A stretch of 64,000 nt of DNA, from NCBI RefSeq assembly GCF_022768985.1, contig NZ_JALEKL010000015.1, positions 1 to 64,000 on the forward strand. Direction: 5' to 3'. A model generated the notes under the pieces. It saw nothing but the letters and a program-made list of their open reading frames with translations. It had not been told where the DNA came from and made no database searches. The translations under genes and the position numbers were made by a program. This DNA is from Methanosphaera sp. (GTDB taxonomy: Archaea > Methanobacteriota > Methanobacteria > Methanobacteriales > Methanobacteriaceae). Below are positions 1 through 64,000 of the stretch, in pieces (the first letter of the stretch is position 1; every line of letters begins with the position of its first letter).

Positions 1-1
1 T

Positions 2-1141
2 AGTAGTATTAATGAACGTACAAAGTCACTTAATGGTATTGTTAACTTAATTAATGATGTTAATTTTAAGTCTGATGATGGTAAGGATATTCTTGGTGAA
101 ATTTATGAATATCTTATTGGTCAGTTTGCAGCAAATGCTGGTAAGAAAGGTGGAGAATTCTATACACCACACCAGGTAAGTAATATTTTAGCAAAGATTG
201 TTACAAGTGATGTTGATGCAAATGATGAAGCTTTCTATGTATATGATCCTACTATGGGTTCTGGTTCTCTTCTTTTAACTGTAGGACAACAACTTGATTG
301 TGATGTTCCAATTAAGTATTATGGTCAGGAGAAAAATACCACTACATACAACCTTGCACGTATGAATCTTATGATGCACGATGTATCATATAAAAATATG
401 GATCTTAGTAATGCAGATACTCTAGAGTCTGACTGGCCTAATGGAATTGATGAAAATTGTATTGATCAGCCACGTGTATTTGATGCTATTGTTGCAAATC
501 CACCATATTCTCAGAAGTGGGATAATGATTCATCAAAACTTAAAGATCCAAGATTTTCAGATTATGGAAAGCTTGCACCTAAAAGTCGTGCAGATTATGC
601 ATTCCTTCTTCATAGTCTTTATCACTTAAATGAAACAGGTACAATGGCAATTATTCTACCTCATGGTGTACTCTTCCGTGGAGGAGCAGAAGAGAAAATT
701 AGAAAAACTCTTATTGAAAAAAATTATCTTGACACTGTTCTTGGTGTTCCTGCAAATTTATTCTATGGTACAAGTATTCCTACTGTTATTCTTGTTCTTA
801 GAAAAAATAGGCAAAATCGTGACATCTTATTTATTGATGCAAGTAAGGAATTTAAGAAAGGTAAAAATCAGAATGAACTAACAGATGAACATATTGATAA
901 GATCATAAAAACATACAAGGATAGATGTGATGTTGATAAGTATGCTCATGTTGCAAGCTTTGATGAAATTGAGGAAAATGATTTTAACTTAAATATTCCA
1001 CGTTATGTTGATACATTTGAAGAGGAAGAACCTATTGATCTTGATGAGGTTTTAGCAAATCTTAAAGAGGATGATGAAAAGATTGCAAAACTTGAAGATG
1101 AAATTAATGAACAACTAAAAATACTTGGAGTAATAAAATAA
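2..1141 (+). CDS. hsdM: Type I restriction-modification DNA methyltransferase subunit M (5' end outside window)
   Basis: This is the C-terminal ~379 residues of an N6-adenine DNA methylase of the HsdM family. The open frame runs in from the window edge, so the N-terminal helical domain is missing. Visible motifs are GEFYTPHQV (about residues 49-57), the SAM-binding loop DPTMGSGSLL (about 82-91) and the catalytic NPPY (about 166-169), in the order usual for the family. The tail (last ~40 residues) is acidic and predicted coiled coil, as expected for contact with a specificity subunit. HsdM transfers methyl from SAM to adenine and works with HsdS, and with HsdR for cleavage. An unrelated-looking gene follows 19 bases later where hsdS would usually sit. 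An internal ATG at 254 falls inside the SAM motif and cannot be the true start. Confidence 0.95.
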   Translation, partial: SSINERTKSLNGIVNLINDVNFKSDDGKDILGEIYEYLIGQFAANAGKKGGEFYTPHQVSNILAKIVTSDVDANDEAFYVYDPTMGSGSLLLTVGQQLDCDVPIKYYGQEKNTTTYNLARMNLMMHDVSYKNMDLSNADTLESDWPNGIDENCIDQPRVFDAIVANPPYSQKWDNDSSKLKDPRFSDYGKLAPKSRADYAFLLHSLYHLNETGTMAIILPHGVLFRGGAEEKIRKTLIEKNYLDTVLGVPANLFYGTSIPTVILVLRKNRQNRDILFIDASKEFKKGKNQNELTDEHIDKIIKTYKDRCDVDKYAHVASFDEIEENDFNLNIPRYVDTFEEEEPIDLDEVLANLKEDDEKIAKLEDEINEQLKILGVIK

Positions 1142-1160
1142 TTTGAGGAGTGTGTTATAT

Positions 1161-1799
1161 TTGGCAGATAGTTTAAAACTTGTATTAAAATGTATTGATA
1201 AGGATGGTTTTGGTAATCTTTATGCATTAAATCAGAAATTAGATGATGAAACACTTGAAACAGTTAAGGATTACTTCCATAACTACCAGCTTGAGGATTA
1301 TAAGGATATTATGGAAATTGAGGGAAATCCTCGGGGTTGGATGTGTAAGGAATGTGATGTTGCTAAAGTTGAGGAAATTCTTGGAATTACTGACACTATT
1401 CAGAAACAAAAAGATACAATGGAAGCTCGTCAAAAAGAGGCAGATAAGCTTCGTGAAGTTAAAAATAAGGCAATGGATGAAATTGAAGCTGCATTTGCCG
1501 GTGCTATGCGTCCATCTAAATTCCTTAAAAAATTACTTAAAAAAGCTGATGTTGTATATGATCCACAGGATGTTTATTATACAGATCATGATGTAGGTGA
1601 AGGTCAGCTTTTCATTATTGATTATTCTGGTGGTTATATCTGGTATATTATTAATAATGGTCGTAAAGATGATGATTATGCACTTAATAATATTAAAACT
1701 GATGGGAAAGGTGCTGTTGGTTTTAGAGTAGAGTATTCAGACCATCTTCATGATCTTATTAAGATTGTTTCAAATGAAAATATCTATAAGGGTAAATAG
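1161..1799 (+). CDS. Unrecognised protein in the hsdM operon
   Basis: A 212-residue protein that I do not recognise. I chose TTG at 1161 because GAGGAG at 1145-1150 sits 10 bases upstream; a TTG at 1143 would overlap that ribosome-binding site. The N-terminal third is acidic and mixed. Residues ~75-110 (starting near TDTIQKQKD) are strongly charged and look like a coiled coil. The C-terminal third has alternating aromatic/hydrophobic strands (DYSGGYIWYIIN). The gene starts 19 bases after hsdM and is presumably co-transcribed. It lacks the two target-recognition domains of an HsdS (normally ~400 residues), so it is either an accessory protein or a very divergent subunit. Composition matches its neighbours. 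Confidence 0.7.
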   Translation: MADSLKLVLKCIDKDGFGNLYALNQKLDDETLETVKDYFHNYQLEDYKDIMEIEGNPRGWMCKECDVAKVEEILGITDTIQKQKDTMEARQKEADKLREVKNKAMDEIEAAFAGAMRPSKFLKKLLKKADVVYDPQDVYYTDHDVGEGQLFIIDYSGGYIWYIINNGRKDDDYALNNIKTDGKGAVGFRVEYSDHLHDLIKIVSNENIYKGK

Positions 1800-1950
1800 A
1801 TACTTCTATCCCTTATTCTACTTTTTTTTATATTACTACTATTTTGTGAATTAAATACTTTTTTTTACTACTAGTTATAAATGTATATATTAATTATTCA
1901 AATAAATTATAAAATTTTTTTTTAATTTATTATTTAGGGGAAAATTTTTT

Positions 1951-2760
1951 ATGACTGATATTATTAAAAGAGCTGATGGTGAAGGTAAGATCTATTCAAT
2001 AGATCCTAACAGTGAAAATAAAGTTTACAGTATGTCAATAGTTGAGATGCTTAAACAACATTATATGTACTTATATGATAGTATAATTGATGAGAAATAT
2101 AAAATTTATGAAGATGAAGAATGTATGCTATTTAAGGAAATTGTACATATAGATGAAGTGGTAGGTTTTAGTGCATATAAAGGATCTGATGTTAACCAAA
2201 CACAAACACTTGTACTTCAACATATCTATGTACTTCCAGAATATCGTGGAAATAATCTACTCATGAAAGATATCTATGATACAATATCACTAGGACGATA
2301 CGTTTCAATTGAACTACCAACACATTTCATGGTAAATTCACTAATTGAAGCAGGTGTTGCAAAAGTATTTGACGATCGTTTTGTAATAAGTAAAGTACCA
2401 TTTTCTGCACCACTACATAACTTCTCAGAAGAAGAAAAACAACATCTTAAAAAGGAATATAACATTCCAGATCCAACAGGAATTAGTCGTGAATCATCAA
2501 TATATGATCTTAAATATTCAGCTATTGTATGTCCACCATTTGATGGATCAACACGTGCATATAATCCAGAAGATCCAACAACTAAGGCAGTTGAAGATGG
2601 ATATATAAGCCAACCACTAGATGTTGATAATACCTACTTTGATGCTCAAAAAATAAGAGATGAAGATGGCGAACAATATACAAGCCAGTATTTTAAAAGA
2701 CTTCAAGATACACTTCAAAATAACAATGAAGCAATACATGAATTCTTAAATGAAGAATAA
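1951..2760 (+). CDS. GNAT-like N-acetyltransferase domain protein, function unknown
   Basis: A 269-residue protein with ATG start preceded by AGGGG about 10 bases upstream. The first ~150 residues resemble a GNAT fold: a strand VVGFSAYKG, a strand LVLQHIYVLPEYRG followed by a helix (NNLLMKDIYDTI). The segment LPEYRGNNLL is in the place of the acetyl-CoA pyrophosphate loop (typically R/Q-x-x-G-x-G/A), though the second glycine is lost. The C-terminal ~110 residues are polar with a repeated NPEDPTT/DVDNTYFD flavour and no motif I know. It follows the hsdM pair on the same strand after 151 AT-rich bases and probably has its own promoter. Substrate unknown. Confidence 0.55.
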   Translation: MTDIIKRADGEGKIYSIDPNSENKVYSMSIVEMLKQHYMYLYDSIIDEKYKIYEDEECMLFKEIVHIDEVVGFSAYKGSDVNQTQTLVLQHIYVLPEYRGNNLLMKDIYDTISLGRYVSIELPTHFMVNSLIEAGVAKVFDDRFVISKVPFSAPLHNFSEEEKQHLKKEYNIPDPTGISRESSIYDLKYSAIVCPPFDGSTRAYNPEDPTTKAVEDGYISQPLDVDNTYFDAQKIRDEDGEQYTSQYFKRLQDTLQNNNEAIHEFLNEE

Positions 2761-2779
2761 ATAAAAAAAAATAGTTTAA

Positions 2780-2866
2780 ATGTTGGAAGTATTTAGTAAA
2801 TTTAAGTAGTAGCATCTTCCAACATCTAATTAAATTAAAATCTTACTACTACCCTTTTCTTTTTTT
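2780..2866 (+). terminator. Hairpin with possible pseudoknot, then T-tract, after the GNAT-like gene
   Basis: Perfect 10-bp inverted repeat ATGTTGGAAG (2780-2789) / CTTCCAACAT (2816-2825). Its loop contains GTAGTAG (2806-2812), complementary to CTACTAC (2846-2852), giving a possible H-type pseudoknot. CCTTTTCTTTTTTT follows at 2853-2866. It lies between convergent genes and most simply acts as a transcription end signal. Confidence 0.5.
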
Positions 2867-2899
2867 ATTATTACAAGTTTTTTTTTCTTAGTCTATATT

Positions 2900-4870
2900 T
2901 CATCTTTGTGAGGTGAATTTTTCAATATTATCTAATGATCCTTTAAAGATTATCACATCATCACAGCGGAGATTGAATGAATCATCAATTTTATGAATAA
3001 TTTTCTTATCACGAATAACAGATATAGCACTAAGATTAAAGTCACTAAATTTGAAATCACCAAGATTTTCCTGACAATCTACACAGGTAGATTCAAGATA
3101 TTCACCATCAGGTGTTTCAATAAAGTTACTATTCACATCACTAAAGCTTCTAAGTGTTGTGTAATGATCGCCTCTAAGTTCTTGAAGCAAGTCATTTACA
3201 TCTTCAAGATCCTTATCATAATAGTCCATAATAAGACGGAACATCATAATACTTGTCTCAAATTCCTCAGGTATTACTTCATCTGCACCAGCATCATATA
3301 ATTCATTAACATTTTTCACATACTTTGTACGTACAATTACATGAATATTAGGATTAAGTCTTTTTGCTGCATCTACAATCTGGATAAGATGATCAGATAC
3401 AGATGTTGCAACAACAAGTACATTTGCAGATTTAACCTTTAATTCTTCAAGTACACTTTCTGAAAATCCATCACCATATATTATTGGTATGTTATTAAGT
3501 TGTCCTTTTTCAACAACTATAGGATCATTATCAACACAGATATATGGAACATCCATTTGCTGACATGAATATGCAATGTTTCGTCCTGTAAGACCATAAC
3601 CTACAACTATTGTATGGTTTTCAAGGTCATCTGATATTTCATCATCAACAGTTTTAATTTCCTTAATTTCCTCACAACTTTTACCTTTAAGTTTAAGTTT
3701 ATGATCTGCTTTTTTAAAGTATGGTATTTTCATAAGCATGTCACATACTGCTGGTGCATACTTTGTAAGTAGTGGTGTTAGTGACATTGTAATTATGCTT
3801 ATTGTAAGGAATGTTGTAAATAATTCACTGCTTATTATTCCATAGCTTATTCCTTCACGTGCAAGTACAAATGAAAATTCCCCAATTTGGCTTAGTAGTA
3901 TCGATATTGTAACTGTTGTATCAAGTGATAATTTAAGTGCACGTCCTGTGAGGAATGTTGCAATAAATTTAATTGCAATAATAAGAAGTGCCATTGCAAC
4001 AATAATTACTATGTTTGATATGAAGTAATGTATGTCAATTAAAAATCCTATTGATATGAAAAATAGGCTCATAAATACATCCTGGAATGGTTGAATATAG
4101 CCTAGTGTCTGGTGGCTGAACTCTGTATTTGATATGATAAGTCCTGCAATAAATGCTCCAAGTTCTGGTGAAATTCCTAGATTTGATGTTGCAAATGTTG
4201 TACCAAGACATATGAATAATATGAGAAGCATAAATAAGTCACGATTCTTTGTTGATGCTGCCTCTTTAAGTGCATATGGTACGATATATTTACCCATTGC
4301 AACTATTATAATAACAAGTCCTAAGACATTTAGCAATGTTCTTGGAAGTGTTGAAATATCAATACTTTGTCCACCAAGAAGTGGTGTGAAAAGAAGTACT
4401 AATATAACTGCAATGTCCTGGAATATAAGAATACCCAGTGTAACTTTACCTTTAAGTGTATGGTTTAAACCATTTTTCTGTATTATCTTCATAACAATAG
4501 CTGTACTGCTGAAACATATTAAAAATCCCATGAAGATTGCACTATTAAGTGGGAATCCTAGGATAAATGTTATAACTGCTACTATTATTGTGGTTATTAA
4601 AACTTGTAGTACTCCACCAATTAAAGCATAATGTTTAATGGATGAAAACTTCTCTATTGAAAATTCAAGACCTATAATGAACAATAGAAATATTACACCT
4701 AATTCTGAAATTGCACTAATTAGATCTGTTGAATGCATAAAGAAATTTAATATTATACCAGTTAAAAATAAGCCTATCATGGATGGAAGTTTAAGTTTAT
4801 TAAATATTAGTAATACTATGACTGCTGTTATAAGTACAACAGACATTAGTTTTAGTAGTTCTAAGTCCAT
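2900..4870 (-). CDS. CPA2-family cation:proton antiporter with TrkA-N and TrkA-C domains
   Basis: A 656-residue integral membrane antiporter of the KefB/NapA (CPA2) family, exchanging Na+ or K+ for H+ across the cytoplasmic membrane. Residues ~1-395 hold about 12-13 hydrophobic helices typical of the Na_H_Exchanger domain, with FIIGLEF and GAFIAGLIIS segments. A Rossmann TrkA-N (RCK) domain begins near residue 415 (HTIVVGYGLTG, GxGxxG). A TrkA-C domain occupies about 590-656. Full length for the family. The start ATG at 4870 has GGATGA upstream. It is monocistronic, convergent with the GNAT-like gene. The RCK half implies gating by a nucleotide or ion ligand. Confidence 0.93.
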   Translation of the reverse strand: MDLELLKLMSVVLITAVIVLLIFNKLKLPSMIGLFLTGIILNFFMHSTDLISAISELGVIFLLFIIGLEFSIEKFSSIKHYALIGGVLQVLITTIIVAVITFILGFPLNSAIFMGFLICFSSTAIVMKIIQKNGLNHTLKGKVTLGILIFQDIAVILVLLFTPLLGGQSIDISTLPRTLLNVLGLVIIIVAMGKYIVPYALKEAASTKNRDLFMLLILFICLGTTFATSNLGISPELGAFIAGLIISNTEFSHQTLGYIQPFQDVFMSLFFISIGFLIDIHYFISNIVIIVAMALLIIAIKFIATFLTGRALKLSLDTTVTISILLSQIGEFSFVLAREGISYGIISSELFTTFLTISIITMSLTPLLTKYAPAVCDMLMKIPYFKKADHKLKLKGKSCEEIKEIKTVDDEISDDLENHTIVVGYGLTGRNIAYSCQQMDVPYICVDNDPIVVEKGQLNNIPIIYGDGFSESVLEELKVKSANVLVVATSVSDHLIQIVDAAKRLNPNIHVIVRTKYVKNVNELYDAGADEVIPEEFETSIMMFRLIMDYYDKDLEDVNDLLQELRGDHYTTLRSFSDVNSNFIETPDGEYLESTCVDCQENLGDFKFSDFNLSAISVIRDKKIIHKIDDSFNLRCDDVIIFKGSLDNIEKFTSQR

Positions 4871-5061
4871 GTTATTTCATCCGTAAAATAATAATTTCTC
4901 TATATTTTTAGTTAATTTTACTATGTACTATTTATGTTATTAGTTTTTTAAAAAACTTTTTAAATATAGTTTTAAGAAGTTAGAACTATTATTTTTAAGT
5001 TATATTTATTTAAATTAAATATTGATCAAAAAATATGAAAAAAAAAGAAAAAATGGGGGGA

Positions 5062-5901
5062 TTAAGTGTTGTTGTTTGTTGTGTTATTTTTCACTTTTGA
5101 TGTGGAATTACTAACTGGATCTGGAGCTTCATCAAGTATAGCACCACCAGCTACAGCACCAGTTTGTGCATCAATTTCAACATATCCAACAATTGTACCA
5201 CCTTTAATGAAGTTATAAAGGTAATAAGTTTTACCATCGGAAACATCACTTGAATGATATACAGGTGATATACCTTGAAGTACAGGACTACTACTTGCCC
5301 ATTTTTGAGCTTTAACTAATCCTTCAGTTATTGAAATTGTTTTAGTTGTATTATTTCCACTAGGTGTTACGTTTGTACCGTTTGTACCATTTCCACTAGG
5401 TGTTATGTTAGTACCATTTGTACCATTAGCACCTGGTGTTGTATTAGTTCCATTTCCACTACTATTTCCACTACCGTTTCCACTTGGTGTAGTGTTGGTT
5501 CCATTTCCACCTGGTGTTATGTTTCCACTTCCACCACTATGGCCTCCACTACCTTGTGATGATCCACCACTACTGCTACCACTACCTCTTTTAGAACTTT
5601 GCTGTTGTGCAGGATTTACTATTGAATCTACACTATATGCAGGATAGTTATAAGGTAGTTTAAGTGAATTTTGTGAATCTCCAGCACCTTGTGCTTGTTG
5701 TGAATCAGCAACACCTTGAGATTGTTGTGCATCACCTGCACCTTCTGATCCTGATGGATTTACATCACTTTCAACAGGTGTATTTTCAGTTAATGCTTTA
5801 CTAAATGCTGTTACTCCATCTGAAACTTGATCATGATATGTTCCAGTTACAACACCAATAAGAGCAACAACTAAAACTGCTAATATAATCTTATTATCCA
5901 A
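5062..5901 (-). CDS. Secreted or membrane-anchored Gly/Asn/Thr/Ser-rich protein with C-terminal PepSY-like domain
   Basis: A 279-residue exported protein. Residues ~4-22 are a single hydrophobic segment (IILAVLVVALIGVVTG) after a charged start, so a signal peptide or anchor. Residues ~25-85 are Gln/Ser/Gly-rich. Residues ~100-195 are low-complexity repeats of SGNGT/NGTN/TPSG packed with N-x-T/S sequons. The C-terminal ~75 residues form a folded domain with a hydrophobic strand pattern (YYLYNFIKGG, GYVEIDAQTGAV) resembling PepSY-type repeats, followed by another Asn/Thr tail. The sequon density suggests N-glycosylation on the cell surface. No enzymatic motif is visible. Transcribed alone; sense-strand CCCCCC and a long T-tract directly follow the stop codon. 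Confidence 0.75.
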   Translation of the reverse strand: MDNKIILAVLVVALIGVVTGTYHDQVSDGVTAFSKALTENTPVESDVNPSGSEGAGDAQQSQGVADSQQAQGAGDSQNSLKLPYNYPAYSVDSIVNPAQQQSSKRGSGSSSGGSSQGSGGHSGGSGNITPGGNGTNTTPSGNGSGNSSGNGTNTTPGANGTNGTNITPSGNGTNGTNVTPSGNNTTKTISITEGLVKAQKWASSSPVLQGISPVYHSSDVSDGKTYYLYNFIKGGTIVGYVEIDAQTGAVAGGAILDEAPDPVSNSTSKVKNNTTNNNT

Positions 5902-6344
5902 CTTTATACACCCTCCTATTAAATTATATTTTCTAATATAATGTTTTAATTTTTGTTATTTAAATACAATTCTATAATATCTATGTACTAATTTAAGAGA
6001 TTTTAGAAAATAGTTAATTATAAGTTAAATAAGATTTAATAAGATAGTTTTAAGTTCTAGATAAATTTCTAAAAAAAAATAAAATAAGAGAGAGGAGGTC
6101 AAGGGATGGATTAAATCAAGGGTGGTTAAATTTTTTTTATGGATTAAGTTTTTTTTGATATAATTCCTTTTTAAAGTATATTTTTTATATGAATTGTTAT
6201 GGAATAATTATTTCAAGTTATTGCCTGATTTGAAATAAAAAAATATTTTCTAATACTTATTAGAAATAATGTGTGGGGTTATAAGAAACCCCGTTGGTTA
6301 TGAAACCATTATAGTAGAAAGGGATTTTATAGGAGGTAAAGCCC
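5902..6344. other. Intergenic region between glnK and the secreted-protein gene
   Basis: No gene is supported in these 443 AT-rich bases. It holds the hairpins annotated at 6247-6308 and two tandem G-rich blocks at 6111-6129 (GGGATGGATTAA then GGGTGGTTAA on the + strand). The second is the exact form of an element that recurs after other leftward genes. The promoter of the secreted-protein gene should lie in 5920-6060. Confidence 0.6.
6247..6308 (-). terminator. Cluster of three hairpins downstream of glnK
   Basis: Read in the glnK direction: a small stem TGGTT/AACCA (6295-6299 with 6304-6308), then GGGGTT/AACCCC (6275-6280 with 6287-6292), then a 9-bp stem TTTCTAATA/TATTAGAAA (6247-6255 with 6258-6266) followed by ATATTTTTTT. 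It begins about 37 bases after the glnK stop. Probably terminates the amt-glnK message. Confidence 0.6.
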
Positions 6345-6683
6345 CTAGATAGCTTTATCTCCCACTTCACCAGTTCTAATTCTTACTACTTGTTCAACAT
6401 CTGTTACGAAGATCTTACCGTCTCCAACATGTCCTGTTTTTGCTGCTTCTACTATTGCATCAATTACACTTTGAACATTATCAGATGATACTACGATTTC
6501 AATCTTCACTTTTGGTAGTAAGTCAATTCTGTATTTTGTTCCACGGTAGCTTTCTTCAACTCCTAGCTGATTTCCTCTACCTTTTACATCTGTAATTGTA
6601 ATTCCGTTACAATTAATTTTTTCTAGTGCAGTTTTCACTGCATCTAATCTTTCGTTTCTTATTATGGCTGTGATTCGTTTCAT
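6345..6683 (-). CDS. glnK: PII nitrogen regulatory protein GlnK
   Basis: A 112-residue PII signal protein, full length. The T-loop carries YRGTKY at residues 46-51, with Tyr51 in the classical modification position, and the B-loop GHVGDGKIF is at 84-92 for ATP/ADP and 2-oxoglutarate binding. In this family GlnK senses energy and 2-oxoglutarate and blocks the AmtB channel by inserting T-loops. The gene follows amtB by 21 bases on the same strand, the usual amtB-glnK pair, and should share its NrpR-type control. ATG start with AAGGATTTGAT upstream. Confidence 0.97.
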   Translation of the reverse strand: MKRITAIIRNERLDAVKTALEKINCNGITITDVKGRGNQLGVEESYRGTKYRIDLLPKVKIEIVVSSDNVQSVIDAIVEAAKTGHVGDGKIFVTDVEQVVRIRTGEVGDKAI

Positions 6684-6704
6684 GATAAATCAAATCCTTT
6701 TAAT

Positions 6705-7928
6705 TTATACTCTGTAACCAAGTTCTTCATGTTCGTTAACATCAAGACCTTCGATTTCACTTTTCTCTTCAACTCTAAGTCCCATAGTTTTATCAAGTAC
6801 TTTAGCAATTACATATGTTACTATGAATGAGTATACTGCAACTGCTACAATACTTATTATTTGTATTACGAGTTGATTAGGGTTTCCATATAATAATCCT
6901 GCTGCTCCATTAATTGCTGGACATGCAAATACTCCTGTAAGTATTGCTCCCCATGTTCCTGAAAGACCGTGTACACCGAATGAATCGAGTGCATCGTCGT
7001 ATCCAAATTTTGGTTTGAGGTATGAGATTGCAAAGTAGGATACAAATGATGTTGTAAATCCTATTACTATTGATGCTGCTACATCTACAAATCCTGCTGC
7101 AGGTGTAATTGCTACAAGTCCTGCTACAGCTCCTGTGATTGCACCAAGTACTGTTGGTTTTCCTGTTTTTAATATATCGATTATCATCCAAGATATCATT
7201 GCAGCTGCTGCTGCTGTGTTTGTTGTTATGAATGCGTTTGCTGCAAGTCCATTTGCTCCGAGTGCTGATCCTCCGTTGAATCCGAACCATCCGAACCATA
7301 GGAGTGCTGCACCTATAACTGCATATCCAAGGTTATGTGGAAGTAATCTTGTATCTTTCCTTTTTCCGAGTACCAGTATTAATGCCAGTGCTGCTATACC
7401 TGAGTTAAGGTGTACTACTGCTCCTCCTGCGAAGTCTAATGCTCCGAGTTGCATGAGCCATCCTCCACCCCATACCCAGTGTGCGATTGGTATGTATACG
7501 AGTGTAATCCATATTGCTACAAAAGCAATCCATGCTTTTGCTTTCATTCTTCCTGCTACTGCTCCTGATATTAATGCAACTGTAATTGCTGCAAATGTTG
7601 CTTGGAATACTACGAATAATAGTTCTGGAATTCCTGTATCAGGATGTAACATATCTATTCCGATTCCTTGTAAGAATAGATTTACTGGTGTTCCTATTAG
7701 ACCACCTATCGTTGCCCCGAATGAGAATTGATAACCATAGCAGACCCATATGACTGCTGCGATTGCGAATCCCACTAGTGACATGAACATTGTGTTAAGT
7801 ACATTTTTCTTCTTACTCATTCCACCATAGAATAGAGCTAGTCCTGGAAGTGTCATTAGCATAACTAGTGCTGCTGATATTAAAATCCAGGCTGTATCAC
7901 CTGTGTTTAGTAACGTTTCTGCTACCAC
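6705..7928 (-). CDS. amtB: Ammonium transporter AmtB
   Basis: A 407-residue Amt/Rh-family ammonium channel of the cytoplasmic membrane, full length with about 11 hydrophobic helices. The twin histidines of the conduction pore are visible in [14 protein letters not shown] and [11 protein letters not shown], and the family signature region [10 protein letters not shown] is intact. The start is GTG at 7928, supported by AGGAGG about nine bases upstream. glnK follows at 21 bases. A TATA element at 8108-8116 and a NrpR-type palindrome at 8070-8083 lie upstream, so expression is probably repressed when nitrogen is plentiful. Confidence 0.97.
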
Positions 7929-8069
7929 TTATAAATCCTCCTGTTTTATTTAAGATAAGTTAATAAAATTTAATCAAATTTTAATTTTTTCATTTGGTTT
8001 TTCTCTTTTAATGTTGTTTTTTTGTTTTTTGAAAAAATTATTTTTATATTTATTTTTTAATCGGAAGTA

Positions 8070-8083
8070 GGAAATATACTTCC
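8070..8083. promoter_or_regulatory. NrpR-type operator of amtB
   Basis: GGAAATATACTTCC matches the GGAA-N6-TTCC operator established for the methanogen nitrogen repressor NrpR. It starts 25 bases downstream of the TATA element, so it overlaps the expected transcription start, a repressing position. A flanking 8-bp inverted repeat CGGAAGTA/TACTTCCG (8062-8069, 8077-8084) overlaps it. The same 14-mer, inverted, occurs at 31898-31911 before the glutamate synthase operon. Confidence 0.8.
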
Positions 8084-8107
8084 GTTACTAATAGTTTAAT
8101 GTACATA

Positions 8108-8116
8108 CTATATAAA
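8108..8116 (-). promoter_or_regulatory. TATA box of amtB
   Basis: TTTATATAG on the minus strand, preceded by a purine/C-rich BRE-like AAACC. The transcription start is expected near 8085, giving a leader of about 155 bases. Confidence 0.65.
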
Positions 8117-8210
8117 GGTTTCGTATAACTATGAAAAAATAATTAAAAAATAGAAAAATTAAGTAAAAAATAAAAAAAATAAGAAAAAAAGTTAAAATTA
8201 ATTTAACTTT

Positions 8211-9362
8211 CTAGTTTTTGAGATATACTTCTTCAAGTGCAGCTACTCCAGCTCCAGTTTCAAATTCGAAACCAAACTCTTTAAGAGTCATTTCAAGACA
8301 TGTGAATGTTGCAGATAATTCGAAAAGACCTGTAAGACCCATGTGTCCAATTCTGAATACATTACCTTTAAGGTGATCTTGTCCACCTGCAAGTTCAATG
8401 TTGTATTTGTTTCTCATTGTACCACGGAGTTGATCATCAGTTACACCTTCAGGCATTTTAATAGCTGTAAGTGTGTTTGAATAATCTCCTTCATTAGCAA
8501 ATAATTCTAAACCTAAAGCTTGAGCTGCAGCACGTGTTGCTTCAGCACCAACATGGTGACGTTTAATACGTGCATCGAGTCCTTCTTCAAGTACCATAGT
8601 TAATGCTTCTTTCATAGCATATGTCATTGATACATTAGGTGTGTATGGAGTTTGTGCTGGTTGTTTTTCTCCACTTTTTTTCATTTTTAATAAGTCAAGA
8701 TAGTATCTTGGTGAATTTGTTTTTTCAATAACATTCCATGCATCATCATTAACTGTAATAGCAGCCATTCCAGGTGGTGCTGCAATACATTTTTGTGATC
8801 CTGTAAGACAAATATCAAGTCCATAATCTTGTACTTTTACATTGTCCCCTGCAAGTGAGGATACTGTGTCAACAACAAATAATGTATCATAATCTTTCAT
8901 TATTTCTCCAACTTCTTTAATTGGGTTTACAACAGCTGTTGAACTTTCATTATGTACAAGTGTTAATGCTTTTGCATCATCGTTTTCTTCAACTACTCTT
9001 TTAACTTCAGCAGGATCCACTGCATGTCCCCATGGAACTGTGATTTCTATGGATTCTCCACCATATACTTCTGTTAATTGTTGTAATCTCTGACCGAATT
9101 TTCCACCAACTACGTTGATAACTTTGTCACCTTTTTCAACGATGTTAGCAATTGCTGCTTCCATAGCTGATGTTCCGGATCCTGTTAATAAGTATGATGG
9201 ATTGTCTGTTTGAAATACATCAGACATCATTGCGGTTGTTTCACCTAAAATTTCACCATATTCTGCTCCTCTGTGATTTACAATAGGTTGACTCATTGCA
9301 TCTAATACTCTTTTTGGAACAGTTGTTGGTCCTGGAATCATCAATAAAGTTGTATCATCCAT
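8211..9362 (-). CDS. Class V aminotransferase (alanine-glyoxylate / serine-pyruvate / aspartate type)
   Basis: A 383-residue PLP enzyme of fold type I, class V. Seen: the N-terminal GPTTVPKRVL, HRGAEYGEI, the cofactor-phosphate region GSGTSAMEAA, aspartate VVDTVSSLAG, and the Schiff-base lysine in TGSQKCIAAPPG near residue 191. Family members transfer amino groups among alanine, serine, aspartate and glyoxylate. In methanogens the related MJ0959 protein has been described as a broad-specificity aspartate/phosphoserine aminotransferase, so a role in aspartate or serine synthesis is likely but the substrate is not fixed by sequence. Monocistronic; ATG start with TTGGAGG about nine bases upstream. 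Confidence 0.88.
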   Translation of the reverse strand: MDDTTLLMIPGPTTVPKRVLDAMSQPIVNHRGAEYGEILGETTAMMSDVFQTDNPSYLLTGSGTSAMEAAIANIVEKGDKVINVVGGKFGQRLQQLTEVYGGESIEITVPWGHAVDPAEVKRVVEENDDAKALTLVHNESSTAVVNPIKEVGEIMKDYDTLFVVDTVSSLAGDNVKVQDYGLDICLTGSQKCIAAPPGMAAITVNDDAWNVIEKTNSPRYYLDLLKMKKSGEKQPAQTPYTPNVSMTYAMKEALTMVLEEGLDARIKRHHVGAEATRAAAQALGLELFANEGDYSNTLTAIKMPEGVTDDQLRGTMRNKYNIELAGGQDHLKGNVFRIGHMGLTGLFELSATFTCLEMTLKEFGFEFETGAGVAALEEVYLKN

Positions 9363-9663
9363 TTGAAATATTCCTCCAAATAATATAATTTTTTTTCTAT
9401 AAACGTTTATTTTTAAAAAAATTGTATAATAAAGTTAGTCTAAAATAAATAGTCTGCTTTATTTTTATTGGATTATAAAAATAATTTCCTAAAAAAAATA
9501 AAAAAATTATTTTCCTTTTTATTTCTTCCATATCTACTAAAAAAATAGCACTATCCTTTACTATAAACATTATTTATGTTTATACTTCTTAATAAAAATA
9601 TTACTCTTAAAAAAGACAAATATCATTAACATCTAAAATAAAGTAATTTTTTTGTGATATAAT
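9363..9663. other. Divergent intergenic region, aminotransferase / mptE
   Basis: 301 bases of very AT-rich sequence carrying the divergent promoters of the two flanking genes. I see runs of A and T, no RNA gene and no convincing operator. Confidence 0.4.
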
Positions 9664-10389
9664 ATGTGTAATGATTATAATAACTGGAATATGTGGTATG
9701 AGAAAATATTAGATGATTTTAATTTTAGTCGGTGTGATGATGAGTATGTTGCATCGTTTCTTAATGATAAAATTTCAGAACTTCCACATTTTTCAATAGA
9801 AGATGTAGATGTCAAGGATAAGTCAATTGTATTTGGAGCAGGACCTTCAATTAAAAAACATATAACATACATTAAAGATAACTTTTCACTTAACAATTAT
9901 AATTTAATTGCTGCTGATGGTACAACAGAGGCACTTATGGAGGAAGGGATAATTCCTGATATTATTGTAACAGACCTTGATGGAAAAATTGATAAAATAA
10001 AACAAGCAAATAAAAAAGGTTCAATATTGTATGTACATGCACATGGTGATAATCTTGATAAAATAAAGATGTATGTTGATGAATTAGAAAATATTATACC
10101 AACAACACAGGCAAAAAAGCATGGTTATCTTAAAAACTATGGTGGATTTACAGATGGTGATCGTGCATTACATATTGCAGTTTATGGGCTAAAGTCAACT
10201 GAAGTTATCATGGCTGGTATGGATTTTGGTAATGTGGTAACTCGTTATTCTCGACCAAATATAAAAGGTGATACTGGTTTTGCTGATGATTTTAAAAGAT
10301 TAAAACTAGAGTATGCTGAAATTTTAACAAATTCACTTATTGAAAATAATTCTAATGTCAACTTTGTTAATCTTGTTGATATTGTCTAA
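9664..10389 (+). CDS. mptE: 6-hydroxymethyl-7,8-dihydropterin pyrophosphokinase, archaeal type
   Basis: A 241-residue member of the DUF115/MptE family, which diphosphorylates 6-hydroxymethyl-7,8-dihydropterin with ATP in methanopterin synthesis. Seen: FGAGPSIKKH (~60), ADGTTEAL (~91), VTDLDGKI (~107, metal-binding acidic loop), VHAHGDN (~127) and NYGGFTDGDR (~158), in the family order and at family length. ATG start at 9664 with a weak GTGATAT upstream. Transcribed alone to the right. The absence of a bacterial FolK supports the archaeal route. Confidence 0.93.
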   Translation: MCNDYNNWNMWYEKILDDFNFSRCDDEYVASFLNDKISELPHFSIEDVDVKDKSIVFGAGPSIKKHITYIKDNFSLNNYNLIAADGTTEALMEEGIIPDIIVTDLDGKIDKIKQANKKGSILYVHAHGDNLDKIKMYVDELENIIPTTQAKKHGYLKNYGGFTDGDRALHIAVYGLKSTEVIMAGMDFGNVVTRYSRPNIKGDTGFADDFKRLKLEYAEILTNSLIENNSNVNFVNLVDIV

Positions 10390-10948
10390 AATAATTTCTA
10401 TAAAAAAAAGAGTTTTCAGATTTTAAAAAGAATATAATTAAAATTGTGAGGAGTTATAATTTCTTAAAACATTTTTAATGGAATTATAAGTGATCACAAT
10501 AATTATATGTTTTTGTGGGTATGCATTATAGTTTGTATGTTACTATTAATATAAAGTAACACATTTAAGGTTAATTTTTATTTAAATGTTGTAAAAATAC
10601 TTTAAAAGTACAAAAATATACGAACTATATAATAAATTATACGGACATACAAATTTATTTTAAAATATTGCACAAAAATTATATGCCTAAAAAATAGTTA
10701 AATAATATCTGAAAATTTCTCTTTAAAAAAAGTCATTAAAAATAAAAATAATAAACAGTGACAAATTATAAAAATTTGATTTATCACTAGTTTTTTTAAA
10801 TAATTAGTTTTGTGGGTACAAGTAATATTATCTCTAAACTAAAATATATAACATTCTACATATTAACTAAAAAATACATTAAATTCATTAAAAAAAAATT
10901 TAATAAAATTTAGAATATATAAAATATAATACTAATTTTTAATTAACA
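10390..10948. other. Long AT-rich intergenic region
   Basis: 559 bases between the convergent ends of mptE and the DRG gene, unusually long for this genome. No reading frame with a ribosome-binding site is convincing. Two copies of TTTTGTGGGTA (near 10511 and 10809) and an imperfect inverted repeat (AGTGA-CAAATT with AATTTG-ATTT-ATCACT, about 10757-10788) followed by TTTTTTT are the only structure I see. An unannotated small RNA is possible but unproven. Confidence 0.4.
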
Positions 10949-12046
10949 CTACTTTTTAATAATAATTCTTACAACATCATGATCTTCAAGAACATGATCA
11001 AGTCCAACTTTTTGTCCAGGGAATTTAACAGAATCTCCCCAAACTTTAGCATACTTAAAGTTTTTAACAAAATCTCTGTGAAGCTTATGAGCAACATCCT
11101 CAATTGTAGATCCACGTCTAATAATTAAAGGCTCATCCATATCAGCCTTCTTACCCTGTGGTTTAAGATAAAGACGTATTAAATCTAAATCAACAAAGAT
11201 TCTCTCTTTAAGCTCACTCATATTTATTCCAGCATTAGCAGAAACAAACAATGCATTAGGAAGTTTACGACGTACATCTTCAAGCTGCTCTTTTGTTGCA
11301 AGATCAATCTTATTTACAACAACAGTCATAGGAATATATGCACGGTTTGGCTCCATAGCATCAATAAATCTGTCAATTGTAACATCCTCACGAAGAACTA
11401 CATCTGCACTGTGAATACCATACTGGCTGAGAATAGAATGAATAGTTTTCTCATCAAGATGTGTTAATTCAACAGTAGATACGATGTTAAGTCCACCCAT
11501 TTTCTTTTTAGATACCTTTACATTAGGTTTCTTTTCATTAGGACGAACACCAATATTACGAACTTCATCTAAAATAACATCCATATGTTCAAGCTGGAAT
11601 ACATCAAGAACCATAATAATAAGATCAGCATTACGTGTTGCAGATAATATTTCACGACCCTTACCTTTACCTTTAGATGCACCTTTAATAATACCAGGAA
11701 TATCTAAAATCTGAATATTAGCATCATCATATTCCATAATACCAGGAACAATATCAAGAGTTGTAAATTCATATGCACCAACTTTAGAATTTGCATTTGT
11801 AAGATAATTTAGAATTGTAGATTTTCCTACAGATGGAAATCCGAGAAGTACTGCTGTTGAATCTCCACTTTTACGTACAAGAAAACCTTCACCTTTAGTT
11901 GATGATGAATTACTTTTTTCAATTTTCTCTTTAAGCTGAGCAATTTGTGCTTTAAGTTTACCTATATGGTGTGATGTTGCCTTATTTTTCTGAGTCTTTT
12001 TAATTTCCTCTTCTATCTGTTTTATTCGATCCTCTGCTGCTGACAT
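10949..12046 (-). CDS. DRG/OBG-family GTP-binding protein with TGS domain
   Basis: A 365-residue developmentally-regulated-GTP-binding (DRG) family GTPase, full length for archaea. A charged helical N-terminus (residues 1-50) precedes the G domain: G1 GFPSVGKST (~69-77), G3 DIPGIIKG, G4 VVNKID. A short helical S5D2L-like insertion follows G3, and a TGS domain ends the protein (VRIIIKK). Eukaryotic relatives act on translating ribosomes, so a translation role is likely. ATG at 12046 with AGTGTGA upstream. Transcribed leftward, divergent from the RelE-like gene. Confidence 0.93.
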
Positions 12047-12488
12047 ATTAATTTCACACTATTTGTTTTTATTGTTATCTGAAAAATATTTTCATTTTTT
12101 CGTGTTTTTTTCTTATCTTATAATCAAAAATATTTTATTTTATAATCTAACTCTTTATATTTATTTGTCTTTCATAATTAATATTATTTTATATAATCAT
12201 TACACATAATAGGAAATTTAGTTTATATAAATAAACACATAATAGGAAATAAATTTTTTAATTTTAGATAATTATTTATATACATATAAATATAATATTT
12301 TGTATAGAGATTATGGCATTTTTATTAAGTTTTAATAAAACTTTTCAGAATAAAAAAGATAACTTTTCAAATAAATGTCTAAATTATTAGACAATTTTCA
12401 ATAATGAACCAATATTTTGTATTGATTTTTTACAATATAGAAAAATTTGAAAATTTAGATATTTTTCTTTTAAAAGGGAGCCCATATA
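12047..12488. other. Divergent intergenic region with a 16-bp direct repeat
   Basis: 442 bases between the DRG gene and the RelE-like gene. It contains the repeat annotated at 12202-12250 and several TATA-like stretches such as TTATTTATATACATATAA near 12270-12290. No gene is seen. Confidence 0.5.
12202..12250. repeat. Direct repeat, possible operator pair
   Basis: ACACATAATAGGAAAT occurs identically at 12202-12217 and 12235-12250. The 33-base period is about three helical turns, so two protein molecules could bind the same DNA face. It lies between divergent genes. Confidence 0.6.
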
Positions 12489-12773
12489 ATGGTATATGAA
12501 TTAACAATAGAAAAAGAATTAGAAGAAGAATTAAATGAATTAAAACGTATAAATATAAGAGAATACACAATACTACAAAAGAAATTCGAAGAAATGAAAC
12601 TTCATGCATCAGTGATAGTAAATCATAAGGCAAAGTTCAATTCATTTGAAAAACCATTACAAGACTATAAATGGATTGAAATCAATGAAAAAATTCTTAT
12701 ATTTAAAGTAGATCCTAACGATCAAAATATTCACCTATGTGAATATCTACCAAAAGATGAAGTATTCCAATAG
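12489..12773 (+). CDS. RelE/ParE-like small protein
   Basis: A 94-residue basic-acidic protein. The N-terminal two-thirds are a charged helical hairpin (KELEEELNELKRI, EYTILQKKFEEM). The C-terminal part has strands YKWIEINEKILIFKVD and IHLCEYLPKDEVF, the arrangement of RelE/ParE toxins, whose last strands carry the catalytic or binding residues. An AAGGGAG site precedes the ATG. No antitoxin-sized partner lies upstream or downstream, so it may be an orphan toxin relative or a housekeeping homologue. Resemblance is by pattern only. Confidence 0.5.
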   Translation: MVYELTIEKELEEELNELKRINIREYTILQKKFEEMKLHASVIVNHKAKFNSFEKPLQDYKWIEINEKILIFKVDPNDQNIHLCEYLPKDEVFQ

Positions 12774-12995
12774 AAAAAAAAGAAATTTTTTTTTACTTAA
12801 AATTCTAAAAAAAGTAGTAAAAAAAGTATTATATAAATTCTCCACAAAAAATAAAATGAAAAAATAGAATTTCATTAAAAAAAGCTGAGAGAATAAAAAA
12901 AAGTATTAAGAGGAATAGATAATATCTAATCCTCCATCTTGCCCATCTAATTTTTTTTGAAAAAAATATAGTTAAATTTTTCCTTTTAATATAAC

Positions 12996-13748
12996 TTATT
13001 TTTTAACTATATCATTCCAAGGTCTTATAGTAAATTCACTAATTAGACCACTGTTTGTTGATGAATTTGCAACAATTTTAGCAAATGAATAAATTAAATT
13101 CATAAATCCAATCTTAGTTTCAGCATCAATCATTACACATTTAGGAGCTTCAAAGTCAGCTTGTGATTTTTCAATAATTTCATCTGCAACTTTAATATAT
13201 TCATCTTTGCTGAGTGTAATATTTTCTTTTAAATTTTCACTTGAAACCTTAGGATTTGCAACCTGATATGTTGAAATAGATGTACAATCACATACATCAA
13301 TATCTTTAACAGCTGAAGCTAAAATAAAGAGAAGATGTCCAACAGGAATCTGTTTATCTGCAATTGCAATTTTACCAGGAAGTTTTTTATTAACATCAAT
13401 CCAACGAGTTAAGCGGTAATTTGCATTTTGAAGATCAAATGCTGGAATATCAACAAATTCTACATCACGAATATAAAGTTTTGCTGAATAATCTGCAGGA
13501 TCACATTCATCGTTTCCACCATAGATTATGTCAAGATCATATTCTTCATTTTTAAATTCATCAAAGTCAAGTTGTGCTGAAAATTTACCTTCAACAACTT
13601 CTCCTCTAAGAACTGTTTTTTTATTAAGTTTAACTACAGTTTTTCCACCATCTACTGGTTGGTCATTTTCATCTACAACTTCAAATTCAATAGGTTGATC
13701 TTCCCCACGAATAAGTGTAGTATTTTTAATTTTTATTTCTGAATCCAT
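12996..13748 (-). CDS. Ig-like plus pseudomurein-binding-repeat-like protein, no signal peptide
   Basis: A 250-residue protein. I chose ATG at 13748 because GTGAT just upstream works as its ribosome-binding site; the in-frame GTG at 13757 would be part of that site. Residues ~5-90 have an Ig-like strand pattern seen in methanogen adhesin-like proteins (QPIEFEVVDENDQPVDGG). Two segments, ~105-145 (YRLTRWIDVNKKLPGKIAI) and ~190-230 (YIKVADEIIEKS to LIYSFAKIV), match the pseudomurein-binding repeat pattern. Such domains normally sit in exported proteins that hold to the pseudomurein wall, but there is no signal peptide or membrane helix here. It follows cbiQ on the same strand by about 200 bases. 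Confidence 0.6.
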   Translation of the reverse strand: MDSEIKIKNTTLIRGEDQPIEFEVVDENDQPVDGGKTVVKLNKKTVLRGEVVEGKFSAQLDFDEFKNEEYDLDIIYGGNDECDPADYSAKLYIRDVEFVDIPAFDLQNANYRLTRWIDVNKKLPGKIAIADKQIPVGHLLFILASAVKDIDVCDCTSISTYQVANPKVSSENLKENITLSKDEYIKVADEIIEKSQADFEAPKCVMIDAETKIGFMNLIYSFAKIVANSSTNSGLISEFTIRPWNDIVKK

Positions 13749-13948
13749 TACTATCACTTTTATTAAATATTATTAAGATTAAATAAAAAGAAAAATTTAA
13801 ATTTTTTTCAATTAATATATTATTATGTTTTTTAATTTTTATAATATTAATGGATTATTTTTAAAATTAAATAGAAAAATGTAATTTTTTAAAAAAAAGA
13901 ATTCTAAAAAAAAGTTTTAGAATGGGTGAATTATTATTTTTTTTTATC

Positions 13949-14743
13949 TTATATTATTGCTAGATACTGAAGTAATAATAAAACTACCATTAGAAGTATT
14001 GTTATAAGCAGGTATGCTATACTTTTATTTGAAAGTCTTTCATTATCTGTATATAACTTGCTTTCTGATGAATATCCACGACATAACATACTTTCAAATA
14101 CAACTTCACCTTTTTCATATGCACGTAAAAACATCATAAGAACCAGATATCCTGCATTTTTTAGTCTCCACATATATGGTAAATCACTTGATAGTCCATG
14201 ACAACGACTTGCTTGTGCTTGTCTGAGATTTTGAAGTTCATCAAAAAATAGGAATAGAAATCTTACAAATAATGAAAATATCATTGCAAATTCATTTGGT
14301 ATGTGAAGTTTTCTAAATGCTTCTGCAACATCCTGCATTGGTGTAATATATGAAAATAGTACTACTGATGTTACACTTATAACAAGTCTTGCAAGGAGAA
14401 GTTCTGCAAATGCAATTCCCTGTTGTGTTATATGTATTCCAAGTGGTAGATTATATATTATATCACCAGGCTGTATAAATGGCTGGAATAGTGCAATAAA
14501 TAGTCCAAATGGTATGATGAGTGCAACACGCATTAATGCTTCTTTTATTGAAATATTTGATAGATATATTAATATGAGAAGATATGCTTCAACTGCTGCA
14601 AAAACTATGTAGTTTTCAGAACTTACTGCAAAAATAATAATTAAAACAAGGACAATTAGCTTGATACGACTGTCAATATCATGTAATAGGCTGTCACTAT
14701 TTGAGATAGAATCTTGTTTCATTAGTTCGGTGATACTTGCCAT
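13949..14743 (-). CDS. cbiQ: Cobalt ECF transporter permease CbiQ (EcfT family)
   Basis: A 264-residue membrane protein of the CbiQ/EcfT family with about five or six hydrophobic helices. EcfT proteins couple the substrate-binding S component to the ATPase through two short ARG-like motifs. The segments RQAQASRCHGL and ESMLCRGYSS near residues 185 and 220 occupy those positions. It follows cbiM-cbiN on the same strand, after an unusually long 367-base gap. No CbiO ATPase gene follows, so the ATPase must be supplied from outside this window. Confidence 0.9.
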   Translation of the reverse strand: MASITELMKQDSISNSDSLLHDIDSRIKLIVLVLIIIFAVSSENYIVFAAVEAYLLILIYLSNISIKEALMRVALIIPFGLFIALFQPFIQPGDIIYNLPLGIHITQQGIAFAELLLARLVISVTSVVLFSYITPMQDVAEAFRKLHIPNEFAMIFSLFVRFLFLFFDELQNLRQAQASRCHGLSSDLPYMWRLKNAGYLVLMMFLRAYEKGEVVFESMLCRGYSSESKLYTDNERLSNKSIAYLLITILLMVVLLLLQYLAII

Positions 14744-15110
14744 ATTTTTTTATACCCCACATTTTTTTTATTTATAGTATATAAGAATGTATTTTTTATA
14801 TTATATTAAGTTATTATTATTTAAGTTGAAATTATGATAAAATAAGTAATATTTTAATGAATAAATTTAAAAAATCTTTTATTTTAATTAGATAGAATAT
14901 AAATAGTTTATTTTTATTTATATTAAAAAAAAGTATACTAGGAGGAGGGGGGGTAGTTAGAATATAGATATGTAGTCTATTTCTTGGTGATTTACACTAA
15001 AGTTAATGAGTGAGTGAGTAAATCTAGTGTACATATGTTACAATATTTTTTTATTATTTAAACTATATTTTTTCTTCTTCCTATTAAATTAATATTATTT
15101 TATACTTTTT
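14744..15110. other. Gap inside the cbi cluster with structured and C/G-homopolymer sequence
   Basis: 367 bases between cbiN and cbiQ with no supported gene. On the minus (sense) strand there are two overlapping complementary pairs, ACACTA with TAGTGT and GATTTAC with GTAAATC (14989-15030). A pyrimidine run CTACCCCCCCTCCTCCTAG (about 14938-14956) and a short T-tract follow. It may contain a terminator or 3'-end signal for cbiMN and a separate promoter for cbiQ. Confidence 0.45.
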
Positions 15111-15392
15111 TTAGTTACTAATTGCACGAAATACACCATATGCAACTGCAACTGATCCGAGTGTACCAAGAATAAGACAACCTACGCCAACAAGTGGGTT
15201 ATCTTCCATATCAGGGAGTGTGTAATCTGGCATAATTGGATCAATTACTTGGGGTGATTCGAGAATTTCAGGGTTAATAACTTCTGCAGATTTTTCAAGT
15301 CCATCTGGATCTCCTGATGCTAAAAATGGAGATAATACACAAACAATTATTGCTACTGCAAATATTGAGATGTATAAATTCTTCTTATTCAT
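15111..15392 (-). CDS. cbiN: Cobalt transport protein CbiN
   Basis: A 93-residue protein with two hydrophobic helices (residues ~5-25 and ~65-90) separated by an extracytoplasmic loop. SGDPDGLEKSAE matches the conserved PDGLE region of CbiN/NikN. CbiN is the small auxiliary subunit that, with CbiM, binds Co2+ or Ni2+. ATG at 15392 is chosen because GAGGTGG lies about eight bases upstream; an in-frame GTG at 15404 is part of that site. The ATG lies right behind the cbiM stop codon, so the two are translationally coupled. Confidence 0.92.
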   Translation of the reverse strand: MNKKNLYISIFAVAIIVCVLSPFLASGDPDGLEKSAEVINPEILESPQVIDPIMPDYTLPDMEDNPLVGVGCLILGTLGSVAVAYGVFRAISN

Positions 15393-15393
15393 T

Positions 15394-16026
15394 TTATTTT
15401 CCACCTCTATTGTATGATAGTAGATCTGGTCTTACTGATTCGATTCCCTTGATTATTATCACTGTAATTGCAGCTTCTATAACTCCTATCATTGCATGGT
15501 ATCCTCCCATAAACATTATTCCTTCCATGAGTGGGAATTTTCCACTTATTGCAAGTTCTAATGCTGCAACTACTGCTGCAATGAAACATGCTGCCCATGA
15601 GGATATAAATATTGATGGGTATTTACCTATTATATTTTTAAGTGTTGTAAATCCATAGTAACCTACGAATCCTCCAACAACACCCATATTTAGGATGTTT
15701 GCACCTAGTGCTGTGATTCCTCCGTCTCCGAAGAATAGTGCTTGTATTATAAGTACTATTGCAAGTACAAGTATTGCTGCATATGGGCTGCAAAATATTA
15801 TTGCAACTAGTGCTGCACCAAGTAGGTGTCCGCTTGATCCAAATGGTACAGGTAGGTTAAATGACATGATTGCAAATATTCCAGCTGCAAGTACTGCAAG
15901 TAGTGGTGTGTATTTTTCATCTAGGTTTTCTTTGCTCCATTTTATTGCTAGTGCTATGAATAGAATTGCTATGATGTATGCAATTATCCATACTGGAGTG
16001 CTTAGAAATCCATCTGCTATGTGCAT
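15394..16026 (-). CDS. cbiM: Cobalt ECF transporter substrate-binding protein CbiM
   Basis: A 210-residue membrane protein of the CbiM/NikM family with six to seven helices. It starts MHIADGFL, the invariant N-terminus whose Met1 amine and His2 bind the metal in NikM structures. The third ligand His is present at residue 67 (GSSGHLLG). The short spacing and absent CbiO do not tell Co2+ from Ni2+ transport; the adjacent CbiN fits both. Start ATG at 16026 with AGGAGG about seven bases upstream. Five GTAATAC sites lie upstream, suggesting metal-responsive control. Confidence 0.93.
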
Positions 16027-16081
16027 TTTTTGCCTCCTATTTTTTTATATTTTTATTATTTCTCTTAATATTTTCTTATTT

Positions 16082-16317
16082 GTAATACAAATTAATAACT
16101 TCTTATTAACTAGTACTATTTATAAAATATAATTAAATTACTATATAAATATATTTATTACAAAAACGCTGTAAAATCCATTAATTGTAATACAAAGCAT
16201 AAAATAATATTCAAATTTGAAAATAAGACAAAAAAAGTAATACAAATACACTAAAAAAAGTCATAAATGTATTAATTTGTAATACAAAACACTTTAAATT
16301 AATAAAAAAAGTAATAC
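16082..16317. promoter_or_regulatory. Array of five GTAATAC sites upstream of cbiM
   Basis: GTAATAC occurs at 16082-16088, 16187-16193, 16237-16243, 16279-16285 and 16311-16317, all in the same orientation. Several are extended to the near-palindrome TTTGTAATACAAA. Spacings are 105, 50, 42 and 32 bases, most near whole helical turns. The region 16027-16394 has no gene. It covers the expected cbiM promoter, so the sites are candidate operators for a metal-sensing repressor. Confidence 0.55.
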
Positions 16318-16394
16318 TTTTATGTAAAATAATAATAAAAAAATCGTTTTAAAAACTCTAAAAAAAATAAGAAAAGAAATTAATAAATAAAAAC

Positions 16395-17984
16395 TTATTT
16401 ATCAACTTCATCAGCTTTTCTTGAAAGAAGATCATCCATTTCTTGCTCTTGTTGAGCATAGAAGTCAGGATCATGTATTGGACAACATTTAAGTTTTTTA
16501 TATGGTGAGTAAAGCTCAGTAATTTCACTTTTATTTACATTTCTAATTTCTTCAAGTCTTTTAAGAATAGTTAGAATTGTACCATCATCCATAAGAGTTG
16601 CCATAAATCCAGGTCTTGCATGTTCTTTTTGCATGATAAGATAGATAAGCTTCATAATAGTTAAAAGATCAAGTCTTTTAATTAACTCGTGATTGTTAAT
16701 ATATCTCCAACCAGTCTCTTCCCAATCTTTTAAGTTATCAAATGTTCTGTAAATATTTTCCTGATAAAGATCATCCTTAAAGAAGTCAGCATCATCATCA
16801 TAGTAACGTTTACCATTTTCAACAATCATAAACTGACTTTCTGGATCTTCAAAGTATGGAATATATTCAAGAATAGCATCCACATTTTCAATATTAGGAT
16901 ACTTAAATATGTTACCAAATGATTTGTTAAGACCCATTTGAAGTGTTTTATAATCAAGTACTTTAATGTGTGATTTTTCATCATTAAATAATCTGTGATC
17001 CCATACAACTAAGATGTTACGGATATCCTCTGTTGCTTTACATTTATACTTAATTTGGTTATCTGTAATTCTTTCAATTTCAAGAAGAAGATAACTAGTA
17101 CGTGTAATATTACGTGCTTTTACAGAGTTTTTCATACGTAGACAGATGTATGGATATTTAAGTATAGGTTTAAATTTAGCATCAAGCTCTTCAGGTAAGT
17201 CATGGAAGAAAATCTGCATAACTGTTGTATGTTCCATACTGTTTTCTTCAACTTGGAAGTAGTACTCTGCAAGTTCACGAACACCAGCTTTCTGGAATGT
17301 AATTTTACCTTTAGTTTTTTCAAGAGCTTCAAGAGTATTAAGAAGTACATATAACTCAAATAACTTATCATTACTCATAGCTTTAAGTATTACATCAACA
17401 ATTGCATTGTAAAGTTCAAGTTTAGTAGGGAATACGAATAATTCATCATATACCTCATATACACGTGCAAGATTGTAAATTTCATCAGTATTTTTTGCTG
17501 CAACCTCAAGAAGGTTAACATCAATAATATCAGGTGTTTGAATATCTGCAAATAAGTCACTTTTAAGAATAGATGATATTGCTTTTTTATTTTCTAGTAT
17601 ATCAGCATTGATTTCATCAAGTTTATCTGCATCAAAGTTTTTATTTTTAATACTTCCAGAATCATCATTTTTAATGTTTTCAAACATGTACTTGATAACA
17701 CCAAGAATTTCACAATAAGGTGATGTTGTTACATCTTTACCTTCAAGCATTTCTTCAAGTTTATTAAAGTTACCTATAAGATCCTGAGTTTCAGCAATTG
17801 AGAGGAAATGTTCAATTTTAAAAGCTCTAAGTTCAAGAGCATTAATTTCAATAATTTTAGACATTATCTCTGCTTCATCTTTAAATATTTTAGTAAATAA
17901 GTAGTGATGAAGTCTTGTTTCTACATAATTTGTAACTGTTTGTCTGTCATAATTAGTCCAAATTTCTTCTAATTCTTCAGCCAT
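16395..17984 (-). CDS. Large acidic helical protein of unknown function
   Basis: A 529-residue cytoplasmic protein that I do not recognise. ATG at 17984 follows TGGGAG at a good distance. It is acidic and almost entirely helical, with no signal peptide or membrane segment. Visible features are a Tyr/Asp-rich stretch near residues 400-420 (YYDDDADFFKDD), a pair of cysteines late in the protein (KLKCCPIHDPDF), and a conserved-looking MQKEHARPGFMATLMDDG segment. There is no Walker, Rossmann or HEAT pattern clear enough to name. It stands alone between cbiM and trpS, about 280 bases after trpS on the same strand. Confidence 0.75.
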   Translation of the reverse strand: MAEELEEIWTNYDRQTVTNYVETRLHHYLFTKIFKDEAEIMSKIIEINALELRAFKIEHFLSIAETQDLIGNFNKLEEMLEGKDVTTSPYCEILGVIKYMFENIKNDDSGSIKNKNFDADKLDEINADILENKKAISSILKSDLFADIQTPDIIDVNLLEVAAKNTDEIYNLARVYEVYDELFVFPTKLELYNAIVDVILKAMSNDKLFELYVLLNTLEALEKTKGKITFQKAGVRELAEYYFQVEENSMEHTTVMQIFFHDLPEELDAKFKPILKYPYICLRMKNSVKARNITRTSYLLLEIERITDNQIKYKCKATEDIRNILVVWDHRLFNDEKSHIKVLDYKTLQMGLNKSFGNIFKYPNIENVDAILEYIPYFEDPESQFMIVENGKRYYDDDADFFKDDLYQENIYRTFDNLKDWEETGWRYINNHELIKRLDLLTIMKLIYLIMQKEHARPGFMATLMDDGTILTILKRLEEIRNVNKSEITELYSPYKKLKCCPIHDPDFYAQQEQEMDDLLSRKADEVDK

Positions 17985-18263
17985 AAATATAACTCCCATT
18001 ATTTTGGTTTTAAAACTTAAAAATATAAATTCAAATATAATCTAAGAACTATTTCTTTTAAATAAATAGTATAAAAATCCTAAATTTATTTTTTTTTGTC
18101 AAGTAATTATTATATTAAAAAGACAATTTATTTAAATTTTATATAGATTTAGTAGAAATTAAACTAAAGAAATAATTGAAATAATTTAAAAATTTTAAAA
18201 AAATATTGATTAAATAAAAGAAAAATAATAAAAAAAGGGAGGTTAAAGAAGTTATGTGTTAAT

Positions 18264-19358
18264 TTATAATAGTTTTTCTGCAATCTTTCGTGCTTCATCT
18301 GTTTTTGAATGAACATCTTCAAGCATATCAGCAAGAAGTTCTGCAGCACAATTTTTACATTCACCACAAAGAACTTCACCTGCAAGACATCTCTGTTTTA
18401 AATCCTTAAGTTCATCATCACTATCAACAAGATGATAAACAAGAAGTTCATAAATAGAACATTTATCAGGTTCTCCACCAAGCTCTTTTTGTTCCTTAAG
18501 ACTTTCACGACCACCAGTTTTTGCACTTTTAGCCTTTTTAGTTGCATCTTTTATTGAATCTGTAAGATAAATAGCACTTTTTGGATCACTACTACTCATC
18601 TTATCACCAGTAAGACCTGTCATGAAACGATGGAACGTTGCTGAAGGTTCAATAAATCCATATTCATCATTAAATTTAGATGCAAGATCACGAGTTAACC
18701 GGATATGAGGATCTTGATCAGGACCTACAGGTACAATAACACTTTTAGGACCACCATACTTTTCAAGTTGAGGATGTAGAATATCTGCAACCTGAAGAAG
18801 AGGAGTGTAGATATGTGCTACATTTGTACTGTTATCAAATCCATAAATACTACGCATCTGACTAAATGTTACCTTACGACCAATAGTATATGCAAGATCT
18901 TTAACATCATCGTTTTGAGATTGAAGATAAATATGGAAATTATCAGCTTCAACATCAAGACCAAGAGCAATATAATTTATAATATACTCCTCAAGTGCAA
19001 GTTCTCTTGACTTTACAGAACTAATACCACGTGCTGCATATGCTTCCATATCAGCAATAGATAAGAAGATGTCAGAACCTTTCTGTTGGTACCATTTAAG
19101 TTGATCTACAACCATTTTATGTCCAATATGCATCTTACCACTAGGCATCATACCAGTCATTGTAGCAAAATCATCACCATTTTTAAGTGCATCTGTAATT
19201 TTTTTATAATCACGCTGTCCAAATATAATTCCACGTTTCATTAGTTTGCTTGGATCTTCTATTTCTCCAACAACATCACCAAATGCTTTTATACCAAATT
19301 GTTGTGTAAGCTTATCATAGTCAATTATTGAAGAACCCCATGGATCTATCATATTCAT
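18264..19358 (-). CDS. trpS: Tryptophanyl-tRNA synthetase
   Basis: A class I aminoacyl-tRNA synthetase of archaeal/eukaryotic TrpRS type, 364 residues. Seen: N-terminal DPWGSS, FGQRDY, the HIGH-equivalent PSGKMHIGH, SIADMEAYAARG, and the KMSKS-equivalent GDKMSSSDP. A C-terminal Cys pair cluster GEVLCGECKNCAAE is present, possibly metal-binding. I prefer ATG at 19358, because AGGGAG is too close to an in-frame TTG at 19367. Last gene of a leftward run with endA 83 bases upstream. An AACCTCCC/T-tract element follows about 20 bases after the stop. Confidence 0.95.
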   Translation of the reverse strand: MNMIDPWGSSIIDYDKLTQQFGIKAFGDVVGEIEDPSKLMKRGIIFGQRDYKKITDALKNGDDFATMTGMMPSGKMHIGHKMVVDQLKWYQQKGSDIFLSIADMEAYAARGISSVKSRELALEEYIINYIALGLDVEADNFHIYLQSQNDDVKDLAYTIGRKVTFSQMRSIYGFDNSTNVAHIYTPLLQVADILHPQLEKYGGPKSVIVPVGPDQDPHIRLTRDLASKFNDEYGFIEPSATFHRFMTGLTGDKMSSSDPKSAIYLTDSIKDATKKAKSAKTGGRESLKEQKELGGEPDKCSIYELLVYHLVDSDDELKDLKQRCLAGEVLCGECKNCAAELLADMLEDVHSKTDEARKIAEKLL

Positions 19359-19441
19359 ATTTTTCAAAAACTCCCTAATTTTTTTTCTAAAATTTAAAAA
19401 TATTCTATTTTATAATTTAATTTTCCCATACTTCCTTTTTT

Positions 19442-19948
19442 CTATGGTCTTGTCCATTCAATATCATAATATGTTATGTCATATTCATCATCAACAACAG
19501 CAAGAAGAAGATTTTTACGCACACCATGTGCAACACGTACATAACTTGAAAAATCACGTACCTTAATTGTCTGTTCTTCTGATAATATCTTTACAAGATA
19601 GTTTGAATGTCCATCACCAGGTTTATGTCCACGTTCATAAATCCTAAAATCACTACCATACTTAAATCCTGTCTTTATAATATATCCACGAAAACGTAGA
19701 TCTGAATATACAAGGTAGTGTGCATAGGTATGATTGTTTCGTATAATATCAGTTAGAGATTCTTCATCTACCACTTCATTTTCTGGTGTGAAAACTTCAA
19801 TCTTATCTTTTTTAAGTAGATATAATGCTTCAATAAAAGATAATTCAAGACCACTATCTGTTAGATTTCCATAGTATCGTTTATTATATAGGTTATGTGC
19901 ATGTTCATCTTTAACAATAACTCTATCATCATATAGAATTGATTTCAT
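19442..19948 (-). CDS. endA: tRNA-splicing endonuclease
   Basis: A 168-residue archaeal tRNA-intron endonuclease, the homotetramer-type length. The catalytic triad is visible: Tyr in FRIYERG, His in GDGHSNYLV and Lys in RKNLLLAVVDD. The enzyme cuts bulge-helix-bulge motifs in pre-tRNA and rRNA. ATG at 19948 is chosen since the GGGTG site lies at about 12 bases, while an in-frame GTG at 19963 overlaps it. The gene starts 24 bases after the TIM-barrel gene and precedes trpS. Confidence 0.95.
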   Translation of the reverse strand: MKSILYDDRVIVKDEHAHNLYNKRYYGNLTDSGLELSFIEALYLLKKDKIEVFTPENEVVDEESLTDIIRNNHTYAHYLVYSDLRFRGYIIKTGFKYGSDFRIYERGHKPGDGHSNYLVKILSEEQTIKVRDFSSYVRVAHGVRKNLLLAVVDDEYDITYYDIEWTRP

Positions 19949-19972
19949 TGAAATAAAAAACACCCGCCACTT

Positions 19973-20731
19973 TTATAATATGCCAATACTTTTAAGGTAA
20001 TCTATACTTTTAAGAACCTGTAGTTTTGATTTAACTTCAATTACACAGATATCATCATATTTCTTTTCTTTAAGTATTTCAAAGATTCTTTCAAAGTCAA
20101 TATTATGACTTCCAAGATAATCATGCATATCATATGATCCATCATTATCACTAAGATGAATATGGTGAATTCTATCTGATTTAAACATTTCATCAACACT
20201 AAAGCCATTATTATGTGCATGTCCAACATCCATTGTTATAGCTGAATGAATTTCCTCATCAATAAAATCTGCAAGTACTTCAATATCTGTAAATAGCATT
20301 CTTTCAAAAAGTGGCATATTTTCAACACACATCATAACACCATAGTCTTCTGCTGATTTTTGACATTTAAGAAGTGATTGTCTGTTGTATTCAAGTATTT
20401 TATCTGGGAATTTAACACCCATTATAGGCATTGTACCAGGATGTACAACAACACGCTGTGCTCCTATTTCATTTGCCATTTTAAATGCATCACACATTGC
20501 CTCAACTGATGCATCACGAATCTTATCAACATGTGATGCTATGTTAATATCAGACATTGGAGCATGAATTGAAAGACCTACATCATAACTTGAAAAGTCA
20601 TCTGCTGTAAGATTATCATATGGATATTCTTTGACAACTTCAAGATATTCTATTTTCTGGTCTGTAATGAAGTTAAGTACATTTTCAATTTTTGCTGGAT
20701 ATAAACCTAATGTAGAAACACTTATTTTCAT
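19973..20731 (-). CDS. Sugar-phosphate isomerase/epimerase-like TIM-barrel protein
   Basis: A 252-residue member of the AP-endonuclease-2/xylose-isomerase-like TIM barrel superfamily. Metal-ligand candidates at strand ends are SIHAPMSD, VVHPGTM, MCVENMP, TMDVGHAHN, HIHLSDNDG and CVIEVKS, in the order seen in this superfamily. It could be a sugar isomerase or a divergent DNA-repair enzyme; a true endonuclease IV is encoded elsewhere in this window (56812-57648), so a metabolic role is more likely. Start ATG at 20731 with GGGGATG upstream. Confidence 0.8.
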   Translation of the reverse strand: MKISVSTLGLYPAKIENVLNFITDQKIEYLEVVKEYPYDNLTADDFSSYDVGLSIHAPMSDINIASHVDKIRDASVEAMCDAFKMANEIGAQRVVVHPGTMPIMGVKFPDKILEYNRQSLLKCQKSAEDYGVMMCVENMPLFERMLFTDIEVLADFIDEEIHSAITMDVGHAHNNGFSVDEMFKSDRIHHIHLSDNDGSYDMHDYLGSHNIDFERIFEILKEKKYDDICVIEVKSKLQVLKSIDYLKSIGIL

Positions 20732-20840
20732 AAATAACACATCCCCTTTCATTATTTGTTTTTTTATCTAAAATCTTTTAATTAAGTAATAATTTATAAT
20801 TACTACTGAATATTTATTTTTATAATTATAAAACCTAAAG

Positions 20841-22715
20841 TTAGTATGCTTCCTCATTTCTAAGACGTGCATATACAGGTTCATCTTTTTTCATAGCTTT
20901 AAGTATAATTTCTGCCATTTCAATATCCTTTTTAAGGCGGATATTTGCCTTTTTACCAACAGTTGCTGTAAATAGGTATTCATCTTCAACAATAATATCA
21001 AAGCTTGAACCAATATCTTCTTTATTAAAGTTTAAAGACAAGTAATTTCCTGATACATTTACATTAATTGGAATTCTTGAGTCAATATTTTTAATTTCAA
21101 GTTCTTCAACTTCTATACTAATACCAGCTTTCTCCTCAATTGCTGCAATTGTCTTACCATTTTTACCAATTATAACACCAGCATGATCAGGGTCAATTTC
21201 AACAAGTGCACGTCTATCAGATAGTAGTGATACTTCAAGTATTGCTTTAGGTGCAACTTTAAGAACTTCTTTTCTTACTGTACGTTCTACAATCTTTTCA
21301 ACAGGACTTTTCTGTACATCTTCATCTGTTGCATTTTGAGTATTTGCCTTGTTAATATCCATAACTATTGTCTGTTCACCATAGGTATAGATTTCATATA
21401 GTAGTGTGTCATGTTCAAAGTCTTTTATCTCAATTACAGGGCGTGAAAGATCTGCTTCAAGCATACCTGTTGGTACTTTTACTGTAAGTTCTATTGAATA
21501 TACACTTGCTATTTGTCCATTTTCAATGTAGATTGTTGTATCAACAACAGATGGTATAATACCAAGTTCTAATCTTCCAAGAAGTCTTTGAACAGCATCA
21601 ATTGCACGTGTTGCATGTACAACACCAATCATTCCTACCCCTGCAAGACGCATATCAGAATATATTTCAAAGTCACTTGTTTTACGTACTTCATCAAAGA
21701 TTGTAAAATCAGGTCTTACAAGAAGAAGTATGTCTGCTGTATTTTCCATACGTCCATCAAGTGGAGCATACTGTGTTATGTTATCATCTAAGTTAAGATC
21801 TCTTGGTGATTCCATTGTTTTTACAATCTGTTCCATGTCATAGTAGTAGTACTCAGCAAGAGCCTGTGCAAATGTTGATTTTCCAGCACCTGGTGATCCT
21901 GCAATAAGTATTCCTTTTGCATCGTTTGATAGTCTTTTTAGTAGTTTATCTGATACATCATAATCTTCAAGGTCAAGCTTATTTACAGGCTTGATTGCTG
22001 TTATTTCAAATCCATCTGCAAATGGTGGTTTTGCTATTGTAATTCTAAGATCATCAAATTGTATTACACTTACACCTTTTTTGTCAATTTCAACGAAACA
22101 ATCATGTCTAATTTTTGTTTGTTCCATAATTTCCTTTGCAATACGGTCAAGATCATTGTATCTTAGTGGTACATAGTCAATTTCAATTAACTCTACACTT
22201 CCTGGTACTCCTCTTTTTGCAATAGGTGTTGTGTTTTCTCTGAGATGTACTGATGATACATTTTCTGTAAAGTATCCTTCAAGTTCAGTTTTCTTAATTG
22301 GTGTATATTCCTTTGGTTTTTGGTAGTAGTATGTTTCAACACCCTGTGCTTCTGCTACATCTTTTTGTAGTCTGTCACTTGTAAGGAGTGTTGCATGATA
22401 TTTTCGTGCAATATCACGTATCATTGCATCTATTTCTCCACCATTTGCTATTGAAATTTCCTCAAGTGTTGGTCTGCGTCCTACATATAGAAGATCTATT
22501 ATTCCATCTTCACTGAGTTTTCTGATATTTTTTAGCTCATCAATTCCAAGATAGCCTATTTCTTTTTTCTTATTTGCATGATTTTCAATTTCAGATGGTA
22601 CAGCTTCAGGTATTAGTACTTGTATTTCATCATCTTTTTCTAGAAATTCATCAACTATCAGCCTGCTTACTTGTTGATCTATAATTATACTTGTATCTGG
22701 TACAACTTTTATCAT
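20841..22715 (-). CDS. PIN-domain / secretion-type ATPase / KH-domain protein (COG1855 type)
   Basis: A 624-residue three-part protein, full length for this archaeal family. Residues ~1-130 are a PIN domain (PDTSIIID, EIDAMIRDIA, LLTSDRLQ acidic residues). Residues ~250-450 are a VirB11/PilT-like ATPase with Walker A AGSPGAGKST and a Walker-B-like IFDEVRKT. Residues ~500-570 contain a KH motif VIIGKNGKTI. The combination suggests an ATP-driven RNA-processing or RNA-binding role; the exact reaction is unknown. It starts 33 bases after hisI, on the same strand. The spacing supports one transcript. Confidence 0.92.
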   Translation of the reverse strand: MIKVVPDTSIIIDQQVSRLIVDEFLEKDDEIQVLIPEAVPSEIENHANKKKEIGYLGIDELKNIRKLSEDGIIDLLYVGRRPTLEEISIANGGEIDAMIRDIARKYHATLLTSDRLQKDVAEAQGVETYYYQKPKEYTPIKKTELEGYFTENVSSVHLRENTTPIAKRGVPGSVELIEIDYVPLRYNDLDRIAKEIMEQTKIRHDCFVEIDKKGVSVIQFDDLRITIAKPPFADGFEITAIKPVNKLDLEDYDVSDKLLKRLSNDAKGILIAGSPGAGKSTFAQALAEYYYYDMEQIVKTMESPRDLNLDDNITQYAPLDGRMENTADILLLVRPDFTIFDEVRKTSDFEIYSDMRLAGVGMIGVVHATRAIDAVQRLLGRLELGIIPSVVDTTIYIENGQIASVYSIELTVKVPTGMLEADLSRPVIEIKDFEHDTLLYEIYTYGEQTIVMDINKANTQNATDEDVQKSPVEKIVERTVRKEVLKVAPKAILEVSLLSDRRALVEIDPDHAGVIIGKNGKTIAAIEEKAGISIEVEELEIKNIDSRIPINVNVSGNYLSLNFNKEDIGSSFDIIVEDEYLFTATVGKKANIRLKKDIEMAEIILKAMKKDEPVYARLRNEEAY

Positions 22716-22748
22716 CTTTTATCTATCCCTCCTAGCTTTTATTTTCAT

Positions 22749-23138
22749 CTAGTATACTTCATCAGGATTAAATACAATGTCTGATGTATCTTCTATGATT
22801 TCATCTCCATTTTCTGATAATTTTTTATAGAAGCATGAGTAGTGTCCTGTATGGCATGCTCCTCCTTTGCTTTGTTCTACTTTAAATATTATTGCATCCA
22901 TGTCACAGTCAAGTAGAACTTCTTTTATATCCTGTGTATGTCCTGAACTTTCACCTTTGAACCATACTTCATTTCTTGATGTACTATAGTAGTGTGCTTT
23001 TTTTGTTTCTATTGATTTATTAAATGCTTCCTTATCAATAAATGCTACCATTAGTATTTGGTTTGTTTTATAGTCCTGTGCTATTGCTGTTGCAAGTTTT
23101 TTTCCATTAATTTCATGTCTAAAGTTAGGCTTTATCAT
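22749..23138 (-). CDS. hisI: Phosphoribosyl-AMP cyclohydrolase
   Basis: A 129-residue HisI, opening the purine ring of PR-AMP in histidine synthesis. Seen: MVAFIDKEAF, YYSTSRNEVWFKGESSGH, the metal-binding LDCDMDAI and the Cys/His zinc site GACHTGHYSCFY. It is the stand-alone cyclohydrolase without a fused HisE domain. It begins eight bases after hisS on the same strand, pairing a histidine biosynthetic gene with histidyl-tRNA synthetase. Confidence 0.96.
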   Translation of the reverse strand: MIKPNFRHEINGKKLATAIAQDYKTNQILMVAFIDKEAFNKSIETKKAHYYSTSRNEVWFKGESSGHTQDIKEVLLDCDMDAIIFKVEQSKGGACHTGHYSCFYKKLSENGDEIIEDTSDIVFNPDEVY

Positions 23139-23146
23139 ACATATCC

Positions 23147-24427
23147 CTAGTTTAGTATTGTATCAACAATTTCATCTTGTGGTACTGTTACTTGCTCTTT
23201 TGATGCCATATCTTTTATTGTTGCTGTGTTTTCTTCAACTTCTTTTGCACCAAGAATTATTACCTTATTTATGTTATGTGCATTTGCATAGGATAGATTC
23301 TTTTTAAGTTTACGTCCTTTAAGGTCAACGTCTGTAATTATATCGTTTTGACGTAGTTTTTGTGCAAGTTTTATTGCATCGCCTCTGAAGTCTGTTTTTA
23401 GTGGTACTATTAATGTTCTTGTTGTTGAATCTTGTGGAATTTCAATTTCTTGTCTGTTGTATGCTTCCATTATACGATCAAATCCAAATGCAAATCCTGT
23501 TGATTCAACTTCTTGTGCATCAAATAATCCCATGAGGTTGTATGTTCCTCCACCTGTTATTTGTTTTTCAGCTCCAAGATCTGGTACATATACCTCAAAT
23601 ACAAGTCCTGTGTAGTAGTCAAGTCCACGTGCTATTGAAAGTTTAACTGTGTAATCTTCAAATCCAAATGCTTCAATATTAATGAGAATTTCATTAAGTT
23701 CATCTACAGCTGCAAGACTATCATCAATACCTGCAAGTTTATCTTTAAGTGCAATTAGATCACTACGTCCACCATTAACATCAATAATACTTGTTATAAT
23801 ATCTTTACCCTCATCATCTATATTAAGTGATGTAAGAATATCATCAAGAAGTTGGAAGTCTTCTTTATCAATTGATGCTATAATTTCTGTCTGTTTTTCA
23901 GCTTCAATATCATAATAATTAAGTACTCCTTTAATAATTCCAAGGTGTCCTATTGCAACTTCAAAGTTCTGGATGTTAAGTTTACATAAAGCCTCATTTG
24001 CCATAGCAATAATTTCAGCTTCATTATATATTGGTGTTCCACCAATTACTTCAACACCAAACTGCCAAAACTGTCTGAAACGTCCAGCTTGTGGTCGTTC
24101 ATATCTAAAACAGCTACCAAAGTAGTACATTTTAAGAGGTTTTGCTTCTCTTTGTAGGTTGTTGTTATATAATCTTGCAACAGATGCAGTCATCTCAGGT
24201 CTAAGTGCAAGGTCACGTTCACCTTTATCTTTAAAGTGATAAATTTCATCTTTTATACCTTCACCTGATCTTGTTGTGAAAAGTTCTAAATCCTCAAATA
24301 TAGGTGTTTTCACTTCTTTAAATCCATAGTTTTCAACAACACTACGAATTGTATTTTCTACATATTTTCTTTTCTGCATATCATCAAAAAGAAAGTCTCT
24401 TGTTCCTCTTGGTTTTTTAAATTCCAT
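23147..24427 (-). CDS. hisS: Histidyl-tRNA synthetase
   Basis: A 426-residue class II aminoacyl-tRNA synthetase. Seen: KPRGTRDFLF start, motif 2 region CFRYERPQAGRFRQFWQFG, the histidine-binding loops ARGLDYYTG and GGGTYNLMG, motif 3 GFAFGFDRIM, and a C-terminal anticodon-binding domain (TLIVPLKTD to VDTILN). Full length. First gene of a leftward run with hisI and the PIN/ATPase protein. An inverted repeat lies in its leader at 24479-24509. ATG at 24427 with AGGAGTT about seven bases upstream. Confidence 0.96.
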   Translation of the reverse strand: MEFKKPRGTRDFLFDDMQKRKYVENTIRSVVENYGFKEVKTPIFEDLELFTTRSGEGIKDEIYHFKDKGERDLALRPEMTASVARLYNNNLQREAKPLKMYYFGSCFRYERPQAGRFRQFWQFGVEVIGGTPIYNEAEIIAMANEALCKLNIQNFEVAIGHLGIIKGVLNYYDIEAEKQTEIIASIDKEDFQLLDDILTSLNIDDEGKDIITSIIDVNGGRSDLIALKDKLAGIDDSLAAVDELNEILINIEAFGFEDYTVKLSIARGLDYYTGLVFEVYVPDLGAEKQITGGGTYNLMGLFDAQEVESTGFAFGFDRIMEAYNRQEIEIPQDSTTRTLIVPLKTDFRGDAIKLAQKLRQNDIITDVDLKGRKLKKNLSYANAHNINKVIILGAKEVEENTATIKDMASKEQVTVPQDEIVDTILN

Positions 24428-24893
24428 ATTAACTTAAACTCCTAAAGATTTCAATAATATAATTTTTAAATTCCTACTAAAATAAGATCCTCTAAAAAAA
24501 TCTTATTTTAATCCCTAAAAATGTGGATAAAATTTTTTATATAACATTAGAATACTCACCTGCTGTGATAATAATTCCATATCTAGATTTATTATGTAGA
24601 TAAATAAACTAACATTTAAAAAAATTCTATCTAAAGTAAAGATAAAATTGTCAATTTTAATTATTAAATTTTTTCTATAAAATTAAAATAAAAAAGCAAT
24701 TCTATCTAAATAAATAAAAGTCAATCCATAATGATAAAATTAGACATCCACTATAAATAATTAAATAAATTCATAAATTACAAAAATATTAATTACCTAA
24801 ACAGACATTTAATAATCATTTACAAATTATATATATTATATATAGTTTTTAGTATAAAATTTTATCACAATACAATGGAGGAATAATAACTTT
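24428..24893. other. Divergent intergenic region hisS / aroE
   Basis: 466 AT-rich bases with the promoters of hisS and aroE. It contains the hisS leader hairpin (24479-24509), a direct repeat AATTCTATCTAAA at 24623-24635 and 24698-24710, and a TATA-rich block TTATATATATTATATATAG near 24827-24845 that likely drives aroE. No gene is seen. Confidence 0.5.
24479..24509 (-). promoter_or_regulatory. Inverted repeat in the hisS leader
   Basis: Perfect 10-bp stem AAAATAAGAT / ATCTTATTTT with an 11-base loop, 52-82 bases before the hisS start. Could be an operator or an mRNA hairpin. Confidence 0.4.
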
Positions 24894-25745
24894 ATGATAA
24901 CAGCAAAAACAAAACTAATAGGTCTTATAGGACATCCTGTTGGACATTCATTTTCACCACAAATACATAATAATGCATACAAACAGATGGATATGAACTA
25001 TGTATATCTTGCATTTGACATTGATCCTGATGATATAGAAAATATTATAGATTCTGCTAAAGTATTAAATATTCAAGGTTTTAATGTTACAATTCCACAT
25101 AAAACAGCAGTAATACCATATCTTGACGAGATTGATGAAACAGCAAAAAAAATTGGAGCTGTAAATACAATACAATTTAGAGATGGTATAGCAAAAGGAT
25201 TTAATACAGATGGTATGGGTGCTGTAATGTCACTTCAAAACTATACAGATGTTGAAAATAAAGATGTTTTAATTATTGGTGCAGGAGGAGCAGCAAAGGC
25301 AATTGCATTTACACTTATTAATTATAATATTAAATCTATGAAAATAGCAAATAGAAGCCGTGAAAATGCTGATGTTTTAATTAATAACTTAAAAGATCAA
25401 ACAGAATTCAGTAATATTGAATATGTATCACTAACTGATGCAAGTGATTTAATTGATGATGTTGATATTATTATAAATACAACCCCTATTGGTATGTATC
25501 CTAATGTTGATGTAGAACCTCCAATTAAGACAGATAAAATTTCATCAAAACATACTGTTATGGATATAATATACAATCCACTTAAAACAAATCTTCTAAA
25601 ACAAGCACAAGCAAATGGTGCAACAGTAATTGATGGAACACAGATGCTTATAAATCAGGCAATTGAATCATTTAAGATATTTACAGATAAAACTCCAAAG
25701 TATGAATATATGGAGAAAGTATTACTTAGAGAACTTCAAGGATAA
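24894..25745 (+). CDS. aroE: Shikimate dehydrogenase
   Basis: A 283-residue AroE reducing 3-dehydroshikimate with NADPH in aromatic amino acid synthesis. Seen: shikimate-binding HSFSPQIHN (~17-25), the catalytic lysine in NVTIPHK (~63-69), NTDGMG (~104), the nucleotide loop GAGGAAKAI and NTTPIGMYP. A GGAGG site lies about 12 bases upstream. Monocistronic, rightward, divergent from hisS. Confidence 0.96.
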   Translation: MITAKTKLIGLIGHPVGHSFSPQIHNNAYKQMDMNYVYLAFDIDPDDIENIIDSAKVLNIQGFNVTIPHKTAVIPYLDEIDETAKKIGAVNTIQFRDGIAKGFNTDGMGAVMSLQNYTDVENKDVLIIGAGGAAKAIAFTLINYNIKSMKIANRSRENADVLINNLKDQTEFSNIEYVSLTDASDLIDDVDIIINTTPIGMYPNVDVEPPIKTDKISSKHTVMDIIYNPLKTNLLKQAQANGATVIDGTQMLINQAIESFKIFTDKTPKYEYMEKVLLRELQG

Positions 25746-25862
25746 GAAAAATTAGTATTTATTTATTCTCTTTTCTTTTTTTTTAATCTTTTTTTTAATA
25801 ATTTTAATTTAAATAATTTTTTTTTAGTTTTAGAAAAAGTAGTTGTTATATCTAAAAAAAAT

Positions 25863-25903
25863 ATAGGGGAAGGATTGTTTTTTCTGGAAGATTTTTCCCC
25901 TAT
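25863..25903 (-). terminator. Hairpin terminator downstream of npdG
   Basis: Perfect 9-bp inverted repeat ATAGGGGAA (25863-25871) / TTCCCCTAT (25895-25903), followed on the minus strand by ATTTTTTT. It lies 90 bases after the npdG stop, between convergent genes. Confidence 0.6.
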
Positions 25904-25993
25904 TTATACCTATTTCCCGTTAGTTAGTATTGTATCATGTTATTTAATATGTAAACTGAGAAGTGGTAGTGAATTTATATTTATCTTTTTTAT

Positions 25994-26674
25994 TTATTCT
26001 TTTTTAATTCCTGTGATTCTTATTCCACCAAAGTGTGATTTATATTTGATGTTTAATCCAATAAGAAGAGGTGTGATTTTTTCAATCATTCTTGCTTTTT
26101 CAAGTTTACCACAGTCAATACAGTCTACACCAGGGATTTTTTCAATAAGTTCAATTGCTACTTTTTTAGCTTCATTATCATTTCCTGCTATGAGACAGTC
26201 ACAATCAATTGGTTCTGGAATGTTTTCAAGAAGTGAGTTACTTATGTTACAGAATGCTGATATTACTTTTGCATCTGTTTTTTTAAGGATTTTTGCTGTT
26301 CTTTCTGCTGCTGATCCTTCCATTAAATCTACAAATCTTGCAGGTGATCCACCAATTGCTGTTTCAAGTGGTACTGTTGCATCAAGTACAATTTTATCTC
26401 CAACAAATTCTTTTATTGATTGAAGTGTTGGTTTTTGTGCAGCTAGTGGTACTGTTAATATTAATAGATCTCCTTCTTTTGCTGCATCTTCATTACACAT
26501 TCCTACCATGTTTATGTTATCGTAGTCTTTGAGTAATTCAAGTGTTTCTTCTACTTTTGTTAATGCTTTTTCTTCTTTACGGGATCCGATAATTACTTCT
26601 TCTCCTGCGATTGCAAATCTTTTACCAAGGTTTAATCCTTGTGAACCTGTTCCACCAATAATTGCTACTTTCAT
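25994..26674 (-). CDS. npdG: F420H2:NADP+ oxidoreductase
   Basis: A 226-residue NADPH-dependent F420 reductase (Fno/NpdG). Seen: N-terminal GGTGSQGLNLGKRFA dinucleotide fold, NADP-specific SRKEEKA, TVPLAAQ, the F420-side LDATVPLE and KVISAFCNIS, and the C-terminal LIGLNIKYKSHFGG. It moves hydride between F420H2 and NADP+ to supply NADPH for biosynthesis, for example for the nearby AroE reaction. Full length. ATG at 26674 with TGAGGT about 10 bases upstream. Confidence 0.95.
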   Translation of the reverse strand: MKVAIIGGTGSQGLNLGKRFAIAGEEVIIGSRKEEKALTKVEETLELLKDYDNINMVGMCNEDAAKEGDLLILTVPLAAQKPTLQSIKEFVGDKIVLDATVPLETAIGGSPARFVDLMEGSAAERTAKILKKTDAKVISAFCNISNSLLENIPEPIDCDCLIAGNDNEAKKVAIELIEKIPGVDCIDCGKLEKARMIEKITPLLIGLNIKYKSHFGGIRITGIKKE

Positions 26675-26881
26675 TTTAATAACCTCATGTATTTTATTAA
26701 TTAAATTTTTTCTGATTTGTAATTATTAATCATTACTATTATTTATGTTTTTAAATAATATATATAATTAATTATATATTCCACTATCTCTTTTTTAATA
26801 TATTAAAAAATTTTCAAAAAAATAATAAAAATTAGTAGTTTTATTAATAATTCTACTAATTAAGATATTCCTCCATTGTAT

Positions 26882-28357
26882 CTATATTAGAGGAACACCT
26901 GTAATTTGTGATGCTTCCATACTTAAAGCAACAAGATCTTGTTTTTCAAGTTTCTGTAAATCAGTATTACCTGCTTGTTGTGTTAGCATTTCAGCTTCTT
27001 TTGTCATTGCATTAATATAATTTGCAAGATTTTGACCACTACGTACAGGGTCAAGTCTACGTCTAAGTGTTCTTTCCTGTGTTGCTATACCTTTAGGACA
27101 TCTACCATTACTACATGCTTGACATACATTACATCCAATTGCAATAAGTGCAGAAGTTGCAATATATGTAGCATCAGCACCAAGAGCAATAGCTTTTGCA
27201 ACATCAGCACCAGATCTTATACCACCTGCTGCAACAAGATTAACTTCAGATCTTAAATTAACTTCTTTAAGAGCTTCATCAGCTTTAACAATTGCCTCAA
27301 TTGTAGGAATACCAGAATGTTCTACAATAACATCAGGAGCAGCACCAGTACCACCCTGCATACCATCAATAACAATTATATCTGCTCCAGCTTTAGCTGC
27401 AATTTTAACATCCTCTTTTACACGACCTGCTGTAAATTTCACAATAATAGGAACTTTCCAGTCCGTAATATCACGAAGTTGACTAATTTTCATTGCAAGA
27501 TCCTCAGGACCTACAATATCCATATGACGTGCAGGACTTAGAGCATCTACACCTTCTGGAATATTACGTATCTTTGCAACTTCAGCAGTTACCTTGTGTG
27601 CAAGAAGATGTCCACCCATACCAGATTTTGCACCTTGTCCAATTTTTATTTCAACAGCATCAGCATTGTTAAGATATTCTGCAGACACTCCAAATCTACC
27701 AGATGCATACTGTGCAATGAGCTTATCTGCATATTTACGTTCCTCAGGTAGCATTCCACCTTCACCTGTATTTGCAATGGTATTTGCAAGTGTAGCACCA
27801 CGAGCAAATGCAAGTTTTGTTTCTTTACTTACAGCACCAAATGACATTGCACCAATCATGATAGGTGTACCTATTTCAATTGGATTTTCAGCAAAACGTG
27901 CACCTAGTGTAACTTTTGTATTACATGGTTCACGATATGAATCAATAGGAGGACGTGATACCTGTGCTGGAAGTATACTTAAATCATCAAATGTTGGAAT
28001 ATGACGTGTTGCTCCACATCCACGTACTTTATAGTTACCTGTCTGTGTTTTACGTCTAATTTCAGATATTGTTGATGCATCCCATACTCCACGTGTCTCA
28101 TCAGGCATAGATTGAATATAAATAGCATTTGTAGGACACATTCCCTCACATATTCTACATCCAACACATCTTTCCTGATGTACAGCCATTGGTTCATCAT
28201 TTATTACTTCATATACATCGTGTGGACAGTTAACATAACAGCTATAACAGTTTTTACAATTCTTCTCACGTGGCTTATCACAGAGATATCCACAACATCC
28301 AGGTCTGTTATTTTTAGATTTACATATTTCAGATCTTCTATTTACAAAAAATGCCAC
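26882..28357 (-). CDS. Glutamate synthase, FMN/Fe-S core subunit (archaeal)
   Basis: A 491-residue archaeal glutamate synthase central domain. Residues ~30-75 form a two-cluster ferredoxin domain (CKNCYSCYVNCP, CVGCRICEGMCP). Residues ~120-450 are the FMN-binding TIM barrel (IGAMSFGAVS, NTGEGGMLPEE, GQGAKSGMGGH, DGMQGGTGAAP), with the 3Fe-4S cysteines in CNVCQACSNGRCPKG. It makes glutamate from 2-oxoglutarate and channelled ammonia. The start is GTG at 28357, one base after the stop of the FrhB-like gene, with GAGGAGGG upstream. The separate glutaminase, GXGXG and electron-input subunits are encoded just upstream. Confidence 0.95.
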   Translation of the reverse strand: MAFFVNRRSEICKSKNNRPGCCGYLCDKPREKNCKNCYSCYVNCPHDVYEVINDEPMAVHQERCVGCRICEGMCPTNAIYIQSMPDETRGVWDASTISEIRRKTQTGNYKVRGCGATRHIPTFDDLSILPAQVSRPPIDSYREPCNTKVTLGARFAENPIEIGTPIMIGAMSFGAVSKETKLAFARGATLANTIANTGEGGMLPEERKYADKLIAQYASGRFGVSAEYLNNADAVEIKIGQGAKSGMGGHLLAHKVTAEVAKIRNIPEGVDALSPARHMDIVGPEDLAMKISQLRDITDWKVPIIVKFTAGRVKEDVKIAAKAGADIIVIDGMQGGTGAAPDVIVEHSGIPTIEAIVKADEALKEVNLRSEVNLVAAGGIRSGADVAKAIALGADATYIATSALIAIGCNVCQACSNGRCPKGIATQERTLRRRLDPVRSGQNLANYINAMTKEAEMLTQQAGNTDLQKLEKQDLVALSMEASQITGVPLI

Positions 28358-28358
28358 C

Positions 28359-29429
28359 TTATTTTCCCTCCTCTTTAAGTTCTTTTAATGGTTTAAATAC
28401 AGGACATACTGAGTATTTTGTACCAGATGCAGCAATTACATCATTAATATCATCTGTTAGTTTTGCATATGGTTTCCATGGTTGATCTTCTTTTTTATCT
28501 ACAATAACAGTTTTATCTACATATTCATTTTCCATTAAGTACTCAAGAAGTGTTGTTATTACACCACCATCTTGTGTTGGATAATCTTTTAAGCTTTTAA
28601 GTGACATTATAGATGTATATTCACCGATAGCTTTTTTATTATCAAATTTTAATTTATCTGGTGTGTATGTTCTTGGACAGATTATAAAACATGCATGACA
28701 ATCATCAGGACATTTCTTGGTTGTAAATGGTTTTGTATCATCAATTTTAATAAGATCATATGGACACATATATTCACATCCACCACAATGTACACATGAT
28801 GCATTATCTATAACATTAGCTTTAAGATCAACAAAGTTTGATACCATATTTTCATCAAGTATATGGCTCATTTCTACATCACGCATATAAAGTACTGGTT
28901 TTGATCTTGATTCTTTTTCTTCTATATTTTCAAGATTTCTTTTCTTTTTATTTGAAGATAATCTTTTAAGAATCTTTTCTTGTTTTTCACTTAGTAGTTT
29001 TACTTCAAAATATCCATCATCTATAGCTTTTTGTATGATTTCATCAAGCTTTTCATTTCTTATTATTACTGTTGAATATCCATCAGCTGAACCTATTGAT
29101 CCTATTGAAATGTCAGCTTTTTCTGATGTTAAATCAACACAGATGTTACAGTTTTTACGTACAACATCTTGAAGATCTGATATTGGTATTTTTATTTGTG
29201 AATCATCATTTAGTGTTAAAAATCCAAATCCTTTCTCTATTCTGAATTTTTTAATATCATCATAGTCTACATCATATTGACTCATTAGGTTGCTAAGATA
29301 TGAATATGAGAAGTTTTCCATACAAAATAGTCCAATTTTATATTCTATAGGTGATTGTGTATAGTGTTGTAGTTTTGCTGCAGTTAGCATCTCACATGGA
29401 GTTCCAACAAGTGCTATTTTTTCTGTCAC
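28359..29429 (-). CDS. FrhB-family F420-binding subunit of glutamate synthase, domains in permuted order
   Basis: A 356-residue F420 hydrogenase/dehydrogenase beta-subunit homologue. In FrhB, FpoF and FdhB the order is FrhB_N then FrhB_C. Here residues ~1-145 are FrhB_C (EKIALVGTPCEML, GLFCMENFS, RKNCNICVDL, DISIGSIGS). A two-cluster ferredoxin segment (CVHCGGCEYMCP, CPDDCHACFIICP) lies at ~210-250. FrhB_N comes last (QDGGVITTLLEYLM, PWKPYAKL, GTKYSVCPVFKPLKEL). The protein is therefore circularly permuted at the normal domain junction. GTG at 29429 overlaps the preceding stop by one base (TAGTG). Family knowledge suggests it binds F420H2 and FAD; feeding electrons to the adjacent synthase is inference. 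Confidence 0.88.
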   Translation of the reverse strand: MTEKIALVGTPCEMLTAAKLQHYTQSPIEYKIGLFCMENFSYSYLSNLMSQYDVDYDDIKKFRIEKGFGFLTLNDDSQIKIPISDLQDVVRKNCNICVDLTSEKADISIGSIGSADGYSTVIIRNEKLDEIIQKAIDDGYFEVKLLSEKQEKILKRLSSNKKKRNLENIEEKESRSKPVLYMRDVEMSHILDENMVSNFVDLKANVIDNASCVHCGGCEYMCPYDLIKIDDTKPFTTKKCPDDCHACFIICPRTYTPDKLKFDNKKAIGEYTSIMSLKSLKDYPTQDGGVITTLLEYLMENEYVDKTVIVDKKEDQPWKPYAKLTDDINDVIAASGTKYSVCPVFKPLKELKEEGK

Positions 29430-30109
29430 TACTGATCAACTCCTGTTGCATCTTTTTTATTTGTTATTTTTTTGAAGTTTTTATATTGTTTATCTGTTAG
29501 TTTGAAGTCGTATTTTTCTAGTACTTCTTTTAGTTGTGCTATGTCTTCATCTGTTGTTGGACTAATTACTGCATCTTTTCCAAGACTTTTAATTTCTCCA
29601 CCTACATAGATGGTTCCACGCATTATTGATTCACCAGCATCATCTGATACATCACCTAGTACTATGAGTCTTCCTCCCATCATAAGAAGTCCTGTCATAA
29701 ATCCACTGTTTCCACCTATTATAACAGTTCCTCCTTTCATGATTTCTCCTGTACGTGATCCTGTATCTTTACGTATTACAACTACTCCATCATAGATTCC
29801 TTGTCCTGCTCCATCACCAGATCCACCATCTACTATTAATTCACCTTCTGTCATATTATCTCCAGCAAACCATCCAGCATTATGTGTGATGTGAACTTTT
29901 GGACCATTTATCATTGTTGCAACAAAGTATCCTGCAGATCCTTGTATTTCTAGTTCTACATCGCTTGTTAGTCCTGCTGCAATGTTGTGTTTTGAGTGTG
30001 GATTTGTAATTATGATTTTATCATATTCATCTGCATGTTCTTTAATGGATCTTGTAATCATCTTCTCTGACATATCTTTTGCATCGATTATGTATTCTTT
30101 CATGAACAT
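29429..30109 (-). CDS. Glutamate synthase GXGXG-domain subunit
   Basis: A 226-residue right-handed beta-helix protein, the separate form of the C-terminal GXGXG domain of bacterial GltB. Repeated glycine-rich turns are visible: GGSGDGAGQG, GSRTGEIMKGG, GGNSGFMTG, GGRLIVLGD, RGTIYVGG. In glutamate synthase this domain structures the ammonia tunnel. ATG at 30109 with AGGAGAG just upstream; a second ATG six bases later is also possible. It lies 37 bases after the glutaminase gene and overlaps the FrhB-like gene by one base. Confidence 0.93.
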   Translation of the reverse strand: MFMKEYIIDAKDMSEKMITRSIKEHADEYDKIIITNPHSKHNIAAGLTSDVELEIQGSAGYFVATMINGPKVHITHNAGWFAGDNMTEGELIVDGGSGDGAGQGIYDGVVVIRKDTGSRTGEIMKGGTVIIGGNSGFMTGLLMMGGRLIVLGDVSDDAGESIMRGTIYVGGEIKSLGKDAVISPTTDEDIAQLKEVLEKYDFKLTDKQYKNFKKITNKKDATGVDQ

Positions 30110-30146
30110 CTACTCTCCTAGTTTTATCATCAATACTCATTTTTTT

Positions 30147-31064
30147 TTACATAGTATATGCTCGTACTTCACCTGGTGCAATTTGTTCTACATGGTCTGT
30201 TTCCATTACATCTTGTAGTGCCATTTCCTCTGATGCTATTGCAAATACTTCATCATTTTCTGCCATTACTCCTGGTCTTAGTCCTAGTTTATCTTTTGCT
30301 ATTCCTATACCATTTGGTGTTCCTACAAGGAGTGAAAATGGTCCGTCAAGATCTTCTACTGCATCTTCTAATGCTTCTTCGAGTTTGTATCCTTCATGGA
30401 GTTTATCTGCTATGTAGTGTACTATACATTCTGTATCATTGTTTGATTCAAAATGATGTCCTTTACGTTCTAGTGGATCTCGTATTTTCCAGTAGTTTGT
30501 TATTTGTCCATTGTGTACAACTGTTATATCAGGTGTTATGTAGCTTTGATATGGGTGTGCATGGTATCTGTCAATTGTACTTTCTGTTGCAAATCTTGTA
30601 TGTCCTATTGCATGTGTTCCTTTTATTGATTTTATATCATATCTTTCTGCTATATCTTTTACAAGTCCTACATCTTTTATCATTTCAAATGAGTGTGATC
30701 CATTTATTACACGTAGATCTTCAATTCTGTTAAGGTTTTGTATTAATGCTTCAAGAAGTTCATATTTATCAAGTTTAATTATACATCTGTATATTATGTA
30801 TCCATCGGGTGAGTTGAATGTTTGTTCATTAAATATAGGTGTAATCTGTGTTAGTGTTGTTTTTAGTTGGTTTAGTAGTCCTGGTTTGTTTTTAAGTTCT
30901 ACATTTAATTCATACTGGTTATCTGCAAGTTCAAGTCCTCCATAGATTGAAAATCCTGCAGAGTCAGGACCTCTGTGTTGTAGTGAATGAAGCATGTCAG
31001 TCATTTCTTTTCCGACATTATGTGTTTTTTTATCTTTATATAGTAGTCCTGCTATTCCACACAT
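30147..31064 (-). CDS. Glutamate synthase glutaminase subunit (class II GATase) with ACT-like insertion
   Basis: A 305-residue class II glutamine amidotransferase with the N-terminal nucleophile Cys2 in MCGIAGLL, HRGPDSAGFS, GHTRFAT and HNGQITNY, so an intact glutaminase releasing ammonia from glutamine. Between GFSIYGG and MIKDVGLV there is an extra ~70 residues (about 52-122) absent from PurF-type enzymes. It reads like an ACT domain (YELNVELKNKPGLLNQL with the PG turn), suggesting amino-acid feedback. The start overlaps the end of pdxT by 13 bases, so translation is coupled. It is the partner of the synthase core downstream. Confidence 0.9.
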   Translation of the reverse strand: MCGIAGLLYKDKKTHNVGKEMTDMLHSLQHRGPDSAGFSIYGGLELADNQYELNVELKNKPGLLNQLKTTLTQITPIFNEQTFNSPDGYIIYRCIIKLDKYELLEALIQNLNRIEDLRVINGSHSFEMIKDVGLVKDIAERYDIKSIKGTHAIGHTRFATESTIDRYHAHPYQSYITPDITVVHNGQITNYWKIRDPLERKGHHFESNNDTECIVHYIADKLHEGYKLEEALEDAVEDLDGPFSLLVGTPNGIGIAKDKLGLRPGVMAENDEVFAIASEEMALQDVMETDHVEQIAPGEVRAYTM

Positions 31065-31630
31065 TCTATTACCTCTTCTATAAATTTTCTATGTATAAGT
31101 GTATTTTCTGTTAATTCTGGATGGAATGCTATTGCCATATATTGGTCTTGTTTTACTCCTATTACTTTTCCATCGTATTTACTTAGTATTTCTACATTAT
31201 CTGCTATATTTTCTGCATATGGTGCTCTTATGAATATTCCAGGATATTTTTCTCCATCAAATTCTATTTCTGTTTCAAATGACATTCTTTGTCTTCCAAA
31301 TCCATTTCTTTTCACTTCCATATCTATAAGTCCTAGTAGGATTTGGTCTTTTTTTGTATCTTTTGATAGAAGTACAAGTCCTGCACATGTACCTAGTACA
31401 GGAATTTTAGATTCCCTTATATATTCAAGTAGTCCTGTTCTTTCAAGGTGCATTCCTATTGTGGAACTTTCTCCACCTGAAATTATTAGTCCGTCACAGT
31501 CTTTAATATCTTCAAGAACATTTACAAGCTTTGTTTTTCCTTCAATTTGCATTTCATCAAATGCTTTTTGTGTCATTATTTGGTGTTCTTCTACATCTCC
31601 TTGTAAATCTAAAATTCCCATTGTTATCAT
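31052..31630 (-). CDS. pdxT: Pyridoxal 5'-phosphate synthase glutaminase subunit
   Basis: A 192-residue class I glutamine amidotransferase. Seen: GILDLQGDVEEH, oxyanion region GGESSTIG, the nucleophile Cys in LGTCAGLVLL, and His-Glu in AIAFHPELTE. PdxT gives ammonia to PdxS, which makes PLP; pdxS is not in the window. First gene of the glutamate synthase operon, overlapping the glutaminase gene by 13 bases. The pairing makes sense if both respond to nitrogen. A second ATG at 31621 is possible. Confidence 0.94.
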   Translation of the reverse strand: MITMGILDLQGDVEEHQIMTQKAFDEMQIEGKTKLVNVLEDIKDCDGLIISGGESSTIGMHLERTGLLEYIRESKIPVLGTCAGLVLLSKDTKKDQILLGLIDMEVKRNGFGRQRMSFETEIEFDGEKYPGIFIRAPYAENIADNVEILSKYDGKVIGVKQDQYMAIAFHPELTENTLIHRKFIEEVIECVE

Positions 31631-31987
31631 TTTAATATCGTCTCACATATTTTTAAGTTTATAATTATATTTTTTTGATTGTTGATTTTTTTTTATTATA
31701 AAACCTTATCTTAATTATATATAACATTTGTATTTATTCTAAAATATAGCTAACGTTATTTAGTTAAAGTGAATATTTTTTAGTATTGTTTAGTTTTTAG
31801 TATTTTTTATTGTATATTGTTTAAAAATTAGTATTGTTTTATTTTCTTTTATTTAGAAAATCTATAACTTTGTTATATAAAAAATATTGCCGTCGAAGGA
31901 AGTATATTTCCGACTACTGTTTAAAATTAAAAAAATACTAAAAAATAATAAAAAAAATAAGATGAGGAGTTTAAAATAAAAAAAATA
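31631..31987. other. Intergenic region upstream of the pdxT-glutamate synthase operon
   Basis: 357 AT-rich bases with T-rich runs downstream of mdh. The NrpR-type operator (31898-31911) and a TATA-like stretch (TTATATAA, 31873-31880) place the operon start near 31850, with a leader of about 215 bases. No gene is seen in the leader. Confidence 0.5.
31898..31911. promoter_or_regulatory. NrpR-type operator of the pdxT-glutamate synthase operon
   Basis: GGAAGTATATTTCC fits GGAA-N6-TTCC and is the exact reverse complement of the amtB operator. It lies about 18 bases upstream of the TATA-like TTATATAA, in the BRE region, so repressor binding would exclude the basal factors. Confidence 0.75.
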
Positions 31988-32938
31988 CTATAATCCAAGT
32001 TCACGTCTTACCTCATAGGTACTCTTTTTAACAGCACGAGCTGCTTCAAGGAACTGTTTTTTCTCATCTTCTTCCATTTTAAGGGGAACAATACTTCTAA
32101 TACCTTTTCTTGATAAAATTACAGGAATACCAAGTGATACATCATATACACCTTCAACTTCACCTTCAAGGTAAGTACTTACTGTTAATATTTTACGACT
32201 ATTATTAAGAATTACTGAAATAATATTTGTAACAGCAAAAACAGGACCATACTCTGTTGCACCCTTACGACTAATAATAAAGTTACCAGCAGAACGTAGA
32301 CGTTCAACCATCTCCTCAACACTAAGAGGTAATTTATCTGCAAAGTTCTGTATTAATACCCCACCAATTGTAGTATAACTTAAAAGTGGCACCATATGAT
32401 CTCCATGTTCACCAATAACACGAGTATTAATTTCACCACTATTTATACGGAAAAACTGTGCAAGAATCTGTTTTAATCTAAGAGAATCAAGGTGATTTCC
32501 AAGACCAATAACTTTTGATTTATCAAATCCTGATGCACGAAGTGCAATTGTTGTCATTACATCTACTGGATTTGTAACAATTAATATAATAGCATCTGGT
32601 GCATACTTTGCAACAGCCTCAGAATATTCCTTCACAATCTTACCATTAGGTATAGCAAGATCAAGTCTATTCATTCCCTCTTTTCTTGGAATTCCTGATG
32701 ATATAAGAACTACCTTTGAATCTTCAAGATCTTCAAAGCTACATGATGCTTTAAGATAACAATCTATATCTTCTGCTGCAAGTGCATCATACATATCTGA
32801 TATTTCACCAGTTATTTTATCATAGCTACTTTCACGTCCAAACATTACAATTTCACTAACACTGTCTTCTTTTGCAAGGTTAAATGCTACATTTTTACCT
32901 ATTGTTCCTGATGCTCCCATTATTGTTACTTTTGACAT
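31988..32938 (-). CDS. mdh: Malate dehydrogenase (LDH/MDH family)
   Basis: A 316-residue NAD(P)-dependent 2-hydroxyacid dehydrogenase. Seen: GASGTIGKNVAF, the specificity loop GIPRKEGMNR with Arg at the position that is Gln in lactate dehydrogenases (so malate), TNPVDVMT, GLGNHLDSLR with the substrate arginine, and the catalytic His in GEHGDHMVP. It reduces oxaloacetate to malate in the incomplete reductive citrate branch. ATG at 32938 with TGGAGAT upstream. Monocistronic, leftward. Confidence 0.92.
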   Translation of the reverse strand: MSKVTIMGASGTIGKNVAFNLAKEDSVSEIVMFGRESSYDKITGEISDMYDALAAEDIDCYLKASCSFEDLEDSKVVLISSGIPRKEGMNRLDLAIPNGKIVKEYSEAVAKYAPDAIILIVTNPVDVMTTIALRASGFDKSKVIGLGNHLDSLRLKQILAQFFRINSGEINTRVIGEHGDHMVPLLSYTTIGGVLIQNFADKLPLSVEEMVERLRSAGNFIISRKGATEYGPVFAVTNIISVILNNSRKILTVSTYLEGEVEGVYDVSLGIPVILSRKGIRSIVPLKMEEDEKKQFLEAARAVKKSTYEVRRELGL

Positions 32939-33323
32939 TTAATATCTCCATTAATTTTGAATAAAAAAAATAATTTTTAATTATATTTGTACTTATTTGA
33001 TTTTTTTTAATTTATATAAACTAAATTATTTAATATCTATTTAATATTTATATATTTCATTAATTATTATATTTCTTATAAAATAGATTAATAAAACATT
33101 TAATTTATTAGAAAATTTTTAAGTTTTAGTGAATTTGTCTAAAATAATATAGAATTTATTAGTTAAATGTTTAATTTATAATATGAATCTTAATGAAATA
33201 TTAAATTATTATATTAAAATTATATAATGTATAAAACTTTCTTATAAATATTATAAAAAAATAAAAATCTTATTTAAAAGAAAAAAGAATTAAGGGTGGT
33301 TAAAAAAATTCTTTTAATTGAAT
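32939..33323. other. Intergenic region upstream of mdh
   Basis: 385 bases of A/T with many TTAATAT words. It includes a GGGTGGTTAA 3'-end element at 33294-33303 just after the HEAT-repeat gene. Nothing else supportable. Confidence 0.4.
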
Positions 33324-33908
33324 CTATTGTTCATCATCTTCTTCTTCAAATTTAGCAAGGAATTCCTTAGCATTATATTTTACATAACCACTTTCATCGT
33401 TTTCAACTAATTCTTCAAGTGCTGCTTTTGCTTCTGGAGTTCCAATTGAACCAAGTCCAAATACAGATCCTGAACGAACAAAGCTTTTTTCATCTTTTGC
33501 AGCTTTTATGAATACATCAACTGTGTCTGGATTTCCAATTTTAGCTAAAGCCCATACAGCTCCTCCTCTTGCTCTCCAACTTTTATCTTCTGCAAGTTCA
33601 AGAAGTGTAGGAATTGCCACATCACCATAATCTGCAAGAGCAGAGCTTGATGCACGTCTTACCCATTTGTTTTGGTCGTGAAGTAATTGAGCAAATACTT
33701 CTATTGATGATTCATCTTTTACACTTTGAAGAATTTCAATAAGACTTGTTTTTATCTGTTTTGGATATTCTTTTTTAACAATTTCTTCATGTATTGTATC
33801 TAATTGTTCTGGTATGCTCATTGCAATTGTATTTTCTGCTTCAAGTTTAACAAAATCATCTGGGTTTGCTAGATCTCCTATAGCTTTTACTACTTCTTCA
33901 GCGCTCAT
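33324..33908 (-). CDS. HEAT-repeat (PBS-lyase-like) protein
   Basis: A 194-residue protein built from about five HEAT-like repeats of ~30 residues (for example NKWVRRASSSALADYG, KSWRARGGAVWALAKIG, KSFVRSGSVFGLGSIG). These match the PBS lyase HEAT pattern for protein-protein contacts. It ends in an acidic tail FEEEDDEQ. No enzyme motif. ATG at 33908 has ATGGAG about nine bases upstream, better than the in-frame start at 33923 that overlaps that site. Role unknown; scaffold likely. Confidence 0.88.
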   Translation of the reverse strand: MSAEEVVKAIGDLANPDDFVKLEAENTIAMSIPEQLDTIHEEIVKKEYPKQIKTSLIEILQSVKDESSIEVFAQLLHDQNKWVRRASSSALADYGDVAIPTLLELAEDKSWRARGGAVWALAKIGNPDTVDVFIKAAKDEKSFVRSGSVFGLGSIGTPEAKAALEELVENDESGYVKYNAKEFLAKFEEEDDEQ

Positions 33909-34229
33909 AATAATTAACTCCATTAAAAACTTAGTATATTATATTTTTTTTCTACATCTATTATCTGCTAATCTATACCTTTTTTATTCTATCTGTATAT
34001 TCATTTTTTTTTCTATAGATTAGTTTTAATTATTTTACCATTCACTTTTTTGTATTTATATTTTTTTTTAATATACTTATTATTTTGTATGTTTTACAAA
34101 ATATTTAAAATTGAATATAAATAATAGAAAATTCAACTAAAATATATAAGTTAATAATATAAATTATAAAATTTATTTTTTTTCTTTAAATTAAATAATA
34201 AAAAAAAATTTTATGGATAGTGATATATT
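33909..34229. other. Divergent intergenic region
   Basis: 321 bases, T-rich left half and A-rich right half, holding the divergent promoters of the HEAT gene and the isopropylmalate-type dehydrogenase. No distinct structure seen. Confidence 0.35.
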
Positions 34230-35201
34230 TTGTATAAAATTACAACAATACCTGGTGATGGAATAGGAAATGAAGTAATGAAGCCAACAGTTGAAATTCT
34301 TGAAACACTAGATGCACAGTTTGACTTTATAGAAAAAAAGGCAGGAAAAGCATGCTATGATGAATGTGGAACAAATTTACCTGATGATACAATAGAAAGT
34401 GCACGAAATTCAGATAGTATATTATTTGGTGCTGTAACATCAATTCCACAACAAAAAAGTGCAATTGTAACATTAAGACGTATGCTTGATTTGTATGTAA
34501 ATCAACGTCCAATAAAATCATATACAAATAGTAATATTGATTTTACAATTATTCGTGAAAATTCAGAAGGTCTCTACTCTCACATGGAAACATTAGATGG
34601 TGATGTGGCAACAGCAACTCGTAAAATTACACATAATGGTTGTGAAAGAATTATAAACTATGCATTTGACTATGCAAAAAAAGTAGACAGAAACAAGGTT
34701 ACAGCTGTACATAAAGCAAATGTTCTTCCAACAACTGATGGAATATTTAAAGACACCTTCTATAATATTGCAGCAGACTATAAAAATATAGAATCTAATG
34801 ACTTCTATATAGATGCAACAGCAATGTATCTTATAATGCAGCCAGAAGATTTTGATGTAATTGTAACAACAAACCTATTTGGAGACATACTATCTGATGA
34901 AGCAGCAGGACTTGTAGGAACACTAGGACTACTACCATCAGCAAACATAGGCAAAAACAATGGACTCTTTGAACCAGTACATGGATCAGCACCAGATATT
35001 GCAGGACAAAATAAGGCAAATCCAATAGCAATGATACTATCAGCAGCCCTAATGCTTGAATTTTTAGATCTTAAAGAAGATGCAAAAAATATACAAAATG
35101 CAGTAGAACAAACAATAGTTGAATCTAAAATAAAAACACCAGATATGGGAGGATCAAATACAACACAACAAATGGCAGATGCAATCCTTCATAAACTCTA
35201 A
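34230..35201 (+). CDS. Isopropylmalate/isohomocitrate dehydrogenase family enzyme
   Basis: A 323-residue beta-decarboxylating dehydrogenase. Seen: IPGDGIGNEVM, LRRMLDLYVNQRP, RENSEGLYS, the catalytic lysine region VHKANVLPTTDG, and the metal site NLFGDILSDEAAGLVG with HGSAPDIAG. Methanogens carry both LeuB (leucine) and AksF (coenzyme B), which are hard to tell apart by eye, so I give no symbol. The serine after REN fits LeuB/AksF rather than isocitrate dehydrogenase. TTG start at 34230 after a weak GTGATAT site. Confidence 0.88.
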   Translation: MYKITTIPGDGIGNEVMKPTVEILETLDAQFDFIEKKAGKACYDECGTNLPDDTIESARNSDSILFGAVTSIPQQKSAIVTLRRMLDLYVNQRPIKSYTNSNIDFTIIRENSEGLYSHMETLDGDVATATRKITHNGCERIINYAFDYAKKVDRNKVTAVHKANVLPTTDGIFKDTFYNIAADYKNIESNDFYIDATAMYLIMQPEDFDVIVTTNLFGDILSDEAAGLVGTLGLLPSANIGKNNGLFEPVHGSAPDIAGQNKANPIAMILSAALMLEFLDLKEDAKNIQNAVEQTIVESKIKTPDMGGSNTTQQMADAILHKL

Positions 35202-35309
35202 ATAATGGCAATTTTAGTTTTTCAAATTTAAGTTAATATAAATAAATTTATAAATATAAAAAAAGAAATTATTAAATACTTAAAAAACTTTTTGTTTTAG
35301 TTTTATAGT

Positions 35310-35330
35310 AATTCACAAAATTGGTGAATT
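35310..35330 (+). promoter_or_regulatory. Inverted repeat upstream of fbp
   Basis: AATTCAC / GTGAATT (35310-35316, 35324-35330) with a 7-base spacer, about 125 bases before the fbp start. Followed by an AT-rich stretch with TTATATTATAC near 35357-35367, the likely promoter core. Operator or hairpin; weak evidence. Confidence 0.35.
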
Positions 35331-35454
35331 ATTTTATTTAATATATCATTTTAAAATTATATTATACAAAGACAAATAGTATAGAATTCTATTTTAGTAT
35401 AACAAGTTTTGAATTTTGGTATATGATTCTTTACCCAAGGAGGTATATTTAGAA

Positions 35455-36549
35455 ATGAAAACAACTGTAAGTATTATTAAAGCAGATATTGGTAGTGTAG
35501 GTGGACACGCTGTAACACACCAAAAATTATTAGACTCATGTAATAATCATCTCGCAGAAGCAAAAGAAGATGGACTTTTAACTGACTTCTACATAACCCA
35601 CTGTGGTGACGATATTGACATGATCATGACACACACAAACGGACCTGACAATGAAGAAGTACACAAATTAGCATTTGATACCTTCATGGCAGGAGCAGAA
35701 ATAGCAAAAGACCTTAAATTATACGGTGCAGGTCAAGACTTATTATCTGAAACTTTCAGTGGAAACATCAAAGGTATGGGTCCTGGAAGTGCAGAAATAG
35801 AATTCAAAGAAAGAGGAGCAGATCCTGTATTTGCTTATTGCTGTGACAAAACAGAACCTGGAGCATTTAACTTACCATTATTTAAAATGTTTGCAGATCC
35901 ATTTAACACAGCAGGACTTGTAATCGACCCAACATTACACGGTGGATTCGACTTTGAAGTATACGATGTAATTGAAAACAGAAAAGTTATAATGTCATGT
36001 CCTGATGAAATGTATGATTTACTCGCACTTATCGGTTCAACAGGAAGATACGTAATTAAAAGAATCTTCAGAAGATCCGACGGTGAAATTGCAGCAGCTG
36101 TAAGTACAGATAAATTAAACATGCTTGCAGGTAAATACGTAGGTAAAGACGACCCAGTAGCAATCGTAAGATCACAATCTGGATTCCCTGCTGGTGGAGA
36201 AACAACAGAAGCATTTGCATTCCCACACCTCGTAAGTGGATGGATGAGAGGATCACACAACGGTCCATTAATGCCTGTAGGAGAAAAAGATGCAAGACCT
36301 GTAAGATTCGACGGACCTCCACGAGTAATTGGACTTGGTTTCCAAGTATGTAATGCACACCTTGTTGGTCCTGTAGACATGTTTGCAGATCCTGCATTTG
36401 ATGATGCAAGAGCAACAGCAACAAGAGCAGCAAACTACATGAGAAGACACGGTCCTTTCGAACCTCACAGATTACCAGCTGATGAAATGGAATACACATC
36501 ACTTCCTGGTGTTCTTGAAAAACTCGAAGATAGATTCGAAGATATGTAA
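35455..36549 (+). CDS. fbp: Fructose-1,6-bisphosphate aldolase/phosphatase (bifunctional, class V)
   Basis: A 364-residue archaeal FBP aldolase/phosphatase that condenses triose phosphates and dephosphorylates FBP, making gluconeogenesis one-way. Seen: SIIKADIGSVGGH with the N-terminal metal and substrate residues, GDDIDMIMTH, the Schiff-base region TGRYVIKRIF, and FDGPPRVIGLGFQ. ATG at 35455 is fixed by AAGGAGG at 35439-35445. The gene uses more C-ending codons (AAC, TTC, GAC, CAC) than its neighbours, as highly expressed genes do. Monocistronic. Confidence 0.97.
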   Translation: MKTTVSIIKADIGSVGGHAVTHQKLLDSCNNHLAEAKEDGLLTDFYITHCGDDIDMIMTHTNGPDNEEVHKLAFDTFMAGAEIAKDLKLYGAGQDLLSETFSGNIKGMGPGSAEIEFKERGADPVFAYCCDKTEPGAFNLPLFKMFADPFNTAGLVIDPTLHGGFDFEVYDVIENRKVIMSCPDEMYDLLALIGSTGRYVIKRIFRRSDGEIAAAVSTDKLNMLAGKYVGKDDPVAIVRSQSGFPAGGETTEAFAFPHLVSGWMRGSHNGPLMPVGEKDARPVRFDGPPRVIGLGFQVCNAHLVGPVDMFADPAFDDARATATRAANYMRRHGPFEPHRLPADEMEYTSLPGVLEKLEDRFEDM

Positions 36550-36736
36550 ATTTAATTTTTACATAATTTCCTTTTTTTTACTTTTTTTTACATTAAATTA
36601 ATTCAACACAAAAAAAACTACTACTTTTTAGAATAAATATTAAACAAACTATTTTTTTTATATAAATTATTAACTACTTACTAAAAAAATAAAAAATTTT
36701 AAAAAAAGATAATTTTATGAAGGGTGGTTAAGTATT

Positions 36737-38218
36737 TCATCTATTTTCATTATAGTTGATATGAAATGATGTGATATTTCCAATGATATGATTCTCATCA
36801 TCAACTACAGGAATTGATGAGATTCTATTTTCATTCATTAACTTTTTAATATCATCAATTGAATCGTTTTCATGACATGTAATAACATCTTTTGTCATGA
36901 TATCATCAATATTATTAGTACCTTCTGCAATAGATTTAGATAAATCCCATGCTGTAATAATACCAATTAGTTTTTCATCATCATCAACAATAGATATATG
37001 TGTTTTTTTTGTTGAAAGCATAAGCTTTGCTGCTTCTTTAATATCTGATGAATCATTTAATGTAACAACATTATCAGACATTAAATCAGATACAGTAGCA
37101 TTTGATATGAAATTATTAAGAATATAGTTCATCTGACCATTTTCAATTAAAAATGCATCATGACCATAACCTGAGTTGAGTCTTACATATTCAACATCAA
37201 CATTGTTTGCCTGTAATGCTTCAACAACTTCTTCCATATGAGTTGGTGTATATAGCCAGTCTGATGATACAGAAAGAAGTAACATTTTACATTTAATATT
37301 TTTAAATGCTTCTTCTAGTGAATTATTTATACGTACATCAAAATAATCTAATGCTTTTGTAATGTAGATGTAACTGTTTGCATCAAATATCTTTGTAAAT
37401 GTTGATCCTTGATGGTGAAGATAGCTTTCAACTTCAAATACATCATCAAAATCATAGTTAAAATCTTCCTTATTTTTATCTTGAAGACGTCTTCCAAATT
37501 TCTTATGCATTGATTCATTACTAAGATATGTGATGTGTCCTATCATTCGTGCAACTGATAATCCTATTTCTGGTGTTTTATCACTTTCATAGTAGTTTCC
37601 ATTTTGCCAGTTTGGATCTTCAAATATTGCACCTCTTTCAACAACATTAAATCCTATCTGTTGAGGTGTAGAATATGCACCTGTTGCTATCATTATTGAC
37701 TTTTTAATCATATGTGAGTAGTCAAGTGTCCATTGTAGAACTTGCATTCCACCCATTGATCCACCAATAACTGCATAAAGTTGTGATATTCCAAGAGAGT
37801 CAAGAAGTTTTTTCTGTGCATTTACCATATCACGTATTGTGATAATTGGGAAGTCCATTCCATATTCTTTTCCTGTTTTTGGATTTATTGAACTTGGTCC
37901 TGTTGAACCTTTACAACTTCCTATAACATTTGAACATATAATGAAGAACTTATTTGTATCAAGTGGTTTTTTAGGTCCAATTATTATGTCCCACCATCCA
38001 GGTTTTTCATCTCCTTCATGGAATCCTGCAGCGTGTGCATCACCTGTTAGTGCATGACATACAAATATTACATTTGTTTTATCTTGATTTAGCTGTCCAT
38101 ATGTTTCATATGCTATTGTGGGAGTTTCAAGTTCTTGTCCACTTTCTAGTTTTAAATTTTCCTGCATTTTAAAATACTGAGTTTCAACAATACCAACTGT
38201 CTTTTTAGATGTGATAAT
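36737..38218 (-). CDS. metX: Homoserine O-acetyltransferase with C-terminal CBS domains
   Basis: An alpha/beta-hydrolase MetX (residues ~10-370) fused to two CBS domains (~375-493). Seen: VGIVETQYF, HALTGDAHAAG, WWDIIIGPKKPLDT, nucleophile Ser in GGSMGGMQ, DWLYTP and GYGHDAFLIE. It acetylates homoserine for methionine synthesis; CBS modules usually sense adenosyl ligands. There is no ATG or GTG between the GGAGGTGA site (38221-38228) and conserved VGIVE. A TTG at 38230 overlaps that site, so I place the start at ATT 38218 (ATC 38215 is equally possible). metY is upstream on the same strand. Confidence 0.9.
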   Translation of the reverse strand: MITSKKTVGIVETQYFKMQENLKLESGQELETPTIAYETYGQLNQDKTNVIFVCHALTGDAHAAGFHEGDEKPGWWDIIIGPKKPLDTNKFFIICSNVIGSCKGSTGPSSINPKTGKEYGMDFPIITIRDMVNAQKKLLDSLGISQLYAVIGGSMGGMQVLQWTLDYSHMIKKSIMIATGAYSTPQQIGFNVVERGAIFEDPNWQNGNYYESDKTPEIGLSVARMIGHITYLSNESMHKKFGRRLQDKNKEDFNYDFDDVFEVESYLHHQGSTFTKIFDANSYIYITKALDYFDVRINNSLEEAFKNIKCKMLLLSVSSDWLYTPTHMEEVVEALQANNVDVEYVRLNSGYGHDAFLIENGQMNYILNNFISNATVSDLMSDNVVTLNDSSDIKEAAKLMLSTKKTHISIVDDDEKLIGIITAWDLSKSIAEGTNNIDDIMTKDVITCHENDSIDDIKKLMNENRISSIPVVDDENHIIGNITSFHINYNENR

Positions 38219-38387
38219 TTTCACCTCCAAGTATTAATTAAATTTTAAAGAATCCTAATAATTAATAAGTATTTTTTCTTTAATTATTTATTAATTTTAT
38301 TTTGTAAGATTTATAATAATTTTTATGATTTTAGTTTTTTTATTATAAAATTAATTGATTATTTACTAAAAAAAGTGGGGGATTAAA

Positions 38388-38439
38388 AAAAAGGTTCTTG
38401 GATTATCATCAGTTTAATGTGCATTTTTAGATGATAATC
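38388..38439 (-). terminator. Hairpin terminator downstream of metY
   Basis: Perfect 10-bp inverted repeat GATTATCATC (38401-38410) / GATGATAATC (38430-38439), followed on the minus strand by CAAGAACC and TTTTTTTT, then AATCCCCC. Located between metY and metX, so the two may be transcribed separately or with partial read-through. Confidence 0.6.
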
Positions 38440-38519
38440 ACTAATAAATATGGTTTGATACGTATTTTGTCTATAAATTTCTATGACTTTTTTAACTTTT
38501 CTTTTTAACTTGATTTTAT

Positions 38520-39809
38520 CTATTCAATTTTATCAAGTGCTTGATCAACATCAGCAAGGATGTCTTCAAGATCTTCAATTCCTACTGCAAATCTTATAAG
38601 ATCTGGTGTTACACCTGTTGCTGCTTGTTGTTCTTCTGTAAGTTGTGAGTGTGTTGTTGATGCAGGGTGAATTATGAGTGATTTTGCATCTCCTATATTT
38701 GCAAGGTGTGAGAGTAATTCAACATTTTCAATAAATTGAAGTGCTCCATCATATCCTGCTTTAAGTCCAAATGATACAATTCCACCATAACCTTTTTCTG
38801 CATATTTTGATGCTACTTCATGGTTAGGGCTGCTTTCAAGTCCTGAGTATGTTACCCATGCAACTTTTGGATGTGCTTCTAGGTGTTTTGCTACAGCTAG
38901 TGCATTTTCTCCGTGTTTTCTTATTCTAAGATCAAGTGTTTCAAGTCCTTGTAGGAGAAGGAATGATCCAAATGGACTTGGTACTGCTCCTGTATCACGT
39001 CCAAGTACTGCTCTTATTCTTGTTGTAAATGCTTTTGGTCCACAGTCTTTGTAGAATGATAGTCCATTGTATGTTGCATCTGGTTCAACAAGTGCTGGGA
39101 ATTTTCCATTATCCCATGGGAAGTCTCCTTTTTCTATAATTACTCCACCGAGTGTTGTTCCATGTCCTCCAATGTATTTTGTTGCAGAAGATGATATGAT
39201 GTCAACACCATGATCAAATGGTCTTACTGTTCCTATTCCTACTGTGTTATCTGCAATTACTGGTATTCCGTGTGAGTGTGCAATTTCTGATATTTTATCA
39301 AAGTCTGGTATGTCAAGTTTTGGGTTTCCTATTGATTCAACATATATTGCTCTTGTATGTTCATCGATTGCTTCTTCGAATTGTTCTGGTGATTGTGAAT
39401 CTACGAATTTTACACTACGTCCGAGGTCTTTTAGTGTGTTTTCAAATAATTCAAATGTTCCACCATATAGGTTGTCTGCTGATACTATGTTGTCTCCAAC
39501 TTGTGTTAAGTTGATAATTGTGTAGAAAATTGCACTCATTCCGGATGCTGTTGCATATGCTGCTGTACCACCTTCAATTGCTGCTATTCTTTCTTCAAGT
39601 GCTTGGGTGGTTGGGTTTGTTAGTCTTCCGTAGATGTTTCCTTCTTCTTTAAGTGCAAATCTATCAGCTGCTTGTTTTGGATCTTTAAATACATAAGATG
39701 TTGTTTGATATATTGGTACTGCACGTGATCCTGATTCATCAGTTTCTTCTTGTCCTGCGTGTAGTCCGATTGTTGCTATATTTTTCTTGTTCTTTACTTC
39801 ATAAGACAT
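38520..39809 (-). CDS. metY: O-acetylhomoserine sulfhydrylase
   Basis: A 429-residue PLP enzyme of the Cys/Met metabolism family. Seen: GLHAGQEETDESGSRAVPIYQT, YGRLTNPT, VSADNLYGGTF, and the Schiff-base lysine in SSSATKYIGGHG. MetY swaps acetate for sulfide on O-acetylhomoserine, giving homocysteine, the direct next step after MetX. Full length. ATG at 39809 with AGGAAGTGA upstream. A TATA element lies at 39924-39934, and a three-unit repeat array lies farther upstream. Confidence 0.95.
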   Translation of the reverse strand: MSYEVKNKKNIATIGLHAGQEETDESGSRAVPIYQTTSYVFKDPKQAADRFALKEEGNIYGRLTNPTTQALEERIAAIEGGTAAYATASGMSAIFYTIINLTQVGDNIVSADNLYGGTFELFENTLKDLGRSVKFVDSQSPEQFEEAIDEHTRAIYVESIGNPKLDIPDFDKISEIAHSHGIPVIADNTVGIGTVRPFDHGVDIISSSATKYIGGHGTTLGGVIIEKGDFPWDNGKFPALVEPDATYNGLSFYKDCGPKAFTTRIRAVLGRDTGAVPSPFGSFLLLQGLETLDLRIRKHGENALAVAKHLEAHPKVAWVTYSGLESSPNHEVASKYAEKGYGGIVSFGLKAGYDGALQFIENVELLSHLANIGDAKSLIIHPASTTHSQLTEEQQAATGVTPDLIRFAVGIEDLEDILADVDQALDKIE

Positions 39810-39923
39810 CGTTTCACTTCCTTTAATTTTATCGTATAAATTTTGTTAATGTTATATTATTATGTTTTTTATTTTATGTTTTAATATTGTTTGTTTTTTT
39901 TCTCAAATAGGGGTTTAGTGTGT

Positions 39924-39934
39924 TTAATATATAA
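39924..39934 (-). promoter_or_regulatory. TATA box of metY
   Basis: TTATATATTAA on the minus strand preceded by CCAC. It is about 115 bases before the metY start codon, so the expected leader is 85-90 bases. Confidence 0.55.
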
Positions 39935-40116
39935 GTGGTGGTTATTATATGTTTTTTTTTGGATGTGTTTTTTTTATTTTGGAGTGTATAATTTTTTTGT
40001 GGTGATTAGTTTTTTTTAGTCTTTTTTTTATGTGTTTAATTTGGGTTCACATATTTTTTTTTAATAGGATGATTATAACTAATGTCAGTTTTTTGTTTTG
40101 GATATAGGATATAAAA

Positions 40117-40450
40117 TTAACATTGTTATATTTCATATTATAATACTTGACTTGGCTTTTGAAGTATTATAAAAATAATCACTACTGTGATATAACAATG
40201 TTATATTTTTTATAGTATATAAATGTTTACTATATTCAACATTGCTATAATTCCATATTACATTAGGATATTTTTTTTAAATATAGAATAAATCACTACT
40301 GTGATATAACAATGTTATATTTTTTATAGTATATATAGTTTTAGTATAATTAACATTGTCATACTTCTATGGTATTTAAAAAATGTTTTTTCAAATATAG
40401 AATGAATCACTTACTGTGATATAACAATTGTTATATTGTTCATCATATAT
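40117..40450. repeat. Three tandem ~114-bp imperfect repeats with paired palindromes
   Basis: Each unit begins with AACATTGTTATA-like sequence (AAC at 40119, 40238, 40352) and ends with a highly conserved core beginning AATCACTACTGTGAT (40177, 40291, 40405; exactly 114 apart), then palindrome ATATAACAATGTTATAT and TATAGTATATA. Units 1 and 2 are identical over 45 bases of core. Unit 3 has small changes that keep the palindrome perfect. The middle part varies; in unit 1 it forms an 11-bp hairpin TTATAATACTT/AAGTATTATAA (40138-40148, 40162-40172). No reading frame. Confidence 0.85.
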
Positions 40451-40511
40451 AAAGCTTACTCTTTTAGTCTAAAAAAAATAAAAAAAATAAAAAGATTACA
40501 AATCAAAAAGC

Positions 40512-42383
40512 TTATAAATCAAACATATCAGATAAATAAAACCTATTAAGCTCACCAATCATACTAAAAAGACTTCTCATATTAGCAGATGTAGATAAAA
40601 ACCCAACATCACCAATAATAATCAATTTCATACAAGCACGAGTTAATGAAACATTAAGCTGATTAACATTAGAAATAAAATCCTCCTGAAACTTACTAAG
40701 AGATGTATCATTACTTTTACAAAAACTTAAAATAATAACATCCTTCTCACGACCCTGAAACCTATAAACAGTATCAACTTCAACATTAAAACCCCTCTCA
40801 TCTAAAATTCTTTTAATATACAACTTCTGACAACGAAACGGGGAAATAACACCAATATGATCATCTGAAATATTATTATATCTAAGATTTTCAACAATAG
40901 AAACAATAATATCAGCTTCAAACCTATTATAACAACTAGATGAAATTTTCTCTTCATAAAATTCAATATCAGATGTATCAATAAGACAAACAGCCAAATT
41001 ATCAACAAAAATATTACTACAATCACAACTAAGAAAACTATCATCACATCCTGTCATTAACATACCATTATAGTATAAATTACTTGCAATAGAGCAAATT
41101 TCACTATTCATACGATACTGGATGTTAAGAAAACTATAATTATCAGGATAAAGATCAATAAGTGTTGAAAAAACTGATTTATTAAGATGTGATGATGCAT
41201 TCATATTATAAATAGGTTCAAGTTGATGATTATCACCAATAAGAATGAATTTATCAGTCTTAATTAGAACCATTAATGCAAGATATAATGGAATCTGACT
41301 TGCTTCATCCATAATAACATAATCAAATTCAATATCACCAAGTAGCTTTGATGATGCAGAAATAACAGTAGATGCAACAATAGATGCACACTCAACAATT
41401 TCACTACTTATTGACGTTTTAATATCATGAATTTCACAGTTAAGCTCATAAATACTATCAACATTAGAAGATTTACTGCTATTATCTATAATATCACCAT
41501 CATCTTCATCTACTTCATTAATTCCAAAAAGTGATCTAAGAAATCTTGAAATAAAAGATTCATTTACAACATGATTTTGCACATTAAAAATATCACCACT
41601 ACCAGTTTTTTTATTTTCAAATTCATTGATAAGATCTATTCGTCTTTGAATTTCACTATATCTTGGATGTTTTTTAATATGTTCATCAAGACAATACTTC
41701 ATTGTTTTATTTGTAATTTTTTCATCATCACCAATTCTTATAATTTCATTATCATCAATCATTGTAAGTTTTTCAACAACATTATCAACTGCAATATGTG
41801 TATGGCTTGTAAGTAGAATCTTCTTATTTTGTATGTTAAGTTTTTTAATTATTTCAACAATAGTATGAGTTTTTCCAGTTCCAGGAGGTCCAAGAATTAA
41901 GTGGAACTTATTACAACTAAGAGCATTTCCTGCAGCCATGCTTTGTGCTGTATTTAATTTCTTAGATATAAAGTGATACTTTGAATTTTCTATATTAATT
42001 TGATTAAAAAGAAGTTCTAAATTTTCATAGTTTTGCTTATTTAATTTATTATTCTCAATTAATGTAAGTGTATTTTTTAGTTTATGTGTTATGACATCTT
42101 TTTGTATGTCTTTTATTGTAACTTTAGAATTTATTTTAAGATCTGATTTTTTATGAAGTTTTAATGTGATATTTTTATAATTATTTTTAATAATAGTTGC
42201 ATCTATATGGTTGATTTTGATTTTCATACCTTTCATGAGTGGTATCTTATTTTTAAATGATACATCTATTATTTTATTATCAATACTTGTAACTATACCG
42301 TTATATGTGGAGGTTTTTGATTCTTTTGCTATCAGATCTTTTAGTGGATATATTATTTTTTCTTTAATATTTTCATTATACAT
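40512..42383 (-). CDS. SF1B DNA/RNA helicase (Upf1/IGHMBP2/Dna2-like)
   Basis: A 623-residue superfamily 1 helicase. Motif I GPPGTGKTHT (~165), Ia SHTHIAVDN, II MDEASQIP, III GDNHQLEP, IV QYRMNSEI, V VDTVYRFQGREKDVI and VI VSLTRA are in order. The N-terminal ~120 residues form a beta-barrel-like region as in IGHMBP2 relatives, and residues ~245-310 are an acidic insert between motifs Ia and II. No nuclease motif is visible. No clear ribosome-binding site precedes ATG 42383, and a TATA-like TTATTATAAAAA lies about 25 bases upstream, so the message may be leaderless. Confidence 0.93.
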   Translation of the reverse strand: MYNENIKEKIIYPLKDLIAKESKTSTYNGIVTSIDNKIIDVSFKNKIPLMKGMKIKINHIDATIIKNNYKNITLKLHKKSDLKINSKVTIKDIQKDVITHKLKNTLTLIENNKLNKQNYENLELLFNQINIENSKYHFISKKLNTAQSMAAGNALSCNKFHLILGPPGTGKTHTIVEIIKKLNIQNKKILLTSHTHIAVDNVVEKLTMIDDNEIIRIGDDEKITNKTMKYCLDEHIKKHPRYSEIQRRIDLINEFENKKTGSGDIFNVQNHVVNESFISRFLRSLFGINEVDEDDGDIIDNSSKSSNVDSIYELNCEIHDIKTSISSEIVECASIVASTVISASSKLLGDIEFDYVIMDEASQIPLYLALMVLIKTDKFILIGDNHQLEPIYNMNASSHLNKSVFSTLIDLYPDNYSFLNIQYRMNSEICSIASNLYYNGMLMTGCDDSFLSCDCSNIFVDNLAVCLIDTSDIEFYEEKISSSCYNRFEADIIVSIVENLRYNNISDDHIGVISPFRCQKLYIKRILDERGFNVEVDTVYRFQGREKDVIILSFCKSNDTSLSKFQEDFISNVNQLNVSLTRACMKLIIIGDVGFLSTSANMRSLFSMIGELNRFYLSDMFDL

Positions 42384-42829
42384 AACAAATGTATTACTAT
42401 TTTTATAATAATTATTACTAATATTTTATGAAAAAATAAAATCACATATGAAAATTAAAATTAAAATAAAAAAGATTAAAAAACAGAGACAATAGTCTTA
42501 TTATTTTTAGGTTAAGTAATAAAATGAAAAAGAGACTGCTATATCCAAAATCAGTCTCAAATCCATTTTAAATAGGATATAATTTGGTTTTTACCAAAAA
42601 AAATATAATCTTTAATTTAAGATCTAAAATTTTTTTGGATGTAAAACATATTAAATTATTATTTGTACTAAATATAAATTTAACATATTTTATTGTTTAA
42701 TCTAAAATTTAATTAAACTAATTAATAATTATATTTTTATCTATAAATAAACTTTAGTATAAAAAAATTAAAGATTTAAGTTATACTCCAAAATTATACA
42801 TAATAAAATAAATACTTCATATTTTCCAA
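42384..42829. other. Intergenic region between nitroreductase and helicase genes
   Basis: 446 bases holding the structured element at 42532-42580 and, on the minus strand, a second small hairpin AGAC-TATT-GTCT followed by CTGTTTTTT (about 42485-42497). Otherwise plain AT-rich sequence. Confidence 0.5.
42532..42580 (-). terminator. Hairpin/pseudoknot with T-tract, probable nitroreductase terminator
   Basis: GAGACTG (42532-42538) pairs with CAGTCTC (42552-42558). The loop contains ATATCC (42541-42546), complementary to GGATAT (42575-42580), giving an H-type pseudoknot topology. On the minus strand TTTTTC follows the main stem, which favours a terminator about 250 bases after the nitroreductase gene. 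Confidence 0.5.
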
Positions 42830-43378
42830 TTATATGTCATTAATAAATGTAATATAATCATCTTTTCTTGGAGTTTCAACAGGTTCAAAATCATCAGCAG
42901 GATAACCTAAAACTACATGACCAATACCACGATATTTACTGTCAATACCTAATAGTTTAAGTAATTCCTGACCTTGAAGACTGTCAATTTCCTCACGTGC
43001 TCTGTGAATCCAACATCCACCAACACCAATTGAATGTGCAGCATTTAAAATATTACCAATTACTAAAGTTCCATCTTCAATGTATGTTGGAATTGTAGAA
43101 TCTGCAATTACAATAACAAGAGTAGGAGCATTAAACATTGGATTAATATCTCCTCTTAGTTTTTTAATTTCCTCAGGGAAGTATGATTTATTCCATTTAG
43201 CAAATCTTTCAATTGTTTCACGATCTTGAATTACAAGAATTTTTGCTGATTGTTTTCCAAGACCTGATGGAGCATATGTACCTGCTTCAAGTATAACATC
43301 AAGATCTTCTTTTTTTAGTTGTTCATCTTTAAATTTTCTAACACTACGTCTTGTTTTTAAATCATCAATTGTTGACAT
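42830..43378 (-). CDS. Nitroreductase-family FMN oxidoreductase
   Basis: A 182-residue nitroreductase-family protein. Seen: the N-terminal TRRSVRKFKDEQL with FMN-phosphate arginines, AGTYAPSGLGKQSAK, and GGCWIHRAREEID and IGHVVLGYPAD near the C-terminus. Such enzymes are FMN dimers reducing nitro compounds, quinones or flavins; the substrate here is unknown. ATG at 43378 follows GGAGGACTAATTTAT. Monocistronic, leftward. Confidence 0.9.
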   Translation of the reverse strand: MSTIDDLKTRRSVRKFKDEQLKKEDLDVILEAGTYAPSGLGKQSAKILVIQDRETIERFAKWNKSYFPEEIKKLRGDINPMFNAPTLVIVIADSTIPTYIEDGTLVIGNILNAAHSIGVGGCWIHRAREEIDSLQGQELLKLLGIDSKYRGIGHVVLGYPADDFEPVETPRKDDYITFINDI

Positions 43379-43569
43379 ATAAATTAGTCCTCCATTATTT
43401 TTAATATTATAAGTAAAATTTAGTAAAAAAATTTTTTTTTATTCTATATTATTTTATTAGATCAAACTAAAATTAAAATATTTACATACAAAAAAAAGAG
43501 AATTAAAATATAAAATATGTGTTATTTTATAAAATGGTGGTGAGGATTAAATTACTTGAAGTTTATCAT

Positions 43570-43827
43570 CTATAAGCTGTGTGAATTAAGATTTTCTTCA
43601 AGCATGTTAATTAAGCTTCTTGCAACTTCAGGTGTAAATACAAGTTGTGTATCACATTGTTGTACAATTGTAATGTTTCCATATTCATCGTTTGTAAGTT
43701 TTTCTTCAAGAAGACCAAGTCTTATCTGGTCAGGTGAACTTACACATACTGCTCCTGAAACTTGTTTTGTTTTTGTATCTTGAAATTCAATTTTTGGTAC
43801 TTCTGGATTATAATTATTCATTTCCAT
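43570..43827 (-). CDS. Small conserved-looking protein, DUF3467-like pattern
   Basis: An 85-residue acidic protein starting with ATG 43827 after GGAAGGAAAATAAG. Strands around SGAVCVSSPDQIRLGL and GNITIVQQCDTQLVFT are followed by helix PEVARSLINMLEENL. The layout resembles DUF3467-type proteins, but I cannot confirm it. Function unknown. CCTCACCACC follows the stop on the sense strand. Confidence 0.55.
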   Translation of the reverse strand: MEMNNYNPEVPKIEFQDTKTKQVSGAVCVSSPDQIRLGLLEEKLTNDEYGNITIVQQCDTQLVFTPEVARSLINMLEENLNSHSL

Positions 43828-44189
43828 CTTATTTTCCTTCCTTTAGTTTTTGTCTTTGTTATTTATATTAATAGTGTTATCTTATTTAAATATTAATAAA
43901 TAAAAAAGGACATATAATTATAATAGTAAATAATTTTAGTATTGATATAAATTCTAATTTTTTTTTATTTATCTAAAAAAATATGATACTAATTGAAAAA
44001 TTTATCAGTGTAGCTAAAAAATTATAATTTTCTTTTTTCTTTAAATTTTCATAATTAAACTACACACAAAATGAAATTCACATCTAAAAGAAAAAAAATC
44101 CCTTTACATGTAATTTAGAGAAAAAATAGTTTTAGGGATTTAAATTTTTTTTAATTTAAAATTGAGTTAATTTAGAGGTTATAAATAAT
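43828..44189. other. Divergent intergenic region
   Basis: 362 AT-rich bases between the DUF3467-like gene and the U32 gene. It holds two divergent promoters. No repeat or RNA gene is evident. Confidence 0.35.
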
Positions 44190-46739
44190 ATGGTTTTAAC
44201 AGAATTACTAGCACCTGCAGGTTCATATGACATTTTAGTTGTTGCAATTAATTCAGGTGCAGATGCTGTATATATTGCAGGTCAAAGATATGGAGCAAGA
44301 GCATTTGCTGATAATTTTACATCAGAGGAACTTGAAAAGGCTGTTGAATATGCACATCTTAATGGAGCAAGCATACATGTTACAGTAAATACACTTTTTA
44401 ATTCAAAAGAAATTCTTGATGTATTAAAATACATACAATTCCTATATAGAATAGGAGTAGATGCAATAATTGTACAAGATGTAGGTCTTGTATATCTTGT
44501 AAATAAATACATACCAGATATGGAAATACATTCATCAACACAGATGACACTACGTGACTATGAAAGTATACTATGGGCAAATGACAATGGAATAAAACGT
44601 GTAATACTTCCACGTGAAATGCCAATAGGAGAAATACGAAAAATATCAGATAATTTAGAGCGTGATGGTATTGATGTAGATTTAGAAGTATTTGGACATG
44701 GATCATTATGTTATTGTATATCAGGTGATTGTTATATGTCATCATTTATATCAGGACGTAGTGCAAATAGAGGAGCATGTGCACAGCCTTGTCGTTCAAA
44801 TTACAAACTTAAATACAGAAATCATAGTATAAACAATGGATGTTTAATATCAACACATGATCTTGCAACATTTAAAAATGTAAAAGATATATCAGATGCT
44901 GGTGTAAAATCACTAAAAATTGAGGGAAGATTAAAAGGTGATGACTATGCACGTAATGTTGTAGGTGCATATCGTAGTATGATAGATAATATGGATGAAG
45001 CAGACAATAGTGATCTTATAAAACAACTCCAGTGTGAACTTGATCTTACATTTAATAGATACTACACAAATGGGTATATAATGAATGATACACCAGGAGA
45101 TGTGATGGGACGTGAAAGTTCCTTCCACCAGGGATTATATCTAGGAAAAATTAAATCAATTGAAGGTGATCTTGTAGATATAGAATTTGAAAGTACTGAT
45201 CATCCAACACTTGAAATTGGTGATGGTATAGGATTTAAACATAACAATCATATACGTGGAATTTATATTGATAAGATTGTTAAACAGGATTTAAATCATA
45301 TACTAATTGAAACAACACGTGATATTCGTGTAGGATCTGAGGTATATATTAGTTATTCTAAAAAACTACGTGATAGAGTAAAACCATACCATAAAGAACA
45401 AATAAAACCACATCTTCCTTTATCATTTGATATATCTGTAAATAAAAACAATCAAATGGCAGTAAATACAAGCTTTAAGATTGAAAATGAAGTAATAAGC
45501 TTTGGATATAAATCAAAATATGAATTTAAAGAAGCAATAAATAAGCCACTTACTGAAGAAATTATAACACAACAAATGGTAAAAAGTGGAGATACACCAT
45601 TTATTGTAAATAAGGTACGTATTGATAATCTTCCTGATAACTTATTTATGCCAATAGGTAAAATTAATAATATTCGTCGTGACATATTAAATGAAGCACA
45701 AAGAAGACTTCTTAAATACTACCTGCCTAATGATGAAAAATCAGAAGCTATACGAAAAGATATTAAAAAGCTCATAAAATCTGATAAAAAAGATACACAT
45801 GGCATTGAAAAATCAGAATATGTGGGAGTTAATGTGTATGTTGATAATTTAGAGTTACTTGAAGTTGCAAATCGTAATGCTATAAATAGAATCTACTTTG
45901 ATGCATCATACATCTATGATAATGCAGATGATTACTTTGCAAATATTGAGCAGTTATTAACAAAGGCAAGACAGATTGCCATTGATAAGGAAGTTGTATG
46001 GGTTCTTCCTGCATTTACATCAGATGAAGATCTTGATAAAATTAAGAAAATCTATAATAATCTACGCTCTAGTAATATCATTGTATCAATTATGGGTGAT
46101 TCTCCATCACTACCTAGAATATTTAAAGATACAAACATTTATGGTGCACATAACCTTAACATATGGAATAATTATTCAGCAAAAATGCTAGAAAAGAGTG
46201 GCTTTAAATCACTTACAATTTCAAGTGAACTTTCAAGAAAAGAAATCAAAGAACTACTAAGAAAATCAAGAAACTATGATATTGGTCTTGAATTAATAGT
46301 ACAGGGAAATCAGGAAATAATGGTTTCAAAAGATGACTTCTCAAAACTAAATGGTGGATTTGATCTTGACATAGAAACTGATGAATACGTAGTACTTGAA
46401 GATCCAAAAAATAAGGCTAAATTTAAAATATACTTCGACTACAACCATCAAAGTCACTTCTTCAACGATGAAATGCTCTGTTTAATTGATGAAATTGATG
46501 AAATTAAAAATATGGGAATTGAAAACATAACACTTGACTGCAGATTTACAAAAGAAAAATACACCTCACGTATAATAAATCTCTACATACAAAGACTACG
46601 TGATGCAAATCCTAAACGTAAATATTCAGAGTCAATAGGTGAAATTTCATATTCAAAACTAAATAAGGGTAACTTTGAACAAGAAAGAGTACTTGAAGAT
46701 AGAAAAAGTCAAAGTAAACGTAAAAAAGCAAGAAGTTAA
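44190..46739 (+). CDS. Peptidase U32 family protein (RlhA/YhbU-like, with long C-terminal region)
   Basis: An 849-residue U32-family protein. The N-terminal barrel shows LLAPAGSYDILVVAINSGADAVYI and the U32 signature in EVFGHGSLCYCISGDC with Cys residues, then GACAQPCR (a four-Cys Fe-S-type cluster). Residues ~310-480 include a DUF3656-like beta region, and ~560-830 another barrel-like half. Bacterial relatives hydroxylate tRNA or rRNA uridine/cytidine rather than cleave peptides, so RNA modification is a reasonable guess. Monocistronic rightward; the sense-strand motif TTTAACCTCTCTCC follows the stop. Confidence 0.9.
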   Translation: MVLTELLAPAGSYDILVVAINSGADAVYIAGQRYGARAFADNFTSEELEKAVEYAHLNGASIHVTVNTLFNSKEILDVLKYIQFLYRIGVDAIIVQDVGLVYLVNKYIPDMEIHSSTQMTLRDYESILWANDNGIKRVILPREMPIGEIRKISDNLERDGIDVDLEVFGHGSLCYCISGDCYMSSFISGRSANRGACAQPCRSNYKLKYRNHSINNGCLISTHDLATFKNVKDISDAGVKSLKIEGRLKGDDYARNVVGAYRSMIDNMDEADNSDLIKQLQCELDLTFNRYYTNGYIMNDTPGDVMGRESSFHQGLYLGKIKSIEGDLVDIEFESTDHPTLEIGDGIGFKHNNHIRGIYIDKIVKQDLNHILIETTRDIRVGSEVYISYSKKLRDRVKPYHKEQIKPHLPLSFDISVNKNNQMAVNTSFKIENEVISFGYKSKYEFKEAINKPLTEEIITQQMVKSGDTPFIVNKVRIDNLPDNLFMPIGKINNIRRDILNEAQRRLLKYYLPNDEKSEAIRKDIKKLIKSDKKDTHGIEKSEYVGVNVYVDNLELLEVANRNAINRIYFDASYIYDNADDYFANIEQLLTKARQIAIDKEVVWVLPAFTSDEDLDKIKKIYNNLRSSNIIVSIMGDSPSLPRIFKDTNIYGAHNLNIWNNYSAKMLEKSGFKSLTISSELSRKEIKELLRKSRNYDIGLELIVQGNQEIMVSKDDFSKLNGGFDLDIETDEYVVLEDPKNKAKFKIYFDYNHQSHFFNDEMLCLIDEIDEIKNMGIENITLDCRFTKEKYTSRIINLYIQRLRDANPKRKYSESIGEISYSKLNKGNFEQERVLEDRKSQSKRKKARS

Positions 46740-46780
46740 AATTATTATAATTTAACCTCTCTCCTTTAATACTCTTTTTT

Positions 46781-47239
46781 TTAGATTCTTTTTGTCATTG
46801 ATATTATACTTCGATTTGTTTTTGATTTATCAACTACTATATCAAATAGGAAGCCTTTTTTTATAAAATAGATACAAAATTCAATGAATAAATCAGCAAC
46901 AATAAAGTTAAATTCATAAATCTTTGTTGTATATACACAATAGATAATATCATCAATTATATTTGAAATTACCTCACCATCAATATATTTTTCAAAAATA
47001 TAGAAACATTCTATTTTTAAGATATTCTTTTTTAAGTATTCTTTATTAATACTAAAAAAACCAATTGGATCATATTCATAAATAACAATATATGTTTGAT
47101 ATTTTCTGAAATTAAGTAGTTTTTTAAAATTTTTAACTCCTATAAGTTCAGCTAATTGCTTATTTTCATGGTTTAATGTTTGAAATTCAGCTTTTCGCAC
47201 TATCTTTTTATAACTACGTTTTTTAGTTTTTATATTCAT
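46781..47239 (-). CDS. Divergent GNAT-like protein
   Basis: A 152-residue basic protein, starting at ATG 47239 (MNIKTKKRSYKK). After a Lys/Arg-rich start, the pattern YIVIYEYDPIGFFSI, ILKIECFYIFEKY, NFIVADLFIEFCIYFIKKGF and FDIVVDKS gives alternating strands and helices like a GNAT fold, without a clear acetyl-CoA loop. Very rich in Ile, Lys, Phe and Tyr. Function unknown. Convergent with the U32 gene, 41 bases from its end. Confidence 0.45.
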   Translation of the reverse strand: MNIKTKKRSYKKIVRKAEFQTLNHENKQLAELIGVKNFKKLLNFRKYQTYIVIYEYDPIGFFSINKEYLKKNILKIECFYIFEKYIDGEVISNIIDDIIYCVYTTKIYEFNFIVADLFIEFCIYFIKKGFLFDIVVDKSKTNRSIISMTKRI

Positions 47240-47724
47240 AATGTATTTAAAATTTAAAAGTAACAACTTTTAATTATATATTTTATATTTTAATATATAT
47301 AAAATTAAACAATGTTTAAATAAATGCTATTTAATGTTTAATAAAAACTAAAACTAAAAAACTCTAAAAACTATTAAAACTAAGAAATAAGCCTAATAAA
47401 AACTTATTTTTTTTAAGTAAACTATATATTTAATCAGGTTACGTGTGAATAAAACTTGATAAAAAAAGAGCGATTATAAATAATATAAAACTAAATATTA
47501 TAATGTTGAAATAAATTTTATTTTTACATATTTAATAGAATTTATTTTTCTTTTAATGTTTAATACTAAAAATTATTTATTTAAAATAGATTTTATTATT
47601 GGTTAAAGGATCAAAGACTCAAGTTAAGCCTTAATCTATTAATAAACAATAACAAAAATACTATACTTTAAATTTATATTTATTTATACTTATTTAATTT
47701 GAAAAAATAAAGGACGATGATGAA
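47240..47724. other. Divergent intergenic region
   Basis: 485 bases between the GNAT-like gene and the mini membrane protein pair. I see AAAACTA-type short repeats (47345-47390), a small palindrome TTAAGCCTTAA at about 47622-47632 and TATA-like stretches. No gene is supported. Confidence 0.4.
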
Positions 47725-47994
47725 ATGTTAGAAGCATATTTACCTTTTTTAGGTTTAATAATTTTTGGAAACATAGAAAACTTAATCCTAGCATCACAAG
47801 GAGTAGTTAAAGGAGCAAATCCTTTAAAATTAGGACTTTTAAGTATAGTAATTGTAATACTATGGTTTATAATAGGAACAGTAGGAACATCTATAGCAAT
47901 GAGTTATGCAAATGCTATTGAATTTGTAGGTGGACTTGCAATATTTATACTCGGTATACAATCAATGTTAGATGCAATTAAAAGTAGAAGTTAG
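47725..47994 (+). CDS. Three-helix mini membrane protein A (paralogue pair)
   Basis: An 89-residue membrane protein with three hydrophobic helices: LPFLGLIIFG, LGLLSIVIVILWFIIG and FVGGLAIFILGIQSML. The loop after helix 1 carries NIENLILASQG, repeated almost exactly in the next gene. The pattern resembles one half of six-helix exporters of the LysE/TerC/MntP type. Start ATG with GGACGATGATGA upstream. The second paralogue starts 14 bases later, so the two are co-expressed. Substrate unknown. Confidence 0.7.
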   Translation: MLEAYLPFLGLIIFGNIENLILASQGVVKGANPLKLGLLSIVIVILWFIIGTVGTSIAMSYANAIEFVGGLAIFILGIQSMLDAIKSRS

Positions 47995-48008
47995 GATGAG
48001 TGATTTTT

Positions 48009-48353
48009 ATGGCAGATGAACAAAAAAATGAATACGGATTAGTAGATGTAGAAGAATTAGATGTTGATGAATCATTATCATACTTTCTAAAAACACATAA
48101 AAACTTCTGGGCATTACTAATTTTTGGTAACATAGAAAATTTAGTTCTATCATCACAAGGAGCAGCAAATGGTGTTGATCCAATAGGACTAGGAATTCTT
48201 ACACTAATTGCTGTAATAGCTTGGCTACTTATAGGAACATACGGAACAAAAGTAGCACTTAAATATGAAAGCGTAATATCATTTATTGGTGGATTTGCAA
48301 TATTTATACTTGGTATCCAATCAATGCTTGGAGCATTAGGAATACCATTATAA
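48009..48353 (+). CDS. Three-helix mini membrane protein B (paralogue pair)
   Basis: A 114-residue paralogue of the preceding protein with an extra acidic cytosolic N-terminus of about 30 residues. It shares FGNIENLVLSSQG, IGLGILTLIAVIAWLLIGT and GGFAIFILGIQSML. I start it at ATG 48009, since GGATGAGTGAT covers the in-frame GTG at 48000. Two unequal halves suggest a heterodimeric transporter, by analogy with dual-topology pairs. A hairpin terminator follows at 48487-48527. Confidence 0.7.
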   Translation: MADEQKNEYGLVDVEELDVDESLSYFLKTHKNFWALLIFGNIENLVLSSQGAANGVDPIGLGILTLIAVIAWLLIGTYGTKVALKYESVISFIGGFAIFILGIQSMLGALGIPL

Positions 48354-48486
48354 TCAAAAAATAGGATCTACTAATAATTTAGATGATTATTAGAATTTAT
48401 AGATAACACTCTAAAAAAGGAAAGGAGATTATTTATAAAATTAAGTAAGATATAAAAAAAAAGGCTAAATAAATATTTTAGAAAAA

Positions 48487-48527
48487 AGAGTTTTATTATT
48501 AACTTTTTTCTAATAAAACCTCTTTTT
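48487..48527 (+). terminator. Hairpin terminator after the mini membrane protein pair
   Basis: AGAGTTTTATTA (48487-48498) pairs with TAATAAAACCTCT (48511-48523) with one bulged base, followed by TTTTT and CCCC. Confidence 0.65.
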
Positions 48528-48618
48528 CCCCTAATAAAAAAAAAATAAACATTATAAAAAAAAGAAATTTCTCATTTTTTCTATTTTAAATTTTTAAAAT
48601 TACACTACTTTTTAAACT

Positions 48619-48969
48619 TTAATATCCATGAGTTATGAAAACATCAAACATCTTATATCTAGCTGTTTTTAGGATGTCATGAGTATTTGTTCTGTTATAT
48701 TCCATGGATAATTGTGTGGTTTTCTGAAATATGCGACCTTCTGCAATTTTTATTAAAAGTTGAATTTCATTAGCTGTAAGTACACGTTTTGGATCTTCAA
48801 GAATAGTGTCAAGTTGTTCATTTAGTTTTATAATTTCAACTGCAATTTCACCATCATATTGAAGGTCATACTTCATACAATGACGAAGAAGAAATTTATG
48901 ATAATCACGAATAAATTCAACTTCCTCAATAATATCAAGATTCTCTAAAGTTAAATTCTTAGTATTCAT
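48619..48969 (-). CDS. Small helical protein of unknown function
   Basis: A 116-residue helical protein with charged amphipathic segments (EEVEFIRDYHKFLLRHC, ANEIQLLIKIAEGRIFQKT). No known motif. It begins 23 bases after comB ends, same strand, so it may be co-transcribed. ATG at 48969 with a weak upstream site. Unknown role. Confidence 0.6.
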   Translation of the reverse strand: MNTKNLTLENLDIIEEVEFIRDYHKFLLRHCMKYDLQYDGEIAVEIIKLNEQLDTILEDPKRVLTANEIQLLIKIAEGRIFQKTTQLSMEYNRTNTHDILKTARYKMFDVFITHGY

Positions 48970-48992
48970 ATATCCACATCTTTTTTTTCTTT

Positions 48993-49694
48993 TTAGTTTA
49001 TATTACGTAAGTATCCATCTTCATAGATTGCAACATTACTATATTCATTAATTTTTGTACATACTTTAACATCATCAAATGAACCACATTTTTTAAGACG
49101 AATTCCACCTTCAGAATTTAAGATAAGTTCACATGCTTTTTCATGATCACTTGCAAGATTTAAGCTTGCAACAGCAGAATCATTGAGTTTACATTCTTCC
49201 TGAGAGTTTTTAAGGATTTCCTCAACAATAATTCCAGCACCTATTGCATCTTCAATATTAAATCCTCCACGTCTTCCTGCCATAACCACATATATTTCAT
49301 TTTTTGCAAGACGTAATGCTTCTTTTGCAACAGCTTCTGCATTTATAGCTGTACCAATGAGTGTTGTAACTCCATCATTTTCTTCGACTTGTTCAAGAAT
49401 TTTAGTACCATTTGTTGTTTTAAGAACAAGTGTGTCACAATTTGGATAATTTGTAACTTCAACAGGGGAGTTGTTAATATCAAATCCTTCAATGAGTTTT
49501 GAAGATTCTTCACCTGCAAGAATAACATCATCATCTTCCTCTTTAATTTTAAGTGCTTTTTGACTATCATTTAGAGGTATTACTTTATTAAAATAATTTA
49601 ATGCTACAGTTATTGTTGTACTTGCTCTTACTTGGTCAACAACAATTGCAACATCATCTGTCTTACAGTTACATAAACTTACATTTATATTCAT
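48993..49694 (-). CDS. comB: 2-phosphosulfolactate phosphatase
   Basis: A 233-residue ComB, which dephosphorylates 2-phosphosulfolactate in coenzyme M synthesis. Seen: VVDQVRASTTITVAL, LAGEESSKLIEGFDINNSP, LKTTNGTKIL, TLIGTAINAEAVA and VMAGRRGGFNIEDAIGAG, in the family order and at family length. Strong marker for a methanogen. ATG at 49694 with a weak AAGTGAT site. The small helical gene follows. Confidence 0.95.
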   Translation of the reverse strand: MNINVSLCNCKTDDVAIVVDQVRASTTITVALNYFNKVIPLNDSQKALKIKEEDDDVILAGEESSKLIEGFDINNSPVEVTNYPNCDTLVLKTTNGTKILEQVEENDGVTTLIGTAINAEAVAKEALRLAKNEIYVVMAGRRGGFNIEDAIGAGIIVEEILKNSQEECKLNDSAVASLNLASDHEKACELILNSEGGIRLKKCGSFDDVKVCTKINEYSNVAIYEDGYLRNIN

Positions 49695-49835
49695 ATTTTA
49701 TCACTTACTATTTTATATGAATTTACAGCTATATTAATTTTAATAATGAGACAATATTAATTTTATAATGAAAATAATTAAATAACTTAATTTTAAAATA
49801 TAGTTAATTATAAACTTAAATGGAGGCAAAAATCT

Positions 49836-50870
49836 GTGAGTGAAAATGATGACAAAACAAACAACATAATACAACTAACAGAAAATTCAGAAAAAATAAT
49901 ACAGAAAGCTCAAAACAACCAAAGCAAGCCACGAAGCATACATAATGTAAATTTATACATGCTTATGTGTATGACAGGACTTCTAGTATATCTTGTATTT
50001 TTAGGATTGCAAAATACTAAATACTCAGATGTAATGATGATGGAAATGCCACTTCTTGTAATATTTACACTTGCTTTAACATACCTTACACAAAATGGAC
50101 ATAAATATACAGGATATTTTGCATTTATAGTTTTTACAGTATTATTCCTAGAATTATGCAGGCCAATTGCAATTATCACACTAATAGTACTTACTGTACA
50201 AATTGGTATTCAATGCATAATGAAAATTTATTTAAATAGAGACGATTTCCAAGTAGAATTTAAACCTATTCGTGCTGGAAGTAAAAAACAAAGAATTAAA
50301 GATGTATTTTCAAGACTAAAATATCATATTCTTCTTTCAGCATTACTATTATTTATTGGATGTGTATTTGGGTATTTATTCCCTGATGTATTCCAGTCAA
50401 TACTTGTATCACCACTTGATGGTATGAGACAATCAGCAAATTCTATTACAACAATGGGATTATTTATAAATAATTCATCTGTTGCTGTGATGATGATTGC
50501 AGCTTCAATATGTCTTAGTCTACCTACTGTGTATCTATCATTTTTCAATGGTCTTTTCATTGGATTTGTAGGAACACAAACACCATTTGCAACACTTATT
50601 GCTTTTACTCTTCCACATGGAATATTTGAATTAACAGCAATAGTGATTGCTGGTGCTATAGCATTTAGAATAACACAGGCATTATTTGAAGTATTTAATG
50701 GAGTAATAAATTCAAAAGTTAAATTTGCAGATGAATTAAAAGTAGCATATCATATGATAGCAGATTGTATAATTCCAGTAATTGTTATGTTTATATTACT
50801 TATTATAGCAGCATTTATTGAAGCTAACTTAACTATATCTATAGGACAATTACTTCTAACTCCATTATAA
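49836..50870 (+). CDS. SpoIIM / DUF95-family membrane protein
   Basis: A 344-residue membrane protein. A hydrophilic N-terminus (~1-40) and about four helices (45-150) precede a SpoIIM domain (~165-340) with helices around LLLFIGCVFGYLFP, MGLFINNSSVAVMM, FNGLFIGFVG, LPHGIFELTAIVIAG and IPVIVMFILL. SpoIIM-family proteins outside spore formers have no settled role and may remodel membranes or wall. GTG start at 49836 with GGAGG about nine bases upstream. A C-rich plus T-tract end signal follows the stop. Confidence 0.85.
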   Translation: MSENDDKTNNIIQLTENSEKIIQKAQNNQSKPRSIHNVNLYMLMCMTGLLVYLVFLGLQNTKYSDVMMMEMPLLVIFTLALTYLTQNGHKYTGYFAFIVFTVLFLELCRPIAIITLIVLTVQIGIQCIMKIYLNRDDFQVEFKPIRAGSKKQRIKDVFSRLKYHILLSALLLFIGCVFGYLFPDVFQSILVSPLDGMRQSANSITTMGLFINNSSVAVMMIAASICLSLPTVYLSFFNGLFIGFVGTQTPFATLIAFTLPHGIFELTAIVIAGAIAFRITQALFEVFNGVINSKVKFADELKVAYHMIADCIIPVIVMFILLIIAAFIEANLTISIGQLLLTPL

Positions 50871-51016
50871 ATTCTTTACTTCTCCTCCCCCTTTTTATAG
50901 ATTAAATATAACTATTTTTTTTGAGAGAATTATCTTAATACTAACTATATGAAATTATATTTTTAAAAAAAAGTAAAAAAAAGTTAATTGTGTGGGGTGG
51001 TTAATATTTATATGAT

Positions 51017-51802
51017 CTATTCATCATCTTTTGCATCACGATACATGTGTGCAAAGTGTGGATCATAAAGTTTTGATTGTTCTCCACTTTGTTGGTCAAG
51101 TACATCTCCAACAACAATCATAGCAGTTTTTGTAAATCCTGCTTCGTGTACTTTTTGTGCTATGTTGTCAAGATTTCCACGTAGGATTTCCTGATCTGGC
51201 CATGTTGCTTTTTTAACTATTGCAACAGGTGTTTTTGCATCATATTCTTTTTTAAGTTCTTCTACAACTTCTTCAATCATGTGAATACCTAGGAAGATAC
51301 ACATTGTAGCATTGTGTGTTGCAAGTTTTGCAAGAGCTTCTTTTGAAGGTTTAGGTGTTCTACCTTCAGGTCTTGTGATAATAATTGTCTGTGATACTTC
51401 AGGTAGTGTGAGTTGTGATTCAAGTGCTGCTGCTGTACCAAATAAACTACTTACACCAGGAATTATTGTAAATTCAATATCAAGTTCTCTGAGTTGGTTG
51501 ATTTGTTCTGCAATTGCACCATAAATTGATGGATCACCAGTATGTACTCTTGCTGTAATTTTATTTTCTTCATGTGCTGTTTTTATAACATCTATGATTT
51601 CATCTAGGTTCATTTCTGCACTGTCATAGATTTTTGCATCATCTTTTGCCATGTCAAGTATTGCTGGATTTACAAGTGATCCTGCATAAATAATAACATC
51701 AGCATTTTTTACAGCTTCTGCTCCTCTAACTGTTATAAGATCTGGTGCACCAGGTCCTGCTCCTACAAATATTACTTTTCCTTTATATTCATCAAAATTC
51801 AT
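51017..51802 (-). CDS. cbiF: Precorrin-4/cobalt-factor-IV C11-methyltransferase
   Basis: A 261-residue SAM-dependent uroporphyrin-III-C/corrin methylase. Seen: VIFVGAGPGAPDLIT, IYAGSLVNPAIL, HTGDPSIYGAIAEQ and the PGVSSLFGTAA segment typical of CobM/CbiF. It methylates C-11 of the corrin ring in the anaerobic cobamide route, needed for corrinoid methyltransferases. Full length. A GGGTGGTTAA element follows the stop codon (50995-51004). Confidence 0.93.
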   Translation of the reverse strand: MNFDEYKGKVIFVGAGPGAPDLITVRGAEAVKNADVIIYAGSLVNPAILDMAKDDAKIYDSAEMNLDEIIDVIKTAHEENKITARVHTGDPSIYGAIAEQINQLRELDIEFTIIPGVSSLFGTAAALESQLTLPEVSQTIIITRPEGRTPKPSKEALAKLATHNATMCIFLGIHMIEEVVEELKKEYDAKTPVAIVKKATWPDQEILRGNLDNIAQKVHEAGFTKTAMIVVGDVLDQQSGEQSKLYDPHFAHMYRDAKDDE

Positions 51803-51951
51803 TTTAGTTATCCTCTTAATAAATTTTCTTTTAATTAGTTAATCATATTTTTGTACTTGTTTAATAATATAAATTTACTCAAAATTGATCTAAAACATAT
51901 AAAACTAAGTTTATTTTCAAAAATAATCCATATAATTTTATTTTCTAGTTC

Positions 51952-52818
51952 CTATTTTTTGAGATATGAAACAGTATCAGATATAAGTCCCATAAATACA
52001 AGTATTACTCCCATAATAACAACACAAAGTCCCAGTGCAAGAAGATATATATTACTCATTGCAGATGACAAGTAAACTGTTAGTGAAATTAGAAGTCCTA
52101 TAAATATTACAATAGCACCACCTATACCATAGAAGTATAATGGTCTATTAAAGCGCATAATTTCAAATATCCTCATAAGTACACTTAGTCCCTGTGTTAT
52201 TGGATTGTCTGTTGTTGTATATACATCGTATCTTACAGTAATTTGTACCTCTGCAATTGTAAGATTATTTTTTGCTGATTCTATAATCATGTCAGATTCA
52301 ATACCAAATCCATCAGGATCAAAATTAAAATGATCAATTGAATATGCAGAAAATGCCCTAAATCCACTCTGTGTATCTGTTAATTTAACTCCACTTGCTA
52401 TGTTTGTTGCAGAATCAAGAACTGTTTGACCAACACGTCTATATATTGGTGTGTCTGTATCTTGACCATTAAGATAACGGCTTCCATTTACAATATCAGC
52501 ATTACCTTCAACTATTGGCTTTATAACATCTGGAATTTCAGCAGGATTATGTTGTCCATCTGCATCTATTGTTACAACAATATCAAAGTTGTTTTTCTTT
52601 GCATATTCAAATCCTGTTTTTAGTGCAGCTCCTTTTCCCTTGTTTGTTTCATGTGATAGTACTGTTGCATTTGCTTGTTGTGATACTAGTTTTGTTCTAT
52701 CACTACTTCCATCATCAATTACAATTACTTCATCTGCATATTGTGATGATAAAATAATCATACTTGCAATGGATACCTCTTCATTGTATGCAGGCAGTAA
52801 TACAGCAACTTTACTCAT
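51952..52818 (-). CDS. Family 2 glycosyltransferase with two C-terminal membrane helices
   Basis: A 288-residue GT2 protein, dolichol-phosphate-sugar-synthase-like. Seen: LPAYNEEVSIA, DDGSSD (~36-41), DADGQH (~88-93), GSRYLNGQDT, QSGFRAFS. Two hydrophobic helices (GGAIVIFIGLLISLTVYL, LLALGLCVVIMGVILVF) anchor it. It likely charges a lipid carrier with a sugar for surface glycans. ATG at 52818 with TTGGAGT upstream. It faces the epimerase/GT4 genes, forming a surface-sugar cluster. Confidence 0.88.
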   Translation of the reverse strand: MSKVAVLLPAYNEEVSIASMIILSSQYADEVIVIDDGSSDRTKLVSQQANATVLSHETNKGKGAALKTGFEYAKKNNFDIVVTIDADGQHNPAEIPDVIKPIVEGNADIVNGSRYLNGQDTDTPIYRRVGQTVLDSATNIASGVKLTDTQSGFRAFSAYSIDHFNFDPDGFGIESDMIIESAKNNLTIAEVQITVRYDVYTTTDNPITQGLSVLMRIFEIMRFNRPLYFYGIGGAIVIFIGLLISLTVYLSSAMSNIYLLALGLCVVIMGVILVFMGLISDTVSYLKK

Positions 52819-53069
52819 TAGTTTAACAACTCCAAAATTAAAAAATTAAAAGAAATTATAAAAAAGTTTTTTCATCCCTTTTTTTATATCAAAAAAATTG
52901 TTTATTTATACTATTATTATTTTTGATTAATTAAAGTATTATATTTAAGTATTATTAATATTTTAAAATTAAAAAAATCGTGAGAACTTTTAAAAAAACA
53001 ATAATATAAAAATACTATGAATAATAAACCTATTAATCACTAAATACAAAAACAAAGGGACTAATTTAT

Positions 53070-54302
53070 ATGAATTTCAAAGATAAAAACGTACTAATTA
53101 CAGGAATAAGTGGGTTTGTTGGAGCATACCTTGCAGAAAGACTAGTAAATGAAGGCAGTAATGTTTATGGTATAATTAGAAGAAGAAGTGATGGACAAAC
53201 ACCAGCAAATATTAAAAATCATGAACTTGAAGATAAAATCACACCAATAACAGGAAATCTTAAAGACATAACATCAATAGCAAATGCAATAGATGAAGCA
53301 CAACCAGATTATGTATTCCATCTTGCAGCACAATCATTTGTACCACAATCATTTGACAATCCTGCAGATACAGAACAAAACAATTCAATGGGAACAAGTA
53401 ATCTTCTTGAAGCAATGAGAATGAAAGATTCAGATGCACGTATGATCTTTGCAGGTTCATCAGAAGAATATGGTCTTGTAATATCATCAAAACAACAATA
53501 TGACCATGTAATAGGACAGTATGGAACAATCTTCCCAGATCTTAAGGAAGGTCAAACAAATGAATTACCAATATCTGAAACAAATCCTCTAAGACCAATG
53601 AGTCCTTATGCAGTTTCAAAAGTATATGGAGACTTCCTAACACGTAACTACTACCACTCCTATGGACTTGACACAGTAGTATCAAGAGCATTTAACCATG
53701 AAGGTGCAGGACGTGGAAAAATGTTTGTAACATCAGTTGTTACAAATCAAGTAATGCAACTTAAAATGGGATTATGTGACAAAATCACAATAGGAAATGT
53801 AAATGCATTCAGAGACTGGACACATGTAAATGACATAGTAGATGGATATCTCACACTTGCAACAAAAGCAAACAGTGGAGATGTATACAACCAGGGATCA
53901 ATGAGAACAAACTCAATATTAAGCTATATTCTTTTAAGCTTACAAGAAGCAGGATATAATGTTGAGGAAATTTCCACATTTAATGGAGATAAAAAAATTA
54001 CAGATCCAGCTGCAATTAACAACGATAAATACTATGGTGTAGCATTTGATAAAACAAAAGTAGATTCAATGCTTCTTGATGGTGAAGTTGAATATACAAT
54101 AGAAGATAAAGGAATTATTGTAAAAACAGATAAAGAAGATGTAAAAGTTGAATTTAATGCAGCAAGATTCAGACCAGCTGAAGTACCAATTCTCTTTTCA
54201 AATACAGAAAAAATACAAAAACTTGGTGTTCAACCAAAACATACTGTATCTGACATAATTAAAGATCAACTAAACTTCTTCATTGACAAAGAAAACCAGT
54301 AG
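53070..54302 (+). CDS. NAD(P)-dependent sugar epimerase/dehydratase (GDP-mannose 4,6-dehydratase-like)
   Basis: A 410-residue extended SDR. Seen: GISGFVGAYLAERL, HLAAQSFVPQSF, active-site YAVSKVYGDF (YxxxK), and GRGKMFVTSVV, with RDWTHVNDIVDGY as in GDP-mannose dehydratases. About 60 residues near 310-365 (TDKEDVKVEFN region) are additional compared with the usual ~340-residue enzymes, before the standard RPAEVPILFSNTEKIQKLG end. ATG at 53070 with AAGGGAC upstream. Precise sugar unknown. Confidence 0.85.
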   Translation: MNFKDKNVLITGISGFVGAYLAERLVNEGSNVYGIIRRRSDGQTPANIKNHELEDKITPITGNLKDITSIANAIDEAQPDYVFHLAAQSFVPQSFDNPADTEQNNSMGTSNLLEAMRMKDSDARMIFAGSSEEYGLVISSKQQYDHVIGQYGTIFPDLKEGQTNELPISETNPLRPMSPYAVSKVYGDFLTRNYYHSYGLDTVVSRAFNHEGAGRGKMFVTSVVTNQVMQLKMGLCDKITIGNVNAFRDWTHVNDIVDGYLTLATKANSGDVYNQGSMRTNSILSYILLSLQEAGYNVEEISTFNGDKKITDPAAINNDKYYGVAFDKTKVDSMLLDGEVEYTIEDKGIIVKTDKEDVKVEFNAARFRPAEVPILFSNTEKIQKLGVQPKHTVSDIIKDQLNFFIDKENQ

Positions 54303-54455
54303 AAAAAAAGTGGTGATGAATTAATTTAACATCACACACTACTATTTTTTTTTAATAACTAAAAACTCATTTTTTTTACTATTTTTTATTATTTTTTATT
54401 CAATTTTTTTTATTTTATAGTAGAAATTAAATTTAGAGCATAGGAGTGAAGCATA

Positions 54456-55574
54456 ATGAATATCTGCATTGTAACTGAATACTTTCCACAGTCAAAAGAT
54501 CTTGAAATTAAAGGTGGAGTAGAAGTATGTGCATTTAATGAAGCATCAGAACTATCAAAATATAATAATATTACAGTTATCACATCAAAAGAAACAGATA
54601 AAGATGACTTCTACATAGATGATATACACATTATATGTTGTGGAAGTAAAAGAGGATATACACAGAAAGGCTCATTTATTAAAAGATTAGACTTTATGTA
54701 TCAAGCATATAAAAAGCTACTAACACTAGATGATATTGATATGATAATAGGATATAACTTCATAACATATCCTGTTGCATGGAAAGCATCACGTAAACTC
54801 GATACAAAAATTGCAGCCAGATATCATGATGTATGGATAGGACGATGGATTGATACAATAGGAATAACAGGAATATTTGGAGAAGTAATGGAGAGATACT
54901 TCCTAAGACAAGATGTTGACTTAATACTTCCAGTATCAGACTATACAAAAGATAACTTGAAAAAGTATGTTGATGAGAGAAAACTTAAAACTGTACATAA
55001 CATAGTAGATTTTCCAATTGTAAAATCAGATCCATATGATGCACCTACAATAAGCTGTGTTGCACGACTTGTTGAATATAAAAGAGTTGAAGACTTAATT
55101 CGTGCAGTAGCTATAATTAAAGATACAATTCCTAATATTCAATGTAAAATTATAGGTACAGGACCACAGGATTCATATCTTAAAGATTTAACACAAAAAC
55201 TAGAACTAACAGGTAACATAGAATTTCTTGGATTTGTTGAAAAACATGATGATGTAATGTGTGTTGTAAATTCATCAGATGTATTTGTACTACCAAGTAT
55301 AGTTGAAGGATTTGGAATTGTAATAGTTGAAGCATTATCACTCAGAACACCATTTGTTGCAGCAGAAATTCCACCAGTAGTTGAGGCAAGTGGACGAAAA
55401 GGTGGTTTGTTTTATGAACCTAAAAACTATAAACAATTAGCTGAATGTATTCTTAAATTATTATCAGATAAAGAACTATACAATAAACTTCAAGATGAAG
55501 GATATATTCAATCAAAAAATTATTCAAAAAAAGCTATTGGACTTAAATTAAATGAGATATTTAACAATCTCTAA
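54456..55574 (+). CDS. Family 4 glycosyltransferase
   Basis: A 372-residue GT-B fold glycosyltransferase with the N-terminal EYFPQSKDLEIKGGVE and the C-terminal GT4 signatures: SCVARLVEYKRVEDLI, KIIGTGPQDSYL, LPSIVEGFGIVIVEAL. The ExxxxxxxE motif is present there (EGFGIVIVE). Cytoplasmic or peripheral. It follows the epimerase by 153 bases on the same strand and likely belongs to the same glycan pathway. AGGAGTG precedes the ATG. Confidence 0.9.
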   Translation: MNICIVTEYFPQSKDLEIKGGVEVCAFNEASELSKYNNITVITSKETDKDDFYIDDIHIICCGSKRGYTQKGSFIKRLDFMYQAYKKLLTLDDIDMIIGYNFITYPVAWKASRKLDTKIAARYHDVWIGRWIDTIGITGIFGEVMERYFLRQDVDLILPVSDYTKDNLKKYVDERKLKTVHNIVDFPIVKSDPYDAPTISCVARLVEYKRVEDLIRAVAIIKDTIPNIQCKIIGTGPQDSYLKDLTQKLELTGNIEFLGFVEKHDDVMCVVNSSDVFVLPSIVEGFGIVIVEALSLRTPFVAAEIPPVVEASGRKGGLFYEPKNYKQLAECILKLLSDKELYNKLQDEGYIQSKNYSKKAIGLKLNEIFNNL

Positions 55575-55718
55575 AAAAAAGATTAGTTAGTAATGTATAT
55601 TTTTATAAAGGTTATAATTTCAAAAAAAGGAATTATGAATTGTAGAAATAATACAATCTACAAATTAAACATCTACTTTTCCCTTTCTATTTTTTTGTTG
55701 TATTAAATTTAAATGGTC

Positions 55719-56666
55719 TTATTCATCATCAAGACGATAATACCATTTCATCCATTCTGCAGTCTTTTTAATACCTTCTTCAGGTTTTACTTTAGGATCA
55801 TGTTTAAGATCACGTATAGATTTTGAAAAGTCTATAGTTTTAACTTTTGTTGTGAAAGCTTCAGCTTCCTCATATGTTACAAGAGAATCATCACGACCTG
55901 TTGCCTTTAAAACAAGATCAGAATAATCCTTAATATCCATTTCCCATTCCTGATTTCCACCAATATTGTATGCTTCACCAGGTATGAAGTTGTCAACTAT
56001 GTTTGCAAATGTTGTTGCTGTATCTCCAACATAGTCAATAATTCTTTTATGTCCTTTATATACAGTGTATGGTTTGTTATGAAGAGCAAGATATGTGAAT
56101 TTAGGAATAAAACCACGATATGGTGTGTATTTTTCACCAGGTCCATAACAATTTACAGGTCTTACACGTACAGTTTCAGTTCCATACATTTTCTCTGAAT
56201 TCATACACATAAGCTCACCATCCCATTTACTTATTGCATAATCATTCATCTGGTATGTATCACGAATTGGATTGTTTTCCATAACATCTTCTGACATTAT
56301 ACCATCATAGTCACCATAAACTTCAGCAGATGAAAAGAATATCATACGAAACTTATTTTTTTCCTGTAATCTTATCATATTTTTTGTACCTATAACATTT
56401 GTCTGCCATAGATTTTCATAATATGCTTCACCATTCCAACGACCATACTCAGCAGCAAGGTGATATACATAGTCAAAGTCACCATACTCTTCAAATGTAC
56501 GTTCAAGTTGTCTGTATGATCTTACATCAGTTCTTACATAATCTTCAAGATCATTATTTAATAAGTCTGCTGCTATAACTTCATGTCCTCTACTTCTTAA
56601 TTCCTTAACAAGATTTTGTCCAATAAATCCTGATCCACCTGTTACTAAAATTCGATTAGTTTCCAT
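55719..56666 (-). CDS. NAD-dependent epimerase/dehydratase
   Basis: A 315-residue extended SDR of the nucleotide-sugar epimerase family. Seen: GGSGFIGQNLVKEL, HLAAEYGRW, FFSSAEVYGDYDG, active-site YAISKWDGEL and RPVNCYGPGE. Probable UDP- or dTDP-sugar epimerase. ATG at 56666 with AAGGGTAATAAT upstream. It completes the surface-sugar cluster with GT2, GT4 and the GMD-like gene. Confidence 0.9.
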   Translation of the reverse strand: METNRILVTGGSGFIGQNLVKELRSRGHEVIAADLLNNDLEDYVRTDVRSYRQLERTFEEYGDFDYVYHLAAEYGRWNGEAYYENLWQTNVIGTKNMIRLQEKNKFRMIFFSSAEVYGDYDGIMSEDVMENNPIRDTYQMNDYAISKWDGELMCMNSEKMYGTETVRVRPVNCYGPGEKYTPYRGFIPKFTYLALHNKPYTVYKGHKRIIDYVGDTATTFANIVDNFIPGEAYNIGGNQEWEMDIKDYSDLVLKATGRDDSLVTYEEAEAFTTKVKTIDFSKSIRDLKHDPKVKPEEGIKKTAEWMKWYYRLDDE

Positions 56667-56811
56667 ATTATTACCCTTATATTACTATATAAAAATTATA
56701 TATTTTGTAGTATTAATATTATATGTAGAATAAAAATACAAAAAAACAAAGAAAATCATGAAATAAACTAAAATAATTAAAAATAAATTAAATAGGAGTG
56801 AAAAAAAGTTA

Positions 56812-57648
56812 ATGTTTACAATAGGAGCACACTTATCAATAAATAAAGGATATGAACATATTGCAAATGAAGCATTAAGTATTAATGCAAATACATTCCA
56901 GTTTTTTACAAGAAGTCCAAGAGGAGGTCAGGCAAAACCTCTTAATATGGCAGATGTAGTAGCACTTGCTGGTGTAATGGATGAAGGAGAAATTCCTGTA
57001 ATACTTGCACATGCACCATATATTATAAATCTTGCATCAAAATCAGAAAAAACACGCCAAAATTCATTTGAAATATTTGAAGATGACTTAAAAAGACTTG
57101 ATCAACTACCAAATAACATGTATAACTTCCACCCTGGAAGTCATGTAAAACAAGGAGTAGAAAAGGGTATTGAGTTAATTGTCAAATCATTAAATAAACT
57201 TATACGTGATGATATGAAGACAACAATTCTTCTTGAAACAATGGCAGGAAAAGGAACAGAAATAGGAAGAAAATTTGAGGAATTACAGTCAATCATATCA
57301 AAAGTTGAAAATACAGAAAATCTAGGTGTATGTATAGATACATGTCACATCTATGATGCAGGATATGATATTGTAAATAATCTTGATGGTGTAATTGATG
57401 AATTTGACTCAATTATAGGACTTGACAGACTTAAAGCAATCCATCTTAACGATAGTATCTATGGACTTGAAAGTCATAAGGATCGTCATGCAAGAATTGG
57501 TGAAGGTAAAATTGGACTTGATGCAATTGTTGATATTATAAATCATAAAAAACTCAGAGATCTTCCATTTTATCTTGAAACACCAAATGATACTATCTAT
57601 GGATATAAAGAGGAAATTGATAATTTAAGAAGTTTATATAAAAACTAG
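56812..57648 (+). CDS. nfo: Endonuclease IV
   Basis: A 278-residue zinc AP endonuclease nicking 5' to abasic sites. Metal ligands visible in HAPY, HPGSHV, LLETMAGKGTE, CIDTCHIYDAGYD, HLNDS, DRHARIGEG and LETPND, in standard order. Full length. AGGAGTG upstream of ATG 56812. The ferredoxin-like gene follows after 20 bases, so the two may be co-transcribed. Confidence 0.96.
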   Translation: MFTIGAHLSINKGYEHIANEALSINANTFQFFTRSPRGGQAKPLNMADVVALAGVMDEGEIPVILAHAPYIINLASKSEKTRQNSFEIFEDDLKRLDQLPNNMYNFHPGSHVKQGVEKGIELIVKSLNKLIRDDMKTTILLETMAGKGTEIGRKFEELQSIISKVENTENLGVCIDTCHIYDAGYDIVNNLDGVIDEFDSIIGLDRLKAIHLNDSIYGLESHKDRHARIGEGKIGLDAIVDIINHKKLRDLPFYLETPNDTIYGYKEEIDNLRSLYKN

Positions 57649-57668
57649 ATAAAATAGGAGGCATTAAA

Positions 57669-58316
57669 ATTACACTAACTAGTGAATTTGAAGAATATGC
57701 AAAATCATTAGGCGTAGATAAGATAGCATATACAAGAATTGATCCTGAATATATGACTGATGAAATGTATCCAAATACAATTGTTGGCATAATAAAGATG
57801 GATGATGAACTTCTTGGAGTTGAACCAGATCGTAGTTTAAAACAGAAATATAAACAGTTATATGTTGTATTAACAGACTTAATGGTTAAGTTGTGTGATT
57901 TTATAGAAGATCATGGATATCATACATATATGATTGATCAACTAGATCGTAGAATAAACTTCTCAGTTGTTGCACAAAAGGCAATAATGGGATATATTGG
58001 AAATAATAAGCTTCTAATTACAGAAGATGTAGGGGCAGGACATAAAATTCTATTAATTACAACAGATATGCCATTGCCAAATTGTGATGAAACAATTGAT
58101 GAAATTAAAAATAATGTTACATCAACATGTAAGATGTGTTTTAGATGTGTTAAAAGCTGTCCTGATAATGCATTATATGTTAAAGATGATAAGATATACT
58201 TTGATAAAAACAGATGTATCGGGTATACTCATGGATGTACATACTGTATAGTTAACTGTCCATTCCAGATGGCAGCAGAAGTTAAAAAATTAGCACAACA
58301 AAAACTTGAAGCATAA
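57669..58316 (+). CDS. Iron-sulfur protein with QueG-like N-terminus and 2[4Fe-4S] ferredoxin domain; ATT start
   Basis: The best start is ATT at 57669: AGGAGG at 57656-57661 leaves an ideal 7-base gap, and there is no in-frame ATG, GTG or TTG until ATG 57753. Residues 1-28 before that ATG (SEFEEYAKSLGVDKIAYTRI) match the conserved beginning of epoxyqueuosine-reductase-like proteins, so an ATG start would remove a real domain piece. The 215-residue protein ends with CKMCFRCVKSCPDNAL and CIGYTHGCTYCIVNCP, a two-cluster ferredoxin. It lacks the full cobalamin-binding half of QueG. Electron-transfer role likely, partner unknown. Confidence 0.8.
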   Translation: MTLTSEFEEYAKSLGVDKIAYTRIDPEYMTDEMYPNTIVGIIKMDDELLGVEPDRSLKQKYKQLYVVLTDLMVKLCDFIEDHGYHTYMIDQLDRRINFSVVAQKAIMGYIGNNKLLITEDVGAGHKILLITTDMPLPNCDETIDEIKNNVTSTCKMCFRCVKSCPDNALYVKDDKIYFDKNRCIGYTHGCTYCIVNCPFQMAAEVKKLAQQKLEA

Positions 58317-58455
58317 ATTGGGGGGGGGAATTATATTTTTTCTCCAATTATTCTATTTTTTTTAAATAATTTTTACTAATTTTTTTCTATATATAAATTT
58401 TATTTTTTCAAAAAAAGAAAGAATTTAGGGGGTGTTGAATTATACTCTTTTTTTT

Positions 58456-60057
58456 CTAGTTTTTCTTAGATGGCATTGGAATATGCATATTTTCAACATC
58501 AATTTTAAAGATGTGTGGTTGTCTTTTTTTTATTGCAATTTCAACTTTTTCATTTAACTCATCAATTGATTTAATATCATCAGCTTCTATGTTGTATGCT
58601 TCAGCAATCTTTAAAAAGTCAGGGTTATAGTCTAGTTCTACTTCATAGTTTTCATAGTTTGCCATATCCTGCCATTGTTTTATTATTCCCAGATAACTAT
58701 TATTTATTAAAAATATTATTATTGGAAGTTTATATTTACTTATTACTGCAAGTTCTTCCATTGTCATCTGCATTGCACCATCACCTACAGCTGCAAATAT
58801 CACATCATCTGTTGCAAATGCAGCCCCTATACTTGCTGGTATTGAATATCCCATTGGTCCAAATCCTCCAGGAAATAGGAGTTGGGAGTGTTTTGATAGT
58901 TTTGTATACATTGTAAAGTATGTGGTTGTAGTTCCTGCATCTAGTGTTATTGTTGTATTTTCATCAGCTTTTTGGATTATATTTCGTATTACAACTTCAG
59001 GGTTGAGTTTTTCAGTATCAGCAAATGTTGTTTTTTGTTTGTTTTCATCTACTTTTGCTATTTTTTGAATCCATTCACATGGTGCTTTGTGTACATTTTT
59101 ATTGTTTAATTCAATGAGTACTTCTTTTATGTTGTATTGGTAGAATTGTTCACATCTTTTATGGTCTTTGTTTGTATTTATTTGTATTATGTTGTCTGTT
59201 TTTATTGTTGATGTTGTTCTCTCTGATAGTTTACATCCCATTGCAATTATTAGATCTGCATTTTCTGATGCCATGTCTGATTTTTTTGTTCCCCTGTTTC
59301 CTATCATTCCAAGGTTTCTTGGATCATCTTCTGGTATTATTCCTCGTCCATGGAATGTTGTTGTTATTGGTATGTTTGTTTTATCTATAAATTCATTTAA
59401 CTGAGCAATTGCATCTGCATAAATAATACCAGAACCTACAATTATTAATGGTCTTTTTGATGTATTTATCTGTTTAATAATTCCATTAATATCACTTGGT
59501 TGTGGTTGTTTTATTTTTCTACTTTTAATAATCTTGTGATCAACATTACGTCCCATAAATTGAACATTTTTTGATACATTTATATGAAATGGTCCTGTAA
59601 TACCAGCCTCTTTATATGCAAATATTTCATCAATACTATTTTGTAACTTCTCAGGAGAATTACACTGATATGACTTAACAGTAATAGGATTAAAAACACC
59701 ATTAATATCAATATCCTGGAATGCATCCTGACCTTTAATATCAGATGCAACATCACCTGTAAGAACAATGAGTGGAACACTATCTTTATATGCAGCAGCA
59801 AGACCCATAGTAAGATTCATAGCACCAGGACCTGCTGTTGCAAGACAAACACCATAATTACCAGTAACTCTTGCATAAGCATCAGCTGCATGAATTGCTG
59901 CCTGTTCATGACGCATAAGAATATGTTTAATCTTAGATTTACGAAGTGCTTCATAAATTCCAAGAACCTGTTCACCAGGATATCCAAAGACATATTCTAC
60001 ATCATTATCTTCAAGAGTTTGAATTAAATACTCTGCTTTATTTTCTATATTTTCCAT
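58456..60057 (-). CDS. Acetolactate synthase large-subunit-like ThDP enzyme
   Basis: A 533-residue thiamine diphosphate enzyme. Seen: FGYPGEQVLGIYEAL, catalytic glutamate in MRHEQAAIHAADAYARVTG, FAD-contact regions, GDGAMQMTMEELAV (ThDP-Mg) with NNSYLGIIKQWQ. These match acetohydroxyacid synthase IlvB. No ilvN regulatory subunit gene is adjacent, so it could be a second, specialised enzyme of the IlvB family. ATG at 60057, GGGAG about eight bases upstream. The dUTPase gene sits 21 bases upstream, same strand. Confidence 0.85.
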   Translation of the reverse strand: MENIENKAEYLIQTLEDNDVEYVFGYPGEQVLGIYEALRKSKIKHILMRHEQAAIHAADAYARVTGNYGVCLATAGPGAMNLTMGLAAAYKDSVPLIVLTGDVASDIKGQDAFQDIDINGVFNPITVKSYQCNSPEKLQNSIDEIFAYKEAGITGPFHINVSKNVQFMGRNVDHKIIKSRKIKQPQPSDINGIIKQINTSKRPLIIVGSGIIYADAIAQLNEFIDKTNIPITTTFHGRGIIPEDDPRNLGMIGNRGTKKSDMASENADLIIAMGCKLSERTTSTIKTDNIIQINTNKDHKRCEQFYQYNIKEVLIELNNKNVHKAPCEWIQKIAKVDENKQKTTFADTEKLNPEVVIRNIIQKADENTTITLDAGTTTTYFTMYTKLSKHSQLLFPGGFGPMGYSIPASIGAAFATDDVIFAAVGDGAMQMTMEELAVISKYKLPIIIFLINNSYLGIIKQWQDMANYENYEVELDYNPDFLKIAEAYNIEADDIKSIDELNEKVEIAIKKRQPHIFKIDVENMHIPMPSKKN

Positions 60058-60078
60058 GTAACTCTCCCATAAATTAAG

Positions 60079-60543
60079 TTATCGCTTCTCTTGATATGAA
60101 CCTGAATATTGGCCAGATCCATCAACTTTAAATACAACAGCCTGAGCTATTCTTTCACCTTTTTTAAGCTTATAATCATATTCACCATTATTTACAACCA
60201 TAAATTGAAGTGTACCATAAAATCCAGGATCTCCAACTGCTGTATGTACAGATATAAAAGAACGTAGAAGTGTAGATCTTGGAAGATATAACATTGTATA
60301 TCCTACAGGGATTTGAATTTTACCTTCAATTGTAACACTATATGCACATTTAGATTTTAGTGTATATACATCATCTTCATCACATTGTAGTTCTTCAATT
60401 TCTGGTAAGTTTTTAACATCATCAATTAATGAACCCTCAGATGTTTGCTTAAATACTTTATCAACACGAAGATCAATACCTGATGGTTGTATTGTATCTT
60501 TAAATTCTGGGAATAATTTAATTAATTCTTCTTCACCTAACAT
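60079..60543 (-). CDS. dut: dUTPase / dCTP deaminase family, archaeal type
   Basis: A 154-residue trimeric nucleotidohydrolase. Seen: QPSGIDLRVDKVF, LPRSTLLRSF, VGDPGFYGTLQFMVVNN and KKGERIAQAVVF. The archaeal dUTPase and dCTP deaminase share this fold; the short length favours the dUTPase branch over the ~200-residue bifunctional Dcd. It limits uracil in DNA. ATG at 60543, AAGGAAA upstream. Confidence 0.88.
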   Translation of the reverse strand: MLGEEELIKLFPEFKDTIQPSGIDLRVDKVFKQTSEGSLIDDVKNLPEIEELQCDEDDVYTLKSKCAYSVTIEGKIQIPVGYTMLYLPRSTLLRSFISVHTAVGDPGFYGTLQFMVVNNGEYDYKLKKGERIAQAVVFKVDGSGQYSGSYQEKR

Positions 60544-60697
60544 AAAAAATATTTCCTTCTAAATTATTTTATTTTATTTTATTATATATCTAGTATTAAT
60601 TATTTTTATCATTAATTTTATTTAATATTAATATTAAATCATATACATATAGTAACTTTTTATAAAAGTAATAAAATATAATGGGAGAATAACTATC

Positions 60698-61558
60698 GTG
60701 AAACCATTAAATGAATTAATAGGCCTATTTTTACGTGGACTTCTAATGGGTACATCAGATATTATGCCTGGAATATCAGGAGGAACAATAGCTCTTATCA
60801 CAGGTATATATGACAGACTAATAGGTGCAATAAGTAATATTAAATTCAGATTTATAAAACCCCTACTTAAGGGAGATATAGGTGGATTTAAAACTAAGCT
60901 ACTAGAAGATATTGACTTTGAATTTTTCATACCACTAGGTCTTGGAATAGCAATAGCAATGCTTTTAATGTCAGGTGTAATAACCTTCCTACTTAATGAC
61001 TATGCAGCATTTACATATTCATTCTTTGCAGGATTAATACTTGCATCAATATTTATATTATACAATCAACTAGATGCATTTAATATAAAGGCAATTGCAA
61101 TAACTGTAATATTTACAATACTATCATACATATTCATAGGATTAAATCCAGTACAAGCATCACATACACTGCCAGTACTATTTATATCAGGATTTATAGG
61201 AATATGTGCAATGCTACTTCCAGGAGTTTCAGGATCATCACTACTTCTAATACTTGGACAGTATGAATATGTAATAAATGCTGTACATAACCTTTCAATT
61301 GTAGAAATTGGAGTATTTGGAGTAGGTGCACTTGGAGGATTTATGGGAATGTCAAGAGTAATAAAATATTTACTCACAAACCATAAAGTAGCAACAGTAG
61401 CAGCACTAATTGGAATAATGCTAGGATCAATGAGAATACCATTTAGTAAAATTGTAGGAGTATCATTAATACCACTTCTTATATGTATAGCACTACTAAT
61501 TGTTGCAATGATAATAGTATTAGCAATAGAATCAAAATCAAACAATAAACTAATATAA
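60698..61558 (+). CDS. DUF368 membrane protein, polyprenyl-phosphate transporter type
   Basis: A 286-residue membrane protein with about nine helices. Two family signatures are visible, MPGISGGTIALITGIYDRL and LLPGVSGSSLLLILGQYE, the inverted-repeat PGxSG segments of DUF368. Bacterial members have recently been shown to return undecaprenyl-phosphate across the membrane; an archaeal counterpart would recycle dolichyl-type carrier. GTG at 60698 with GGGAG about 10 bases upstream. The methyltransferase gene follows after 31 bases. Confidence 0.88.
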   Translation: MKPLNELIGLFLRGLLMGTSDIMPGISGGTIALITGIYDRLIGAISNIKFRFIKPLLKGDIGGFKTKLLEDIDFEFFIPLGLGIAIAMLLMSGVITFLLNDYAAFTYSFFAGLILASIFILYNQLDAFNIKAIAITVIFTILSYIFIGLNPVQASHTLPVLFISGFIGICAMLLPGVSGSSLLLILGQYEYVINAVHNLSIVEIGVFGVGALGGFMGMSRVIKYLLTNHKVATVAALIGIMLGSMRIPFSKIVGVSLIPLLICIALLIVAMIIVLAIESKSNNKLI

Positions 61559-61589
61559 AAAATAATAATAAATAATTAAGATGATATGA

Positions 61590-62267
61590 ATGGCAAATTT
61601 AAAACAACACTTTAATAATGCAGCAGAAGAATATGATTCACAGATAAATAAAACTGTACTATGTTATGATGACATGTTAGATGCATTAGTTAATGCAATA
61701 CCAGATGAAAAAGAAAATCCAAGAATACTTGATCTTGGATGTGGAACAGGTAATGTATCACTAAGAATTCTTGAAAAATTTCCAAATGCAAAAATAACAT
61801 GTTTTGATATATCAGATAAAATGATAGAACATGCAAAAGAAAAACTTCAAGACTATGATGTAGAATTTGTAATAGGTGATTTTACAATAATTGACATTAT
61901 AGATAAATACGATGTAATAGTATCATCACTAGCACTTCATCACATAAAAACAGATGATGAGAAAAAACACATGTATCATCACATCTATGAAGCATTAGAT
62001 GAAGGTGGAGTATTCTATAATGCAGATGTAATAAAAGCAAACAGCAACTACAATGCAAAACTAAATCATAAAATAGAAAATGAGTACATGCAATCAAAAC
62101 AACTTCCAGAAGATGAAATGCAAAACTATCATGATAAAAGAGATGATAATGATCATCCAGCAACACTCATGACACACCTTAGACTACTCCAAGAGGTAGG
62201 ATTTAAGGAAATTGATGTAATATGGAAGTACTACTCAAATGCAGTATATGGAGCAGCAAAAAAATAA
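61590..62267 (+). CDS. Class I SAM-dependent methyltransferase
   Basis: A 225-residue methyltransferase. Seen: LDLGCGTGNVSLRIL (SAM loop), FDISDKMIEHAKEKL and SSLALHHIKTDDEK, like the UbiE/Trm-type small-molecule methylases. Substrate unknown. It follows the DUF368 gene by 31 bases and probably shares its transcript. A TTAACCACC element and T-tract directly follow the stop at 62268-62290. Confidence 0.9.
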   Translation: MANLKQHFNNAAEEYDSQINKTVLCYDDMLDALVNAIPDEKENPRILDLGCGTGNVSLRILEKFPNAKITCFDISDKMIEHAKEKLQDYDVEFVIGDFTIIDIIDKYDVIVSSLALHHIKTDDEKKHMYHHIYEALDEGGVFYNADVIKANSNYNAKLNHKIENEYMQSKQLPEDEMQNYHDKRDDNDHPATLMTHLRLLQEVGFKEIDVIWKYYSNAVYGAAKK

Positions 62268-62290
62268 TTAACCACCTTCTTCTTTTTTTC
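62268..62290 (+). terminator. Transcript-end element TTAACCACC plus T-tract
   Basis: TTAACCACC at 62268-62276 followed by TTCTTCTTTTTTT. Its exact complement GGGTGGTTAA lies at 6120-6129, 33294-33303, 36722-36731 and 50995-51004 after leftward genes, so the orientation follows transcription. Confidence 0.55.
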
Positions 62291-62435
62291 TAATTTTAAT
62301 TTTTTAAATAATAAATAAAATTTAATATAATTTACTCAAATTTTAAAAAAATAGATCTCTCTAAAATCATATAAAAAAAAATAAAATGTGAAAAGGGGTT
62401 TATGTGGGGATTATTGTTTATAGTTTCCTTTTTAT

Positions 62436-64000
62436 TTATTCGTCTTCATCTTCACCAAAGATTTTGTTAATCATCCAGTCAGGATCAAATTCAATAAGAT
62501 CATCATAACCTTGACCTACACCAATAAATAAGATAGGTTTATGAATTACATGTCCAATAGATAATGCAGCTCCACCTTTAGCATCAGCATCTGTTTTTGT
62601 AAGAATTATACCATCAAGATCAATTACTTCATCAAACTTAGTAGCCTGTTCTGTTGCATCATTACCCATAAGAGCATCACCAACATAAACTACAATGTCA
62701 GGTTTTGAAATTCTTTTAATCTTTTTCATTTCATCCATAAGGTTTGCATTTGTCTGCATACGTCCTGATGTATCGATTAGCACAACATCTTTTCCTGTTG
62801 TTTTTGCATGATCTACAGCATCATATGCAACAGCAGCTGGATCTGAATTTCTTGAATGTTTAATAATTTTAAGATCAAGATTTTTTGCATGATGTTCTAG
62901 TTGTTCAATTGCACCTGCACGGAATGTATCTGATGCACCAAATACTGATGTGTATCCATGTTTTTTAAGATATGTTGCAAGTTTTGCAATTGTTGTTGTT
63001 TTACCTGTACCATTAATACCAACAAACATGATTTTATATGGTTCACCTTTAGCTTTTGCAGCTTCAATATCTCCTATAAGATCGTATTTACCATTATCTA
63101 TAATTCCACGTATGGATTTTTTAAGAGCATTTGTTGTGAAAAGTTCCATGTCACCTTTACGTTTAATTTTACGTCCAATAAGGTCTTCTTTTACATCTTC
63201 AACAATTGTTTCTGCAACTTCAAATGCAACATCACCCTCAATTAATGACATTTCAAGATCTTCTAGAATTTCTTCTATGTCATCTTCTTTAATTGTTTTT
63301 GTATTGAGGAATGAGAATCTTCCACCTTCAACTTCACCTTCATATTTTACTGTTTTTTTACCATTATCACTAGATTCAGACTCTTTTTCATCTTCATCTG
63401 CAGGTGTTTGTGTTTGTTGTACTTCTTCAACAGCTTCATCTATATCATCTGGTGTAGATTCATCATCTTCTTGAGATTCTTCATCTTCTTCATCTTTATC
63501 TTTATCTTTGTTTTTGTTACGACTTAGGAAACTGAAAAATCCTTTCTTCTCAGATTTTTTATCATCTTGAGCTTCATCATCTTGAGGTTCTTCATCTTCA
63601 ACTACTTCATCATCTGATGAAACATCTTCAACATCTTCATCAACAATTGAATCTTCTTTAGTATCATCTAATGAATCTTGTTGAATATCATCTTGAATTT
63701 CATCTTCAACTATTTCATCATCATCTTCAGATTCATCTTGAGCTTCATCATCTTGAGGTTCTTCATCTTCATCTTTATCTTTGTTACGATTAAAGAAGCT
63801 GAAACGACTTTTCTTTTTAGGTTCATCTTCATCTTTTATGTCATCATTATCTGTAGAATCACCATCATCTGATGGAACATCTTCTGAATTTCCACTACTT
63901 TCAGATTCTTCAGATTGAACTTCATCCACATTTTCTGGTAGTTGTTCTAAATCTTCTTCAACTTCATCAGATGCATCTTTGATTGTCTTGTTAAGTCTTT
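62436..64000 (-). CDS. ftsY: Signal recognition particle receptor FtsY (start beyond window end)
   Basis: The C-terminal ~520 residues of FtsY, the SRP receptor GTPase. G motifs are [48 protein letters not shown] and [13 protein letters not shown], all intact. The frame stays open to 64000 and reads [15 protein letters not shown] at the edge, the usual FtsY N-terminus, so only a few codons are missing. An in-frame GTG at 63929 is internal. The acidic A domain (~150-200 residues) is unusually long, with two similar blocks ([12 protein letters not shown] and [12 protein letters not shown], each beside [10 protein letters not shown]). The translation/secretion role is standard. Confidence 0.96.

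What the first reader, a model, noticed from the sequence alone, without database searches (positions are those of the whole stretch)
28359..29429. Circularly permuted FrhB-type F420 subunit in a glutamate synthase operon
Seen: the order is FrhB_C (ALVGTPC, GLFC, CNIC, GSIGS), then two ferredoxin clusters, then FrhB_N (DGGVITTLLEYL, PWKPYAKL, GTKYSV). In FrhB, FpoF and FdhB the order is FrhB_N then FrhB_C. The cut falls exactly at the normal junction, before VGTPC. The gene overlaps its operon neighbours by one base on one side and is one base away on the other, next to GXGXG, glutaminase and FMN core genes. Inference: this is the F420H2 input module of an F420-dependent glutamate synthase that replaces NADPH or ferredoxin. 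F420-linked glutamate synthases have been proposed for methanogens; the reversed domain order is the point I would check as new.
Basis: partly seen in the sequence, partly recalled or inferred. Interest (0 to 1): 0.75.

Follow-up and report, generated by a model that had tools for sequence, protein, structure and literature searches.

The report
Permuted F420 subunit, methanogen glutamate synthase
A methanogen gene for a coenzyme-F420-handling protein carries its two halves in swapped order inside a nitrogen-controlled glutamate synthase operon; the swap is real, ancient and was noted once in a 2013 figure legend, but the same swapped module also sits beside quite different enzymes in another archaeal phylum, which I found in no paper held here.

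Summary
The 356-aa protein at 28359-29429 (-) reads FrhB_C (PF04432, residues 3-148), two 4Fe-4S clusters (206-254), FrhB_N (PF04422, 286-349): a clean circular permutation of the usual ferredoxin-FrhB_N-FrhB_C unit, cut where FrhB's domains meet. It is no artefact: the order recurs in more than 120 Methanobacteriota genomes. It is not new as stated: eLife 2013 (PMC3591093, Fig. 9 legend) says the M. marburgensis glutamate synthase subunit aligns to FrhB in swapped halves, and an F420-dependent glutamate synthase was proposed in 2011-2012. What I add: (i) Methanococcales operons with the same core genes carry an unpermuted FrhB; (ii) all permuted proteins fit one clade, which extends to a second archaeal phylum beside 2-oxoacid oxidoreductase, Mtd or molybdopterin/multihaem-cytochrome genes; (iii) permuted gene and FMN core are kept and lost together (91 good genomes: 83 both, 7 neither, 1 discordant); (iv) a perfect GGAAN6TTCC NrpR-type operator precedes the operon, identical in all 14 bases to the only other exact copy in the genome, before amt-glnK. 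Best reading: F420H2 input subunit of a nitrogen-regulated, F420H2-dependent glutamate synthase. The biochemistry is untested.

The parts
28359..29429 (-). Circularly permuted FrhB-type F420 subunit (356 aa, GTG start): FrhB_C - 2x[4Fe-4S] - FrhB_N
28986..29423 (-). FrhB_FdhB_C domain (residues 3-148), with the four cysteines of the FrhB cluster (C12, C36, C94, C97)
   Evidence: same place in the genome search; cysteines invariant
28668..28814 (-). two ferredoxin-type 4Fe-4S clusters (residues 206-254; eight invariant cysteines)
28383..28574 (-). FrhB_FdhB_N domain (residues 286-349), with QDG and GTKY motifs (FAD region of FrhB)
26882..28357 (-). glutamate synthase FMN core (PF01645) with two N-terminal 4Fe-4S clusters and a C-x5-C-x4-C motif as for the 3Fe-4S cluster of GltS (motif read by eye)
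29429..30109 (-). GXGXG subunit (PF01493) of glutamate synthase
30147..31064 (-). class II glutamine amidotransferase subunit (begins MCGIAG)
31052..31630 (-). pdxT-like glutaminase gene, first gene of the run; overlaps the amidotransferase gene by 13 bases
   Evidence: conserved at the head of the operon in related genomes; name by eye, supported by the pdxT operator reported in PMC4335013
31898..31911 (-). GGAAATATACTTCC, perfect match to the NrpR operator consensus GGAAN6TTCC, in the 357-base gap before pdxT
8070..8083 (+). the only other exact GGAAATATACTTCC in the genome, before amt (6705-7928 -) and glnK (6345-6683 -)
   Evidence: amt and glnK named by eye from the translations

Best explanation
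The operon encodes an F420H2-dependent glutamate synthase: glutamine + 2-oxoglutarate + F420H2 -> 2 glutamate + F420. The permuted subunit folds like FrhB despite its swapped halves, takes a hydride from F420H2 onto its FAD, and passes single electrons through its own 4Fe-4S cluster and two ferredoxin clusters to the clusters and FMN of the glutamate synthase core; the separate amidotransferase subunit supplies ammonia. Shown here: domain order, cluster ligands, operon, co-inheritance with the core, and the nitrogen-type operator. Inferred: the FrhB fold, FAD and F420 use, the electron path and the reaction. The permuted module most likely arose once from a ferredoxin-FrhB_N-FrhB_C ancestor and was used with several different enzymes.
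For: Domain order and all twelve cluster cysteines, QDG and GTKY invariant in 23 members. Operon amidotransferase-GXGXG-permuted-core in most Methanobacteriota. Permuted gene and core present or absent together in 146 of 152 genomes; 83/7/1 in good genomes. Genomes without full-length glutamate dehydrogenase have the pair, except one 77% complete genome. Methanococcales carry the same core genes with an unpermuted FrhB, so FrhB plus core is a repeated pairing. Perfect NrpR-type operator before the operon, shared letter for letter with amt-glnK, as reported for pdxT of M. formicicum. No GltD-like NADPH subunit found. Earlier proposals: PMC3087415, PMC3448663.
Against: No biochemical proof for this subunit in the papers held; Kaster 2011 says it 'remains to be proven'. 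One Methanobacteriaceae clade has the permuted gene away from the core. The same module serves other enzymes elsewhere, so it is not specific to glutamate synthase. The genome also has glutamate dehydrogenase. The structure model failed.
Confidence: 0.77

Rival explanations
1. The enzyme is mainly ferredoxin-dependent: reduced ferredoxin feeds the clusters directly, and the permuted subunit is an optional or reversible F420:ferredoxin adaptor.
For: The core has its own ferredoxin clusters; the same module sits beside 2-oxoacid:ferredoxin oxidoreductase genes in another phylum; the gene is unlinked from the core in one clade.
Against: Tight co-inheritance with the core and conserved FrhB FAD/F420-region residues.
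Confidence: 0.13
2. The complex makes something other than glutamate (another F420-linked amidotransfer, for example near PLP synthesis, as pdxT leads the operon).
For: pdxT is conserved at the head of the operon in many relatives; amidotransferase and core are separate proteins with diverged sequences.
Against: PF01645 match E 9e-130; NrpR-type operator shared with amt-glnK; the pair is kept where glutamate dehydrogenase is missing.
Confidence: 0.08
3. The halves are completed between chains: FrhB_C of one chain pairs with FrhB_N of another (domain-swapped dimer), so the protein is not a closed permuted fold.
For: The link between FrhB_C and the ferredoxin part is several tens of residues long and poorly conserved; no structure was obtained.
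Against: The new termini are short and lie where the two domains normally meet, which suits closure within one chain.
Confidence: 0.12
4. The order is an artefact of assembly, frameshift or gene fusion in this genome.
For: None found.
Against: Same order in one open frame in more than 120 genomes at 42-60% identity.
Confidence: 0.01

Closest known systems
M. marburgensis F420-dependent glutamate synthase subunit (MTBMA_c06440 / MTH193; ADL58239 in the eLife paper); apparently FGltS(II)-alpha of Susanti & Mukhopadhyay 2012
   Same: Same enzyme proposal; the swapped alignment to FrhB is stated in PMC3591093, Fig. 9 legend. Full-length permuted orthologs occur in all families of the phylum sampled.
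   Different: Only the species: this is the Methanosphaera-like ortholog. I did not align the M. marburgensis protein itself by accession.
Methanococcales glutamate synthase cluster (L175, L130), most likely FGltS(I)
   Same: Amidotransferase, FMN core, GXGXG and an FrhB with two ferredoxin clusters
   Different: FrhB in the normal order, other gene order, and its FrhB branches apart from the permuted clade
FrhB of F420-reducing hydrogenase
   Same: Both domains, the four cluster cysteines, QDG(G) and GTKY
   Different: Not permuted; no ferredoxin clusters of its own
Ferredoxin-FrhB_N-FrhB_C proteins: N-half of Fsr (7npa, 7np8), 8riu_B, 8rja_E
   Same: The same three parts; best PDB matches
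   Different: Normal order; other partner enzymes
FrhB6 / FrhB10 paralogs of ANME (PMC9012536)
   Same: FrhB paralogs in clusters with pyruvate oxidoreductase (FrhB6) or glutamate synthase (FrhB10)
   Different: Domain order not stated in the passages read; the ANME and Methanosarcinales relatives seen here are unpermuted

Membership tests
FrhB/FdhB family (F420 hydrogenase/dehydrogenase beta subunit) | PF04422 and PF04432 both present above cut-off | tested here: met
   67.2 and 149.1 bits against cut-offs 22 and 23.3
FrhB/FdhB family (F420 hydrogenase/dehydrogenase beta subunit) | order FrhB_N then FrhB_C | tested here: not met
   C before N: a permuted relative, not a standard member
FrhB/FdhB family (F420 hydrogenase/dehydrogenase beta subunit) | four cysteines of the FrhB 4Fe-4S cluster and the FAD-region motifs | tested here: met
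   C12, C36, C94, C97, QDG and GTKY invariant in 23 members; roles from PMC3591093
FrhB/FdhB family (F420 hydrogenase/dehydrogenase beta subunit) | FAD and F420 binding | not testable with these tools
   needs protein
F420-dependent glutamate synthase FGltS(II) | FrhB-type subunit encoded with glutamate synthase core, GXGXG and amidotransferase | tested here: met
F420-dependent glutamate synthase FGltS(II) | swapped halves as in the M. marburgensis protein | tested here: met
   here against the statement in PMC3591093
F420-dependent glutamate synthase FGltS(II) | glutamate synthase activity with F420H2 | not testable with these tools
   needs an assay; unproven in the literature held
NADPH glutamate synthase (GltD-type beta subunit) | GltD-like partner (PF14691) | tested here: not met
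   only partial matches below the cut-off in this genome
NrpR nitrogen regulon | GGAAN6TTCC operator in the promoter region | tested here: met
   consensus from PMC2723118
NrpR nitrogen regulon | nrpR gene present and binding shown | not tested
   nrpR was not searched for

The most novel reading that the evidence does not exclude
The circular permutation arose once and created a portable F420 module of its own, since used with at least four kinds of system: glutamate synthase (Methanobacteria), and in a second archaeal phylum a 2-oxoacid oxidoreductase, an Mtd-linked system and a nap-like molybdopterin/multihaem-cytochrome system. None of the last three is described with a permuted FrhB in the papers I could search.
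Probability: 0.6. Interest if true: 0.6.

Novelty: new member of a known kind. Interest (0 to 1): 0.42.

Why it matters
Natural circular permutations inside a multi-cofactor redox protein that then spread to several partner enzymes are uncommon (own knowledge). This one lets one test whether FrhB's two halves form a closed flavin/F420 unit whose termini can be moved. It also shows that Methanobacteria and Methanococcales feed the same glutamate synthase core through F420 subunits that are not sisters, points to possible F420-linked 2-oxoacid oxidoreductases, and adds regulatory and co-inheritance evidence to an enzyme proposed since 2011 without proof.

Tried and rejected
AlphaFold of the single sequence gave pLDDT 34 and was discarded. 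A viral-contig scan found no permuted relative. No Rfam element in 25500-33000. Fusion or assembly artefact: rejected by conservation. Two origins of the permutation: the free quick tree set one permuted row (L172) apart on a long branch, but holding all 53 together gave a better likelihood. The test of the glutamate synthase permuted rows plus the Methanococcales form as one clade did not finish. Literature searches for earlier notice of the permutation gave only the eLife legend; a search for the second-phylum association gave nothing.

Full report
OBSERVATION. The protein at 28359-29429 (-) has PF04432 at residues 3-148, ferredoxin-type clusters at 206-254 and PF04422 at 286-349. Compared with the FrhB of the same genome the two halves align in swapped order, and the cut falls in the short linker between the FrhB domains. 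Solved ferredoxin-FrhB proteins give the same picture. Since those solved relatives run ferredoxin, FrhB_N, FrhB_C, the window protein is a circular permutation of that whole unit.

IS IT REAL AND HOW OLD. A search of 152 Methanobacteriota genomes returned single, full-length matches in the same order in more than 120 of them, in every family sampled. The 23 aligned members have 42-59% identity to the window protein and keep all twelve cluster cysteines plus QDG and GTKY. The permutation therefore dates to the root of the group or earlier.

PRIOR ART. The cryo-EM paper on Frh (PMC3591093) says in its Fig. [quoted passage not shown] Kaster et al. [quoted passage not shown] Susanti and Mukhopadhyay 2012 (PMC3448663) distinguished FGltS(I) and FGltS(II) and cite the M. 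marburgensis homolog for the second; their main text does not mention a permutation. So both the enzyme proposal and the permutation were in print.

WHAT IT WORKS LIKE. In most Methanobacteriota the order is amidotransferase, GXGXG, permuted subunit, FMN core, often with pdxT in front. One Methanobacteriaceae clade has the permuted gene elsewhere, often next to an M42 peptidase gene, with the core at another place in the genome. Presence of the two genes agrees in 146 of 152 genomes. Among 91 genomes at least 90% complete and at most 5% contaminated, 83 have both, 7 neither and 1 (G011) only the core (tallied by hand, Fisher p 1e-9; the genomes are related, so p overstates, but the losses fall in several genera). 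In G019 both matches carry internal stops. In the 41-genome sample for glutamate dehydrogenase, every Methanobacteriota genome without a full-length copy has the pair, except G117, which is 77% complete. No NADPH-type GltD subunit is evident.

REGULATION. The 357-base gap before pdxT holds GGAAATATACTTCC, a perfect GGAAN6TTCC. The only other exact copy of this 14-mer in the genome lies before amt-glnK. GGAAN6TTCC is the documented NrpR operator (PMC2723118). In M. [quoted passage not shown] the pdxT entry makes sense if pdxT heads this operon there too (inference). Similar sites stand just before pdxT in L038 and L045, and near the start of the relocated permuted gene in L043; other relatives have none. 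This ties the operon to nitrogen assimilation by evidence independent of homology.

BEYOND GLUTAMATE SYNTHASE. Methanocaldococcus and Methanothermococcus carry amidotransferase, core, GXGXG and an UNPERMUTED FrhB in one cluster. No full-length permuted match at E 1e-60 or better was found in the 36 genomes of that phylum, and only split matches, in normal order, in 200 genomes of another archaeal phylum. A phylum of 23 genomes around G152 has many permuted copies: beside 2-oxoacid oxidoreductase genes (L160-L163, L165-L168, L170), beside Mtd (L158, L159, L164, L169, L173), and in a molybdopterin oxidoreductase/NapD/multihaem cytochrome cluster (L171, L176). One genome (G424) of a third phylum has it beside 2-oxoacid oxidoreductase genes. 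It was one of 393 genomes, at a strict cut-off and with few candidates scored per genome, so transfer, contamination and under-sampling all stay open. From its gene content the G152 phylum may be Hadarchaeota; I could not name it.

ORIGIN. A tree of sequences rearranged to one order put 52 of 53 permuted rows in one clade (SH-aLRT 84). Holding all 53 together raised the log-likelihood by 33 (AU p 0.95), so a single origin is favoured, not proven. The Methanococcales glutamate synthase subunit branches elsewhere, so the same core enzyme apparently uses two separately recruited F420 subunits. An unpermuted FrhB beside a 2-oxoacid oxidoreductase gamma gene also exists (L149), in line with FrhB6 of ANME-1 (PMC9012536).

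VERDICT. A real, conserved, already noted permutation in a proposed enzyme. The new parts are the wider permuted lineage, the unpermuted counterpart in Methanococcales, the co-inheritance and the operator.

LIMITS. No assay and no usable structure model; FAD and F420 binding rest on conserved residues only. Literature was limited to the open library held here.

Noticed in passing
L160-L163, L165-L168, L170 (phylum of G152); L174 (G424): Permuted FrhB encoded directly before 2-oxoacid oxidoreductase gamma/alpha/beta genes: a possible F420-linked 2-oxoacid oxidoreductase.
   Followed up: partly
L158, L159, L164, L169, L173: Permuted FrhB directly before an Mtd gene (PF01993, F420-dependent methylene-H4MPT dehydrogenase); several of these copies have a C-terminal extension of about 80 residues.
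   Followed up: partly
L171, L176: Permuted FrhB inside a cluster of molybdopterin oxidoreductase, NapD-like, ferredoxin and multihaem cytochrome genes: a possible F420H2-fed nitrate or nitrite reductase.
   Followed up: partly
L163: 3099-4223 and 5509-6630: An unpermuted and a permuted FrhB gene about 1.3 kb apart, with an arginase-family gene between them.
   Followed up: no
L039, L042-L044, L047-L051: One Methanobacteriaceae clade has the permuted gene away from the glutamate synthase genes, usually next to an M42 peptidase gene; reason unknown.
   Followed up: partly
window 31052-31630 and 31898-31911: pdxT heads the glutamate synthase operon and carries the nitrogen operator; why a PLP-synthesis glutaminase is tied to nitrogen control is unexplained.
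   Followed up: partly
Genomes G116, G022, G041, G046, G103, G112; G019: Good-quality Methanobacteriaceae genomes that lack both the permuted subunit and its core; in G019 both matches carry internal stops, as if being lost together.
   Followed up: partly
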